The notes beneath the pieces are model-generated. The model was not told the DNA's origin and made no database searches. It saw only the letters and a list, made by a program, of their open reading frames with translations. Made by a program: the position numbers and the translations under genes. DNA of 64,000 bases from Candidatus Pantoea edessiphila (GTDB lineage Bacteria > Pseudomonadota > Gammaproteobacteria > Enterobacterales > Enterobacteriaceae): assembly GCF_002933335.1 (NCBI RefSeq), contig NZ_PDKS01000001.1, forward strand, positions 248,001-312,000, read 5' to 3'. Below, piece by piece: positions 1-64,000 of the stretch. Position 1 is the first letter of the stretch, and every line of letters starts with the position of its first letter.

Positions 1-678
1 CGTGGAATAGATCTTACAAAAGACCAGAGTTATTTTCTTTATATACTTAATCAAAAACAAATTAAAAAAACTATTTTTCCATTGGGTACAATAAAAAAAA
101 CACAAGTACGTAATATTGCAAAAAAACTTAATTTTATTAATGCATCAAAAAAAGATTCCACTGGAATTTGTTTTATAGGAAAACGAAATTTTTGTAATTT
201 TTTAAAGACTTATTTACCTTGTCAACCAGGTGATATCATTAGCATTAATGGTCAAAAAATAGGCCAACATCAAGGAGTAATATACTATACCTTAGGACAA
301 CGTAAAGGTTTAGGTATTGGTGGATTAAAAAAATGTGATAATAATCCATGGTACGTGATTGAAAAAGAAGTTTTACGTAATCGATTAGTAGTTGCTCAAG
401 GAAGATATCATCCATGCCTGTTTTCTATTGGTTTAATCGCTTCTAATTTACATTGGGTAGATAGTAATTTAATTAAAAATATTTCACAATGTACTGTAAA
501 AACCAGATACCAACAACCAGATATTAATTGTAAAATTATTCCTTGTTTTAATAATTCCTTGAAAGTAATATTTGCTAAACCTGTTTTTGCTATTACGCCA
601 GGTCAATCAGCTGTATTTTATTTGAATCAGTTTTGTCTAGGTGGTGGTATAATCCAGGAAAGATTGCCCCTGTTGTAG
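1..678 (+). CDS. mnmA: tRNA-specific 2-thiouridylase MnmA, 5'-truncated by window edge
   Basis: This is the C-terminal 225 residues of MnmA (TrmU), which transfers sulfur to U34 of tRNA-Lys, -Glu and -Gln using ATP. The frame is open from base 1 and the real start lies upstream; an internal TTG at 82 is not the start. Visible landmarks are the KDQSYFLY block (residues 8-15 of the fragment), the KDSTGICFIG block holding the second catalytic cysteine, and the C-terminal beta-barrel ending in LGGGIIQERLPL, all as in E. coli MnmA. The persulfide donor chain includes TusE, which is encoded in this window at 28987. In E. coli mnmA is followed by hflD and purB; here only about 106 bases separate it from purB and hflD is gone. 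The identification is very secure. Confidence 0.97.
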   Translation, partial: RGIDLTKDQSYFLYILNQKQIKKTIFPLGTIKKTQVRNIAKKLNFINASKKDSTGICFIGKRNFCNFLKTYLPCQPGDIISINGQKIGQHQGVIYYTLGQRKGLGIGGLKKCDNNPWYVIEKEVLRNRLVVAQGRYHPCLFSIGLIASNLHWVDSNLIKNISQCTVKTRYQQPDINCKIIPCFNNSLKVIFAKPVFAITPGQSAVFYLNQFCLGGGIIQERLPLL

Positions 679-784
679 TACATGACTTAATGTATAATCT
701 AAGATAACATTGATTATTAAATAATATTAATAAATATTTAACTAAATTCAAAAAATAATCGCAAATTAATTTAGGAATTTAAAA

Positions 785-2158
785 ATGCCACTATCTATTT
801 TAACAAATATATCACCTATAGACGGTCGTTATAGAGATAAATTAAATGAATTACGTGATATATTTAGTGAATTTGGCTTATTAAAATACCGTGTACAAAT
901 TGAAATTAATTGGTTACAGAAACTTTCTGATACTTTAGAAATCAAAGAAGTTCCAGTATTCTGTAAAGAAACAAAAGATTTCCTTAATAATATCATTAAT
1001 AATTTTGATGAGAATGACGCTAATCATATAAAGTCTATTGAAAGAAATATAAATCATGATGTTAAAGCGGTAGAATATTTTATAAAGGAAAAAATAAAAA
1101 ACATTCCAGAACTATATAATATATCTGAATTTGTTCATTTTGCTTGTACATCTGAAGATATAAATAATTTATCCTATGCAATAATTTTAAAAAAAGCTCG
1201 ACATGACATAATTGTACCTTATTGGAATAAATTGATTAAAGAAATAAAAATATTAGCAAAAAAATATAAAGATATTCCTGTTCTATCTAGAACACATGGG
1301 CAACCTGCTACTCCTTCTACAATTGGCAAAGAAATGGCGAATACTATCGTTCGTATGCAACGTCAATTAAATCAATTAAATGATATTGAAATTTTAGGTA
1401 AAATGAATGGAGCTGTAGGAAATTATAATGCTCATTGTTTTGCTTATCCAGAAATTAACTGGATAAAATTAGCTGAAGAATTTGTAACTGCTTTTGGTAT
1501 AACATGTAATCATTATACTACACAAATTGAACCACATGATTATATATCAGAATTATTTGATTGTATCAAACGTTTCAATAATATATTAATTGATTTCAAT
1601 CGAGATCTTTGGAGTTATATATCATTAAGTTATTTTAAACAAAAAATTACAAACAGAGAAATTGGTTCTTCTACTATGCCTCATAAGATAAATCCAATTG
1701 ACCTAGAAAATTCTGAGGGTAATCTGGGAATATCTAATGCTATGATGCAACATTTATCCAATAAATTACCTATATCTCGTTGGCAAAGAGATCTTACAGA
1801 TTCTACTGTATTACGTAATATAGGTAGTAGTATTAGTTATTCAATTTTAGCTTATAAATCAGCATTGAAGGGAATTTCTAAATTAGAAATAAATAAAGAT
1901 TTTATAATTAGTGAGTTAAATAATAATTGGGCTGTGTTAGCTGAACCAATTCAAACTATAATGCGTAGATACGGCATAGATAAACCTTATGAAAAATTAA
2001 GAAATTTAACACGTGGTAATTATGTTAATGCATCAAATATATATAATTTTATAAATACACTAGATATACCAGAACAAGAAAAAACACGCTTAAAGAACCT
2101 AACACCTTGCAATTACATTGGATATGCTATTAAATTAGTTAATGATTTAGTAGATTAA
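785..2158 (+). CDS. purB: Adenylosuccinate lyase
   Basis: PurB (457 residues, E. coli 456) catalyses two fumarate-releasing steps: SAICAR to AICAR in purine synthesis, and adenylosuccinate to AMP. The fumarase/aspartase superfamily signature GSSTMPHKINP is at residues 294-304, and the catalytic histidine sits in SRTHGQPATP at residue 171. Similarity to the enterobacterial enzyme runs end to end. The ATG is preceded by an AGGAA ribosome-binding site. It follows mnmA as in E. coli apart from the loss of hflD. No sign of decay is visible. Confidence 0.98.
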   Translation: MPLSILTNISPIDGRYRDKLNELRDIFSEFGLLKYRVQIEINWLQKLSDTLEIKEVPVFCKETKDFLNNIINNFDENDANHIKSIERNINHDVKAVEYFIKEKIKNIPELYNISEFVHFACTSEDINNLSYAIILKKARHDIIVPYWNKLIKEIKILAKKYKDIPVLSRTHGQPATPSTIGKEMANTIVRMQRQLNQLNDIEILGKMNGAVGNYNAHCFAYPEINWIKLAEEFVTAFGITCNHYTTQIEPHDYISELFDCIKRFNNILIDFNRDLWSYISLSYFKQKITNREIGSSTMPHKINPIDLENSEGNLGISNAMMQHLSNKLPISRWQRDLTDSTVLRNIGSSISYSILAYKSALKGISKLEINKDFIISELNNNWAVLAEPIQTIMRRYGIDKPYEKLRNLTRGNYVNASNIYNFINTLDIPEQEKTRLKNLTPCNYIGYAIKLVNDLVD

Positions 2159-2701
2159 TATAATATATTTTATTTTGATTTCTTAAGTGACCTATTTATT
2201 ATATTAGTATAATCTTAATTATTAGTAAATATTAGTTACAATTTGCTTAATTAAAAATTAAGCATCGTTTTGTTAGATATATCAATACTTACTATATAAT
2301 TTTCTACTTTTATTAGAAATAAATAAGATATAAATTAAATAAATACAATTAACATTATTGTAATACAATATCATATTTATAAAATTATTGTGACGGTTTA
2401 TTCATCATTTATGAATAAAAGTATGTTTATATGATTATTATTATAAATATAAAGCTCCATATTTATTTAATATTATTGTCGTGTAGAATTAATAAAATAT
2501 CAATAATTTTTACTATTAAGTTTGTTAAAACTTTCTAAGTGATTAATAAATTAAGAAAATTTGATTATTAAAACTAATATCAATAATAACATAATAAAGA
2601 TTAATAAATGTAAAATGTATTATAAATAAAAATAACATTATTGATTTAAATTATATATTTCAGATGTTTAATTTATTAATTTTTAATAGAATGAGACTAA
2701 A
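2159..2701. other. Gene-free AT-rich spacer between purB and potA
   Basis: No credible coding sequence is visible on either strand. E. coli carries many genes here (phoPQ among them). The stretch holds a hairpin near 2244-2264 and a second small inverted repeat near 2398-2418, and presumably the pot operon promoter, which I cannot place with confidence. Confidence 0.6.
2244..2264 (+). terminator. Candidate purB terminator hairpin
   Basis: A perfect 9-base-pair stem (2244-2252 with 2256-2264) closes a 3-base loop and is followed by a short T-rich run. It lies about 85 bases past the purB stop. The stem is mostly A/T, so this is only a candidate. Confidence 0.35.
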
Positions 2702-3814
2702 ATGACAGGTGAAAACATAAAAAAGTCGTTAGTTAAACTATCTAATATTAGTAAATCTTATGATAATAAAGTGATCATTGATAATTTTAATTTGACTATT
2801 TACGATGGTGAATTTCTTACTATCCTCGGTCCTTCGGGTTGTGGTAAAACCACTATTTTACGTCTAATTGCTGGATTAGAAAAAGCTGATAAAGGTTGTA
2901 TTTTACTTAATGACAATGATATTACCCATACATCAGCCGAAAAACGACATGTCAACACAGTATTTCAAAGCTATGCTCTTTTTCCACATATGTCTGTATT
3001 TGAAAATGTTGCTTTTGGTTTGCGTATGCAGAAAAGGCCAATTAATGAAATTAATAACCGTGTAAAAGATGCACTAACTATGGTTCAATTGAAAAATTTC
3101 AGTCAACGTCATCCTCAGCAGCTCTCAGGCGGACAGCAACAACGTGTAGCTATTGCTAGAGCTGTAATAAATCGTCCAAAAGTATTGTTATTAGATGAAC
3201 CCTTATCTGCATTAGATTACAAATTACGAAAACAAATGCAAAATGAACTAAAAGCTTTACAACGTAAACTTGGGATTACTTTCATTTTTGTTACTCATGA
3301 TCAAGAAGAAGCTCTTGTAATGTCAGATAGAATTGTCGTAATGCGCAATGGAAAAATAGAACAAGATGGTACACCACGCGAAATATATGAAAAGCCTAAA
3401 AATTTATTTGTAGCAAGATTTATTGGAGAAATTAATATTTTAGAAACAAAAGTAATAAATAGTTTACAAAATTCATATGTTCGTGCATTGGTTGAAGGTT
3501 ATGAATGTGATATTTATTGTCCATTTCCTGTAACATCAGGGGACAGATTATACGTAATGTTGCGTCCAGAAGATTTACGTGTTAAAGAAGCATATGATAA
3601 TAATATAGATGGTTTGATTGGTTATGTTCGTGAATTAAATTATAAAGGTATGACATTGGAATCTACTATAGAACTAGAAAACGGTAAATTAGTTACTGTA
3701 AGTGAATTTTTCAATGAAGATGATCCAGATGTTGATCATGTTTTAAATCAAAAAATGGCTGTGAATTGGGTAAAGAGCTGGGAGGTAGTTTTACCATATG
3801 AAGTTAATGAATAA
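2702..3814 (+). CDS. potA: Spermidine/putrescine ABC transporter, ATP-binding subunit
   Basis: PotA (370 residues, E. coli 378) powers polyamine uptake. Walker A GPSGCGKT is at residues 43-50, the ABC signature LSGGQ at 141-145, and Walker B ends in Asp165-Glu166. The C-terminal TOBE-type regulatory domain is kept up to the conserved [13 protein letters not shown]. The N-terminus is slightly shorter than in E. coli. potB begins inside the last 17 bases of this gene, so the two are translationally coupled. It heads a complete potABCD operon in the E. coli order. Confidence 0.98.
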
Positions 3815-4643
3815 TAAATTTCAAAAAATAGTCATTTTATTAATAGTTACTTGGTTGATTTTATTTGTATTTTTACCAAATTTGCTTGTTTTTATAACTA
3901 GTTTTTTAACACAGGATGATGCTAATTTAATTAAGTTAACATTTACATTGAATAATTATATAAGATTACTTGATCCTTTATACGCAAATGTTTTATTACA
4001 TTCTTTGAATATATCAATTTTAGCCACTTTATTGTGTTTGTTACTAGGATATCCATTTGCTTGGTGTTTAACAACATTACCTAAAAACATAAAAACAATC
4101 ATGTTGTTTTTACTAATAGTACCATTTTGGACTAATTCTTTAGTTAGAATTTATTGTTTAAAAATATTATTAAGTACTAGAGGATGGTTGAACAATTTTT
4201 TAATATGGACTGGCTTAATTCATAAACCTTTCCATATTATATATAAACCACAGGCAGTGGTATTTGGATTAATATATATTCTATTACCATTTATGGTTTT
4301 ACCAATTTATTCTAATTTAGAAAAATTAGATAAAACTTTCTTAGAAGCAGCTTACGATTTAGGTGCAAATAAAATTCAAACATTTTTTTATGTTATTTTA
4401 CCGCTTAGTATGCCTGGCATTATTGCTGGATGTTTATTAGTGATGATTCCTGCAACGGGTATGTTCTATGTATCCGATCTTATGGGAGGAGCAAAAAATC
4501 TACTCATCGGCAATATAATCAGAAATCAATTTTTAAATATTAGAGATTGGCCATTCGGTGCTTCTATAAGTATTGTAATAACATTTTTAATGTGGATAAT
4601 GTTATTTATTTATTGGCGTACTATGCGTTTATTAAAAGGTTAA
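3798..4643 (+). CDS. potB: Spermidine/putrescine ABC transporter permease PotB
   Basis: This inner-membrane permease has 281 residues (E. coli 285) and six hydrophobic segments. The cytoplasmic EAA loop that docks with PotA starts at residue 183 and reads [14 protein letters not shown]. The ATG at 3798 is chosen over the in-frame ATG at 3807 because a GGAGGT ribosome-binding site ends 11 bases before the first. The start overlaps the 3' end of potA, and potC follows after 14 bases. The protein aligns end to end with E. coli PotB. Confidence 0.97.
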
Positions 4644-4657
4644 GGTGAATATTTACG

Positions 4658-5431
4658 ATGGTGAAGCCTTGTTTACGTAGTGGTTTTATGACTATTATTT
4701 ATAGTTGGCTGTATGTTCCTATTTTAATTTTAATTATCAATTCATTTAATATATCTAAATTCGGTATACATTGGCAAGGATTTAGTTTGTATTGGTATAA
4801 AACATTAATAAATAACGATAGTTTAATTGAAGCTTCTCAAAACTCATTAATTATAGGAGTATGTTCTGCTACTATAGCTACTATTATAGGTTCTTTAACA
4901 GCTATATCATTATATCGATATAATTTTCATGGTAAGCAATTTATCAATAGTATGTTATTTACAGTAATTATGTCACCTGATATTGTTATGGCAATTTCAT
5001 TATTAGTATTATTTATTTTATTAGGCATACCACTTGGATTTTGGTCTTTACTAATTGCTCATATTACTTTTTGCCTTCCGTTTGTAGTAGTTACTATATA
5101 TTCATGGTTAAAAGATTTTGATATGCGTATGTTTGAAGCTGCAAAAGATTTAGGCGCAAATGAAATTACTGTTTTAAGAAAAATAATTTTACCCTTAGCA
5201 ATTCCAGCGCTAACAGCAGGGTGGTTGCTTAGTTTTACTTTATCTATAGATGACGTTATAGTATCATCTTTCGTTGCAAGTCCTAACTTCGAAATTTTAC
5301 CATTAAAAATATATTCGATGGTTAAGGTAGGAGTTTCACCTGAAGTAAATGCAATTACAGTAATTTTAATATTAATATCTTTATTGTTAGTATCTAGTAG
5401 TCAGTTGTTACTTCTTAACAAGAAAAAATAA
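4658..5431 (+). CDS. potC: Spermidine/putrescine ABC transporter permease PotC
   Basis: This is the second membrane subunit of the importer (257 residues, E. coli 264). It is strongly hydrophobic with six predicted membrane helices, and its EAA loop begins at residue 160 (EAAKDLGANEITVL). AAGGTGA upstream serves as ribosome-binding site. The C-terminus ends a few residues earlier than in E. coli, where the tail is variable. potD follows after 11 bases. Confidence 0.97.
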   Translation: MVKPCLRSGFMTIIYSWLYVPILILIINSFNISKFGIHWQGFSLYWYKTLINNDSLIEASQNSLIIGVCSATIATIIGSLTAISLYRYNFHGKQFINSMLFTVIMSPDIVMAISLLVLFILLGIPLGFWSLLIAHITFCLPFVVVTIYSWLKDFDMRMFEAAKDLGANEITVLRKIILPLAIPALTAGWLLSFTLSIDDVIVSSFVASPNFEILPLKIYSMVKVGVSPEVNAITVILILISLLLVSSSQLLLLNKKK

Positions 5432-5442
5432 AGGAGGAGTAA

Positions 5443-6498
5443 TTGGTAAATTTATGTAAGAAACTATTTATTGGTTTATTAATTTTAGTTTTAAATGTTG
5501 CAAATGCAAAGAGTCGTATTAACAATAATAATACCTTATATTTTTATAATTGGACTGAATACGTTCCAACAGGATTATTAGAGCAATTTACTAAAGAAAC
5601 AGGTATTAAGGTTGTTTTATCTACCTATGAATCTAATGAAGTAATGTATTCTAAATTAAAAACTTTGAAAAGCGGATCTTATGATTTAATAGTTCCATCA
5701 AGTTATTTTGTAGATAAAATGCGTAAAGAAAAAATGTTGCAAAAAATTGATAAAGCAGCATTAACTAATTTTAAAAATTTAGATGTTAAATTATTAAATA
5801 AACCTTTTGATCCTAATAATGATTACTCTATTCCATATATTTGGGGAGCAACTATTATCGGTGTTAATTCTGCTGAAATTGATCCTAAAACCATAACTAG
5901 TTGGGCGGATTTATGGAAACCTCAATTCAAGAAAAGTTTATTATTAATTGATGATGCTCGTGAAGTATTCCAGATAGCATTACGTAAGCTTGGAATGTCT
6001 GGTAATACTAGAAATTCAAAAGAAATTCAAGCTGCATATAATGAATTAAAAAAATTAATGCCTAATGTAGTAGCATTTAATTCTGATAATCCGGGTAATC
6101 CTTATATGGAAGGTGATGTAGTTTTAGGAATGGTTTGGAATGGTTCTGCTTATGTTGCTCGTAAATCTGGTGCTCCATTGCAAACAGTTTGGCCTAAGGA
6201 AGGGGGGATATTTTGGATGGATAATCTTGCAATTCCAACTAACGCAAAAAATAAAAAAGGTGCTTTAAAACTTATAAATTTTTTACTGCGTCCAGAAATA
6301 GCCGCAAAAGTTGCCACAACAATTGGATATCCAACAGCAAACAGGGAAGCAAAAAAATTTTTGCCAAAACAAATGATTAATGATCAATTATTGTATCCTT
6401 CAGATCAACTTTTAAAAAAAGGTGAATGGCAAAATGATATAGGAAATGCTAGTAAAGAATACGAAACATTGTTTCAGAAACTTAAAGCTAATCATTAA
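5443..6498 (+). CDS. potD: Periplasmic spermidine/putrescine-binding protein
   Basis: PotD (351 residues) captures polyamines in the periplasm and delivers them to PotBC. A signal peptide of about 22 residues ends in ANA, and the mature protein starts near NNTLYFYNWTEYVP as in E. coli. Ligand-site stretches such as STYESNE, PYIWGAT, WADLWKP and WPKEGGIFWMDNLAIP are kept. The start is TTG at 5443, fixed by a near-perfect AGGAGG at 5432-5437 five bases before it; the nearby ATG at 5454 is out of frame. With potABC it makes a complete importer, so the cell appears to import polyamines. Confidence 0.97.
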   Translation: MVNLCKKLFIGLLILVLNVANAKSRINNNNTLYFYNWTEYVPTGLLEQFTKETGIKVVLSTYESNEVMYSKLKTLKSGSYDLIVPSSYFVDKMRKEKMLQKIDKAALTNFKNLDVKLLNKPFDPNNDYSIPYIWGATIIGVNSAEIDPKTITSWADLWKPQFKKSLLLIDDAREVFQIALRKLGMSGNTRNSKEIQAAYNELKKLMPNVVAFNSDNPGNPYMEGDVVLGMVWNGSAYVARKSGAPLQTVWPKEGGIFWMDNLAIPTNAKNKKGALKLINFLLRPEIAAKVATTIGYPTANREAKKFLPKQMINDQLLYPSDQLLKKGEWQNDIGNASKEYETLFQKLKANH

Positions 6499-6764
6499 AA
6501 TTTTGAAATAACTAATTGCTTATTAAATAATAATTTATTTGCGTTGTTGAAGTTGTTTCTTACAGTTATTAATAATAAATATACATTGACCATTATAAAA
6601 TATTAACTAATAAAGGTATTTATATTCTAAAGCACAATAGATCATCTATTAAATATCATTTAAGAAGTTGTTATTAATTGAATAACATTCTTAATGTTTA
6701 TATTAACTTATTGAATAAAAATCATTATTAGATATGTATTAAACACGGAAGATTTTGAATTTGT

Positions 6765-9700
6765 ATGTATATAAAAAAGAACTTTTTTAAAACCAAAAAA
6801 GCAGGAGATATTTATAATTTTGGTGAATTAGTTGGTGCTTCACATGCAATAGAGTATGCTAACATACTTGAAAAGCATGTTGGTTTTATATTAATAATTA
6901 CATCAAATACACAAAATGCCATTCAGCTTTTTAATGAAATCAATGAATTTACTAAGGGACCGGTCTATTATTTTCCTGATTGGGGAATTGCTCCTTATAC
7001 CAAAGCATCTCCTAATCAAAAAACGATATCAGATAGGATTTCTATCCTTTATCGATTATTAAATATAAACCACGGAATATTGATATTATCTGTAAAAACA
7101 TTAATGCAACGTATTTGTCCGCAAATTTATATATGCAGTAATACTTTATTAGTAAACCAAGGACAGAAGTTATCTGTTAATTGTTTTCAAGATAAAATAG
7201 AAAAAATTGGTTATAGATGTGTTCATCAGATATTAGAACAAGGCGAATATAATATAAAAAAAAATGTTTTTTTTGATTTATTTCCTGTAGGATATAATCA
7301 AATCTATCGAATAAATCTATTTGAAGATGTTGTCAATAATCTCATTGAAATAAATTTAGAAGCACAAAAAGTTATTAATAAAACTACAAATATTAACTTA
7401 TTACCTACACGTGAATTTCCTACTGATAAAGCTTCAGCGAAGCTGTTTTGTAGGCGATGGAAAAATTTTTTTAACAATGCTAATGAAAAAAATTATATTT
7501 ATCAAAATATGAATGTAGGTATTATACCTGCTGGCATTGAAAATTGGTACCCATTTTTTTTTAACAAACCATTATCCACTATATTTAGTTATCTTCCATT
7601 AAACACCACAATTATTAATCATTCTGATATAGAAGGTGTTACAATAGATTTTTGGAGTACTATAAACAGATGTTATAAAAATATCAATAGTAATAATAGT
7701 AGATTATTAAGACCTGAATGTTTATGGATTACACCAGATGATGTTATAAATCAATTGAATAATTGGCCTCAAATAAAAGTAACCGATAAACAAGTAATGA
7801 AACATTCCAATAATGTGAATTTAGGTTACATATCACTTCCTATCTTACACTCACAAGAAGATAAGAAATTTTCTCTGAAAAAATTAGAACAATTTATTAA
7901 TCAGTTTAGTGGTAATATAATATTTTGTGTTAAAAACAAGACACAACAAAAAAAATTTCAAAAATTCCTTGAAAGATTTCATGTCAATCCAACTTTAATT
8001 AATAATTTCAATGAATCGAATGACAAAAAATTAAATTTAATGATTATTAATATTAACAATGGATTTATAGATACAAAGAATAACAGAGCTTTAATTTGTG
8101 ATAATGATATTATTCAAGATAATATTAATGATTATTATCAAAATACAACAAGATGGAATAATTTCAACAAACTTATTTTTAATATTGACGAAATAAGTTA
8201 TGGTCAACCAGTAGTTCATTTAGAACATGGTATTGGTCGTTATATGGGGTTGATAACTATTGAAACAAATGGTATTAATTCAGAATATCTAATACTATCT
8301 TATGCTGATGATACTAAACTTTATGTACCTGTATCATCATTGCACTTGATTAGTTATTACATTAGTCATTCTAATGATAAAGTACCAATTCATAAACTAG
8401 GCAGTGATGTTTGGCTAAGATCACGTCAAAAATCTGTGGACAAAATTCGTGATGTTGCAGCTGAACTTTTAGATGTTTATTGTCAACGTAAATTAAAAAT
8501 CGGTTATTCTTTTAAATATAATAAAAATAGATATAAATCGTTCTGTAGTCACTTTCAGTATAATATTACATTAGATCAACAAAAAGCCATCAATGAAATA
8601 TTAAATGATATGTCTCAACCCATTGCAATGGATCGATTAGTATGTGGTGATGTGGGTTTTGGGAAAACTGAAGTAGCAATGCATGCGGCATTTATTGCAA
8701 TTGAAAATAATAAACAAGTTGCCATTCTCGTACCCACAAATCTTTTAGCTCAACAACATTATGAAAATTTTAAAAATAGATTTAGGAATTGGTCTGTAAA
8801 TATTGATTTGTTATCTAATTTTAGAAATATTAAAGAACAAAAATGTGTATTAAAAAAAACACAAGAAGGGAAAGTTAATATCGTCATAGGTACTCATAAA
8901 TTATTGAATAAAAATATTAAATGGAAAGATTTAGGTTTGCTAATTATTGATGAAGAACATCGTTTTGGAGTTCATCAAAAAGAGATTATTAGAGCTAACA
9001 CACATAATATTGATATATTGACGTTAACAGCAACACCAATTCCACGTACATTACATATGGCAATGACTGGAATACGAGATGTTTCTATTATTAATACTCC
9101 TCCTGAACACCGTTTACCTATTAAAACTTTTATAAGCGAATTTAGCTGTTCAATAATAAGGGAAGTAATTTTGCGTGAAGTTTTAAGAGGTGGCCAAGTA
9201 TATTATTTACATAATAAAGTTAGCGATATTGAACAAACTGCCAATTATATACGTAAATTAGTCCCAGAAGCTTGTATCACTGTTGCTCATGGACAGATGA
9301 ATGAACGAGATTTAGAAAGAGTAATGAATAATTTTTATCATCAACAATTTAACGTATTAGTATGTACTACTATAATTGAAACTGGTATTGACATTCCTAA
9401 TGTAAATACGATTATTATAGAACGTGCTGATAATTTTGGTTTAGCAGAATTACATCAATTACGTGGAAGAGTAGGACGTTCACATTATCAAGCATATGCT
9501 TGGTTATTAACTCCTAACCAAAATGTTATAAATAGTGAAGCAGTTAAACGATTTGAAGTTATTTCTTCATTTAAAGAACTAGGTGCTGGTTTTACATTAG
9601 CTATTAATGATTTAGAAATTAGAGGTGCAGGTGAGTTGCTTGGTGAAAAACAAAGTGGTCAAATAGAATCGCTAGGTTTTTCACTGTATATGGAATTATT

Positions 9701-10217
9701 AGAAAATGCTGTTAAAGATCTTAAAAATGTTGAACAATCTCACTCTTTGGAAGATTTACTACATAACAATATTGAAATAGAACTGCAAATCCCATCTCTC
9801 ATTCCAAATGATTTCATAGAAAATGTTAATTTACGTTTATCATTGTACAAGAAAATTGCCAGTGCCAAAGAAGAATGTTATTTACAAAAATTAAAAAGAG
9901 AAATGATTAATAATTTTGGTTCTCTCCCTAATCAAACTAATAATTTATTTGATATAGCATTATTACGTCTACAAGCTCATAAATTAGGCGTATGTAAAAT
10001 AAAAATCAGCGATAAAGGAGGATATTTTGACTTTTCTCAAAAAAATAATATTGATTCTTTAAAACTAGTTAATCTAATCCAAAAAGAACCTAATAAATGG
10101 AAATTAGCAGAACATAAACTATTGCGATTGTATTGTAATGATACAATACAAGAACATAATTTGCGCATAAAATGGGTAAAAATTTTTCTTAATAGTTTAA
10201 CCAAAAACACAATATAA
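6765..10217 (+). CDS. mfd: Transcription-repair coupling factor
   Basis: Mfd (1150 residues, E. coli 1148) removes RNA polymerase stalled at DNA lesions and recruits UvrA. All modules are present in order: the UvrB-like N-terminal damage-recognition domains, the RNA-polymerase-interacting domain around GQPVVHLEHGIGRYMGL, the RecG-like translocase with Walker A GDVGFGKT at residues 628-635 and DEEH at 729-732, and the C-terminal domain. The helicase part is much better conserved than residues 250-480. Full-length retention is notable in a thinned genome. It is convergent with hinT. Confidence 0.97.
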   Translation: MYIKKNFFKTKKAGDIYNFGELVGASHAIEYANILEKHVGFILIITSNTQNAIQLFNEINEFTKGPVYYFPDWGIAPYTKASPNQKTISDRISILYRLLNINHGILILSVKTLMQRICPQIYICSNTLLVNQGQKLSVNCFQDKIEKIGYRCVHQILEQGEYNIKKNVFFDLFPVGYNQIYRINLFEDVVNNLIEINLEAQKVINKTTNINLLPTREFPTDKASAKLFCRRWKNFFNNANEKNYIYQNMNVGIIPAGIENWYPFFFNKPLSTIFSYLPLNTTIINHSDIEGVTIDFWSTINRCYKNINSNNSRLLRPECLWITPDDVINQLNNWPQIKVTDKQVMKHSNNVNLGYISLPILHSQEDKKFSLKKLEQFINQFSGNIIFCVKNKTQQKKFQKFLERFHVNPTLINNFNESNDKKLNLMIININNGFIDTKNNRALICDNDIIQDNINDYYQNTTRWNNFNKLIFNIDEISYGQPVVHLEHGIGRYMGLITIETNGINSEYLILSYADDTKLYVPVSSLHLISYYISHSNDKVPIHKLGSDVWLRSRQKSVDKIRDVAAELLDVYCQRKLKIGYSFKYNKNRYKSFCSHFQYNITLDQQKAINEILNDMSQPIAMDRLVCGDVGFGKTEVAMHAAFIAIENNKQVAILVPTNLLAQQHYENFKNRFRNWSVNIDLLSNFRNIKEQKCVLKKTQEGKVNIVIGTHKLLNKNIKWKDLGLLIIDEEHRFGVHQKEIIRANTHNIDILTLTATPIPRTLHMAMTGIRDVSIINTPPEHRLPIKTFISEFSCSIIREVILREVLRGGQVYYLHNKVSDIEQTANYIRKLVPEACITVAHGQMNERDLERVMNNFYHQQFNVLVCTTIIETGIDIPNVNTIIIERADNFGLAELHQLRGRVGRSHYQAYAWLLTPNQNVINSEAVKRFEVISSFKELGAGFTLAINDLEIRGAGELLGEKQSGQIESLGFSLYMELLENAVKDLKNVEQSHSLEDLLHNNIEIELQIPSLIPNDFIENVNLRLSLYKKIASAKEECYLQKLKREMINNFGSLPNQTNNLFDIALLRLQAHKLGVCKIKISDKGGYFDFSQKNNIDSLKLVNLIQKEPNKWKLAEHKLLRLYCNDTIQEHNLRIKWVKIFLNSLTKNTI

Positions 10218-10230
10218 TTGTCTAACATAT

Positions 10231-10251
10231 TAAAATTTAATTTAAATTTTA
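10231..10251. terminator. Candidate AT-only terminator hairpin between mfd and hinT
   Basis: A perfect 9-base-pair A/T stem with a 3-base loop lies between two convergent genes. It would work in either direction, but the absence of G or C makes it weak. Confidence 0.3.
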
Positions 10252-10267
10252 TTCAGTATCTAGTAAC

Positions 10268-10612
10268 CTATAATATAGGACCTAATTGTATACCACCTAA
10301 TAAATGCATATGAACATGAGGAATTTCTTGCCCTCCATGTTTATTACAATTGATAATAAGACGATAACCTTGTTCATGGATGTTTTCCTGTTTTGCAATT
10401 TTAGCTGCTACAGTAAACATTCTGCCAAATGTTTTTTCATGTTTATATTTAATTTCATTTACATTTGGAATTAATATATTAGGTACAATTAATATATGAA
10501 TAGGTGCTTTAGGTAAAATATCACGAAAAGCTGTTACTAATTCATCTTGGTATAAAATATCTGCTGGAATTACATGTTTAATAATACTACTAAAAATAGT
10601 TTCTTTAACCAT
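10268..10612 (-). CDS. hinT: HIT-family purine nucleoside phosphoramidase HinT
   Basis: HinT (114 residues, E. coli 119) hydrolyses AMP-lysine and other nucleoside phosphoramidates, including aminoacyl-adenylates released by lysyl-tRNA synthetase. The histidine triad HVHMHL is at residues 99-104 with catalytic His101. The last few residues of the E. coli tail are missing. AGGAAA sits at normal spacing before the ATG. It lies between mfd and ptsG, a thinned version of the E. coli order. Confidence 0.96.
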
Positions 10613-10698
10613 ACATCTTTCCTTCTATCTATATAATACAGATTAATCAATTTTATTTTAATTAATTTAGTTAAAAATAAATTTTATTTTTAACTAAA

Positions 10699-12144
10699 TT
10701 ATATCTCATTATAATATAGCTTAATATAATCATCCATATCAGTTTTAAGATTACCAGACAGTGTGCCAAAAACAACTTGTACACCAGATCCAGATATAAT
10801 GACACCTCTTGCACCAAGATGTTCTAATTCTTCTCTATTAACTTTTTTTATATCAGTAACTGTTACTCTCAGACGAGTAATACAAGCATCAATATTTATG
10901 ATATTTTTTTTACCTCCAAAAGCTATTATTAACTTTTGAGCTATTTCTTGAGTAGTTAAAGATAATTGATTTTTGATTGACTCTTCACGTCCAGGTGTTT
11001 TTAAGTCAAATTTTACAATTAAAAAACGAAATAACACATAATAAATTAAAAAATATAAAATTCCAATTATTGGAAACAACCAAACTTTATTACCATGACC
11101 ACTCAAAATAATAAAATCAATTAAACCGTGTGAAAAACTAATTCCATTTTTCATATCAAGCAGAATACAAACAGGAAAAGCTAAACCAGCTAATATCGAA
11201 TGTATAATATATAGAAAAGGACTAACAAACATAAAAGAAAATTCAATTGGCTCAGTAATACCCGTTAAAAATGAAGTTAACATTGCAGTAGCCATAATAC
11301 CACCTATTTTAAGACGATTTTTACGATTTGCTGTATGCCAAATCGCAAGTGCTGCTGCAGGTAACCCATACATTTTAAAGAGAAATCCTCCTGCAAGTTT
11401 ACCTGCAGTTGGATCTCCAGCCATATATCTAGGAATATCACCATGAAATATCTGACCAGAATTAGCAATAAATTCACCAACTTGCATTTGAAAAGGAACA
11501 TTCCAGATATGATGTAAACCTAATGGCATTAAAATACGTTCAATTAACCCATAAATACTAAAAGCTATCATAGGATTCTGGTAAGCTGCCCATTCTGAAA
11601 AATTTTCAATTATAAATCCTATAGGAGGCCAAATAACAGAAAAACATATACCTATAATAATTGCTGCCATGCCAGATATAATTGGTACAAATCTTTTGCC
11701 AGCAAAAAAACCTAAATATTCTGGTAGCTTAATACGATAAAATGTATTAAACATATATGATACTAAAAAACCTATAATAATTCCTCCTAAAACTCCAGTA
11801 TCAGCAATATGTTTTATTTCAACGTGTTTAATATTATCACATAACATTAATGATGATATTGTTAACATTGTTTTAACCATTACACTGTAGGATAAAACTG
11901 CTGCTAAAGCTGATACACCGTCATTATTAGTAAAACCTAGCGCTATACCTATTGCAAAAATTAACGGCATATTAGAAAATACGGATTCCCCTGCCTCTGC
12001 CATTACATGTGATACTGTATCGGGTACTAAGCTAAAGTCAGCTGATCCTAAACCTAATAAAATTCCTGCAATTGGTAATACAGATATAGGTAACATAAGT
12101 GATTTGCCAACTTTTTGTAAGTTAGCAAAAACATTTTTTAACAT
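10699..12144 (-). CDS. ptsG: Glucose-specific PTS enzyme IICB
   Basis: PtsG (481 residues, E. coli 477) imports and phosphorylates glucose. The N-terminal EIIC part spans about residues 1-385 with roughly ten membrane segments and the [13 protein letters not shown] motif. The EIIB part carries the phosphorylated Cys421 in [17 protein letters not shown] precedes the ATG. It needs EI, HPr and EIIA-Glc, which are not in this window. Keeping a specific sugar importer suggests that host glucose is a carbon source. Confidence 0.97.
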
Positions 12145-12166
12145 AGTGTATAACTCCTATTATTAA

Positions 12167-12964
12167 TTAGGATAAATTACTTAAATAACTAATAGGAATG
12201 CGAAATAATTTTGAAAAGTTATTTGTAGTTTCTTCTGAAAGGATTCCTACATCTATGTTTTTCAGCATAGCAATATATTCAGCAATAACTCTAGTATAAG
12301 CAGGTTGATTTTCTTGACCGCGATATGGTACCGGAGAAAGATAAGGTGAATCAGTTTCAACTAAAATTCTATCAATTGGAACATAACGTATGACATTATC
12401 TAAATTTTTTATCTTGTTAAATGTTACTATACCTGAAAAAGAAATATAAAATCCTAAATCTAATAACTTACTTGCTGTTATTTCATTTTCACTAAAGCAA
12501 TGTAATACACCACCACAAATTTCACTTTTTTCTTCTTTTAAAATACTTAATGTATCTACAACAGCATCTCTCATATGCACTATGAGTGGTTTATTTAAAG
12601 ATATTCCTATTCTGATATGATTACGAAAAGAAGTTTGTTGATGTATTTTATTGTATTTTTTATAATGATAATCTAAACCAGTTTCTCCTAATGCAATTAC
12701 TTTAGGATCTGAAGCCGCGGAAGATATATCATCTACTTTATACAATTCTGGTTTATTAAGTGGATGTACTCCACAGGATAATGAAATATTTTTGCGTTGG
12801 CCCACCAACTTTTTTAAGTTATAAAAATCTGATAAATCAGTGGACACTGCTAACATAAATTTTATATCACGTTCAAATGCTTTTTTTATGACATCATCAA
12901 TATTGCGGTGATTTTTTTTATAATTTAGCAAATTAAGATGACAGTGTGAATCAATAATAAACAT
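12167..12964 (-). CDS. ycfH: TatD-family metal-dependent hydrolase YcfH
   Basis: This has 265 residues, the same as E. coli YcfH, and belongs to the TatD-type deoxyribonuclease family. The metal-binding HCH motif is His7/His9, and GETGLDYHY, HMRDA, GVLHCFSE and VETDSPYLSP provide the remaining metal-site residues. The physiological substrate in E. coli is not firmly known; the family is linked to DNA repair and D-aminoacyl-tRNA or DNA hydrolysis. It sits just downstream of holB as in E. coli. Confidence 0.95.
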   Translation of the reverse strand: MFIIDSHCHLNLLNYKKNHRNIDDVIKKAFERDIKFMLAVSTDLSDFYNLKKLVGQRKNISLSCGVHPLNKPELYKVDDISSAASDPKVIALGETGLDYHYKKYNKIHQQTSFRNHIRIGISLNKPLIVHMRDAVVDTLSILKEEKSEICGGVLHCFSENEITASKLLDLGFYISFSGIVTFNKIKNLDNVIRYVPIDRILVETDSPYLSPVPYRGQENQPAYTRVIAEYIAMLKNIDVGILSEETTNNFSKLFRIPISYLSNLS

Positions 12965-13001
12965 GTTCTATTTCTCAAATTTACAATTGACTAAATAATA
13001 T

Positions 13002-13976
13002 TTAATTAAATATACTAACTTCTACCCAAGTAATTAATGAATTAGTTAATAATAATTCTCGATTAACTCCTATTGTATTTATTAATGTATTTCTACATTT
13101 ATTCCAATTATATATACTATTAGTTAAAGAACTAAAAGAAAAATAATTGGATAATAATATAACAACATCTTTGCGATCTATATTGATTAATGACTCTTGT
13201 ATATTGTTTTGTAATTTCATGGCATCTAGTATCAAACATATTAACCAATGAATGCACATGATGTCATTTTCACGCATAATAGGCAACAATTGTAAGATAT
13301 CATGTTTAAGTGAAACAAATAAAGCATCGTATAATTTTTTTCTAAGATTCCAATGCATTGTAATAAGATCTAGAGCTTTAATTGGTATCCCATCGCTTAA
13401 TCGCAAAGCAGATAAAACAACTAACTCATTATGCTCAGATCTTGTTTTTACCCACAGCATAGCTTCTGCTTCACTAGGAGGACATAGGCGAAACATTATG
13501 CAACGACTACGTATTGTTGATGGTACTTTTGAAAAATTTTGTGTACTGAAAAAAAACCAACTATCAGATGGAGGTTCTTCTATTATTTTAAGTAGAGCAT
13601 TACTTGCATATTGAGTTAGATACTCAATATTAAGTATACTGACGATCTTTTTGTTTCCTGTATGTGCGTAATTATATAAATTAGATATTATCTTTTTAAC
13701 TATTTCTATACCTACAGTATTTACTTTTGGTCTTGCTTCAAAAATGTAATAATCCGGATGACTATTAATTTTCATTAAACGACAGCTATTACATATACCA
13801 CAAAAATTTGAATCGATAGGTTTATGACATAAAAGCCAATAACTTAACTTCCATATAAGAATATCTTCAGCAATACCATGAATTCCTTGAATTAACATTA
13901 CAGGATGTCTGAAACCTTGCCTATATTGATTTACAATTTTTAAATAAGGTTGATCAAGCCAAGAATACCATTCCAT
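13002..13976 (-). CDS. holB: DNA polymerase III delta' subunit
   Basis: HolB (324 residues, E. coli 334) is part of the clamp loader. The zinc module is visible as a cysteine after a leucine-rich segment followed by CGICNSC, and the AAA+ sensor region reads NALLKIIEEPPSDSWFFF then STIRSRC. The P-loop-like segment near residue 30 (QGIHGIAED) is degenerate, which is normal for delta'. The C-terminal collar domain ends in NRELLLTNSLI. The start lies one base past the tmk stop, so the two genes are co-translated. The sequence is diverged but consistent with function. Confidence 0.95.
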   Translation of the reverse strand: MEWYSWLDQPYLKIVNQYRQGFRHPVMLIQGIHGIAEDILIWKLSYWLLCHKPIDSNFCGICNSCRLMKINSHPDYYIFEARPKVNTVGIEIVKKIISNLYNYAHTGNKKIVSILNIEYLTQYASNALLKIIEEPPSDSWFFFSTQNFSKVPSTIRSRCIMFRLCPPSEAEAMLWVKTRSEHNELVVLSALRLSDGIPIKALDLITMHWNLRKKLYDALFVSLKHDILQLLPIMRENDIMCIHWLICLILDAMKLQNNIQESLINIDRKDVVILLSNYFSFSSLTNSIYNWNKCRNTLINTIGVNRELLLTNSLITWVEVSIFN

Positions 13977-13977
13977 A

Positions 13978-14610
13978 TTATTGTTTTTTTAACCAATCAA
14001 ATAAAAAGTTTTTTAAATTTTCACGGACTTTATCTAAAGATTGAGTTGCATCAATCAAAACAATACTATTATCTTGTTTTATTATTTTTAAATAATAATT
14101 ACGAGTGCGTTCAAAAAAATGTAGTGATTCTTGTTCGATACGATCTAACTTACCCTTGATTTGTAATCTTTTTAAACAAATATCAGCAGTTATATCTAAA
14201 TAAAATGTTAGATCTGGATAAAAACTACCTAGTATCATACCGCGCAGTTTATTTATCATTTTGAGTCCTAAACATCTACCACCTCCCTGATAAGCTTGCG
14301 AAGAAAGATCATGACGATCACTAATTACCCATTGTCCTATATTTAATGCTGGTTTTATGACATTTTCTATTAACTCAACTCTAGCGGCATACATAATTAA
14401 CAGTTCTGTCTTGTATGATATATGCTCATTATTTCTATCCTTTATTATATTACGTAAGCTTTCTCCTACAGGAGTACCACCAGGTTCTCTAGTAATAATA
14501 ATATTTTCATTATGAATGCCATATTCATTTAATGTTTTTACAATAATATCACATGCTGTAGTTTTTCCAGAACTTTCTAATCCTTCAATAGTAATAAATT
14601 TATTTTTCAT
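13978..14610 (-). CDS. tmk: Thymidylate kinase
   Basis: Tmk (210 residues, E. coli 213) phosphorylates dTMP to dTDP. The P-loop GLESSGKTT is at residues 10-18, and the DRHDLSSQAYQGGGR segment (DR(Y/H) motif plus lid) follows in the middle of the protein. No strong ribosome-binding site is visible before the ATG. In E. coli fabF, pabC and yceG separate acpP from tmk; here they are absent and only 270 bases remain. Confidence 0.97.
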   Translation of the reverse strand: MKNKFITIEGLESSGKTTACDIIVKTLNEYGIHNENIIITREPGGTPVGESLRNIIKDRNNEHISYKTELLIMYAARVELIENVIKPALNIGQWVISDRHDLSSQAYQGGGRCLGLKMINKLRGMILGSFYPDLTFYLDITADICLKRLQIKGKLDRIEQESLHFFERTRNYYLKIIKQDNSIVLIDATQSLDKVRENLKNFLFDWLKKQ

Positions 14611-14830
14611 TTTGTTGTTTTATAAATTAAAATTATAAAATATCTTATTAAAACATTTTATATACCCAATTATTAATAAATAATTTCGTAATAAATCACT
14701 GATAACAAAGTTAATATTTAAATTGTTATATCATGATTAATAAAACAAAGAGATAATATCCAATAATTTTTTAAGCAAAATTGCTTATCAATTAAAATGA
14801 TAATGGAAATGATATTGGTTGTTATTGCTT

Positions 14831-14864
14831 AAAAATCCAGATAGCACAATAATACTATCTGGAT
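14831..14864 (-). terminator. acpP rho-independent terminator
   Basis: A perfect 10-base-pair stem (14835-14844 with 14855-14864) closes a 10-base loop. Read on the minus strand it is followed by a run of T. It lies 17 bases past the acpP stop, which suggests that transcription is ended where fabF once followed. Confidence 0.85.
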
Positions 14865-14880
14865 GCATTAATTATCTTAC

Positions 14881-15117
14881 TTAGCTTTTATGTTCATTAA
14901 TATAATCTATCGCTGCCTGAACGGTAGTGATTTTTTCAGCTTCTTCATCTGGAATTTCGGTATCAAATTCTTCTTCCAAAGCCATTACCAGCTCAACGGT
15001 ATCAAGAGAATCAGCTCCTAGGTCATCTACAAAAGATGCAGAATTAGTGACTTCATCTTCTTTTACACCTAGTTGTTCACTGATGATTTTCTTAACTCGT
15101 TGTTCAATATCACTCAT
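14881..15117 (-). CDS. acpP: Acyl carrier protein
   Basis: AcpP has 78 residues, as in E. coli, and is nearly identical to it. The phosphopantetheine attachment serine is Ser37 in [18 protein letters not shown]. It carries growing acyl chains for FabD, FabH and FabG, which are encoded upstream on the same strand. AGGA precedes the start. It is the most conserved protein in the window and visibly less AT-rich than its surroundings. Confidence 0.99.
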
Positions 15118-15259
15118 ACTATTTGATTTCCTGTCAAAACTCGCTTATGCGATAATTTTCATAGTTTATAAAATATTGAAAAAGATGCAACAAAACATAG
15201 ACTAATTAAATTACAATGCTGTGGTTTTAGTAGAAAATAATTTCAATGTATTTAATAAA

Positions 15260-15994
15260 TTAAATCATATACATACCACCATTAACATTAATTATCTCAC
15301 CAGTTATATATGATGCTTCTTCAGAAGCTAAAAATGCAACCACATTAGCTACTTCTTGAGCTTTACCTAAACGTTTCATAGGAACTTTGGCTATTATGCT
15401 AGCCTTTTGATCTTGATGTAATGCTCTTGTCATATCTGTTTCAATAAATCCAGGTGATACTACATTAACAGTGATTCCACGTGAAGCAATTTCAAGTGCT
15501 AAAGATTTACTAAATCCAATCAAACCTGCTTTAGATGATGAATAATTTGTTTGACCAATATTGCCACAAATTCCAACAATAGAACTAATAGTGATAATTC
15601 TCCCCTTACGTCTCTTTATCATGAAAGGTAAAAATGCTTTAGAGATTTTAAATACAGAAGTGAGATTTGTATCGATGACTTCTTCCCAATCATTTTCACT
15701 CATTCTTATCAATAAATTATCACGAATTATACCTGCATTATTGATCAAAATATCAATGTAACCAAATTCAGATTTAATTTCTTTGACAACACTAGAAACG
15801 CATTTCGAATCATTAACATTTAGTATTATACCTTTACCCTTATTTCTTAAATGATAATCAATAATTGAAACTCCAGATTGATTTGTTGAAGTTCCAATGA
15901 CAATAGCTCCACTAAATAATAACTTTTCTGCAATTGCAAGACCAATACCTCTGCTTGCTCCAGTTACTAATGCAACTTTATTTTTTAAATCCAT
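15260..15994 (-). CDS. fabG: 3-oxoacyl-ACP reductase
   Basis: FabG (244 residues, as in E. coli) reduces 3-oxoacyl-ACP with NADPH. The Rossmann motif TGASRGIG is at residues 11-18. The catalytic residues Ser138, Tyr151 and Lys155 (TNYSSSKAG) match the E. coli positions, and NNAG lies at 85-88. An AGGA site precedes the start. It lies in the fabH-fabD-fabG-acpP order of E. coli, with 10 bases to fabD. Confidence 0.98.
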   Translation of the reverse strand: MDLKNKVALVTGASRGIGLAIAEKLLFSGAIVIGTSTNQSGVSIIDYHLRNKGKGIILNVNDSKCVSSVVKEIKSEFGYIDILINNAGIIRDNLLIRMSENDWEEVIDTNLTSVFKISKAFLPFMIKRRKGRIITISSIVGICGNIGQTNYSSSKAGLIGFSKSLALEIASRGITVNVVSPGFIETDMTRALHQDQKASIIAKVPMKRLGKAQEVANVVAFLASEEASYITGEIINVNGGMYMI

Positions 15995-16004
15995 ATGATT
16001 CCTA

Positions 16005-16937
16005 TCATTTATGTTTATCTAATGCCATCATTAATGAATTAGTATCATTTATAGATATAGATGTTAGATTTTTTGAAATACGTTTATTTAAACGACTTAA
16101 TATTTTACCTGGACCAATTTCTAATAATATTGTTATACCCTGTTTAGAAATATATTCAATTATTTCTAGCCAGCGTACTGAACTATACATTTGACGAGTC
16201 AAAGCTCTACGAATTGCATATTCATCATCTTCTATTTTAACATCTACATTATTAATTATTGATATAGATGGTTTCATAAATTTTATTTTTTGTAATCTGT
16301 TTTCTAATTGTTTTGCTGCGGATTTCATTAACATGCAATGAGAAGGTACTCCTACCATTAAGTGCTTAACATAAGCACCCAATGATTTACAAGCATTACT
16401 AGCACGATATACTGCCTCCTTATCACCTGCAATTACAAATTGATCCTGTGAGTTGAAATTTGCTATAGAGACAATCTGATTCTCTTTAGTTTTTTTACAA
16501 ATTTTTTCAATTGTTGTTCTATCTAAACCTATGATAGCATGCATTGCTCCTATTCTTGTTTTGGTTAACTCTTGCATTATTCTACCACGAAATTCGACTA
16601 ATTTAATAGCATCAGTAAATTCTATTGCTCCAGCACAAACTAATGCAGAATATTCTCCTAAACTATGTCCTGCCATTAATATTGGAGCTCTACCACCTTC
16701 ATGTTGCCATATACGATATATTGCTATCGAAGATGTTAAAATAGCTGGTTGTGTTTTCCAGGTATAATGTAAATGTTTGCACGGTCCTTGGTTCACTAAT
16801 CTTAATAAGTCGTAGCCTAAGATATGAGATGCTTCTTGAAACGTTTGTCTAGCTATAGAATATTTTTCTAGAAAATCATTTAACATTCCAACATATTGTG
16901 ATCCTTGCCCAGGGAAAACAAATGCTAGTTGAGTCAT
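16005..16937 (-). CDS. fabD: Malonyl-CoA:ACP transacylase
   Basis: FabD (310 residues, E. coli 309) moves malonyl groups from CoA to ACP. The nucleophile elbow GHSLGE has Ser92, FPGQGSQ is at residues 8-14, and the catalytic histidine is in VPSHCMLM. AGGAG precedes the ATG. It lies between fabH and fabG as in E. coli. Confidence 0.98.
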   Translation of the reverse strand: MTQLAFVFPGQGSQYVGMLNDFLEKYSIARQTFQEASHILGYDLLRLVNQGPCKHLHYTWKTQPAILTSSIAIYRIWQHEGGRAPILMAGHSLGEYSALVCAGAIEFTDAIKLVEFRGRIMQELTKTRIGAMHAIIGLDRTTIEKICKKTKENQIVSIANFNSQDQFVIAGDKEAVYRASNACKSLGAYVKHLMVGVPSHCMLMKSAAKQLENRLQKIKFMKPSISIINNVDVKIEDDEYAIRRALTRQMYSSVRWLEIIEYISKQGITILLEIGPGKILSRLNKRISKNLTSISINDTNSLMMALDKHK

Positions 16938-16955
16938 TTTAAACTCCTATAGTTT

Positions 16956-17912
16956 TTAAAAACGTATCAGAGCTGAACCCCAAGTAAACCCACTACCAAA
17001 AGCTTTTAGTAAAATGATTTGTCCCAACTTAACACAACCATTACGAACTATTTCATCTAATGCGCTTGGTACTGAAGCTGCAGATGTATTACCATGACGA
17101 TCAATTGTGATAGCTACCTTATCAAGGTTTATTCCAAGTTTTTTTACAATAGCAAGAATGATTCTTAAATTCGCTTGATGTGGAATGAACCAGTCTATCA
17201 TATCTATATTAAAATGATTAGCTTCCAAGGTTTCATGAACTATATGAGTTAGCTCTTCTATTGCTATTTTAAAAACTTCATTTCCTGACATCTGAATATA
17301 AACTGGCTGTTTATTATTCACATTACTATATTGATAAGGTAAAGTTAATAGATGTGCGTAAGTAGCATTAGAATGTAAATGGGTAGATATAATTCCAGGT
17401 TTATTACTTTTTGATAAAACAACTGCACCAGCACCATCACCAAATAAAATAAGACTATTACGATCACTAGGATCCACTGTTCGAGATAAAACATCAGAAC
17501 CGATGATTAAAGCATATTTTATCTTTTCATTTTTTATAAATTGGTCGGCTATACTCAAAGCGTAAACAAAACCAGTACATGCTGCTGCCACATCAAAAGC
17601 AATACAATCCCTTATTCCTAACATTTTTTGAATCATACATGCAGAACTCGGAAATGCATGACTAGAAGATGTAGTTGCTAGAATAATTAGTTCAATTTGA
17701 CTATACTTTATATTTGCCATTTTCAAAGCGTTTTTTGCAGCATTAAACCCCATACTTGCCACTGTTTCATCTGATTCAGCAATATGACGCTTCTTTATGC
17801 CAGTTCTGGAAATAATCCATTCATCTGACGTGTTTAACATCCGCTCCAAATCAACATTTGTACGAATTTGTAAAGGTAAATAACTACCCGTGCCAATAAT
17901 CCTGGTGAACAT
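16956..17912 (-). CDS. fabH: 3-oxoacyl-ACP synthase III
   Basis: FabH (318 residues, E. coli 317) condenses acetyl-CoA with malonyl-ACP to start fatty acid synthesis. The Cys-His-Asn triad is Cys112 (AAACTGF), His245 (PHQAN) and Asn275 (GNTSAA). A GGAGTG ribosome-binding site lies 12 bases before the ATG. It is now the first gene of the fab run because plsX, normally directly upstream, is missing. Confidence 0.98.
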
Positions 17913-18238
17913 CGAAAGTTCATCACTCCTAATTAAACATATCAGAATATCATAAATAATTGTTTACTTAGAAAATTTATTCTGATTGTTTTTATATTAT
18001 CTATATCAATTACCTCAAAAAAATTAAATGATTGATCAATTTGCTAGTTGTTTATATATAATATTTAATTAAATAATTTTAATTTAACTTATTTAAATAA
18101 ATAAAAAATATCCCATCTATACTAAAGTATAGTAATATATTTTATTGTTAATTATTTTCATTTAACTAGTAACTACATAATTTTAGCACACCATAGACTG
18201 TAATATATCAAATAAAATAAGAAATCTATAAGTATTAT
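17913..18238. other. Spacer where plsX is expected
   Basis: In E. coli plsX fills this position between rpmF and fabH. Here 326 AT-rich bases remain with no frame resembling PlsX. The fab promoter should lie in the part nearest fabH, but I cannot define it. Confidence 0.6.
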
Positions 18239-18409
18239 TTATTTTGAGATACGCTTAAATCCTCTATAGTATCCATCACTAGTAACATGATGACGCAAAT
18301 GAGTTTCACCTGAATTGTTGTCTATTGATATGGTTTTAGTCTTAAGAAAATCATGTGAACGACGCATGCCTCTTTTAGAACGAGATGGTTTGTTTTTTTG
18401 AACTGCCAT
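18239..18409 (-). CDS. rpmF: 50S ribosomal protein L32
   Basis: L32 has 56 residues (E. coli 57). It starts with [19 protein letters not shown] and contains the conserved [14 protein letters not shown]. The start is the ATG ending at 18409, with AGGAG about ten bases upstream. An earlier in-frame start would add six residues that the family lacks. yceD, its usual partner upstream in E. coli, is gone. Confidence 0.97.
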
Positions 18410-18704
18410 AGAATAATACTCCTGCAACTACTGTAATCAAAGTATATAAAAATTAATTAAAATTCAATTATATAAGTAGATTCAATAAATGTTTTCACAT
18501 TATGATATCATTTATATAAAAATGCAATTTTAACAAATAGTAAAAAAATTAGAAAGACTATATTAACACTAAATAATTATATAATAACAATTATTAAATA
18601 ATAAATTTATATAAATCAAAACGAATTTTATTGTGTTTTTATATTGTGTAGATCATTCATGCAATTTAGTGTTTGATAATTATTAATTTTATGTGATCAA
18701 TTTT

Positions 18705-19652
18705 TTATTGAACACGCAATTTACTTAAACAATCTATTAAAATTTTATCTATCGGTGCTTCTAAATAAATTGTTTTTCCAGTTTTAGGATGAAGGAACGT
18801 TAATGCATGTGCATGCAAAAATAATCTGTTTAATCCTGTATTAATAATTCGATTATCAAATTTATGATTTCCATAACGTTTATCAAATAAAATAGGATGA
18901 CCGGCATGTAGTGTATGCACACGAATTTGATGGGTATGACCTGTTATTGGATAAGCTTTAATTAAAGAAGTATATCTAAAATACTCCTTTACTTGGAAGC
19001 GTGTTTCAGAAGGTTTTCCACTCCTATCAACGCATACCATAGATGTACCACCATACAATGCGATTTTTTTTTTCAGAGGGGCATTAATGATCCGTAAATT
19101 TTCTGGCCATATACCGTATACTAATGCTAAATAATCTTTTTTTATTAGTTTATTACGTAATTGTTCATGCAAACACCTTAATGCAGAACGTTTTTTAGCA
19201 ATCAATAATAATCCAGATGTACTTCTGTCTAGTCTATGTACTAATTCAAGAAATGAGTAATTGGAACGTAATATTCTTAACCCTTCTATTATACCAAATC
19301 TCAATCCACTTCCCCCGTGAACTGCTATTCCTGAAGGCTTATTAAGTACTATTATAGAATCATCTTCATGTAAAATAATATTATTTAAAAAAGATACATT
19401 CTCTATTTTTGTAGTAAGTTTTTCTTTATGTTCATTGTATAAATAATTATGTGGAATGCTTATTTCATCACATAATTTCAATTTATATAAAGGTTTAATA
19501 CTTTTTTTATTTACTTTAATATTACCTTTTCTTAGATTTTTATATATAAAACTTTTTGGAATGTTTTTAAATTTTGAGTGTAAAAAATTATCAATTCTTT
19601 GATTTATATTTTCATTACTTACAATGATATTATGTAGATTTGAATACTTCAT
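18705..19652 (-). CDS. rluC: 23S rRNA pseudouridine synthase RluC
   Basis: RluC makes pseudouridines 955, 2504 and 2580 of 23S rRNA. An S4-like domain (QRIDNFL to VNKKSIKP) precedes the RluA-type catalytic domain with the catalytic Asp in LVHRLDRSTSG (residue 142 from this start). The end matches family members (GLNRLFLHAHALTF, then LEAPID). Starts at 19679 (TTG), 19658 or 19652 (both ATG) are possible and none has a clear ribosome-binding site; 19652 best fits the family length of about 319. It is divergent from rne, as in E. coli. Confidence 0.95.
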   Translation of the reverse strand: MKYSNLHNIIVSNENINQRIDNFLHSKFKNIPKSFIYKNLRKGNIKVNKKSIKPLYKLKLCDEISIPHNYLYNEHKEKLTTKIENVSFLNNIILHEDDSIIVLNKPSGIAVHGGSGLRFGIIEGLRILRSNYSFLELVHRLDRSTSGLLLIAKKRSALRCLHEQLRNKLIKKDYLALVYGIWPENLRIINAPLKKKIALYGGTSMVCVDRSGKPSETRFQVKEYFRYTSLIKAYPITGHTHQIRVHTLHAGHPILFDKRYGNHKFDNRIINTGLNRLFLHAHALTFLHPKTGKTIYLEAPIDKILIDCLSKLRVQ

Positions 19653-20080
19653 TATCATATTAATTACTTTTTTACACAATAAAATATATTAATATTAGTT
19701 TATATAATTTATTTTATTTAGATAATAATACATTAATTGGAATAATTATTGTAATTATTAACAGTATTTTATTTTAACAAATCAATTTGTAATATTTTTT
19801 ATATTATTGAAGATTATTTTTACTATAAAACATTAAATATTACCCAATACAAGAAAAAATTTAAAATTTATTATTTTCGCATTGTTTAATACATATATAA
19901 CACAATATAAGACTAAGATAAAAAACCTATAATTTATCACTTAATTTAAAAATTATAATATTCATCATAATATTTTAAATCTAAAACCAATCTTAAATGA
20001 CATAAGTTATTATCAAATATATTACTAAGTATAACTATGTTTTAGATACAATTATTTATAAAATAACGAGCAATTTAATA
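19653..20080. other. Divergent rluC/rne intergenic region
   Basis: About 430 AT-rich bases separate the two divergent genes. In E. coli a long rne leader (about 360 nt) allows RNase E to control its own mRNA. The length here would permit a similar leader, but I cannot see the conserved hairpins by eye. Confidence 0.45.
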
Positions 20081-22900
20081 ATGAAAAGAATGTTAATCAA
20101 TGCAACTCAAGAGGAAGAGTTACGTATTGCTTTAGTTAATGGTCAGCATCTTTATGATCTTGATATTAAAAAATCTAGTCATGAACAAACAAAATCTAAC
20201 ATTTATAAAGGGAAAATTATACGTATTGAACCTAGCTTAGAAGCTGTATTTGTTGATTATGGTCCCAAACGCCACGGTTTTCTTCCTATTAAAGAAATTT
20301 CTCAAGAATACTTTTCAGAAAATTACTGTAAAAATAACTACAATATTAAAGACATATTTAAAGAAGGTCAAGAATTAATAGTTCAAGTTGAAAAAGAAGA
20401 GCGAGGTAATAAAGGAGCTGCTTTGACAACTTTTGTATCATTGACAGGATGTTACTTAATTTTAATGCCTAATAATCCAGTTATTGGTATTTCTCGTCGT
20501 ATTGTAGGAGAGAAGCGCATTAAGATAAAAGAAATACTATCATTATTAAAAATTCCTGAAAATATGGGTATAATTATTCGCACAGCTGGTTTAGGAAAAT
20601 CAATAGAATTATTACAATGGGATTTAAATTTACGTTTCAAACGTTGGATAAAAATTAAAAAAATATCAAATAGTAAATCAGCACCATTCTTAATTTATCA
20701 GGAAAGTAATATCATAATAAGAGCTCTGCGAGATTACTTGCGTCATGATATTAGCGAAGTATTAATTGATAATCCAAAAGTTTTGGCATTCGCACGTAAG
20801 CAAATCAATGAAATTGGTAGATATGATTTTTTTGATAAAATTAAATCTTATGATAGTAATATTCCATTATTTAGTCATTATCAGATTGAATCACAAATAG
20901 AATCAGCTTTTCAACGTGCAGTATCTCTACCTTCTGGTGGTTCTATAGTTATAGATACTACTGAAGCTTTGACTGCTATTGATATCAACTCTGCTCGTTC
21001 TACTAAAGGGAAAGATATTGAAACTACAGCTCTTTCTACTAATCTTGAAGCGGCAGGAGAAATTGCTAGACAGATTCGTTTGCGTGATTTAAGTGGTTTA
21101 ATTGTAATTGATTTTATTGATATGATTGCCAGAGGAAATCAGCGAATAGTAGAGGATCGTTTTCGAGAAGAAGTAGATATAGATAGAGCACGTTTACAGA
21201 TCGGTAATATTTCTTGTTTTGGTTTATTAGAAATGTCTAGACAAAGATTAAACTTATCATTATGTGAATCGTATCAGCATGAATGCTCTCGCTGTAATGG
21301 TACAGGCACAATTCGTGATAATAAATCACTTTCACTTTCTATATTACGAATAATAGAAGAAGAAGCTATAAAATCTAACACGAAAGAAGTACATGCTATA
21401 GTCCCAGTACAAGTTGCTTCATATTTACTTAATGAACAGAGAGATGCTATTAATGCCATTGAAAAACGTCAAAATGGTGTTAGAACAGCTATAGTTCCTA
21501 GTATTAGATTAGAAAATCCAAACTATTCTGTTCTGCGTGTTGGTAAAGGTGAAGAAACTAAAATATTGGGCTATAACTTATCTAAATTACAAGAAACAAC
21601 AATATTTACATCAAATAAAGAAAATGTTATTAATCATCCTAGAATAAAACAATCTAGCTTAGAACATGTTTTTATTTCTAATAATGAATTCTCATCTAGA
21701 GAAATAATAGCAAATAAATCAATAACCAAATTCAAAGCCAAACCATTAATAGATGATATAGAACTAAACATAAATAACTATAGTTTTTTTAGTCGAGTTG
21801 TATTGAATTTAAAACAATTATTTGTTAATGGAATACCATATTCAATTGCATCAAAAAATAATATATTTATAAAACAATATATTGATATCCAAATTAATGA
21901 ATATAATGTCCAATATTTTAGAGATAATATAATTACTAATATTATAAAACACAAAAATCCTGAAATAATTTATAGTAATAATAGATCAATGCCCGTAAAG
22001 TATGATAAACAAGAAGTTAATCATATTTCTATAATTGAAAATATAATACTAAATATGACCTTAGATACAAAATTAAAAATAATAACTTCAATTAGACAAC
22101 AGAAACATAATAGTCAAAAAACAAAACAACCAGGTATTAATAATATATTTAATATACATAATAGAAAAAACAAAGAAAAAAATAAAAATATTAATTTAAT
22201 AAAACATCCAAGCCTTATAAAAAGTCAGTTGGTTATTAGATATCATAATTTCACTGATTGTTATAACAATATAATTCCTATTATTTTTTCTAAAAAAATA
22301 GAATTAACATCTAGTAAATTTTATTTTTCTCATTCTACTAAAAATAATTATCAGTTAAAACAGATAAAAACAATACAAAATATATCAAAAAAAAATTTAA
22401 ATTATAAACCTAATAAATCTATTGTTATATTATCAGATTATAAAATAATACGTAGTAATTACAATATATTAAAAAAAATAAACCATAAAAATATTAAATT
22501 AAATAATGATAAAATTAAAGTTAACGATAAAAACACTAAGCATATAAACCATTTTATAGTAAACAGATCTTCTTTAGAACCTTTATTATTAAATAAAAAT
22601 CAAGATAGGTCGCATAATAATAAAAAAAATAATATATTAATATCAAATTATTATGTAGATAATAAGATTTTATCTTCTAACAATATTAATATTGCATTTA
22701 AATCAATTTCAAAAAACAGAACACGTTGGAAATATTTTGCTTCCGCACCAATGACAAAGGTACCAATACCAGTTTGGAAACCAGATCCAATTAGATTTAG
22801 TGATTGGGTAAGACCTAAATTTAATTTTAATGGAAAAGGTTCAGCAGGTGGCCATAGTGCAACTCATCACGTTGCAGCACCTGCTACCAAACCTTTATAG
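20081..22900 (+). CDS. rne: Ribonuclease E
   Basis: RNase E (939 residues, E. coli 1061) starts mRNA decay and processes rRNA and tRNA. The catalytic half (about 1-510) is well kept: S1 domain, metal-binding Asp301 and Asp344, and the zinc-link cysteines Cys402/Cys405 in CSRCNGTG. A helix at about 569-582 (FFSRVVLNLKQLF) matches the E. coli membrane-anchor segment. Residues about 585-880 are low-complexity, rich in Asn, Lys and Ile, with no recognisable RhlB or enolase site. The last 60 residues match the E. coli PNPase-binding end, including SDWVRPKFNFNGKG and AGGHSATHH. The gene appears functional with a partly eroded degradosome scaffold. Confidence 0.97.
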   Translation: MKRMLINATQEEELRIALVNGQHLYDLDIKKSSHEQTKSNIYKGKIIRIEPSLEAVFVDYGPKRHGFLPIKEISQEYFSENYCKNNYNIKDIFKEGQELIVQVEKEERGNKGAALTTFVSLTGCYLILMPNNPVIGISRRIVGEKRIKIKEILSLLKIPENMGIIIRTAGLGKSIELLQWDLNLRFKRWIKIKKISNSKSAPFLIYQESNIIIRALRDYLRHDISEVLIDNPKVLAFARKQINEIGRYDFFDKIKSYDSNIPLFSHYQIESQIESAFQRAVSLPSGGSIVIDTTEALTAIDINSARSTKGKDIETTALSTNLEAAGEIARQIRLRDLSGLIVIDFIDMIARGNQRIVEDRFREEVDIDRARLQIGNISCFGLLEMSRQRLNLSLCESYQHECSRCNGTGTIRDNKSLSLSILRIIEEEAIKSNTKEVHAIVPVQVASYLLNEQRDAINAIEKRQNGVRTAIVPSIRLENPNYSVLRVGKGEETKILGYNLSKLQETTIFTSNKENVINHPRIKQSSLEHVFISNNEFSSREIIANKSITKFKAKPLIDDIELNINNYSFFSRVVLNLKQLFVNGIPYSIASKNNIFIKQYIDIQINEYNVQYFRDNIITNIIKHKNPEIIYSNNRSMPVKYDKQEVNHISIIENIILNMTLDTKLKIITSIRQQKHNSQKTKQPGINNIFNIHNRKNKEKNKNINLIKHPSLIKSQLVIRYHNFTDCYNNIIPIIFSKKIELTSSKFYFSHSTKNNYQLKQIKTIQNISKKNLNYKPNKSIVILSDYKIIRSNYNILKKINHKNIKLNNDKIKVNDKNTKHINHFIVNRSSLEPLLLNKNQDRSHNNKKNNILISNYYVDNKILSSNNINIAFKSISKNRTRWKYFASAPMTKVPIPVWKPDPIRFSDWVRPKFNFNGKGSAGGHSATHHVAAPATKPL

Positions 22901-22931
22901 ATTAATGATTAATTTAATTAATAACTTTTAG

Positions 22932-22961
22932 ACACAAGCTATGATATTTATCAGTTTGTGT
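22932..22961 (+). terminator. Candidate rne terminator
   Basis: A stem formed by ACACAA (22932-22937) and TTGTGT (22956-22961), with further inner pairs, lies 31 bases past the rne stop and is followed by a short T run. It sits between convergent rne and murJ. Confidence 0.45.
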
Positions 22962-23035
22962 TTAAACAATTTTTGCTGTTGTCATAATATTTAGCAAACA
23001 TAACGATGGTTTGTTTTTTCCTTTATCAAAAGATT

Positions 23036-24586
23036 TTATTTATATTGATAAGAAAAATTTTTTACTTTAAAACCAAAAACCTTGAGCATAAATAAGTATA
23101 CGGCTATACCTATGGTACAAATAATTGAAAGTCTTAATATACGATCTAGTATTAATGCATCTTCCCATTTATTAACATATTTTAAAATCATTAATAATAC
23201 TATTGCCATTACTAACGTTGATATAATAATTTGAAATAAAAACTTCATCAATCCATGTTCTAACCTAAAAATTTGTTTTTTAATTAATTCATGGAAAAGC
23301 AAATATGCATTCAAAATGCCTGATATACTTATAGATAATGATAAACAGACATGTTTTAATGAATGAAAAAATAGTAAATTAGTTAGTTGTGTTACAATTA
23401 AAGTGATAATAGCAATTCTAACTGGAGTTTTAATATCATTACTAGAATAGAAAGCAAGAACTAAAATTTTAGCACTCATTAAGCCAACTAAACCAATCGA
23501 ATATGCAATAAGGGCATATTGTGTCATAATAGCATCACTGATATTAAATTTGCCGTACTGAAATAATGTAATTATTATAGGTTTAGATAAAATTATTAAA
23601 CCTGCAGTACTAGGAATAGATAATAATAAGCAAATTTTTAAACCCCAATTTATCAAACGTGAATATTCATCATAATCATTGTTAGTTAAACTTTTCGATA
23701 GTGAAGGTAAAATAATTGTACCCAATGCTACACTTAGCACCCCTATAGGAAATTCTACTAATCTATTAGAATAATATAACCAAGATAAAGATCCAAAAGC
23801 TAAAAAAGAAGAAAAAATATTATTAATAATGGAAGCAATTTGACTAACTGACATACCAATAATGGCAGGGCCCATTCTTCTCATTACTAACAAAACAGAA
23901 GGATGATTGAACACAAATTTAGGTATAACTAGCAAATTAATTTTTCGTACATAGTATAACTGAAAAAACAGTTGTATTATTCCACCAAAAAACACTCCCC
24001 AACCTAATACTATTATAGGTGGATAAAAATAACCATGAAAAAATAATATAGATATTATAATACTAATATTAAATAAAATAGGGGTACATGCAGGTACCAA
24101 AAAATAATTATAAGTGTTTAGTATAATACCTACTAAAGATGCAAGTGAAATTAATAAAATATAAGGAAGCATAATACGTAATAATTTCGTTGCAATATTG
24201 AATAGATAACTGTCTCTTGTAAATCCTGGTGCTGCAATGAAAGTTAATTTAGGAGCTAATATCATACAAAAAACTATAATACAGGTTATTGATGTTATTA
24301 ATAGTCCAGATACACAAGACACAAATTGTCTTACACTTTCATTGTTTTTGTTTTCTTTTTTTGATTGTGATATTTGTTCTATAAATACAGGAATAAAAGC
24401 TTGAGAAAAAGCACCTTCAGCGAAGATACGTCTTAAAAGATTAGGTAATTTAAAAGCCATAAAAAAAGCATCTGTGAACATTCCTGCACCAAAATATTGT
24501 GCAATAAGAACATCTCTTATAAAACCTAATATTCGAGAAATTAATGTTAAGATACTAACTGTTGATAGAGATTTTAATAAATTCAT
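23036..24586 (-). CDS. murJ: Lipid II flippase MurJ
   Basis: MurJ (516 residues, E. coli 511) moves lipid II across the inner membrane for peptidoglycan synthesis. It has about 14 membrane segments, begins MNLLKSLSTVS, and keeps LGFIRDVLIA, FKLPNLLRRIFAEGAFSQAF and the GPAIIGMSVSQI segment. In E. coli flgN, flgM and flgA-L lie between murJ and rne; here only 135 bases separate the two stop codons, so that cluster was deleted. With dacC it implies a real cell wall. Confidence 0.97.
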   Translation of the reverse strand: MNLLKSLSTVSILTLISRILGFIRDVLIAQYFGAGMFTDAFFMAFKLPNLLRRIFAEGAFSQAFIPVFIEQISQSKKENKNNESVRQFVSCVSGLLITSITCIIVFCMILAPKLTFIAAPGFTRDSYLFNIATKLLRIMLPYILLISLASLVGIILNTYNYFLVPACTPILFNISIIISILFFHGYFYPPIIVLGWGVFFGGIIQLFFQLYYVRKINLLVIPKFVFNHPSVLLVMRRMGPAIIGMSVSQIASIINNIFSSFLAFGSLSWLYYSNRLVEFPIGVLSVALGTIILPSLSKSLTNNDYDEYSRLINWGLKICLLLSIPSTAGLIILSKPIIITLFQYGKFNISDAIMTQYALIAYSIGLVGLMSAKILVLAFYSSNDIKTPVRIAIITLIVTQLTNLLFFHSLKHVCLSLSISISGILNAYLLFHELIKKQIFRLEHGLMKFLFQIIISTLVMAIVLLMILKYVNKWEDALILDRILRLSIICTIGIAVYLFMLKVFGFKVKNFSYQYK

Positions 24587-25060
24587 AATTAGACAATGAA
24601 TCCTGAAAGGAATATACTTATATCAAGTATCCAAAGATTGATATACTTAAAAAGTATTTTATTAAAAGGTTTTTATGTTTTATAAATAAAATATAAATAT
24701 GCATATATAACATCTAACAATAGAATTAATTGTATTGAAAGTGATTATATTAATTTTATTGAAAGTAATTATAATTGTTTATATAAACGAATCATTATAT
24801 AATGAGTTATTAATTTATAATTAATATTTTAATTGATTATAATATTTAATATGAAGACATATATTATCACTTAATAATATAAAAATTAATTTAAATAGTA
24901 ATTAAGCAATATGTTAATCACAATAAATTTTTATGAAAGAAAATAATTAATACAAATAATAAATGATTTAGCTGAATTATTTACTTAAATATAATTGCTT
25001 AATATGTTTAATTTTTAATTAATTATAATTGTTTCAATATTAGGATATATATAAAATTAA
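24587..25060. other. Gene-free AT-rich spacer between murJ and pyrC
   Basis: Nothing recognisable is seen in these 474 bases between divergent genes. A loose direct repeat (ATTGAAAGTRATTATA) occurs around 24735-24775. E. coli has rimJ, grxB and other genes in this interval. Confidence 0.5.
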
Positions 25061-26107
25061 ATGATTTTACAATCAAACAAGATAGTTATAAGACGTCCAG
25101 ACGATTGGCATTTACATTTACGTGATGGTGATTTACTTAAGTTAGTTTTACCTTATAGCAGTTCAACATACAGTAGAGCTATAATAATGCCAAATTTAAT
25201 ATCACCCATAGTAGATATTAAGTCTGGAATAGATTATCGAAAATTGATTTTATCAAATGTACCAAATGGTCATATTTTTTCGCCTTTAATGACCTGCTAC
25301 CTAACTGAAGTATTAGATCCTGATGAGTTAGAACAAGCTTTTTTTTCAGGGATATTTACAGCGGTTAAAATGTATCCTTTATATTCTACTACAAATTCTT
25401 CTTATGGTGTTAATAAAATCAACAATATCACTAAGATACTAGAACGTCTTCAGAAGATACAAATGCCTTTGTTGGTTCATTGTGAAGTAACAGATTTTAA
25501 TATTGATATTTTCGATAGGGAAGCACGTTTTATAGATGATATAATGCACCCATTACGTAAACAATTCCCTGAATTAAAAATAGTTATGGAACATATATCA
25601 ACCAAGGAAGCAGTAGAATATGTAGAATCTTCTGATAATAAAGTTGGAGCTACCATTACACCTCATCATTTGATTTTAAATCGAAACGATTTGCTAGTTC
25701 ATAGGATTAATCCTCATTTTTATTGTTTTCCAATTCTTAAAAGCAAGGTACATCAAGAAGCTTTGCGTAAAGCAATATCTAATGGTAATTCAAAATTTTT
25801 CTTAGGCACAGATAGTGCACCACATATTATTAATCACAAAGAAAACAGTCAAGTACAAGCAGGCATATTTAATGCGCCAACGGCTTTATCAGTGTACGCA
25901 ACAGTATTTGAAGAATTAAATGCTTTACGATATTTTGAATCTTTCTGTTCAGAAAATGGTCCTCGTTTCTACAATTTACCTCTAAATCAAGACACAATTA
26001 CTTTAATACGCAAACCATGGAAAATAAAAAACACAGTCAATTTATCTCCATATTCTTTGGTCACCTTCCTTGTAGGAAATACATTAAATTGGTTCGTTGA
26101 AAACTAG
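25061..26107 (+). CDS. pyrC: Dihydroorotase
   Basis: PyrC (348 residues, as in E. coli) closes carbamoyl-aspartate to dihydroorotate in pyrimidine synthesis. The zinc ligands include His17 and His19 (HLHLRD), the carboxylated Lys103 (AVKMYP), His140 and His178, and the catalytic Asp in GTDSAPH. The segment LVHCEV has Cys where E. coli has Gly, next to a ligand but probably harmless. There is no clear ribosome-binding site. It supplies the substrate for PyrD encoded at 36873. Confidence 0.97.
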   Translation: MILQSNKIVIRRPDDWHLHLRDGDLLKLVLPYSSSTYSRAIIMPNLISPIVDIKSGIDYRKLILSNVPNGHIFSPLMTCYLTEVLDPDELEQAFFSGIFTAVKMYPLYSTTNSSYGVNKINNITKILERLQKIQMPLLVHCEVTDFNIDIFDREARFIDDIMHPLRKQFPELKIVMEHISTKEAVEYVESSDNKVGATITPHHLILNRNDLLVHRINPHFYCFPILKSKVHQEALRKAISNGNSKFFLGTDSAPHIINHKENSQVQAGIFNAPTALSVYATVFEELNALRYFESFCSENGPRFYNLPLNQDTITLIRKPWKIKNTVNLSPYSLVTFLVGNTLNWFVEN

Positions 26108-26246
26108 TCCATATAATAAAAAATTATTTATTTAATTAACAATGAGTTATCTTGCTAAATTATCTTATTTTTATTATTTTATAATCATCTTTAAAAAAGA
26201 TTACTTCCATAACATAATAATGAGTTAGTATACTCTGATTTTTAAT

Positions 26247-27197
26247 TTAAAAAACTCCATGTAATATATGATCTTTGCAAGCTAAGCTACAACAGTTATT
26301 AAATTTTTTTATACAATTTATGCATTGTACAAATAATAAATGACAATTACTATTCGCACAGTTTACGTAAGAATCACAAGATTCACCACATTGATGACAA
26401 AATGATAAAATATCTTTAGAAATTATTTCACTCATACGTCTATCAAAAACAAAATTTTTCCCTTTAAACATAATTGGTAAACCTTTCTTACGAGCATAAT
26501 TAACGTATTCAATAATTCCTCCTTTAATTTGATAAACTTTTTTAAATCCGTTATAAATCATCCATGCACTGGCTTTTTCACATCTAATACCTCCAGTACA
26601 GTATAAAATAATTTTTTTATTTTTATAATTTTTTAATATATCTATAACTTTAGGTAATTGTTCACGGAAAGTATTAGCGGGTATTTCTACAGCTCTTTCA
26701 AAATGTCCAATCTTATATTCATAACTGTTACGCATATCTACAAATATAGTTTCAGGATCATTTATCATATTGTTAACTTCTGTTGCTTCTATATATTTTC
26801 CTGTTGTACTAATATTAAGAATATTTTCTCTTATACCATCAGATATAATACGATTTCTAACCTTTATGGAAAGAACCCAAAATGATTTACCTTTATTATC
26901 TAGAGCTATGTTTATATGTAAATTGTTCAAGGCAGCATCTAAATTATAAATAAAACTTTTCATGTCTGCGTACAAAAAATCAGGCACGCTAATTTGAGCA
27001 TTTATACCTTCATCAGCAACATAAACACGACCAAACACTTTCAACTTATTAAGATAATAATATAATTTATCGCGAAAAAATTTTGGGTTATCAATTTTAA
27101 AGTACTTATAAAAAGAAACTGTTGTGCGAGGGATATCTTCTAAAATCAAACGAGCTTTTAGTTCTTTATTTGAAATACGATTATAAAGTACTACCAT
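26247..27197 (-). CDS. trhO: tRNA uridine(34) hydroxylase TrhO
   Basis: TrhO (YceA) hydroxylates U34 of certain tRNAs, the first step to 5-methoxyuridine. An N-terminal acylphosphatase-like domain is followed by a rhodanese domain with Cys200 in YCTGGIRCEK, then a Cys-rich C-terminal region (CHQCGESC, CHLLFVQC). At 316 residues it lacks about 35 residues of the E. coli tail, which is poorly conserved. The ATG at 27197 is chosen because family members start MPVLHNRIS; the longer frame to 27224 adds nine unmatched residues. Confidence 0.95.
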   Translation of the reverse strand: MVVLYNRISNKELKARLILEDIPRTTVSFYKYFKIDNPKFFRDKLYYYLNKLKVFGRVYVADEGINAQISVPDFLYADMKSFIYNLDAALNNLHINIALDNKGKSFWVLSIKVRNRIISDGIRENILNISTTGKYIEATEVNNMINDPETIFVDMRNSYEYKIGHFERAVEIPANTFREQLPKVIDILKNYKNKKIILYCTGGIRCEKASAWMIYNGFKKVYQIKGGIIEYVNYARKKGLPIMFKGKNFVFDRRMSEIISKDILSFCHQCGESCDSYVNCANSNCHLLFVQCINCIKKFNNCCSLACKDHILHGVF

Positions 27198-27753
27198 AGT
27201 ATTGATAATCCTATATGAAATCAAAAATATCTTGTTTAATCATGTTAATTATACATATAAAAAATCTTTCTTAAAATTATTACAGATACATATTTATTAT
27301 TCTAATTATCATAAATAATCCATATAGTTTTGTTTATTAGCTGTTTATTAATAATAATAATCAGTATAATAAAAATTATTTTTTGTTATAAATTTAATAG
27401 TAGAGAGACGATAAAATCGTCAGTTATTTTACAACTACTTAAAGTATATTACTTCTTGCTGCTAGTTAAATTACTGCGAAAATCGTTAATAAGTAGTCTA
27501 TACTAGATAAATATAGTAAGTTTCTGCTTCGATAACCGAAAAGGTAAAATTAAATTTCCTAAATCTTAAAATTCAATTTTAGTTAGATATACAAAATATT
27601 TTTGAACATAATTAATGATTAATCAATTTAACTGCTTGCATATTATTAGTTAATAATAAATTAGCATAAATAATCATTTCCAATAATTAATACTTATAGA
27701 CAAACTAATTTCTTTAATAATTCATATAATGTGCTTTCTATATAAAATTACTT
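27198..27753. other. Spacer between trhO and tRNA-Leu with a less AT-rich patch
   Basis: No gene is recognisable. About 27401-27540 is clearly less AT-rich than its flanks (roughly 29% G+C by hand count) and holds a perfect GACGAT/ATCGTC hairpin at 27407-27421. This could be a gene or RNA relic; no frame gave a match I recognise. Confidence 0.45.
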
Positions 27754-27840
27754 TGGTGCCCAGAGCGGGACTTGAACCCGCATAGCAATTAAGCCGAGGG
27801 ATTTTAAGTCCCTTGTGTATACCGATTTCACCACCTGGGC
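27754..27840 (-). tRNA. leuZ: tRNA-Leu(UAA)
   Basis: A complete class II tRNA of 87 bases is read on the minus strand, starting GCCCAGGTGGTGAAATCGG. The anticodon is TAA within CTTAAAA, it has a long variable arm and a GGTTCAAGTCC T arm. The 3' CCA is encoded (27754-27756). Its order after pgsA and tRNA-Cys matches E. coli leuZ. Confidence 0.97.
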
Positions 27841-27845
27841 TATTA

Positions 27846-27916
27846 AGGCGCGTCTCGGAATCGAACCGGGATAGGCGGATTTGCAATCCGCTGCATGACC
27901 ATTCTGCTAACGCGCC
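27846..27916 (-). tRNA. cysT: tRNA-Cys(GCA)
   Basis: A 71-base cloverleaf on the minus strand begins GGCGCGTTAGCAGAATGG, has anticodon GCA in TTGCAAA and T arm GGTTCGATTCC. The discriminator is U. The next bases are TAA, so CCA is not encoded and must be added by the CCA-adding enzyme, unlike the E. coli gene. Confidence 0.97.
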
Positions 27917-28053
27917 ACATACTTTATATGTGTATATCTTAATTTAATATAATTGTAAATAATTATTTAGGTTTATTCAATAGTAATTGCATATCATAAT
28001 ACTACTTTAATAGAAGTAGTCAATAGAGCAATTAATAAATTGTATGCTTCAGT

Positions 28054-28617
28054 TTAGTAATTAAAATAATTATTTTTTTTTAATAAATAATGTTGACATA
28101 TCCTAATGTATAAAAACATTGCCCATAATGTCAAAATTAATGCTATATATAGTATTACTATTCCAATTTTTATTAATAAAATATTAGGATGCCATATAAG
28201 TAAAAATAAAGAAAACATTTGTATAGTGGTTTTCAATTTACCTATCCATAATACAGGAATAACAGTATTATAGGTATTATAAATCCATTGACGTAAAGCA
28301 GAAATAATAATTTCTCTAGAAATGATTATTATTGTAGGTATAGTAATCCAATAAACGTGAAAGTATTCACATATCAAAATTAAAGCTGTTGATACCATTA
28401 CTTTATCTGCTATTGGATCTAAAAAACCACCGAAATTTGATGTTTGATTCCATCGTCGGGCTAAAAATCCATCGAGCCAATCAGTGATAGCAGCTATAGA
28501 GAATATTAATACAGTTATAACTGGTGAATAAATAAAAGGCAGGTAAAATGATATTAAAAAACATGGTATAAGAAAAAATCGTAATAATGTCAAAATATTA
28601 GGTATATTAAAATCCAT
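28054..28617 (-). CDS. pgsA: CDP-diacylglycerol-glycerol-3-phosphate 3-phosphatidyltransferase
   Basis: PgsA (187 residues, E. coli 182) makes phosphatidylglycerophosphate, the precursor of phosphatidylglycerol and cardiolipin, in the inner membrane. The CDP-alcohol phosphotransferase signature is perfect: Asp49-Gly50, Ala53-Arg54, Gly63, Asp67 and Asp71. There are four or five hydrophobic helices. The order pgsA, cysT, leuZ is that of E. coli, but glyW, which lies between pgsA and cysT there, is absent. Confidence 0.97.
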   Translation of the reverse strand: MDFNIPNILTLLRFFLIPCFLISFYLPFIYSPVITVLIFSIAAITDWLDGFLARRWNQTSNFGGFLDPIADKVMVSTALILICEYFHVYWITIPTIIIISREIIISALRQWIYNTYNTVIPVLWIGKLKTTIQMFSLFLLIWHPNILLIKIGIVILYIALILTLWAMFLYIRICQHYLLKKNNYFNY

Positions 28618-28665
28618 ATATTTAAAATTATATATCTATTATCAATGTTAATGATAAATTATTCA

Positions 28666-28750
28666 CGGAGGAGGAGAGATTCGAACTCACGGATAGTTGC
28701 CCATCGACGGTTTTCAAGACCGTTGCCTTAAACCACTCGGCCACTCCTCC
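28666..28750 (-). tRNA. serT: tRNA-Ser(UGA)
   Basis: An 85-base class II tRNA on the minus strand begins GGAGGAGTGGCCGAGTGG, with anticodon TGA in CTTGAAAA, a long variable arm and T arm AGTTCGAATCT. The discriminator is G followed by TGA, so CCA is not encoded. Its place beside tusE fits E. coli serT. Confidence 0.97.
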
Positions 28751-28986
28751 AAAATATCATTTGTCAAACAAAAGATATTATATGTTATTTTTATGAAAAA
28801 TGTAAAGCAAATATATTAATTATATATTGATATTTATATAATTATTAGTGATATTAAAATAATTTAAAGGGTGATTTTTATTTGACAATACATTGTCATC
28901 CTATTTTGGATAGTATTAAATAGTGAGCGAATATATTATATTTTGTATTAATACTCAATATAAAATTTTAGATAAAGGAATTAAAT

Positions 28987-29313
28987 GTGATTATAGATGA
29001 TAAAATTATTGCATTAGATAATGATGGATATTTAGAAAATATTGATGAATGGAATGAAAATATTGCAATAAAAATCGCAGAATGTGAAAATATTATTATG
29101 ACTATCGAACATTGGAATATAATATATTTAGTTCGTTCTTTTTATTTAAAGTACAATATTTCACCTACAATGCGTATGTTAATTGCTTATATTAATAGCC
29201 AAGATCAAAAATCAAAATCAAATAGTAGTTATTTGTTTAGATTATTTCCACAAGGCGTTTTGAAACAAGCTACTAGAATAGCAGGAATACCAAAACCCAG
29301 CCAATGCCTTTAA
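28987..29313 (+). CDS. tusE: Sulfurtransferase TusE
   Basis: TusE (108 residues, E. coli 109) takes sulfur from TusBCD and passes it to MnmA during 2-thiouridine formation in tRNA. The persulfide-carrying Cys107 is in the conserved C-terminal KPSQCL, and LFPQGVLKQATRIAGIPKP is typical. The start is GTG at 28987, with AAGGA about seven bases upstream. The presence of TusE and MnmA in this window indicates that the tRNA thiolation relay is retained. Confidence 0.96.
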   Translation: MIIDDKIIALDNDGYLENIDEWNENIAIKIAECENIIMTIEHWNIIYLVRSFYLKYNISPTMRMLIAYINSQDQKSKSNSSYLFRLFPQGVLKQATRIAGIPKPSQCL

Positions 29314-29816
29314 GAAATTGTTTTTTGATTAAATATCTAATGTTTTTATTCTAGTTATTTATAATTAAAAAATAATAAAGTACCTATTTAAAACAACTAA
29401 ATTTAGGATAAAAACATTAATATAATAGAAAAATTTTTCTATCCTGAGATATACTTATTTTTTAATAAATAATTTTTGATTATTGAAGATAAATATAATA
29501 TCATATTATATCATTGGTGTCTATTAATTAAGAAGTATATGAAATTTATTGATTACTATTAAAATAATCAAATAAAATTATAAAACAGATACAAATCTTA
29601 CAATATTCTTAACAAGAATTTAGTTTGCACATTTATAATGTTTTAAGACATTTATCTATAATAACAAAATGTGCTAGAGTTCAATTTATATTTATTAAAA
29701 TAATTTCGGTAGTATCTAAAGGGATTTAGGATTTTATTATAATATTCAATGTGGATTAAAGTTTTATTATTTTAAGTTATCATAATATATTTATAGCAAG
29801 ATCATGTTTGATCTTA

Positions 29817-29864
29817 TTGAGATAATCATTTAGAAATGCTTTGAGATAATCATTTAGAAATGCT
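29817..29864. repeat. Perfect 24-base tandem duplication in ompA leader
   Basis: Two identical 24-base copies, 29817-29840 and 29841-29864, abut in the region upstream of ompA. Each copy contains GATAATCATTTAGAAATGCT. Confidence 0.97.
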
Positions 29865-29980
29865 AGATTAAATTATTTGATTTATACACTTTTTACTAAT
29901 AGTACCTCAGAATATGTTAATTTTAATATTTAAATTGAAATCATATGTTGACTTCTTCATTATTTCTTGTTTTGAATAAC

Positions 29981-29996
29981 AACGAGGTAACGAGGT
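29981..29996 (+). promoter_or_regulatory. Duplicated ribosome-binding site of ompA
   Basis: The octamer AACGAGGT occurs twice in tandem (29981-29988, 29989-29996), giving two GAGGT sites before the ATG at 30002. The second is at the usual spacing and fixes the start. Confidence 0.8.
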
Positions 29997-30001
29997 ATAA
30001 A

Positions 30002-31072
30002 ATGAAAAAGATAGTTACTATTTTTGCAGTATTTCTCGCTGGCTTTTCAAGTATAGTACAAGCAGCCTCTCAGAAAAACACTTGGTATGTTGGTGGAAAA
30101 ATCGGATGGTCCAAGTATTACAGAGCTAATGATCATGATTATACCTATGCCAGCAATGATGGTCCTACTCGTACAAATTCATTTGGTAAGGATATGTTTG
30201 TAGGTTACCAAATAAATTCGAAATTAGCTACTGAACTCGGTTTTGATGTATTAGGTAAAATAAAATATAATGGTGACAAGATTTATGGTAAATATAGAGC
30301 ATATGATCTACAGTTAGGAGCTAAACTTAGTTATCCATTAACTGACAAATTAGATTTATATACAAGACTAGGTGGATTGATTTGGTATTCTCGAGTAAAG
30401 CAATTTACAGTAGAAAATTTTAATCGTATGTATGATTATGATGCAGGTATTGCTGCATTTATAGCAGCAGGTGTTGAATATACTGCAAATGACAATATGG
30501 GAATAAGAGTAGATTATCAGTTTATTAATACAGTGGGTGATAAGAACACTGTTGGTACGCAGCCTGCAAACAGTTTTTTGACTGTTGGTTTATCATATAA
30601 ATTTGGTCAAGCACCATATGTTGAAAAAGTACATATAAACAAACATCCATCAGATGATGATAGTGTTGACATTTTTAATCTAAAGGCTGATGTTTTGTTT
30701 GATTTTGATAAATTTACATTGAAAAAAGAAGGTAAAAATACTCTAGATTTATTATACGATAAGTTAAAATGTCCTGATCAAAAACATGAAATTATTGTTA
30801 TAGGTTTCACAGATAAAATAGGTTCTAACAGTTATAATCAAAAACTTTCTACAAAAAGAGCTCAATCTGTTTTAAATTACTTAGTTATGAAGGGTATCCC
30901 ATCGAGCAACATTGTTATAGATGGCAAGGGTAAATCCAATCATATTACTGAAAATAGTTGCAATAATATTAAAGATCGTAAAGTTTTAATAAATTGTTTA
31001 GCTCCCGATCGCAGAGTAGAAATTAAGATTACATCAACAAAAAATATTATTAATAATCAAATAGAATCATAA
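30002..31072 (+). CDS. ompA: Outer membrane protein A
   Basis: OmpA (356 residues, E. coli 346) has a signal peptide cleaved after VQA (residue 21). An eight-strand barrel follows from NTWYVGGKIGW to LTVGLSYKFG, then a linker and a periplasmic peptidoglycan-binding domain. In that domain GFTDKIGS supplies the Asp and STKRAQSV the Arg that bind diaminopimelate. The paired C-terminal cysteines are kept (ENSC, INC), and an extra Cys occurs in KLKCPDQ. The frame is open 19 codons further upstream, but the ATG at 30002 follows the ribosome-binding site and starts a normal signal peptide. Confidence 0.97.
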   Translation: MKKIVTIFAVFLAGFSSIVQAASQKNTWYVGGKIGWSKYYRANDHDYTYASNDGPTRTNSFGKDMFVGYQINSKLATELGFDVLGKIKYNGDKIYGKYRAYDLQLGAKLSYPLTDKLDLYTRLGGLIWYSRVKQFTVENFNRMYDYDAGIAAFIAAGVEYTANDNMGIRVDYQFINTVGDKNTVGTQPANSFLTVGLSYKFGQAPYVEKVHINKHPSDDDSVDIFNLKADVLFDFDKFTLKKEGKNTLDLLYDKLKCPDQKHEIIVIGFTDKIGSNSYNQKLSTKRAQSVLNYLVMKGIPSSNIVIDGKGKSNHITENSCNNIKDRKVLINCLAPDRRVEIKITSTKNIINNQIES

Positions 31073-31093
31073 TAGTATTAAAAACAATAGAAC

Positions 31094-31129
31094 CCCCCTT
31101 CCTTGAAAGTAAGGGGGTAATTATTTTTA
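31094..31129 (+). terminator. ompA rho-independent terminator
   Basis: CCCCCTT (31094-31100) pairs with AAGGGGG (31111-31117), followed by a T-rich tail. Runs of G and C this long are rare in the window. It lies about 20 bases past the ompA stop. Confidence 0.9.
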
Positions 31130-31218
31130 GTGCTATTAATAAAACGATATTTTTTTATTATGTATTAAAAACCAAAATTTATTATTGTAAATAAAATAGA
31201 CGTATATAAAAATTAATT

Positions 31219-32979
31219 TTGAACTTAAAAGTGCATAATACTTTGAACTATAAAAAACTAACATGGAAAGATCTTCAACCAGATATCTTACGATATAGAT
31301 CTGTTTTCTCTAAAATCAGAGAAAATTCTGTAAATCCAATAGAAAAAATACAGCCCAGGCTAATAAATGGATTAGCACATATTCATCATCAAAAACAAGG
31401 TTTTCCTGTATTATTGATTTGTGGTAAAGAAGATATAGATTATCTCAAGATTATTTCTCAAATATCTAAAAACTTTATTCTTCCTGCATCTGAAGAACTA
31501 TTTGGAGGAGATTATCAAGTTATTAATGATACAATTATATTAAAACCTGCTTCAGATGTACAACATCCATTTACTAGTGTAGGAGAAGTTTGTTTTGCTG
31601 ACTGGATAGAAAAACATTTATTGTTTGGATATGCATGTGTATATAAAAATCGCATTCATCTTGAACCTGGTCTCATACATAAAGCTAATGGTGGTACTTT
31701 AATACTTTCTCTGAAATCTATTTTGCTTCAACCAGAAATTTGGTTATATTTAAAGAAATTTATCAAACAGGGATATAGCGAATTATTTTCTCAAGATAAA
31801 CGACGTCCTTTGCCAATATCAATTCCTGTAATGCCTTTAAAATTAAATTTAGTTCTATGTGGTGATATAGAAGCATTATATGATCTTCAAAAAATTGATT
31901 CAGAATTATATGATATAGCAATTTATACCGAATTTGAAAAATATATTAAAATATTTAGTGAAGATGATATGTTGTCATGGTGTAGATGGGTCGTTTATTT
32001 AGCGGAACAAAAATTTTTACCTATACCAAAGGAAAATTTTTGGCCAGTATTAATAAAAGAAGGTATTCGTATTAGTCAGGATAAAGAAAAATTACCTTTA
32101 TGCCCAGTATGGTTAGTTCGTCAAATTCGAGAGTCAGTGTTAATCATGGATAAATCATTAAATGATGAAGCACTATATAATGCTTTACAGGTACGTTTAT
32201 GGCGGGAAAATCACTTTCAGGAAACCGTAATTGATGATTTTTATTTAAAACAAAATATACTTGAAACTCAAGGTGAGGTAGTGGGTCAAATTAACGGATT
32301 GTCAGTTATTGATGATCCTACTCATCCTCGTATTATAGGTTATCCTTGTAGGATAACATGTGTAGTCTATCCTGGACATAATGAATTCATTGATGTAGAA
32401 GGTAATGCTAAATTAGGTAGTAGTATATACATAAAGAGCATGATGATTATACAATCTTATCTAATGTCTGAATTTGATATACAAGTGCCGTTTGTTGCTT
32501 CATTGGTATTTGAGCAATCTTACGATGAAATTAATGGCGATAGTGCTTCACTAGCGATACTCTGTGCATTAATTAGTTCATTATCAAAATATCCTATTAA
32601 TCAACAAATAGCAGTAACTGGTTCTATAGATCAATTGGGTAAAATACAACCTGTCGGCGCATTAAATGAAAAAATTGAATCTTTTTTTGAAATTTGCTAT
32701 AGACGTGGATTGACTGGAAAACAAGGTGTAATTATTCCATATCAAAATGAAAGAAATTTGGGTCTTAATGCAAAGTTAATAAAAGCTGTGCAAGATAATG
32801 AATTTCATATATGGACAGTACAAAACGTTAATGAGGCTGTTTATTTATTAACTGGAAAATTTTGGAAAAACAAAGAAGATAAAGACAATTGTCTTTATTA
32901 TAGTATTCAAAAAAGAATAGATCAACAAAGCACACAATCAAACTCAAGCATATTTAGGTGGTTTAAATGGTTTAAATAA
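31219..32979 (+). CDS. lonH: Lon-like putative protease LonH (YcbZ)
   Basis: This is a Lon-family protein lacking an intact AAA+ ATPase (586 residues, same as E. coli YcbZ). The Lon-type protease domain is at the C-terminus: NGDSAS at residues 439-444, with Ser442 the likely nucleophile, and the catalytic Lys in VGALNEKIE. The N-terminal two-thirds match YcbZ (HQANGG-like segment HKANGGTLILSLKSILLQPE). Possible starts are TTG 31219, GTG 31231 and TTG 31243; the last aligns with the E. coli start and none has a clear ribosome-binding site. The biological role in E. coli is poorly defined. It lies next to ompA as in E. coli. Confidence 0.93.
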   Translation: MNLKVHNTLNYKKLTWKDLQPDILRYRSVFSKIRENSVNPIEKIQPRLINGLAHIHHQKQGFPVLLICGKEDIDYLKIISQISKNFILPASEELFGGDYQVINDTIILKPASDVQHPFTSVGEVCFADWIEKHLLFGYACVYKNRIHLEPGLIHKANGGTLILSLKSILLQPEIWLYLKKFIKQGYSELFSQDKRRPLPISIPVMPLKLNLVLCGDIEALYDLQKIDSELYDIAIYTEFEKYIKIFSEDDMLSWCRWVVYLAEQKFLPIPKENFWPVLIKEGIRISQDKEKLPLCPVWLVRQIRESVLIMDKSLNDEALYNALQVRLWRENHFQETVIDDFYLKQNILETQGEVVGQINGLSVIDDPTHPRIIGYPCRITCVVYPGHNEFIDVEGNAKLGSSIYIKSMMIIQSYLMSEFDIQVPFVASLVFEQSYDEINGDSASLAILCALISSLSKYPINQQIAVTGSIDQLGKIQPVGALNEKIESFFEICYRRGLTGKQGVIIPYQNERNLGLNAKLIKAVQDNEFHIWTVQNVNEAVYLLTGKFWKNKEDKDNCLYYSIQKRIDQQSTQSNSSIFRWFKWFK

Positions 32980-33030
32980 TTTTATTTATATTCTATTTAT
33001 AGAATCATATAATGGTTTGGTTATCTTACA

Positions 33031-33618
33031 TTATTGCTTCATTGGATTAAGATTGATTATCTCTTTAGAGATTTGATCCGATACCTTATGCCATCCTAAT
33101 GATAAAGTATAAACAAGTTCATCATAACCATCTTTTTTTTGTGGTATAATGAAACTGAAATCACGTTTAATAAAATATTTTCCATGTTCTAATAGCCATT
33201 CACCACTAATAATTACTTTTCCATCATATCTGCCTTGAAATTTCTTCATTATGATATTTAGTTTACTTATTTTATCTTTTATCATTGGTATATCAGCAGA
33301 TATGAACCATTCAGGAAGATTATCGCTTAAATTACTAATCATAGTTTGTTTTAATTGTTGAACAAGAGGATTTATCCATAAATTATGATTGGTAATAACA
33401 TATTCTACATCATTAGTTTGATATACTAATCCATTACCTGCTAAATGATCTGGTAATAAAATTTGTTGTATCCAAAGAACAGGTTGATTATTATGGTATT
33501 TGTTTGATATAGTGTGTATATGATTAGTTTCTAATGGTAAATGATAATAAGTTTTTTTGCTTGAACCACTGCAAGCAGTAAGAAGTGCTATAACTAATAT
33601 TATCGCTTCTTTTTTCAC
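33031..33618 (-). CDS. pqiC: Outer-membrane lipoprotein PqiC (YmbA)
   Basis: PqiC (195 residues, E. coli 187) is the outer-membrane lipoprotein of the PqiABC lipid-transport system. The signal peptide ends in the lipobox LTAC with Cys16 as the lipidation site. Conserved parts are LAGNGLVYQTNDVEYVI, NPLVQQL and FQGRYDGKVIISGEWLL. Its ATG overlaps the pqiB stop by four bases, so translation is coupled. It would need the Lol pathway for sorting; lolCDE, near mfd in E. coli, is not in this window. Confidence 0.95.
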   Translation of the reverse strand: MKKEAIILVIALLTACSGSSKKTYYHLPLETNHIHTISNKYHNNQPVLWIQQILLPDHLAGNGLVYQTNDVEYVITNHNLWINPLVQQLKQTMISNLSDNLPEWFISADIPMIKDKISKLNIIMKKFQGRYDGKVIISGEWLLEHGKYFIKRDFSFIIPQKKDGYDELVYTLSLGWHKVSDQISKEIINLNPMKQ

Positions 33619-35255
33619 CTTTGTACCCTTTTTGGTTGAGGATCTTGTTCTGGTGAAGATTTATATATAAGTGCATTACTATTAATGTTAATGTTTTTAA
33701 GTATCAAATTCAGTTCATTTAAAACTTGATTTAACATTTGCATGTTACTTCTTAATCTATTATAAGTACTTGAACCAGGATGCAGATCTTGAATAATAAT
33801 ATTAATATTATCTATGGCTCTGTGTATATCCTTTGGCAAATTATTTATTATTGGATTTTTTAAAATATCATTGGCTGTTTGAACCAATATTTTAAATTCT
33901 TTTATTGTTTCTGCTCCTTTTTTTAAAGTAATATTGGATTCTTTAATTGTGTCATTAATTGGCATTTTGCTAATTTTATCAATTGCTAATAATAATTTTT
34001 CTTGTATATTGTTTAAATTAAGATTAATAGTAGGAATTGTTTTATAACCTAAAACTGTTTTAGCTGAATTTTTATTTATATTATTATAAAAATCTAGATC
34101 AATATAAGTCGAACCTGATAAAACATTGTTAGTTTTTAACATTGCATAGATCTTATTGTTTTTATTATTATTATATAAATACTTGTCTATGTTAAAATTG
34201 TTACCTAAAAATTTTAAGAAACGTTTTGGTTCAAGTTGAATCAATACCGGTATAGTATAATTGTAATTTAATTTCTGTTTTCTGATAGCTTTTAGGAAGG
34301 GTACTTGTGATACTGAGCCAATACGAATACCCCGAAATTCTACAGGAGCACCAATTCTTAAACCACGAATAGAACTTGAAAAAAGCAAAACATAATTTGT
34401 AATGTTATTAAACAGAATTTCTTGCATTCTATCTTTGTCATCAAATAAATAATATAGTTTTTTGTTTTCAATATATTTACCTGAAAAACAACCAACCGTA
34501 GTATCAAAATTTACGCTACTATTAAATATGGTATTCAATGATCCGATTTCGATGCTCATGCTAGAAGTAGATAAATTTGCACTAATACTACTGTTTTTCC
34601 AAAAACAAATTTTATCATTTATTAAACTAATATAAGGTTCTTTAATAAATAACTGATATATCATTTTATGACTATCTGCATTGAACATACTGTTTTCCAC
34701 TGTTCCAACACGATAACCACGAAAAAAAACAGGATCACCTTTAAACAATGTTTCAAATTTTTTACTTTCTAAAAGAACACGAGTGCCTTTAGCATTAGGT
34801 AAAACAGCAGGTGCATCACTTATAAGTTTATAATTTTTAGCAGCATTATTCTTGTTGCCAGGATATAATTCGATATAAGTTCCTGATAATAAATTACTTA
34901 ATCCATTAATGCCTTCTTTTTTAAAATGTGGTTTTACTATCCAAAACATAGTATCTTCATGCAAGAGATATTTCATATCTGATTTTAATCTGACTTTTAT
35001 TTGTATATTATTTAGATCTTTTGATATCGATATTTTTTTTACTAGCCCAACAGTAACGTGATTACTTTTAATAACAGTCCTTTCTTCTTCAATTCCTTGA
35101 GCATCATTTGCAACTAATATTACTTCAGGTCCTAAGTGAATTAATTGATATACCATGATCCATGTAGCAATAAATAAAGTAACAAATGGGAAAATCCATA
35201 TTGGAGACCAGTTTTTTATTTGACTTAACTTGGCATATTTATAGTTTTTTTCCAT
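33615..35255 (-). CDS. pqiB: MCE-domain lipid-transport protein PqiB
   Basis: PqiB (546 residues, as in E. coli) is anchored by one N-terminal membrane helix and carries three MCE domains. These are visible as repeated patterns such as NGLSNLLSGTYIELYPG, GDPVFFRGYRVGTVE and GAPVEFRGIRIGSV. The C-terminal coiled-coil part (about 430-530) forms the syringe-like tube to PqiC. The start lies three bases past the pqiA stop, with AAGGA inside the pqiA end. The complete pqiABC set suggests active phospholipid traffic to or from the outer membrane. Confidence 0.96.
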   Translation of the reverse strand: MEKNYKYAKLSQIKNWSPIWIFPFVTLFIATWIMVYQLIHLGPEVILVANDAQGIEEERTVIKSNHVTVGLVKKISISKDLNNIQIKVRLKSDMKYLLHEDTMFWIVKPHFKKEGINGLSNLLSGTYIELYPGNKNNAAKNYKLISDAPAVLPNAKGTRVLLESKKFETLFKGDPVFFRGYRVGTVENSMFNADSHKMIYQLFIKEPYISLINDKICFWKNSSISANLSTSSMSIEIGSLNTIFNSSVNFDTTVGCFSGKYIENKKLYYLFDDKDRMQEILFNNITNYVLLFSSSIRGLRIGAPVEFRGIRIGSVSQVPFLKAIRKQKLNYNYTIPVLIQLEPKRFLKFLGNNFNIDKYLYNNNKNNKIYAMLKTNNVLSGSTYIDLDFYNNINKNSAKTVLGYKTIPTINLNLNNIQEKLLLAIDKISKMPINDTIKESNITLKKGAETIKEFKILVQTANDILKNPIINNLPKDIHRAIDNINIIIQDLHPGSSTYNRLRSNMQMLNQVLNELNLILKNININSNALIYKSSPEQDPQPKRVQR

Positions 35256-35258
35256 TAA

Positions 35259-36503
35259 TTACTGATTCCTTTGTGTTTTATTAGTTCGATCCCATATTAA
35301 TCTTGGATCGAAATTCATTTCGGCCATCATAGTAAAAATTACAACTAAAGCAAAGAACAATAAACCAGATGTAGGATAAATTTGTATTAATTTTTTAATC
35401 CTTAATAATGAAGAAAGTATTAATATTACGAATACATCAATCATTGACCACCGGCCTACAAATTTAATAATTTTATAAACGATATACATTGCTTGAACAT
35501 TTTTTGTTTTTTTGCTTGAACTCCAACATAACCATCCAATCGATAATATTTTTAATATTGGTACAATGATGCTAAAGATAAATATTAATATAGCAATTAA
35601 ATAATAACTTTCATTCCATAATAAAATTATTCCTTCTAGAATACTGGATGGATATTCTAAACCAAATATTTCTGTAATCATCACAGGCATAATATTAGCA
35701 GGAATATAAAATATAAATGAAGTAAGCAATAAAGCATATGTGCATTGCAGACTATATTTATAACGTGCTTCAGCTACAATTTTACAACGTGTGCATTTGT
35801 GTTTAATTAATGGTAAAATAGCATTACAACATGGACAAGAGCGTAAACCTTGACTTAAGCCACTTTTACCAATTATAGGTTTTTGGGGTAAATCAGGCTT
35901 AGGTTTTATACATTGCCATAACCATTGACGGTCAATACATTGAAAAAATCTTATTTGTAAAAAACAGAATAAACACCAAGGCCAAAAGCTAGGTTGTAAA
36001 TCTATAACACCGTAATTGGTTAGTTTTATTAAGCTTATTAACATAGCTCCCATAAAAATTTCGACCATCATCCACTGATTAATTTGAAATAAAGTTCTAC
36101 CTAATATTAACTTTACATTTATGGGTATTTTAATAGGATTAACTAATAAAAAAATGATTAATATGCAACATATAGGAATAAACTGAACAACTAGTATGAA
36201 AAATGCAGCTAATATATTATAACCATCACTAATGATGGCATTAGGAATTTGATTTAATATAAGTTGATTATTTATACCAGCAAAATTGATGTTTATAAAA
36301 GGAAAAATATTAGATAAAATTAACAGAAAAAGTGTAGATAAAGCATAGATATTATGTCTTTTATATGGTTCACACCAATTTGATACTAATATGGAACAAC
36401 AACGAGGACAAGATGCTTGTTTACCAGCAAGTAAACAAGACAATTCCATTAGTAAATCACATTTGGGACATAGTATATAATCAACATTTTTTCTTGCTAA
36501 CAT
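35259..36503 (-). CDS. pqiA: Inner-membrane protein PqiA
   Basis: PqiA (414 residues, E. coli 417) is the membrane component of the Pqi system. It is built of two similar halves, each with a cytoplasmic zinc-ribbon-like motif (CPKC with CPRC near residues 18-38; CPCC with CTRC near 219-235) and four membrane helices. AGGTAA precedes the ATG. It heads pqiA-pqiB-pqiC. Confidence 0.96.
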   Translation of the reverse strand: MLARKNVDYILCPKCDLLMELSCLLAGKQASCPRCCSILVSNWCEPYKRHNIYALSTLFLLILSNIFPFININFAGINNQLILNQIPNAIISDGYNILAAFFILVVQFIPICCILIIFLLVNPIKIPINVKLILGRTLFQINQWMMVEIFMGAMLISLIKLTNYGVIDLQPSFWPWCLFCFLQIRFFQCIDRQWLWQCIKPKPDLPQKPIIGKSGLSQGLRSCPCCNAILPLIKHKCTRCKIVAEARYKYSLQCTYALLLTSFIFYIPANIMPVMITEIFGLEYPSSILEGIILLWNESYYLIAILIFIFSIIVPILKILSIGWLCWSSSKKTKNVQAMYIVYKIIKFVGRWSMIDVFVILILSSLLRIKKLIQIYPTSGLLFFALVVIFTMMAEMNFDPRLIWDRTNKTQRNQ

Positions 36504-36872
36504 ATCTATGTTACCTTAAAATTTTTGTTTTGATTATCAATCATAAACAATTAATTATTGTAATTTGCATGTGTAATAAAAGCACTAATACTTTAATATT
36601 ATAGTCAAATATATAAATCCAGATAACATGATTAAATCTTAATTCATCAATATATTTATAATACAATTAATCAGAATTGCCATTGCTTTAATTAATTTAT
36701 AAAATAAATTATCTAACTTATATAATATATATTACTGTATAATTTTTATTGATTCATATTAAAGTTAAAGATCGTCGTATTAAAAGTTTATAAAAACAAT
36801 CCATTATCCATGATAATAGTAATATATTAATATATAATCTTTAATTAAAAGGTAATAATTAAGTCTAAAAAT
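36504..36872. other. Gene-free spacer between pqiA and pyrD
   Basis: These 369 AT-rich bases hold the pqiA promoter side and the pyrD end. I see no gene; rlmL, uup and others lie here in E. coli. Confidence 0.5.
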
Positions 36873-37883
36873 TTAAATATAATTAACAATATCTTTTATT
36901 AATTGTGGACCTTTATAGATAAGACCAGAATAAATTTGGATCAATGATGTACCAATAGCAATTTTTTCTCTGGCAGCAATTAACGAATCAATCCCACCTA
37001 CTCCAATAATTGGAATACGGCCTTTTAGTTCTTTTGCTAAAGATTTAATCACTAAAGTACTTATTGACTGCAAGGGACGTCCGCTTAATCCGCCAATTTC
37101 TTCACAATGCTTTAATCTCCTAACTAAAGAACGTGTAGTAGTAGTATTAGTGGCAATAACACCATCAATACGATATCTAATTAAGCTATCTGCAATTTTA
37201 ATTATTTCTGTTTCTGAAAGATCTGGAGAAATTTTTATAGCTATTGGAACATATTTTAATGTAAATTTTTCTAGTTCTTTTTGTTTTATTTTAATAGAAG
37301 CAAGAAGATCATCAAGTGCTTCGCCATATTGTAACATTCTTAAAAACGGTGTATTTGGGGATGAAATATTAATAGCAATATAATCAGCATAAGAATAAAC
37401 TTTTTCCATACAAATGAGATAATCATCTTTGCTTTTTTCAATTGGAGTAGTTGCGTTTTTGCCAATATTGATACCAATTATACCTTTAAAATTAGATTTT
37501 TTTACATTATTAACCAAATTATCTACACCTAGATTATTTAATCCCATCCTATTGATAATACCTTCTGATTCGACTAAACGAAATAATCTTGGTTGTATAT
37601 TCCCAATTTGAGCTACTGGTGTTACAGTCCCTACCTCAATAAATCCAAAACCCATAGCCCCAAATAAGTCAATGCATTCTGCATTTTTATCTAGTCCAGC
37701 TGCAAGACCTAATGAATTTTTAAAAGTAATTCCCATACACTTTACTGGACGAGATACTAGTTTAAACTTGAAAATTTTTTGTAGTGATGTCCCACTAATT
37801 ATACTTAATTGTTTAATTACAATTTTTTGTGTTAATTCAGGATCAAATTTAAACAATATAGATTTAATGATATGATAAATCAT
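36873..37883 (-). CDS. pyrD: Dihydroorotate dehydrogenase (quinone), class 2
   Basis: PyrD (336 residues, as in E. coli) oxidises dihydroorotate to orotate at the inner membrane and passes electrons to quinone. The N-terminal amphipathic segment (about 1-40) for membrane binding is kept, which marks class 2. The catalytic serine is in NISSPNTP, and FMN-site segments [17 protein letters not shown] and GVGGIDS are present. GGAG precedes the start. With PyrC it covers consecutive steps of pyrimidine synthesis and implies a quinone pool. Confidence 0.97.
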
Positions 37884-38150
37884 ATTGTCTCCAATATTTA
37901 TTATATATAATAATTTATAAGGATAATTTTAATAAAAATTATTTCAATATCTTTATTAAGATCAACTATAATATATTAGGATAAGTTGTATTTGCATTGA
38001 AATTTATTTCAAATATATAGTGTATAATTATGAATTATCTAGTTTTTATATTACATATAAAATGTGGTTATTGAGTGTTAGATGTTGCTAAATTTAATTA
38101 TTAGTTTAATTCGATTTACTTATAATGCTGGTTAATATCTATGTGTTTCG

Positions 38151-38191
38151 TAAACATCTTATGGTTAAGTTAAACATCTTAGTGGTTAAGT
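38151..38191. repeat. Near-perfect 20/21-base tandem duplication
   Basis: TAAACATCTTATGGTTAAGT at 38151-38170 is followed directly by a copy at 38171-38191 with one small insertion. Confidence 0.9.
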
Positions 38192-38211
38192 TATGTGATA
38201 TACTCGTATGT

Positions 38212-38247
38212 TTATAAGATAATAAATCATTATAAGATAATAAATCG
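38212..38247. repeat. 18-base tandem duplication
   Basis: TTATAAGATAATAAATCA (38212-38229) is repeated at 38230-38247 with a single change in the last base. Confidence 0.93.
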
Positions 38248-38353
38248 TTACGTTAAACGTAATATTTATATTTAAATTGTTTGTAATTATTGTATATTAT
38301 GAAAATATAATGTTATATATAAATATACAAAATCAAGTAAACGCATTTATTTA

Positions 38354-38387
38354 TGTTAAAGAGATATTTTTGTTAAAGAGATATTTT
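38354..38387 (+). repeat. 17-base tandem duplication over the asnS ribosome-binding site
   Basis: TGTTAAAGAGATATTTT occurs exactly twice (38354-38370, 38371-38387), ending one base before the asnS ATG. Each copy carries the purine-rich AAAGAGA that serves as a weak ribosome-binding site. Confidence 0.95.
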
Positions 38388-38388
38388 T

Positions 38389-39789
38389 ATGAGATTAGTA
38401 TCTGTATCAGATATATTATACAATCATGTTGTAGTGAATGATATGATTACTGTTCGTGGTTGGGTACGCACTAGAAGAGATTCAAAAATTGGGTGCTCCT
38501 TTATTTCAATTTATGATGGTTCCTGTTTTCACAGTGTACAAGCTGTTGTTAATAATTCTTTAGAAAATTACAAAGATACAATAACTCATCTAACTACAGG
38601 TTGTTCAGTTATAGTGACAGGGATGATTATTTCTTCTCCTGGATATTGCCAAGATCTTGAAATTCAAGTAACTAAATTAGAGGTGGTTGGTTGGGTAACA
38701 AATTCTAATTGCTATCCTATGGCAGCAAAAAGCCATAGTATGGAGCATCTACGAGAAATGGCACATTTGCGTCCTAGGACAAATATAATAGGTGCTATAA
38801 CTCGTATACGTCATACAATAGCTCAAGCTTTACACCTTTTTCTTGATAATCACGGTTTTTTTTGGATACCAACTCCAATTATCACATCATCTGATGCTGA
38901 AGGTGCAGGTAAGATGTTCCGCGTCTCTACTTTAGATTTAGATGAATTACCTTATAATGATCAAGGAAAAATCGATTTTAATAAAGACTTTTTTGGGAAA
39001 GAAGCTTTTTTAACTGTTTCAGGCCAATTAAATGCTGAAACATATGCTAGTGCTTTATCAAAAGTATATACTTTTGGCCCTACATTTCGTGCTGAAAATT
39101 CAAATACTGCTCGCCATTTAGCTGAATTTTGGATGTTAGAACCAGAATATGCATTTGCATCTTTGGAGGATATTGCTAAATTAGCTGAACTAATGCTTAA
39201 ATATGTATTTAATTTGGTTATTGAAAAACGTAAAGATGATATGGAGTTTTTTGCTAAACGTATTGATCAAAATATAATAAAACGTTTAGAACACTTACTA
39301 TCTATTAATTTTGTTCATATAAATTACGATGATTCTATTGATATTTTAATAAATTCTAAAAAGTCATTTGAAAATAGTGTTTACTGGGGAATTGATCTAT
39401 CATCTGAACATGAAAGATTCTTGGTAGAAGAATATTTTAAAATACCAGTAATAATTAAAAATTATCCTAAAGAAATAAAGGCATTTTATATGCGTTTAAA
39501 TGATGATGATAAAACAGTTGCTTCAATGGATATTTTAGTACCGGGGATTGGTGAGTTAATTGGTGGATCACAAAGAGAAGAACGAATTGATATATTAAAC
39601 ATGCGTCTCAAGGAGTCAGGATTAAATATTGAAGATTATTGGTGGTATTGCGATCTTCGGCGTTATGGAACTGTTCCTCATTCTGGTTTTGGATTAGGAT
39701 TTGAACGGTTGATTTCTTTTATTACTGGAGTACAGAATATTAGAGATGTAGTACCATTTCCACGTACACCACGTAATGTGAATTTTTAA
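38389..39789 (+). CDS. asnS: Asparaginyl-tRNA synthetase
   Basis: AsnS (466 residues, as in E. coli) charges tRNA-Asn. An N-terminal OB-fold anticodon-binding domain (about 1-110) precedes the class II core. [21 protein letters not shown] is motif 2 and GFGLGFERL is motif 3. The neighbours ompF and aspC are in the E. coli order. No decay is visible. Confidence 0.98.
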
Positions 39790-39797
39790 AAGCACAT

Positions 39798-39837
39798 AAA
39801 TAAGAAAAAACGAATTTGATTTATTTTTTCTTATTTT
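39798..39837 (+). terminator. asnS terminator hairpin
   Basis: A perfect 13-base-pair stem (39798-39810 with 39824-39836) lies 8 bases past the asnS stop. It is A/T-rich, with T-rich descending arm and tail. Confidence 0.7.
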
Positions 39838-39984
39838 AAATAGCATTTTAATTTCTTTAAACAATTAGTGCTTGATTACAATTAAATGATTTTTTTACAA
39901 TTATTAATTTTTATTTGATCATTAATATTAATAAAAAATCATATAATAGTTATGCTGAATGACCCTTAATGAGGTTAATAAATA

Positions 39985-41577
39985 ATGGTTCGTCAAAAAA
40001 AAATTTTTATGGCAGCTGTAACTATGCTGACTGTTTTAATTAGTAATGTAACCAATGCAGTAGAGGTTTATAATAAAAACAACACTAAATTAGATATATA
40101 CGGTGAAATAGATGGTTTTCATTATTTATATCCGAATGCTTCTTTAAATAAAAATATTCCTTTTGATTACCGTCAAAACTATTTTATTTTTAATGTTCCG
40201 CGAGAAAATAACACAGGATTAGACAAAAGTCGTGCTAATTTTGGGTTTAAAGCCGAAACTTTACTGGATGATAATATAATAGGATATGGACAATTACAAT
40301 ATGATTCTCCCTTATATATGCCTGAAAGTACAACAAATTCTACTAGTAGAGCTACTTTAGGTTTTGTGGGCATTAAATCTCCTTTAGGATCTATTGATTA
40401 TGGACGTAATTATGGAGTTATTCATGATGTAAGTAGTTGGACTAGTGTTCTTCCAGAATTTGGTGGTAATTCAGAATATTCAGATAATTTTTTAGCTGGT
40501 AGAAATAGCGGATTATTTACATATCGTAATAAAGATTTTTTTGGAATCAAGAAAAATCTAAATTTTGCTATTCAATACCAAAGCCAACGTGCACCTAGTA
40601 TTGATGTTATGCATTTTAATGGAAATACTTTAGGAGCATCAATTTCCTATGTATCTTCATCTGGTTTAGGAATAGCCGCAGCATATGGCAATAGTATGCT
40701 TATTAAAGATCATTCAACTACTCCTGAACCAAAAAATAAACCAAAAAATGAACCAAAAAATGAACCAAAAATTGATCAAAATAATGGACCAAAAATTGAC
40801 CAAAATAATGGACCAAAAATTGACCAAAATAATGGACCAAAAATTGACCAAAATAATGGACCAAAAATTGATCAAAATAATGGACCAAAAATTGATCAAA
40901 ATAATGGACCAAAAATTGACCAAAATAATGGACCAAAAATTGACCAAAATAATGGACCAAAAATTGATCAAAATAATGGACCAAAAATTGACCAAAATAA
41001 TCATCTAAACGATGATCTAAATGATGTACCAAAAATTGACCAAAACTTTGACCACAACAATCATCTAGACAATGATATAAACAATGACCTAACAAATGAC
41101 TTAAAAGGTGATTCAAATAAAGTAGCCGTTGTTAATAAAAAGAAAGATGATGCAAAGTCAAATTTAGATCCAAAAGATAATGCAAGACAATGGTCTGCTG
41201 CTATCAAATATGAAAAAGATCATATATACTTTGCTACAATGTATGGGGAAACACTGTCTACAACCTATTTAGAAAAAGCAGGCAAGGACTATGTTAGTGG
41301 TTTTGCTGATAAAATACGTAATTTTGAAATAGTTGGAAAGTATAAATTTGATTTTGGTTTTTCCCCCTCTATAGCTTATATAGTATCAAAAGTTCAAAAT
41401 ATGCAGGGTGGAAATACTTATCTATACAGATATCTCGATATAGGTGCGACTTATAATCTTAGTAAGAATATGTCAACATATATTGACTACCGTATAGATC
41501 AGAAAGAATCCAAGGGTCTATTAAATTTTAATGATCCGGATAATATTTTGGCAATAGGTTTAGTTTACAAATTTTAG
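39985..41577 (+). CDS. ompF: General porin OmpF with expanded repeat loop
   Basis: This is a trimeric-type outer-membrane porin. A signal peptide of 25 residues ends in TNA. The mature chain starts VEVYNKNNTKLDIYGEIDG, and the end VYKF with C-terminal Phe is the porin insertion signal. The constriction-loop region contains VLPEFGGNS. The 530 residues far exceed the usual 360 because about 140 residues (roughly 248-390) are inserted between GIAAAYGNS and RQWSAAIKYEKD, a point that corresponds to an external loop, probably L5, of E. coli OmpF. The insert holds short PKNE repeats, ten PKIDQNN units and an Asn/Asp-rich tail. On both sides the barrel strands are intact. The position between asnS and aspC identifies it as ompF. 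Confidence 0.96.
   Translation: MVRQKKIFMAAVTMLTVLISNVTNAVEVYNKNNTKLDIYGEIDGFHYLYPNASLNKNIPFDYRQNYFIFNVPRENNTGLDKSRANFGFKAETLLDDNIIGYGQLQYDSPLYMPESTTNSTSRATLGFVGIKSPLGSIDYGRNYGVIHDVSSWTSVLPEFGGNSEYSDNFLAGRNSGLFTYRNKDFFGIKKNLNFAIQYQSQRAPSIDVMHFNGNTLGASISYVSSSGLGIAAAYGNSMLIKDHSTTPEPKNKPKNEPKNEPKIDQNNGPKIDQNNGPKIDQNNGPKIDQNNGPKIDQNNGPKIDQNNGPKIDQNNGPKIDQNNGPKIDQNNGPKIDQNNHLNDDLNDVPKIDQNFDHNNHLDNDINNDLTNDLKGDSNKVAVVNKKKDDAKSNLDPKDNARQWSAAIKYEKDHIYFATMYGETLSTTYLEKAGKDYVSGFADKIRNFEIVGKYKFDFGFSPSIAYIVSKVQNMQGGNTYLYRYLDIGATYNLSKNMSTYIDYRIDQKESKGLLNFNDPDNILAIGLVYKF
40765..41004 (+). repeat. Ten tandem 24-base units in ompF coding PKIDQNNG
   Basis: Units start at 40765, 40789 and every 24 bases to 40981. 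Apart from the last codon of the tenth unit (CAT for GGA), the only difference is GAT or GAC for the Asp codon: GAC in units 2, 3, 4, 7, 8 and 10, GAT in 1, 5, 6 and 9. Upstream are three 12-base units coding PKNK/PKNE, and downstream is a degenerate copy at about 41032. Confidence 0.98.
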
Positions 41578-41590
41578 AAAAATTTTTACA

Positions 41591-41618
41591 AAAAAACGGA
41601 ACTTTGGTTCCGTTTTTT
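41591..41618 (+). terminator. ompF rho-independent terminator
   Basis: ACGGAAC (41596-41602) pairs with GTTCCGT (41607-41613) around a TTTG loop, flanked by A and T runs that extend the stem and give the T tail. It begins 14 bases past the stop. This is one of the clearest terminators in the window. Confidence 0.95.
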
Positions 41619-41707
41619 TTATTTGTAAAATAACTTTTCTTTTATTATCGTTATATAATTACAGAAATTTATCTTTGATGCAATATTTACTATATTGGAA
41701 TTAAATT

Positions 41708-42898
41708 ATGTTTGAATCAACTTTGTTTGCACCAAACGATCCTATTTTAGGCCTAGCTGATCTATTTTATCTAGATAATAGATCTTATAAAATTAATTTG
41801 GGTATAGGTGTTTATAAGGATGAACTAGGTAATACTCCTATACTTAACAGTGTAAAAAATGCTGAGCATATATTATTAAAAAATGAAAACACTAAAAATT
41901 ATTTAAATATTGAAGGATTAATTGAGTTTGCCCATTTTACTCAAAATATGCTTTTTAAAAAAGATAACAAAGTTATCAAAACAGGTCGTATGTGTACAAT
42001 ACAAACCTTAGGTGGAACAGGAGCGTTAAGGATTGCAGCAGATTTTATATCAACACATACATCAACAAAACGTATTTGGATTAGCAATCCAAGCTGGCCT
42101 AATCATAGAAATATATTTTCTAATACAGGTTTTGAAATTTGTTACTATCAGTATTATGACGAAATAAATCATAAATTGTTATTTGATAATATGATCAATT
42201 CATTAAGAAACGCTAAACCCGGGGATATAGTATTATTTCACGGATGTTGCCATAATCCAACAGGTATTGATCTAAATTTTGAACAATGGCAGAATTTAGC
42301 TCAAATGTCTCATAATAATGGTTGGTTACCCCTGTTTGATTTTGCTTATCAAGGATTTGCAAATAACATCAATGAAGATGCTAAAGGATTACGTCTGTTT
42401 TTAGATTCACATGAAGAAATGATTATAGCTAGCTCTTATTCAAAAAACTTTGGTTTATATAATGAAAGAGTTGGAGCTCTTACTTTACTAGCTGCAAATT
42501 CTAAAATAATTAAAAACATATTTAGCCAGATAAAATCTATAATTCGTTCTAATTATTCCAATCCACCAGCACATGGTGCAAATATTGTAATAACTATTTC
42601 AAAAAACCAGTATTTATATGATATGTGGCAGAAAGAATTATCATATATGAATTTGCGAATTAAGCTTATGCGCACTTTATTTGTCAACACTTTAATTAAA
42701 AAAAACATACAAAAAGATATAAGTTTTCTTTTAGATCGTCAAGGAATGTTTTCATTTATTGGATTAAATAAAGAACAAGTTTTTAGACTAAACAAAGAAT
42801 TTGGCATTTATATAATAAATTCTGGTCGTATAAACTTTGCAGCTATCACTCCAAGTAATATAACTTATTTATGTAATTCAATTAAAAAAGTTTTTTGA
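41708..42898 (+). CDS. aspC: Aspartate aminotransferase
   Basis: AspC (396 residues, as in E. coli) exchanges amino groups between aspartate/glutamate and oxo acids, and also serves the last step of aromatic amino acid synthesis. The pyridoxal phosphate lysine is Lys246 in [15 protein letters not shown]. Other active-site segments are [22 protein letters not shown] and DFAYQGF; the C-terminal Arg is in SGRINFA. It is convergent with gloC. Confidence 0.97.
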
Positions 42899-42917
42899 TT
42901 ATGTTTTAGCCTATAAT

Positions 42918-43541
42918 TTAATTTAAAAATGTATTATGTATTCTTTCATATCCTAATGTAGAAATAGATCCATGACCAGGAATGAATGTTATGTCATCTC
43001 CTAATGGCAATAATTTGATCTTAATGGAATTAATTAGATGTTGACGATTGCTTCGAGGAAAGTCACTTCTACCTATACTGCCATTAAAAATCACATCTCC
43101 AGATATCAAAATACGACCTTTTCGATAGAAATATACTATATGTCCTGGTGTATGACCAGGGCAATGTATAACTTCAAACGTTAATGATCCTACTTCTATT
43201 TTATCACCATCTTCAAGCCAAGTATGGGTAGTAAAATTTGATGATTTATTAATATGTTTGCTTTGGTTTAACATATGTTCTAATAAAAATTTATCAAATT
43301 TTTGTGGTCCTAATATTGGGATTTTATAAAATTTACTTATTGCAATAGAGGCTCCAACATGGTCTAAATGACCATGGGTTATTAAAATTTTTAACGGATT
43401 GATATTAAGCTCTTGTAATTTATTTTTGATATTGTCAGCATTTCCACCTGGATCAACAATTACAGCTTCACTAGTCAATTTACACCATACAATACAGCAA
43501 TTCTGCATAAGAGCAGTAACAGGAATGATATAATAATTCAT
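42918..43541 (-). CDS. gloC: Hydroxyacylglutathione hydrolase, type II glyoxalase family (YcbL)
   Basis: This metallo-beta-lactamase-fold hydrolase has 207 residues (E. coli YcbL 215) and splits S-D-lactoylglutathione in methylglyoxal detoxification. THGHLDH at residues 55-61 is the metal-binding motif; HCPGHTPGH, SGDVIF and PGHG supply further ligands. A G-rich ribosome-binding site precedes the ATG. The neighbour aspC matches the E. coli order. Confidence 0.94.
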   Translation of the reverse strand: MNYYIIPVTALMQNCCIVWCKLTSEAVIVDPGGNADNIKNKLQELNINPLKILITHGHLDHVGASIAISKFYKIPILGPQKFDKFLLEHMLNQSKHINKSSNFTTHTWLEDGDKIEVGSLTFEVIHCPGHTPGHIVYFYRKGRILISGDVIFNGSIGRSDFPRSNRQHLINSIKIKLLPLGDDITFIPGHGSISTLGYERIHNTFLN

Positions 43542-43638
43542 AAGCCCCCATAATACCTGGCGTTTTAATTAAAAAATTTAACTGTTAAGTTCAATATAGT
43601 TATATTATAAATGGTTATTTTACTAATAGTTAATTATT

Positions 43639-43809
43639 TTAATTAGAAAATACTTTTCTAGCTTTGATATCTATTAATATTGGAATACCATTATTAATTG
43701 GATATGCCAAAAAATCTCTATTACAGATAAGTTCTTTTAAATTAGTATCATACTCTAACTTATTATTACATACAGGACAAATTATAGTTTCAAGTAAGTA
43801 ATTGTCCAT
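43639..43809 (-). CDS. ycaR: Small zinc-ribbon-like protein YcaR
   Basis: This 56-residue gene is short enough to be missed. It starts MDNYLLETIICPVCNNKL, continues with KELICNRDFLAYPINNGIPIL, and aligns along its length with E. coli YcaR (60 residues, Trm112/UPF0434 type). The CPVC pair and a later Cys look like a zinc site. AGGAAG precedes the ATG. In E. coli ycaR lies between lpxK/ycaQ and kdsB; all of these are absent here, leaving ycaR alone between gloC and ihfB. Trm112-like proteins partner methyltransferases, but the role of YcaR is not established. Confidence 0.93.
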   Translation of the reverse strand: MDNYLLETIICPVCNNKLEYDTNLKELICNRDFLAYPINNGIPILIDIKARKVFSN

Positions 43810-43985
43810 TTTATACTTCCTAGCATAGATTTTATTTTATTATTTAAATCAGCTTAATATAATACACTAAGCACCAAAATATGTGATCAGTTGTTTTTGT
43901 TATAATAAATTAAGTAAATCTATTTTAATATGCAATAATCTTCAAAATATAACCATATATATATAATTTATTAAAAAAAATAAAG

Positions 43986-44019
43986 AAGAAAAATAGATGC
44001 TGCGCTAAAGTGCAGCATC
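43986..44019 (-). terminator. ihfB rho-independent terminator
   Basis: GATGCTGC (43996-44003) pairs with GCAGCATC (44012-44019), with two further inner pairs and a TAAA loop. On the minus strand it is followed by a T-rich stretch. It lies about 40 bases past the ihfB stop. Confidence 0.85.
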
Positions 44020-44059
44020 AAACTTGACAATTAAAATAATATTATTCTTATATAACAAA

Positions 44060-44344
44060 TTAATTATACATATTTGCACGATCACGTAGTTCCTTTCCTG
44101 GTTTAAAGTGTGGAACATACTTGCCTTCTAGATCTACTTTATCACCTGTTTTAGGATTACGACCTATGCGAGGAGCACGGTAATGTAATGAAAAACTACC
44201 AAAACCTCTAATTTCAATTCGTTCACCTTGTGATAATGTAGTAGCCATGTATTCAATTATCTCTTTGACAGCATTTTCAATAGTTTTAATTGATATATGA
44301 ACATTTTGTCTAGCTAATTTTTCAATAAGTTCTGATTTTGTCAT
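44060..44344 (-). CDS. ihfB: Integration host factor beta subunit
   Basis: IHF-beta (94 residues, as in E. coli) pairs with IHF-alpha to bend DNA. The intercalating proline is Pro64 in GRNPKTG, and [13 protein letters not shown] is typical. GGTGA lies before the ATG. It follows rpsA on the same strand as in E. coli. A second nucleoid protein, H-NS, is encoded in this window. Confidence 0.97.
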
Positions 44345-44408
44345 ATAATCACCAATTAGCTATAATTAATATTAATACTGAACTAGTATATATTTTTTAT
44401 TAGGTTAA

Positions 44409-46085
44409 TTATTCATTTTTAGCAGCTTTAAATGCTTCAACCATAACATTAGAGAAATTACTCTCTTCATCATCATTACTACTATTATTGGTTATATTGT
44501 CTTTTTCTTCATATTGCTCCTTTATTTTAGTAGATAAAATAACAATACGATTTTTACGATCAATACCAATAATTTTTGCTTCTATTTTATCTCCAACTAT
44601 ATAAGGTATAGTTCCTGTATTATCTTGAGAATTTTCAATAATTTTCAAAGATCCTTCAATGCTATCAGATAATGTTAATGTAACATGTTTAACATCAACT
44701 GAAATTACTGTTCCAGTAACAATACTCCCCTTTTTATGCAATGTTATATAATTATGGAAAGGGTCTTCTTCAAGTTGTTTGATACCCAAAGATATACGCT
44801 CCCTTTCTGTATCAACTTGTAATACAACAGCAGCAATTTCATCTCCCTTCTTATAATTACGGACTATTTCTACACCGTCGTGGTTTAAATTCCATGAAAT
44901 ATCTGATAAATGTACTAAACCATCAATACCACCATCTAAACCAATAAAAATTCCAAAATCAGTTATCGATTTTATTTTACCTTTAACGCGATCTCCCTTA
45001 TTATATTTTTCAGAAAATTGTTGCCATGGATTCGGTTTACATTGTTTTAAACCCAGTGAAATACGACGTCGTTCTTCATCAATGTCTAGTACCATTATTT
45101 CAACTAAATCATTTATATTAACAACTTTTGAAGGATGTATGTTTTTGTTAGTCCAATCCATTTCAGATATGTGTACTAAACCTTCTACTCCTTCTTCTAT
45201 TTCTACAAAACATCCATAATCAGTTAAATTAGTAACTCTTCCATTAAGTTTAATACCCTCTGGATACCTATTAGCAATTGCTATCCAAGGATCTTCTCCC
45301 AACTGTTTCAAACCTAAAGATACACGAGTTCTTTCTCGATCGAATTTTAATACTTTAACTTTAATTTCATCTCCTACATTCACTATTTCACTTGGATGCT
45401 TAACTCTTTTCCATGCCATATCAGTAATATGCAATAAACCATCAACTCCTCCTAAATCTACAAATGCACCATAATCTGTAAGATTTTTAACAATACCTTT
45501 AATTTCCATTCCTTCTGATAAATTTTCTAACAATTGATTACGTTCAGCACTATTTTCTGATTCAATAACAGCTCTACGCGAAACAACAACATTATTGCGC
45601 TTTTGATCTAATTTTATTACTTTAAATTCAAGATCTTTGCCTTCCAAATGAAACATATCTCTTACTGGACGAATATCCACTAATGAACCTGGTAAAAATG
45701 CACGAATACCATTAAGCTCAACAGTAAATCCACCCTTAACTTTGCCATTTATAATTCCTGTAACAATTTTAGAACTTTCATATGCAATCTCCAACATAAC
45801 CCAAGCTTCATGGCGCTTAGCTTTTTCGCGAGATAAAATGGTTTCACCAAAACCATCCTCTACGGCATCCAAAGCAACATCTATTTCATCACCTACTTGA
45901 ATTTGTACTTCTCCTGTAATATTCTTAAACTGTTCTATAGGAATTGCAGATTCAGATTTTAATCCTGCGTCTACCATTACTATATCGTTATCTATGGATA
46001 TTACTATTCCACGAACAATAGAACCTGGTTTTGTTTCTATCTCACCCAGGTATTCTTTAAATAATTGAGAAAAAGATTCAGCCAT
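44409..46085 (-). CDS. rpsA: 30S ribosomal protein S1
   Basis: S1 (558 residues, E. coli 557) brings mRNA to the 30S subunit. Six S1 repeats are present; repeats 3 to 5 are clearest ([56 protein letters not shown]). Repeat 6 is the most diverged. The ATG at 46085 gives [13 protein letters not shown], matching the family; the open frame extends 23 codons upstream without similarity. The ribosome-binding site is weak, as known for rpsA. Confidence 0.98.
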
Positions 46086-46128
46086 ATTGATAATTTTTAG
46101 AACTCTTAATTTTAACTTCCATATGACT

Positions 46129-46872
46129 TCATGTCTTATGGTGTTGTTTAACATTACCTATACCTAATCCTTGGTATAAGTTATTATCCTTAATTATTAA
46201 ATATTTTTCCTGAGCATATTGTAGTGTATTATTTAAAACTTGTTTAAAAGAAATATGTTCCGAATTAATAATTAGCGCATCACTAGCAGGTAATAAGGGT
46301 GAAATTTTGCGATTATAGTCCCGTTCATCCCTGTCCTTTATTTGATTAAATAATTTTTCAAAATTAACACTAAAACCTTGTTTTTTCAATTGTAACTTTC
46401 TACGCTTAGTACGTTCTTCTAAACTAGCATTTAAAAAAATTTTTACTTTTGCATCAGGAAAAATAATAGTACCCATATCACGTCCATCAGCAATCAAACC
46501 CGGGGTTTTAAGAAAATCCCGTTGTTTTTGTAATAAAGCATTTCGGATTAAAGGTTTCTCTGCAATATATGAAGATAATTCACTTACTTCTTGTTTACGT
46601 ATAATTTGAGATATATCCCTATTATCTAAAAAAACTATAAATTTATTGTTCTTATAAACAAAGTTTAAATTAAAATCTATTAATATGTGTTTAATTGATC
46701 TTTCTAGTTGTAAAACATTTATTTTTTGCTCTATACAAATAAGAGCTAAAGAACGATATATAGCACCAGAATTTAATATATTCCATTTTAATAATCTTCC
46801 TATTGCTTTACACAATGTGCTCTTCCCTACTCCACTAGGACCATCTATAGTTATTACAGGGATAACCAACAT
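46129..46872 (-). CDS. cmk: Cytidylate kinase
   Basis: Cmk phosphorylates CMP and dCMP. The P-loop GPSGVGKST is at residues 11-19, and [16 protein letters not shown] and the RDERDYNR lid follow. At 247 residues it is about 20 longer than E. coli Cmk (227). The extra residues form a C-terminal tail after YAQEKYLI that runs toward rpsA with no known counterpart, probably from loss of the original stop codon. The position before rpsA is conserved. Confidence 0.96.
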
Positions 46873-46978
46873 ATTTATTCCATTTTGTAATCATTTCATA
46901 AATGTAATTTTTATGTTATTGCATTTTAAATGAGTTATTGATTAAATAATTTATTTTCGGTATTTCATGATAAATTAT

Positions 46979-48265
46979 TTAATAACAATGGCTAATTTTA
47001 GCAAATTCTTTGAAATATTTAGGAAATGTTTTCGTAGTACAACTTGGATCAATAATTGTAACAGATTTGTCCGACAAAGCTATTAGAGAGAAACACATTG
47101 CTATACGGTGATCGTTATAAGTGTGAATATTAGCATGAATAATTTTTTTTAACGGTTTAATAACTATATAATCATGTCCCTCTTCAACTTCAGCACCTAA
47201 TTTACGTAATTCAGTAGACATTGCTAACATTCGATCTGTTTCTTTAATACGCCAATTATAAATATTGCGTATTGTAGTTGTACCTTTAGCGAATAGAGCC
47301 ATTATTGCAATTGTCATAGCAGCATCGGGAATATCATTTAGATCCATGTTAACAGCCCTTAATTCACCTGCTGTGCAAGATATATAGTCCTTGCCTCTAT
47401 ATATCACGGCACCCATTTTTTCTATTATATCAACAAAACGAATATCTCCCTGTATTGTTTGAGAACCAATCCCCCGTACAGTTACAGTACCGCCTTTAAT
47501 TGCAGCAGCAGCAAGAAAATAAGATGCAGCTGATGCATCTCCTTCAATTAAATATTCTTTAGGTGAATGATATTGTTGTTTCCCTTCTATAAAAAAATTT
47601 CGATAATTTTGATGTTGCACTTCGACACCAAAATCTCTCATTACTTTCAAAGTAATATCAATATAAGGTTTTGAAACCAAGTTGTCTTTAACAGTAATTC
47701 TAGTATCTTTTTGAGCTAATGGAGATAGCATTAATAAAGCAGTCAAAAATTGACTAGATAAGCTGCTATCAATTGTAAATTGACCTCCTGCAAAACCACC
47801 AAATATTCTAAGAGGTGGATAATTAATATGCTCCAAATAGTCAATTTTAGCTCCACCTTCTCGTAATATCTCTACTAAATGACCTATTGGGCGCTCTTTC
47901 ATCCTTTTTTCACCAGTTAATATAATATCTTGTGACTCTAAACATAGCATTGCTGTCAATGGTCTCATTACTGTACCGGCATTACCTAAAAATAATTTCA
48001 ATGAACTAGATGATTTTAAAGGTCCAGAATTACCAATTATTTTACATGTAGTATTATTATCGTATAGTTTATAATGTACTCCTAATTCTTTTAATGCCTC
48101 AAGCATATATTTAACATCATCGCTATTTAGTAAATTTTTTAGCTCGGTTGTGCCTTTTGCTACAGCTGCCAGTAATAAAACACGATTAGATATGCTTTTA
48201 GAACCTGGAAGATTAACTGTACCATTAACTCGATAAATTGGTTTTAAAGTTATAGAACTATGCAT
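46979..48265 (-). CDS. aroA: 5-enolpyruvylshikimate-3-phosphate synthase
   Basis: AroA (428 residues, E. coli 427) joins shikimate 3-phosphate and phosphoenolpyruvate in chorismate synthesis. [44 protein letters not shown] and NWRIKETDR are the active-site blocks. The ATG at 48265 ([10 protein letters not shown]) is preferred to an upstream TTG at 48277. It lies downstream of serC, as in the E. coli serC-aroA operon. It implies that aromatic compounds are still made. Confidence 0.97.
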
Positions 48266-48337
48266 AATACAATCCAAATAAATGTAAATATTACTTATTG
48301 TAATTAAATTTTATGAAATTAAATATTTTATTGTTCA

Positions 48338-49426
48338 TTATCCATATTTACTTTCAAAATAGCGCATAAAATCAATTAAAGTATTCACTCCATCTAAAGG
48401 CATTGCATTATATATTGAAGCACGTATACCTCCTATAGCACGATGACCTTTTAACGCAATTAAACCTGCTTCAAATGATTTTTTTAAAAACAAATTTTCT
48501 AATGAATAATTTGTTAATGTAAAAGTAATGTTCATGTAGGATCGATTTTTTTTAGAAATATTGTTTTGGTACAAATCGCTTTTATCTATAGTTTTATAGA
48601 GGATATCTGATTTTTTTTTGTTAATTTTACTCATTTCAAGTAATCCTCCTTGTGCTTTTAACCAACTAAATACTAATCCTGATAAGTACCAAGCAAAAGT
48701 AGGAGGAGTATTAAACATAGATTTGTTTTTTGATAAAATATTATAATTAAGTATTGAAGGGAGATAAGGATTTACTCTAATATTTAATAAATTTTCTTTT
48801 ATAATAACTATGGTAAGTCCAGCAATACCTATATTTTTTTGCGCACTAGCGTAAATTACCCCGTAATTATCAACATTTATAGGACATGAAAGTATAGATG
48901 AGGATAAATCAGCTATTATCACCTTATTTTCGAATTGTGGTTGTTCATGTATAGCTATGCCATCAATTGTCTCATTTGGACAGTAATGTAAATATGCTGA
49001 ATTATCACTAATATTCCAATGTTTCATAGGGGTTATTGCGTGTATATTATTGTTTATATTTTTTACGTTTATAACATTTGGTATACAATATTTTTTGGCT
49101 TCTTGGATAGATTTATTCGCCCAATATCCTCCATCAATATAATCAGCACTTAAAAAAGTGCCTAAAAGATTAGCTGGTATTGCAGCAAAATGTGCTCTTG
49201 CACCACCGTGACAGAATAGTATTTTATAATTGGATGGTATTTTTAATAGTTCTCGCAGATCTTGAATAGTTTTTTCAGCCATATTTATAAATTCTTTACT
49301 GCGATGACTGATTTCCATTACAGACACCCCTATATTTTTCCAATTTAATAGTTCTTCTTTTACTCTAGAAAGAACTTCTGTTGGTAACATTGCAGGACCT
49401 GCACTAAAATTATATGTTTTTATCAT
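48338..49426 (-). CDS. serC: Phosphoserine aminotransferase
   Basis: SerC (362 residues, as in E. coli) makes phosphoserine for serine synthesis and acts in pyridoxine synthesis. It begins with [11 protein letters not shown]; the pyridoxal phosphate lysine is in [21 protein letters not shown] and [12 protein letters not shown] are typical. Residues around 285-305 are diverged. It precedes aroA, with about 70 bases between. Confidence 0.97.
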
Positions 49427-49630
49427 GATTCTCTACTAAATATACTAATATATTGTTCTTATGAAATTATTTTTGTGTTTTATAATAAAATTACTTATAT
49501 AATAATAACTAATAAAACCATATGTTTTTTATATATATCATAAATTACTATTCTAAATTCATCAGATTGCTTTATGATTTATAATAAAGAAAATTTTATT
49601 ATAGATTTTATTTCACTTGATAAATATTAT

Positions 49631-50926
49631 TTAATATATTGATTTTATATTATTCATATACGAAATTAAAACATTGGGTATCATAATACTACCATCTATC
49701 TGTTGATAATTTTCCATGACTGCTGCTAACGTTCTACCTACTGCTAGAGCTGAACCATTTAAAGTATGAGTTAATAAAATTTTTTTATTTCTTTCCTCAC
49801 TACGATAACGTGCTTTAATTCTACGAGCTTGAAAATCTGACATATTTGAACAGGAAGAAATTTCTCTGTAGGTGTTTTGTGCTGGAAACCAGACCTCTAA
49901 ATCATATGTTTTAGTGGCTCCAAAACTCATATCTCCAGCACATAACAATATCTTACGGTACGGTAAATTTAATAATTGCAATACTTTTTCTGCATGTTTT
50001 GTTAATTCTTCAAGAGCATCAACAGATTTTTCTGGTTTAACAATTTGAATCAATTCAACTTTATCAAATTGATGCATTCTAATTAATCCACGTACATCAC
50101 GTCCATAAGAACCTGCTTCAGATCGAAAACAAGGTGTATGTGCAGTAAGTTTAATCGGTAGGTTTTCTTCATTAAAAATCTTGTTTTTTGCAAAATTAAT
50201 TAAAGGTACTTCAGAAGTAGGTATTAGAGAATATTTTTTAATTGCTGATTTGTTTTTCAGTATGTTAATATGAAATATATCATCTCCGAATTTAGGTAAT
50301 TGTCCTGTACCATATAGACTATCTTGATTAACAATATATGGAACATAGGTTTCTAAATATCCATGTTGATTAACATGTAAATCAATCATGAATTGACCTA
50401 ATGCACGATGTAAATAAGCAATTTTACCTTGCATAACTACAAATCTAGCACCAGTTATCTTTGATGCAGAAGCAAAATCAAGTCCATTATTAATTGCTCC
50501 TAATTCAACATGATCTTTTATATTAAAATTAAAATCACGCAGTTTACCCCAGTAACTAACTGTAATGTTTTTATGTTTATTACTTCCGCTCGGAACTTCC
50601 TCTGAAGGTAAATTAGGAATTTTTAACGAAAAATCTTTTATTTGATCTTCAATATCTTTTAATTGTGATTTTTTATAATCTAATTGAGATTTTAACAATT
50701 TTATTTCTTGACATAATTTGTTAATGTTTTCACCACTTCTTTTAATTTTTCCTATGTTTTGAGATTTTATTTTATATTGTATATTTAGTTGTTCGTTTTC
50801 TACTTGCAAATTTTTACGATTGTTTTCAAGAGCAATAATTTTATTTGAATCTAGAACAAATCCTCTTCTTATTAATTTTTTTGCAACTATGTATGGTTCC
50901 TTGCGCAATAGATATGGATCGAGCAT
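49631..50926 (-). CDS. serS: Seryl-tRNA synthetase
   Basis: SerS (431 residues, E. coli 430) charges tRNA-Ser, including the tRNA-Ser(UGA) encoded at 28666. The N-terminal long coiled-coil arm (about 27-105) binds the variable arm of the tRNA. The class II core has [32 protein letters not shown] (motif 2) and [17 protein letters not shown] (motif 3). It is intact. Confidence 0.98.
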
Positions 50927-51026
50927 AACATAACCTATATGTTTAAATTATATTGATATTATTTTTAAATAAAAACCCATTTTATAATATATTACCGATA
51001 TATTATATTGCTTAAAATATTATAAT

Positions 51027-51545
51027 TCATAATTGTTTTTCAATATTAGATTCTATCAACCAAATACATTTATCTAGATCACGAGATAGAGATATTAATA
51101 TATCATTCGTCACTAAATCTTGTATATTATTTATTTCTTTAATATTATTTGTTGTTATATTGTTATAACGTCTAATGAGTTCATTTAAGTGATTTTGTAT
51201 ATTATCGATATTTATTGGGTAACTTTTTAATGATGTTTGATTATAAACCGTTTGTAGAGTACCTAATGCAATGCCGTTTAATTGAACAATACGTTCAGCG
51301 ACAATATCTTGATGTTTAATTATAATATCATAACAATCGTCTAACATTTTATGTATTGCTATAAAATTAACTCCTCTTATATTCCAATGTGCTTGTTTAG
51401 TCATTAAAGATAAGTCAATTAATTCTGCCAATAATAAATTGAGTTTATTAATTATGTGTATTTTTTCATTGGTATCAATATGACTACAAGTATAAATTAA
51501 ATCAGAAGATAAACAATCATGATCTGTATGCTTAATATTTTTCAT
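51027..51545 (-). CDS. dps: DNA-protection protein Dps
   Basis: Dps (172 residues, E. coli 167) forms a 12-subunit shell that oxidises and stores iron and protects DNA. The ferroxidase residues are all present: the His in KQAHWN, His and Asp in IHKMLDD, and Asp and Glu in HQDIVAER. The N-terminal tail has fewer lysines than in E. coli, so DNA binding may be weaker (inference). The ATG at 51545 is chosen because GAGGAA lies just before it; an in-frame ATG four codons upstream overlaps that site. ompX is the divergent neighbour as in E. coli, with rhtA deleted. Confidence 0.95.
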   Translation of the reverse strand: MKNIKHTDHDCLSSDLIYTCSHIDTNEKIHIINKLNLLLAELIDLSLMTKQAHWNIRGVNFIAIHKMLDDCYDIIIKHQDIVAERIVQLNGIALGTLQTVYNQTSLKSYPINIDNIQNHLNELIRRYNNITTNNIKEINNIQDLVTNDILISLSRDLDKCIWLIESNIEKQL

Positions 51546-52091
51546 TGTTTTCCTCATTATAAATAGTTGAACATCATTATTTAATTAATAATGCTAGAAA
51601 ATTATTGATAAAAATCTATAAAACATTAATATATAGATTATATATTGTTTAAAATTAAATTTTATTTTTTATAAAAAGTATTCTTATAATGTATTTAAAA
51701 AATTATTTATTGTTTCAACAAGATAGAAATTATTAATTATTACAATAATATATTTCCGTTATTTAAAACATCCTTATCATCTAGCTAAAAGTTAAGCAAT
51801 CTATTTCTATAGATTATATTATAGTTATTTGTTATAGGAAATATTACTAAATATGTAAAGTACATGATTTCTGGTTTTATTAACTTTTGTAGATGGTTAC
51901 ATTTAGTTATTTGAGTTATTTTACTGAGTAGTTAAAGATTATATAAAACAAAGATAAATTAATATTTACAATACGTGAAAAATAATTGCATAAACCTTAT
52001 AAATATAAAAAATAATTAATTTGTAACCATTTAATTAATTTATCACATTTTAATTAAATGAAAATACATTTTTATTTCTTTGAGGTTAATT
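51546..52091. other. Divergent dps/ompX intergenic region
   Basis: The 546 bases contain no recognisable gene. rhtA, between dps and ompX in E. coli, has been lost without a visible trace. Promoters for both genes should lie here. Confidence 0.55.
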
Positions 52092-52607
52092 ATGAAAAAA
52101 TATGCATATTCTTTTGTATTAGCTTGCATAATGTTTTTATATATCAATGTATCACATGCACATATTGCAATAATTGGTGGAGTTGCTCATGGTAGTTCTA
52201 AAAAAATGCCTATTGACTCAAGTGGTGTGAATTTAAAATATCGTTATGAACATGAGATTTATCCCATTAGTTGGATAAATTCCTTCATGTATACCAGTAT
52301 TAATAAGTTTCAAGATAATTTTTACCTAAAAAGTCAATATTATAGTATTTGTACAGGTCCTTCATTTCGTTTAAATAATTGGTCTAGCATTTATGGTGGT
52401 TTAGGTTTGGGCTATGGTAAATTTCAAAGTAGACATACAGTTGTAATAAACAATAAATTTTTGTTTTCCAATTTCGGGCCTTCATTGATGATGGGAATCC
52501 AATTTAATCCTACAAAAAATTTCTTTATTGACTTAGGATATGAAGCCGGTATCATGAAAGATAATAACATCAATAATGTTGTTGCTGGTATAGGTTATAG
52601 TTTTTAG
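52092..52607 (+). CDS. ompX: Outer membrane protein OmpX
   Basis: This small eight-strand barrel has 171 residues, the same as E. coli OmpX. A signal peptide of about 24 residues ends in SHA. The pattern then follows the family, including NLKYRYEH, YYSICTGPSFRLNNWSSIYGGLGLGYGKF and the end VVAGIGYSF with C-terminal Phe. The ATG at 52092 has TGAGGT six bases before it; an earlier TTG at 52080 would overlap that site. The family includes Ail-type adhesins and complement-resistance proteins, so a host-surface role is possible but unproven. Synteny with dps supports ompX. Confidence 0.93.
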   Translation: MKKYAYSFVLACIMFLYINVSHAHIAIIGGVAHGSSKKMPIDSSGVNLKYRYEHEIYPISWINSFMYTSINKFQDNFYLKSQYYSICTGPSFRLNNWSSIYGGLGLGYGKFQSRHTVVINNKFLFSNFGPSLMMGIQFNPTKNFFIDLGYEAGIMKDNNINNVVAGIGYSF

Positions 52608-52630
52608 TTTTATCTTTATGATTTGAAAAT

Positions 52631-52657
52631 TAAAGACGGTATATAAAACCGTCTTTA
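52631..52657 (+). terminator. ompX rho-independent terminator
   Basis: TAAAGACGGT (52631-52640) pairs perfectly with ACCGTCTTTA (52648-52657) around a 7-base loop. The descending arm is T-rich. It lies 23 bases past the stop. Confidence 0.8.
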
Positions 52658-53185
52658 TAAATAGTTTATTATATTTTGTGAATATATATTTCTGTTAAGA
52701 TTTATATTTTTTGTTTTTGCAGTATATTATTTTAAAACAAACTAACTTATAAATGAATAAACATATTGAAAATTAATCATAATATTATTAATAATTTGAT
52801 TTTAGCCATAATAGTAATAATGACTATTATAGTAGTTACGTTATTAATTTTTAAAATTAATAAATTAACTTTTAGTACTATCTGTTGATTAACTAATCAT
52901 TAACAATGATTTTTTACTTAATATCATGATATTATAATAGGTTAGAAATAATTTCTATTATTTATAAATAATTAAACTATTATTAGTTTGGATACTTATA
53001 ATTATTAAATTTATTAAAAGTAATATTATCATCATTGATAACATGTATTGCTATTTTAAGAATTTTTTTTATATTAGAATAAATAATCAATATAATTTAT
53101 ATTATTTGATTAAATCAAGGAAGTTGTTTATTTAATATAACAAATAAATTTTACTATAGCAGATATATTCAATTATTGAAAATAC

Positions 53186-53217
53186 AATGTAATGTATGTG
53201 TAATGTAATGTATGTGT
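53186..53217. repeat. Perfect 16-base tandem duplication
   Basis: AATGTAATGTATGTGT occurs at 53186-53201 and again at 53202-53217, in noncoding DNA. Confidence 0.95.
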
Positions 53218-54071
53218 ATAGCATTAATAATTAGTTCTATTATATATATAAAAAAATTAAAACAACTATATAGATATTTATTTTTAATAACAGTAAAATT
53301 ATTTCTATACTAAAAGCAATATTGACAATTATCAGAAACAAAATAAAATATATTGCTATGAGATTATTACAACTATATTTAATTAATATGATTGATGTAT
53401 AGAGTTTGATGGAATACATAAATACATAATATAGGCATATTAATAAGATTATTATGGACATCATGCAAATAATCTATTTTAGTATATTTTTAATATAAAT
53501 TTGACAATTAATATTACAAAGTTATGTTTGAATTGTTCAAAGGGGTTAGAGTTGATAATTATGTTGTAATATGATGTTATCAATTAGAAGAAATTTTATA
53601 AAAAACAGTAAATATTGATACATATTATGCAATATGTATTTTGTATGTATTTAATATAATTATGAAGACAATTTATAAAATTTAAATTAAATAATTTATT
53701 ATAGTCATTATTAATAAATAAAAAAAGAAGATAATAATTTTTATAAAATTATTTACTAAATATTAGAAAAATAGATTTTAAAATTAATGTAATTTATAAT
53801 CCTCTATTAATAATTAATTTTAATTAATTTAAAGTTCAATTTTCAAAGAAGACATGTTAAATATGGTTAATATGTTTTATTTTCTAAAAGAATTTGTAAT
53901 ATACTTATTTTATAATTAATTAAATATTATAATATTTAATTAATTAAAATCTATTAATAAATAATAAATTCTATAATTTTTATAGAATAAGATTTGTATC
54001 TTATCACAATTAGATGAATATTATTGATAAAAATTTAATTACACTCCTAATTTATAATAAAGGATATTATT

Positions 54072-54476
54072 ATGAGTGATCCATTTAAAATTTTAAATAA
54101 CATTCGTACATTACGAGCTCAAACTCGTGAACTTCCATTAGCCGATTTAGAAGAAATTTTAGAAAAACTAACCGTTGTAGTAACTGAACGTCGTGAAGAA
54201 GCAGAAACAGAAGAAATACAAAATCGCGAGAAAGAAGAAAAATTATCTAAATATCGTAAAATGTTATTAGAAGACGGAATTGATCCCAGTGAACTGTTAG
54301 GATTAATAGAAATAGACAAAAAAAGAAACAAGCGCATTCCAAGACCAGCAAAATATTCCTATATAGATGAAAATGGTATTCAGAAATTATGGACAGGTCA
54401 AGGAAGAACACCTCTAGCTATTAAAAAAGCTATAGCAGCAGGAAAAAATCTAGAAAGCTTTCTTATTATTGATTGA
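54072..54476 (+). CDS. hns: Nucleoid-associated protein H-NS
   Basis: H-NS (134 residues, E. coli 137) binds and silences AT-rich DNA. The N-terminal oligomerisation helices ([28 protein letters not shown]) and the C-terminal DNA-binding domain ([20 protein letters not shown] at residues 107-114, with the minor-groove QGR at 110-112) are intact. The linker (about 80-92) is lysine/arginine-rich. It resembles H-NS more than the paralogue StpA. AAGGA-type ribosome-binding site precedes the ATG. Its E. coli neighbours are not the ones seen here, so it has been moved. Confidence 0.95.
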
Positions 54477-54609
54477 CTTCTATGAAATGAAATCAATTAT
54501 AATAGCTAAGGCTAAGAGCCCTCCTGAGAGATTTGTATTTAATACATGATATCTGATGGATAATATATAGTGAATATTTTACAAAACATGTGATTTCTAA
54601 AAACATCAA

Positions 54610-54638
54610 ACTTTAATACCAGGAAACTGTATTAAAGT
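54610..54638 (+). terminator. Perfect hairpin downstream of hns
   Basis: ACTTTAATAC (54610-54619) pairs with GTATTAAAGT (54629-54638) around a 9-base loop. No T run follows, so a terminator role for hns or moeB is only possible. Confidence 0.4.
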
Positions 54639-54734
54639 ATATACAATAATTAATGTAATTCATATGGTTATGATATTATTCATGTAAAGCATGTTTACCA
54701 AACATAATTTGTTTGTCAATAAATATAATTAAAA

Positions 54735-55496
54735 TTAATTACATACTGTACAATTGTTATCCTTATTAATTTTTATTTGGTTAAATTCTAAATTAAATCC
54801 ATCATAGATAAGTAAACTTGATGTAAATTGATTGCCATAGTTAGTTAATAATTTAAGTGCTTCTAATGACTGCATAGCACCAATTACACCAACAATAGGG
54901 GACATTATTCCTTGTCCTATGCAATTATAATCGATATGATTAAAAAAACGGCTAATACACCGAAAACATGGATTATCTGGTAACCAATTAAAAGTACTTA
55001 GATAACCCTCCATACGAATAGCAGCTCCAAAAACTAATGGGATTTTAAAAACAGAACATAAATAGTTAATTTGTTCACGAGTAGTGATATTATCACTGCA
55101 ATCAATAATTACTGTTTGTCTCCTAATAATTTCTAATATATTATCTTTTTCTAATTTATCATTAACTACATTGATTATACAATGTGGATTTATTTTAGAT
55201 AAATCTTCAGCAGCAGAATACACTTTAGATCTATTAATATCAATATCATGATGTAAAATTTGACGTGATAAGTTAGATAACATTACAGTATCATAATCAA
55301 TTAATGTAATTTCTCCTAAACCTGATGCTACAATATAAAGAGCTGCTGTACAACCTAATCCACCTAAACCAATTATGGCTACTTTACTAGACTTTATTTT
55401 CTTTTGGCCTTCAAAATTGAACCTGTCTAATTTGATTTGTTCAATATAACGTAATATTTCTTCTTTATTTTTTATGATTTTAAACTCATTTCTCAA
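54735..55496 (-). CDS. moeB: Molybdopterin-synthase adenylyltransferase MoeB
   Basis: MoeB (253 residues, E. coli 249) adenylates the C-terminus of MoaD so that it can receive sulfur for molybdopterin synthesis. The nucleotide site GLGGLG follows a Rossmann strand near residue 43; LSNLSRQILH and GAAIRMEG are typical of MoeB rather than the related ThiF. Zinc cysteine pairs are CFRC and CTVC at the C-terminus. The start appears to be TTG at 55496, overlapping the end of moeA by 11 bases, so it is translationally coupled. Residues 1-15 are variable. Confidence 0.93.
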   Translation of the reverse strand: MRNEFKIIKNKEEILRYIEQIKLDRFNFEGQKKIKSSKVAIIGLGGLGCTAALYIVASGLGEITLIDYDTVMLSNLSRQILHHDIDINRSKVYSAAEDLSKINPHCIINVVNDKLEKDNILEIIRRQTVIIDCSDNITTREQINYLCSVFKIPLVFGAAIRMEGYLSTFNWLPDNPCFRCISRFFNHIDYNCIGQGIMSPIVGVIGAMQSLEALKLLTNYGNQFTSSLLIYDGFNLEFNQIKINKDNNCTVCN

Positions 55497-56730
55497 GTAA
55501 CATATTAAAAGGTTCTACTTCTACCCAATCACCAGCTTTAACATTACCTTGTTCACAACCTAATATAATAAAACAATTAGCTTTTGTAAAAGAACTAAAA
55601 AAATGTGAATTTTGAACTCCAGTACTACAAACTTGCATTTCATGTTTATCGCTTTGAACCAAATAGCCTCTCTGAAATTCAATAAAACCTGGAGATTTTT
55701 TTAAATTTGTTGCAGTGCGAACTTTGTACCTTTTTTTAAAGATAGAAGGATAATTTTGCCCTTGACATTTAGAGATAAAAGGTTGTGCTAACTGATAAAA
55801 TGTTACAATAGCTGAAACAGAGTTACCTGGTAATCCAATAAACCAACTTTTATCTAAATGTCCAAATGCGAAAGGTTTACCAGGTTTTATAGCTACTTTC
55901 CAAAAAATAATTCTCCCCATTTCTTCTAATACGGTCTTCATAAAATCAGTTTTACCGACAGAAAGGCTACCGGTAGTAATTACTATATCAGAAGATATAT
56001 CAGCCTCTTTAATAACATAACGTATATCATTAATATTATCTTTAATAATTCCAAAATCTATAACTTCACAGCCTAATTTCTTTAACATTAATGAAATAGC
56101 AAAACGATTAATATCGTATAATTTATTATTAAAGTTTATCTTTTTACCAATATATTGCAATTCATCACCGGTAGAAAAAATTGCAACACGAAGTTTACGT
56201 ACTACATTGATACTAACAATACCCAGTGATGCAATTAAAGATAACTCTGTAATACCAAGTTTTACACCTTTATCAATCACAACATCACCAATTTTAATAT
56301 CTTCACCAACTAAACGAATATTTTGTCCTAAAATAACTGGTTTATTAATAAAAATATTATTATTAATAATTTTAACATCTTCTTGTTTTATTACTGCTTC
56401 GCAGCTCTTTGGTATTTGTGCTCCAGTCATTATACTTATTGCACTATCATTTGGCCAATTTCCAATAAATGGTTTACCAGCTAATGCATCACCACAGACT
56501 TTTAATAAATTATTCATTTTCATATCATGAGATTTTATAGCATAACCGTCCATTGCTGAACTATTAAATGAAGGTAAATCAATAGGTGATATCAATGATT
56601 CAGATGTAATACATCCTAAAGCATCTACAATTGGCAAACATATATAATTAGTTACTGGATAGGCGTGTGATAGCATTGTTTTGCGAGCATTTTGGAATGA
56701 CGTTAATTTTTTAATAGAGTTTTTCATCAT
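55486..56730 (-). CDS. moeA: Molybdopterin molybdenumtransferase MoeA
   Basis: MoeA (414 residues from this start, E. coli 411) inserts molybdate into adenylylated molybdopterin. FNSSAMDGYA, IMTGAQIP, GQNIRLVGEDI, FSTGDELQ, KPGKPFAFG and GLPGNSVSA are conserved. The usually invariant SGGVSVG-type motif reads TGSLSVGKTDF, with Gly to Ser and an acidic residue to Lys, in an active-site loop. The open frame runs to 56763, but the ATGs at 56730/56727 give a normal N-terminus. The moeA-moeB order is as in E. coli. The moa genes needed upstream in the pathway are not in this window. Confidence 0.93.
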   Translation of the reverse strand: MMKNSIKKLTSFQNARKTMLSHAYPVTNYICLPIVDALGCITSESLISPIDLPSFNSSAMDGYAIKSHDMKMNNLLKVCGDALAGKPFIGNWPNDSAISIMTGAQIPKSCEAVIKQEDVKIINNNIFINKPVILGQNIRLVGEDIKIGDVVIDKGVKLGITELSLIASLGIVSINVVRKLRVAIFSTGDELQYIGKKINFNNKLYDINRFAISLMLKKLGCEVIDFGIIKDNINDIRYVIKEADISSDIVITTGSLSVGKTDFMKTVLEEMGRIIFWKVAIKPGKPFAFGHLDKSWFIGLPGNSVSAIVTFYQLAQPFISKCQGQNYPSIFKKRYKVRTATNLKKSPGFIEFQRGYLVQSDKHEMQVCSTGVQNSHFFSSFTKANCFIILGCEQGNVKAGDWVEVEPFNMLLEK

Positions 56731-57305
56731 AATGTAGCAAAATCGCGTTATAAAACATAACAATTACAAAACTAAAAGACTTGATTAAAATAAAAATTTT
56801 TAAAAACATGCTGTTTTAAATATTTAAATAATTTTCTAACTATTACCATTTAACAACAAAATTATTTTAATGATATTGTCAATATTATAAGCATCTAATT
56901 TTAATTAATGTATACATATATAAATATTATATTCAAAACATATTGTTCCGCTCTAATATTATAGAACTATAATTAATAGTTATTAGTTATGAACTAATAT
57001 AATGTTAAACATATAAATTATGTATTATTTTTCTATTATATTAATACTAGTTATTTGTTGATTTAATTTATTTGTTTAATCTAATTATAAATACAAATAT
57101 CAATTTATAAATACAAATATCAATTTATTGAATCAAATTGATTGAATCAAATTAAATAATTTAATATTTTTAAATTTTACTAATTGTAAAAATTTTGCTT
57201 AAATTATAAAATGAGTACTAAAATAATACATTTAACCAATTAAAACAATTAAACAATAATCAATAAACTTTAAATAAAAGATTAGATGAATTTTTGAAAA
57301 AACAC
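56731..57305. other. Repeat-containing divergent spacer between moeA and dacC
   Basis: No gene is recognisable in about 575 bases. It contains a perfect 20-base tandem duplication and a 14-base one directly after it (57085-57154). Confidence 0.55.
57085..57154. repeat. Adjacent 20-base and 14-base tandem duplications
   Basis: TTATAAATACAAATATCAAT is at 57085-57104 and again at 57105-57124. A 14-base unit (ATTGAATCAAATTG) follows at 57127-57140 and 57141-57154, with one mismatch in the last base. Confidence 0.93.
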
Positions 57306-58511
57306 ATGATAAATATTAAAAATATTTTTCTTATAATAGCTTTTGTTATAGAATCATTTTACTTACTTACTTGCCCCTTTAATGTTTATGCTAAAGAGGA
57401 ATTGCCAGTAGCTCCTAAAATGAACGCTAAGGCTTGGGTTCTTATTGATTATTCTAATGGAACAGTATTATCGGAATTTAATTCTGATAAAAAGCTTAAT
57501 CCAGCTAGTCTAACTAAAATGATGACTAGTTATGTAATAGGTCAAAAGATAAAAGAAGGTAAAATAAAATATGAAGACATAGTAACAATAAATAAAGATG
57601 CATGGGCACCAGGTAATCCATTATTGCAAGGTTCATCATTAATGTTTATAAAACCTGGTGATCAAGTATCTGTCTATGATTTAAATAAGGGTGTTGCTAT
57701 TCAATCTGGTAACGATGCTTGTATAGCATTGGCAGATTATATAGGAGGGAGTCAAAATGCATTTGTTGATTTAATGAATTATTATGTAAAAGTATTAGGA
57801 TTAAAGAACACTCATTTTATGACAGTTCATGGTCTTGATTCTGATGGACAATATAGTACTGCTCACGATATGGCTATCATTGGTCAAGCATTAATCCGAG
57901 ATGTTCCTAAAGAATATGAATTAAATAAAGAAAAAGAATTTACTTTTAATCACATTAAGCAAATCAATAGAAATAAATTACTTTGGAGTAATGTTTTAAA
58001 AGTTGACGGTATTAAAACTGGTCATACATTAGGAGCTGGAAATAACTTAGTAGCCTCTGCTGTGGACAATAACACTCGTTTAATTTCTGTTATACTAGGA
58101 GCGCCAAACGATCCTGTCCGTTTTACAGATAGTGAAAGATTATTAATATGGGGTTTTAATTTCTTTGAGACCGTAAATCCTATAAAAGCAAATGTACCCT
58201 TAACAAGTAGAAGAGTGTGGTTTGGAAAATCTAGTAAAGTTAATATTGGTATTAATAATGATGTATCCTTAACTATAATCAAAGATCAAAAACAAGATGT
58301 TAAAATAAACTTTAGTCTAAATTCAGAACGCTTGGATGCTCCTTTAAAAAAGGGTCAAATAATTGGGAAGGTTGTTTTTAAAATCCAAGATAAAGAAGTA
58401 GACGATTGTCCATTGGTAGTGCTTAATGAAGTTAAGAAAGGAAATTTTTTCAGCAGATTTATAGATTTTATAATCATCAAAATTAATACTTGGTTTGGTC
58501 TTTCACTCTAA
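57306..58511 (+). CDS. dacC: D-alanyl-D-alanine carboxypeptidase (PBP6 type)
   Basis: This low-molecular-weight penicillin-binding protein trims the terminal D-Ala from peptidoglycan stem peptides. A signal peptide ends near VYA; the SXXK motif is Ser68-Leu-Thr-Lys71 (PASLTKMM), SGN is in IQSGNDACIA, and KTG in GIKTGHT. The C-terminal beta domain and amphipathic anchor (FFSRFIDFIIIKINTWFG) are kept. It resembles both DacA and DacC of E. coli; the segment KPGDQVSVYDLNKGVAIQSGNDACIALADY and the position before nfsA/rimK favour dacC. The ATG at 57306 is preferred to a TTG at 57294; neither has a clear ribosome-binding site. Confidence 0.92.
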   Translation: MINIKNIFLIIAFVIESFYLLTCPFNVYAKEELPVAPKMNAKAWVLIDYSNGTVLSEFNSDKKLNPASLTKMMTSYVIGQKIKEGKIKYEDIVTINKDAWAPGNPLLQGSSLMFIKPGDQVSVYDLNKGVAIQSGNDACIALADYIGGSQNAFVDLMNYYVKVLGLKNTHFMTVHGLDSDGQYSTAHDMAIIGQALIRDVPKEYELNKEKEFTFNHIKQINRNKLLWSNVLKVDGIKTGHTLGAGNNLVASAVDNNTRLISVILGAPNDPVRFTDSERLLIWGFNFFETVNPIKANVPLTSRRVWFGKSSKVNIGINNDVSLTIIKDQKQDVKINFSLNSERLDAPLKKGQIIGKVVFKIQDKEVDDCPLVVLNEVKKGNFFSRFIDFIIIKINTWFGLSL

Positions 58512-58699
58512 ATCTTATTAAATACATTAAATAGTGAATACATCCATTAATTTATGTTGGATATTTTATAATTGAGTACGGTAATATATTGATTGATAAA
58601 TTAATTTATAATTTGAATTTTTTTATTAAATGTTATAAATAAATGTTAAACGAGTAGTATTTATAAAATATTTAACGTTAGATTTTATGGATATCAAAT

Positions 58700-59412
58700 A
58701 AATTCAACAACTATTAATTTAATTTGTAATTACCATTTCATTTGTTGTTTTGCTTCTTAAAGTATTAGTTATGCACAATATCAAGCAATTATTGCTTCGA
58801 TTCAAACAGCTTCTACATTTGGATCTTTACAGTATTTCTCTATTATATATGTTACAGATAAATCATTGCTTTTATACATTAAATATTTATCTAACAATCA
58901 AAAATGGATAATCCTAATATGCCAAATTTTGCTCCTCCTTTAATAGACATTTATAAATTTGTAATAACGCTAAACATTGTAGATATATTGAATAACTTAT
59001 TATTGGCTAGATTGATACTGTAATTATTGCATAAAACGCAATATTTATTACAGACTATTTGAATTTAGGTGCTTTTCTTATAGGTGGTATTTGTAACAAT
59101 ATTTACAAAACGATTAAATTATTAAATTTGCCGAAATTCATGTTACTATTATTTAGGTTATCCAAAATATGTTCCTGAAATTAAATTTTGTATACTACCG
59201 GCAACTATTTTATATAAAAATTATGTATCATATAATAGACCAAAACACACTTGGAAATATACAACATAAACATTAAAAATCGTTATAGCAGTAGCAAAGT
59301 TAACAAACGTAAAAATATAATGTGAAATCAATTAATGCAAAAATTAATCATGAGAAAGATCTGATTAATTATGCTTTAAATTTCTAAAAAACAAGGTTGG
59401 TCAATATATTAA
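58700..59412 (+). pseudogene. nfsA: Relic of nitroreductase gene nfsA
   Basis: This apparent spacer reads as a broken NfsA (NADPH nitroreductase, 240 residues in E. coli). From 58707 one frame gives TTINLIC and, after an in-frame TAA, YAQYQAIIASIQTASTFGSL and QYFSIIYVTDKSLL, matching E. coli PTIELIC, AQREAIINSARATSSSSFLQ and SSIIRITDKAL. Further on DYLNLGAFLIGGICNNIYK and TIKLLNLPKF match the LGLGGVYIGGLRNNIEAVTKLLKLP region, and the end KKQGWS matches HKQGWA. Several stops and frameshifts break it. Its place directly before rimK is that of E. coli nfsA. Confidence 0.9.
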
Positions 59413-59443
59413 TGAGAAATATAACCAATTAAGGAATTAAAAG

Positions 59444-60325
59444 ATGAAAATAGCTATTTTATCTCGAGATAGAACATTGTATTCGTGTTGTCGTTTAATT
59501 AAAATGGCTGAACATAGAGGTCATTATGTACAAGTTATTGATCCTTTATTGTGTAATTTGCAAATCAATGCGATTCATCCATCTATTTATTACAATGGGC
59601 AATTGTTAGATCATTTTGATGCAATTATTCCACGTATAGGAATATCTAGCTATTTCTATGGAATAAATTTATTACGTCAATTTGAAATTTGCGGTAGTTA
59701 TTCATTAAATAAATCAATTTCTATATCTAAAGCACATGATAAGCTACATTCTTTACAATTATTGTCGGAAGCAGGTATTGATATTCCAATAACTAGTTGT
59801 GTTTCTTGGTTTCAAAAAACTGAGCAATTAACTGATTTAGTAGGTGGTGTACCATTAATAATAAAATTAGTAGAAGGATCTCAAGGAGTTGGTGTAATAA
59901 TAGCTGAAACTTATAGAGCAGCAGAAAGCATAATTGATGCTTTTCGTATTATGAATGCTAATATTTTAATACAAGAATTTATTAAAGAAGCTAATGGTTG
60001 TGATTTGCGTTGCTTAGTTCTTGATAAGAAAGTAGTAGCTTCTATAGAACGAAAATCTAAAGAAGGAGATTTTCGTTCTAATTTACATCAAGGAGGAAAA
60101 GCTTATCATGTAGATATAACAGAAAAAGAACGTTTCATAGCGATAAAAGCAGCTGAAATTCTTAATCTTGAATTAGTAGGAGTTGATATTATAAGATCTA
60201 ATAGAGGACCTTTAATTACAGAAATCAATATTTCTCCTGGTTTAGAAGGAATCGAAAATATAAGTGGATTGAATATTGCTGGAAAAATAATTGATTTAAT
60301 TGAAAAAAAATATCTTGATATTTAA
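59444..60325 (+). CDS. rimK: Ribosomal protein S6-L-glutamate ligase RimK
   Basis: RimK (293 residues, E. coli 300) is an ATP-grasp ligase that adds glutamates to the C-terminus of ribosomal protein S6. Conserved blocks are KIAILSRD at the N-terminus, [26 protein letters not shown] (ATP-binding), [23 protein letters not shown] and the metal site [14 protein letters not shown]. The C-terminal few residues are missing. A ribosome-binding site AAGGAA precedes the ATG. The nfsA relic and this gene keep the E. coli order. Confidence 0.95.
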
Positions 60326-60383
60326 TGAGATAATTTTTATAAATCCAATCATTAAATAAATTTTATTATAAACTAATGCATAA

Positions 60384-60611
<228 letters not shown>

Positions 60612-60718
60612 CTAATATTTAGTGTTTGTTCTATTAAAAGCAAACCAAAATTAAATTATTTAATAACAGCTAAATAGTTATGTAGCTAAAATAATTTGCC
60701 ATATTTTACATATGGTTC

Positions 60719-61678
<960 letters not shown>

Positions 61679-62412
61679 TTAATACTCGATAAATCAACAA
61701 AATGAATTCATATTAAAATTATCAAGATGATAACATAATCTATATTATTTATTACATATAAACTTTTATATATTACTCACACTAATAAAAAATAAAACAT
61801 TATCTAGTAGCCTATAATATTATAAATATTTAATAATATCTCTAAATAAAATTTATATAATTCTATATGATGTACAATACAGATTAAGATTATTGTAATA
61901 AGAATTATTGTAATTAATAATACACATTTTGCCCTTGCTAATTTTGTATAGTATATCATTTTATGATTGATTATCCAAATATCTTTATTTTTTTTTATTC
62001 TAAATAAACAACATGTTGTAATTTATATACTATAATTGCATGTTTTCAATAACTGATTATAATTATAAATGAAAAATTGTACGAAAAAATCATTTTAAAT
62101 TTATTTTTTTAAAAAATTTAAATGATATAAAATAATCATTTAGTACGAAATATCACTACATGATAATTACACAGTATAACATTATTGATATAAATAATAT
62201 CTGCTACATCGATACATTATCAATAATTATTTTTTGTTAAAGTAAACAATAAAATTAATAATTTTTATTAATCAAAAAAATATTTTGATAAGTACTACAC
62301 TCACAAGTCGAATGATAAGTAAATCATATAAACTAAATAAGGATAATTCGTAATCTGTATGTATTATTAATAAATGACCTAATTAAATGTTTGCTACAGG
62401 AGAAGTAGAATT
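61679..62412. other. Gene-free AT-rich spacer between trxB and yohD
   Basis: These 734 bases show no recognisable gene. lrp, ftsK, lolA and rarA neighbour trxB in E. coli and are absent. A clear ribosome-binding site for yohD lies at its right end. Confidence 0.55.
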
Positions 62413-62988
62413 TTGCACTTAAATATTAGAGGATTAATAAGTCAATATGGATATTTAGCGCTGTTTATTGGGTCTATAGCGGAAGGAGAAACTTTTACAC
62501 TAATAGGTGGTATTACAGTTCATGAAGGATTATTGAATTTTACAGGAGTAATACTATCAACTATGTTCGGAGGCATACTCGGAGATCAATTACTTTATTG
62601 GATAGGACGAAAATATGGAACAAGAATAATACAAAAATTAAAAAAATATAAAAACAAAGTAATTAAAGCAAGAAAATTAATAAAAAGACAGCCTGTCTTA
62701 TTTGTTATTGGGGTTAGATTTATGTATGGTTTTCGTATTATTGGTCCTATTATTATAGGTGCAAGTCGTTTAAATTCAATGAAATTTTTTATATTAAATG
62801 TGGTAGGAGCTGCTATATGGTCAATTATATTTATAACTATTGGCTATTATGCAGGAGGTGTTGTTATACCTTGGGTATATAAAATTGATCAGCATATAAA
62901 ATATATATTATTGATATCTGTTGTTATAATATTTTTATCGATAATAAGTTATACTATTTATTCATTGTTTTATAAAAAATATAAATAA
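62413..62988 (+). CDS. yohD: DedA-family inner-membrane protein YohD
   Basis: This has 191 residues (E. coli YohD 192) with about four or five membrane helices. Family features are GSIAEGETFTLIGG, the FGGILGDQLLYWIGRKYG block, and RFMYGFRIIGPIIIGAS, which carries the conserved Arg and Gly of DedA proteins. YohD matches better than DedA, YqjA or YabI. DedA proteins are linked to lipid-carrier or phospholipid flipping and proton-motive force; the exact role of YohD is unknown. The start is TTG at 62413, set by AGGAG at 62398-62402. Its E. coli location is far away, so it has been moved. Confidence 0.92.
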   Translation: MHLNIRGLISQYGYLALFIGSIAEGETFTLIGGITVHEGLLNFTGVILSTMFGGILGDQLLYWIGRKYGTRIIQKLKKYKNKVIKARKLIKRQPVLFVIGVRFMYGFRIIGPIIIGASRLNSMKFFILNVVGAAIWSIIFITIGYYAGGVVIPWVYKIDQHIKYILLISVVIIFLSIISYTIYSLFYKKYK

Positions 62989-63078
62989 ACTATTTTATTT
63001 AAGATATCAACTTAAGTATATTTCATTAGTTTTATCAAGTAAAATTCAAAATCATTTTTTTTATTATCTATCATTATA

Positions 63079-63155
63079 AATGATATCAAACAATATTCAA
63101 AATAACTATGAATATTTAATGATATCAAACAATTTCACAATAACTATGAATATTT
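63079..63155. repeat. Near-perfect 38/39-base tandem duplication
   Basis: A 39-base unit (63079-63117) beginning AATGATATCAAACAAT is followed by a 38-base copy (63118-63155) with a few differences, both ending AACTATGAATATTT. It lies between yohD and ybhL. Confidence 0.92.
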
Positions 63156-63209
63156 AATGAATAATAGTTAATTATATACAATAAGTTTCATATTTTGAGG
63201 ATAGTTTTA

Positions 63210-63250
63210 TCTCCCTCTCCCCATGTATTTAATTATAGGAGATAGGGAGT
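63210..63250 (-). terminator. Candidate ybhL terminator
   Basis: CTCCCTCTCC (63211-63220) pairs with GGAGATAGGGAG (63238-63249), with a small bulge. It is unusually G+C-rich for this DNA and lies just past the ybhL stop. The T run is poor. Confidence 0.55.
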
Positions 63251-63258
63251 ACAATTAT

Positions 63259-63966
63259 TTACTTATTACGATCTCCGAAAATTCTAAGCAATAAAGTAAA
63301 TAGATTAATAAAATCTAAATATAAAATAAGAGCACCTACTATCGAATTACGGCGCAAACTGTTGTTATCATTTATATCGATTTGATTAGCAATAATTTTT
63401 AGCTTTTGAGTATCATATGCTGTCAAGCCAACAAATAGTAAAATACTAATACATGTTAAAAGCCAAGTTAATAAAGAATTTTTTAAGAGAATATTTATTA
63501 TTGAAGATATTAAAACACCAATTAGACCCATAATTAATATATTGTTGAAACTACTCAAATCTCTTTTAGTAGTGTAACCATAAATACTCATAGTACCAAA
63601 CATCATGGAAGATATACAAAAGGTAGTAACAATAGAAGAATTAGTATAGAATAAAAAAATGCACGACATGACTAATCCAGTCAGCATAGAATAAAACATA
63701 AACATCCCTGTAGTTACTGCGCTACTAAAGTTAATTATTGAATTAGAAATAAAAATAGATAAAAATAATTGTATAATAACTAATGAAAAAAAAATATTTT
63801 TATTACCAAAAATAAAATTTATTATTGGACTATGAGCAGTTAACCAAGCGACAAAGGATGTTAGTATTAAACCACATGCCATCCATCCATATACTTGAGT
63901 CATATAAATATGTAGTTCTCTTGATGATTGCTGTACAATTGAATCACTTTGTGAGTATCGATGCAT
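63259..63966 (-). CDS. ybhL: Bax-inhibitor-1 family inner-membrane protein YbhL
   Basis: This has 235 residues (E. coli YbhL 234) and seven membrane segments. It starts MHRYSQSDSIVQQSSRELHIYMTQVYGWM, matching YbhL rather than the paralogue YccA, and keeps FGTMSIYGYTTKRDLS, VGLTAYDTQKLK and ALILYLDFINLFTLLLRIFG. The conserved aspartates of the C-terminal part are the calcium-leak/pH-sensor residues in family members. The function in bacteria is uncertain. AGAGGT precedes the ATG. In E. coli the gene follows moaABCDE, which would lie just outside this window. Confidence 0.94.
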   Translation of the reverse strand: MHRYSQSDSIVQQSSRELHIYMTQVYGWMACGLILTSFVAWLTAHSPIINFIFGNKNIFFSLVIIQLFLSIFISNSIINFSSAVTTGMFMFYSMLTGLVMSCIFLFYTNSSIVTTFCISSMMFGTMSIYGYTTKRDLSSFNNILIMGLIGVLISSIINILLKNSLLTWLLTCISILLFVGLTAYDTQKLKIIANQIDINDNNSLRRNSIVGALILYLDFINLFTLLLRIFGDRNK

Positions 63967-64000
63967 GACTTATACCTCTTTCAATAAAGATAAAAATATC

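Follow-up and report, generated by a model that had tools for sequence, protein, structure and literature searches.

Different in-frame tandem repeats in a predicted external porin loop, and in other proteins, of Edessa stink-bug symbionts

The locus described here raises the question of why a porin which is otherwise of the ordinary OmpF type should carry, in what is predicted to be an external loop, ten nearly identical copies of an eight-residue unit. The original prediction proposed that the tract is a variable surface structure facing the host or the contents of its gut; the comparison with related symbionts, in which similar arrays are found both at the same site and in proteins that are not exposed at the surface, leads to a different reading.

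The porin gene and its repeat tract

The window, that is, the whole stretch of 64,000 nucleotides that was analysed, belongs to a genome of 840,997 bases in 11 contigs, 99.9 % complete, in which the array lies on a contig of 374 kb; it is that of a symbiont of Edessa stink bugs from the Candidatus Pantoea edessiphila group, probably SoET. According to the accessible portion of PMC8032781, the symbionts of this group are extracellular, inhabit crypts of the posterior midgut and are typically passed on in maternal deposits. The relatives used for comparison, with one genome per species, were Candidatus Pantoea edessiphila SoEL, SoEE and SoEO, Pantoea sp. SoEX and SoBr, the last being, we infer, the symbiont of Brachystethus (genome G003); a scan of genome contigs with the single porin protein retrieved no relative, while a profile scan of the genus did reveal them. 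In a tree built from six concatenated proteins (GrpE and DegP without SoBr, NadK without SoBr and SoET), SoET groups with SoEX (support 97) and SoEE with SoEO (72), SoBr being the outgroup.

The features of the gene are collected in Table 1. The composition of the tract is as originally described: the three short PKN(E/K) units, the ten 24-bp units, which start at 40765, 40789, ... 40981, and the Asn/Asp-rich tail are all in place, and a listing of the units confirms that, apart from the last codon of the tenth, which changes PKIDQNNG (nine of the ten units) into PKIDQNNH, they vary only in the Asp codon, GAT or GAC, in the order T C C C T T C C T C. The best TRF score of the gene is 491, whereas 500 codon-shuffled versions of it gave no score above 69, so that the array is not due to chance. 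Within the 24-bp unit, two diverged halves, of 11 and 13 bases, can be made out that resemble the 12-bp PKNE word; the second half is in another frame, which would point to growth at the level of the DNA rather than to selection for one peptide. The 12-bp PKN(K/E) units are a possible seed of the main array, and the tail is perhaps an older array that has decayed. A 132-aa open frame on the minus strand was set aside as a candidate gene, as it mirrors the repeat and is without other support.

Table 1. Features of the porin gene and of its repeat tract, in positions of the window.
Feature	Position	Strand	Basis
OmpF-type general porin, 530 aa	39985..41577	+	Sole match to this porin in its own genome; PF00267, E 1.4e-73
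Ninth strand of the barrel, residues 228-240, preceding L5	40666..40704	+	AF2 model
Whole loop L5, residues 237-401, 165 aa	40693..41187	+	Alignment and model
Three 12-bp units, PKNK PKNE PKNE	40729..40764	+	Sequence
Ten 24-bp units, PKIDQNNG, the last PKIDQNNH	40765..41004	+	TRF and unit listing
Degenerate Asn/Asp-rich tail	41005..41130	+	Sequence; weak 24-bp TRF row at 41056-41105
Tenth strand of the barrel, residues 397-411, following L5	41173..41217	+	AF2 model

Could the array be an artefact of assembly, with wrong copy numbers? The assemblies are drafts, exact repeats reach 184-298 bp in the MreC arrays considered below and 191 bp in the porin of SoEL, and in the window's genome an exact duplicate of 127 bp, close to where a contig of 3.8 kb ends (L063:3370-3624, G000:C2), may be an assembly overlap. 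The available text of PMC8032781 states that its own genomes were obtained from 2 x 300 MiSeq reads and credits SoET to earlier work; the reads behind the SoET assembly were presumably of the same length. Against an artefact, exact repeats within the SoET porin gene extend to 95 bp at most, the GAT/GAC differences mark separate units, and SoEL, SoEX and SoEO carry arrays at the same place, so we regard this explanation as very improbable.

That the protein is an ordinary porin apart from its insert is borne out by the match to the general bacterial porin family (PF00267, Porin_1), whose score of 248.7 bits is far above the cut-off of 23.7. It exceeds the 362-aa precursor chain of OmpF by 168 residues; the original prediction placed all of these in one block, and this holds for about 146 of them, which by alignment fall in L5, while most of the rest are in the N-terminal half, chiefly near loop L1. 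The insert aligns between residues 215 and 231 of the OmpF precursor chain and gives the loop its 165 residues, compared to about 15 in E. coli OmpF. AF2 modelling, based on nine sequences, likewise places the insert between the ninth and the tenth strands in the best of five models, which forms a sixteen-strand barrel if E27-29 and E34-48 are counted as one strand; its mean pLDDT is 59.5 (50.1 to 30.6 in the four others), the low values being found mainly in the insert and in some loops, with less than 50 over residues 242-395 and values near 30 in the insert. In a Foldseek search, the TM-score by target to OmpF crystal entries was 0.79-0.81, and the 50 matches listed were porins such as OmpF, OmpC and OmpK36/37, or else models or variants of such porins. 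By the topology of OmpF, we take the turn that joins strand 9 to strand 10 to be the external loop L5; the insert is thus predicted to occupy L5 and to be disordered, hydrophilic and exposed, in agreement with the outside position, probably L5, which had been proposed for it.

Loop L5 in related symbionts and the loss of lipid A

The five Edessa-symbiont porins are 57-70 % identical over gap-free columns. Loop L5 varies between sister species far beyond what a single genome could suggest, its length being 165 aa in SoET, 448 in SoEL, 118 in SoEO, 81 in SoEX and 39 in SoEE. Four of the five Edessa symbionts examined have an array in L5, with differing units; the loop of SoEE is without one. The porin of SoEL, of 809 aa, contains in L5 words of the NSNP/SHPN type together with about eight 27-bp units encoding DKNINTDKN. 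SoEX and SoEO both have DNK arrays, with different codons (GATAACAAA in SoEX vs GATAATAAG in SoEO), and, given the grouping of the tree, these two arrays are not in sister species. The porin of SoBr is normal, with 366 aa and an L5 of 27 aa (hand count).

Outside the genus, none of the matches listed has an open frame longer than 447 aa, and thus no stock of known porins with the same insert came to light; nor was an array of this kind seen in any porin when TRF was applied to 31 loci outside the Edessa group (three of which, L028, L041 and L045, yielded no complete porin frame), the top score, 210, belonging to a repeat away from the porin match (L045 2586-2697). This repeat, 39 bp x 2.9, is on a contig that also encodes a distant porin relative of 25 % identity and whose title, 'Rickettsia typhi MAG', looks doubtful. 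In a symbiont of Nezara viridula (L041:5935-6777) the porin frame ends at 280 aa, with the last strands absent, and is either a pseudogene or the product of a sequencing error.

A second explanation is suggested by the state of the outer membrane. LpxC is absent from all five Edessa symbionts examined and present in SoBr with its porin of ordinary size, and the available text of PMC8032781 reports the lipid A pathway as lost in all Edessa symbionts (lpxA being kept in some) and retained in SoBr; BamA was found in 6/6 genomes. The absence of LpxC, combined with its retention in SoBr, makes a protein coat attractive: in these LPS-less symbionts the main porin might have become a surface coat, its long hydrophilic L5 tethers forming a shielding, hydrated brush in the place of LPS, in which case length and hydrophilicity of the loop would be selected and its sequence left free, with minisatellites alternating; since any hydrophilic repeat would suffice, the unit could change freely. 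In keeping with this, L5 is occupied in the majority of these species, and even the array-free loop of SoEE is longer than those of SoBr and E. coli OmpF. On the other hand, there is a single evolutionary contrast to rely on, SoEE has neither LpxC nor an array, and the arrays of GrpE and MreC require no surface role. Moreover, LpxC is missing in 11 of 60 genomes, and the six of these with a porin among the matches listed are the five Edessa symbionts and G026, a non-Edessa genome whose listed porin has a normal length of 365 aa. We judge a selected coat, although the main rival of the reading favoured below, to be unlikely; loss of LPS as a sufficient cause was rejected, since SoEE and G026 speak against it.

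Repeats in proteins of other compartments

In the whole genome of SoET, four coding arrays score above 200, namely those in MreC, in porin L5, in a DegP-type protease and in GrpE (MreC and GrpE were named by Pfam, while 'DegP' denotes here a protein in which trypsin and PDZ domains were recognised). In MreC, the C-terminal tail contains a 21-bp unit repeated 15.2 times and encoding DSSDNTS (L066:4910-5228, G000:C6), of which 15 units are identical, so that, with an exact repeat of 298 bp, the copy number is uncertain; the N-terminal tail of GrpE has seven identical 18-bp units encoding TIEQEN (L048:8167-8292, G000:C4), and the protease has five 36-bp units preceding its protease domain (L074:11480-11658, G000:C5). 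The latter array was seen in none of the four other Edessa copies read, and the copy of SoBr is a 464-aa frame.

Of SoEL, 660 kb were scanned, and coding arrays scoring above 200 were found there in three genes, for the porin, for MreC (SSDN, 12 bp x 16) and for GrpE (AELEKS, 18 bp x 9); SoEE carries arrays in GrpE (18 bp x 11), in MreC (30 bp, about nine units) and in a protein identified by eye as carboxypeptidase-like, whose five 30-bp units (L145:9767-9916, G001:C5) come just past an apparent signal peptide. Three different 18-bp units thus fill the GrpE N-tail in SoET, SoEL and SoEE, and units of 21, 12 and 30 bp, respectively, the MreC C-tail. The GrpE of SoEX contains TIDQEN SIEQEN, a two-copy form of the TIEQEN array of SoET, and that of SoEO a degenerate array (score 71), while SoBr GrpE is a frame of 204 aa; no MreC array was found in SoEX, SoEO and SoBr. 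A dihydrolipoamide succinyltransferase-like protein of SoEO, also named by eye, carries an 18-bp unit three times in the linker that follows the lipoyl domain (L126:9546-9605, G005:C5).

GrpE is cytoplasmic, whereas the tail of MreC and DegP are periplasmic. Repeats thus occupy sites of orthologous proteins in three compartments, and in GrpE, MreC and the porin the units differ between sister species. This bears directly on the role first proposed for the porin tract and on the wider idea of surface variation toward the host or phages, whereby copy number and unit would vary within a population and alter recognition. The external position of L5, its divergence between species and the near-identical units, whose 24-bp step keeps the frame as originally noted, would all suit such a role. 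A host-facing structure is nevertheless unneeded as the main cause, the same genome having comparable arrays in GrpE, MreC and the DegP-type protease; life in midgut crypts with inheritance typically through maternal deposits, as described in the accessible part of PMC8032781, makes immune escape less expected. We hold this explanation to be even less likely than a coat. As the 24-bp units are in frame inside the coding region, the porin gene also lacks the frame or promoter switch of a phase-variable contingency locus.

The distribution of the arrays indicates a filter for the reading frame. At thresholds of at least 2.5 copies and a score of at least 100, applied to five genomes, 2.56 Mb in total (SoET in full, 660 kb from SoEL, 340 kb from SoEX, and 360 kb from each of SoEO and SoEE), the period is divisible by three in 13/13 arrays in open frames vs 3/7 outside (hypergeometric P ~0.007, by hand), a count which leans to its result because an array is called 'coding' only when a 100-codon frame is open through it; the MreC array of SoEE lies outside the scanned stretches and is left out of these counts. 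With looser thresholds (1.8 copies, score 80), the figures are 20/22 and 18/61. A look that does not depend on the frame call places 0/7 of the non-coding arrays inside one frame open on both sides; a frame filter is supported, with the caveat just given for the count. One of the seven, an array of SoET with three exact 22-bp copies (L052:17583-17649, G000:C4), between plus-strand frames of 615 and 518 codons, is either intergenic or a break in a gene. Repeats were also seen outside long frames in SoEL (40 bp x 5.3, 100 % identical and intergenic-looking; L190:10612-10824, G004:C7) and in the window (38 bp x 2.1, at 63079-63160).

The coding strand of 12/13 coding arrays has an A content above that of the open reading frames of the window (0.37 A), the mreC array of SoET barely so (0.38), the exception being SoET degP with 0.26; nine of the 13 are in envelope proteins, a point against the reading favoured below. 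Arrays outside genes are mostly lower-scoring, which departs from what unlimited neutral growth would predict. The three SoEL genes with coding arrays above 200 are all among the four of SoET, an overlap whose probability by chance is about 0.03 with ten equal sites and 2e-4 with fifty (by hand); such repeated hits in the same genes are unlikely unless tolerant sites are very few, and leave room for selection there. A simulation of the concentration in three genes was set aside, its count being biased by the choice of GrpE and MreC after SoET had been seen and by the partial scanning of four genomes. Loss of recombination or of mismatch repair was discarded as a cause, RecA and MutS being present in 6/6 genomes.

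A likely origin and comparison with known systems

The explanation we favour, with a probability of about 0.7, is recurrent in-frame growth of minisatellites at a few tolerant, disordered sites, among which porin L5 is the most often occupied. Short A-rich DNA words would duplicate in tandem through replication slippage or unequal recombination, and the resulting arrays would then be homogenised, decay and be replaced; those surviving would be the ones that leave the frame intact and whose added residues, disordered and hydrophilic, come at a site able to tolerate them. Such sites would be few (porin L5, the GrpE N-tail, the MreC C-tail), L5 being filled oftenest, and the product would be a working porin bearing a long, floppy tether outside the cell. 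This reading supposes the mutational mechanism, tolerance of the repeats rather than an adaptive need for them, and production of the full-length protein.

An array of like kind is found in GrpE, a cochaperone of the cytoplasm, and the presence of repeats in a protein of the surface is therefore no proof of selection there. With the same sites, different repeats and tiny genomes devoid of LpxC, the five sister genomes amount to a natural replicate experiment on protein loops gaining long disordered repeats, in which it is now testable whether loss of the outer-membrane glycolipid keeps the porin loop long or whether this loop simply tolerates repeats.

As to known systems, the SoET porin shares with the enterobacterial OmpF, OmpC and PhoE (PF00267) the barrel, the PEFGG motif before the third constriction loop and the C-terminal Phe, its solved relatives being OmpF, PhoE and OmpK37; it differs from them in its L5, which counts 165 residues where about 15 are usual. 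That external loops tolerate changes in length and vary in it is illustrated by PorA of Neisseria, P2 of Haemophilus and the insertion of epitopes into loops of PhoE. To our knowledge, the variable porin loops of pathogens do not comprise long arrays of many copies whose units differ from one sister species to another. A literature search by titles and the beginnings of abstracts returned no porin with such arrays among the matches listed, and the words 'porin', 'ompF', 'grpE' and 'mreC' are absent from the main text of PMC8032781 as far as it was available.

The closest parallel in reduced insect-symbiont genomes is an array in an envelope gene, the tolA of Blochmannia, the endosymbionts of ants: in the part of PMC4389277 available, it is described in five of six species, varying between them in length and in repeat sequence, with none found in the sixth. 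It differs from the present case in that the gene is that of TolA and the units are of 81-102 bp, while here several genes are concerned, including those for a porin loop and GrpE. A second likeness is to the archaeal Borg elements, whose repeats, in the accessible portion of PMC9879509, are near-perfect at the DNA level and A-enriched, encode disordered products, and are of recent, independent origin with hotspots in homologous regions; the units within Borg genes are all divisible by three, those between genes mostly not. The periods of the symbiont arrays, with the above reservation on the 'coding' call, and the A enrichment of all but one coding array follow the same pattern. Borgs, however, are extrachromosomal archaeal elements with hundreds of arrays, whereas here a handful of sites is found in a bacterial genome, the porin array being on a large contig of it and not on a Borg element. 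Compared with both systems, what seems new within the literature searched is the occurrence in a porin loop, the number of genes involved and the way in which, in a lineage without LpxC, units are replaced from one sister species to the next.
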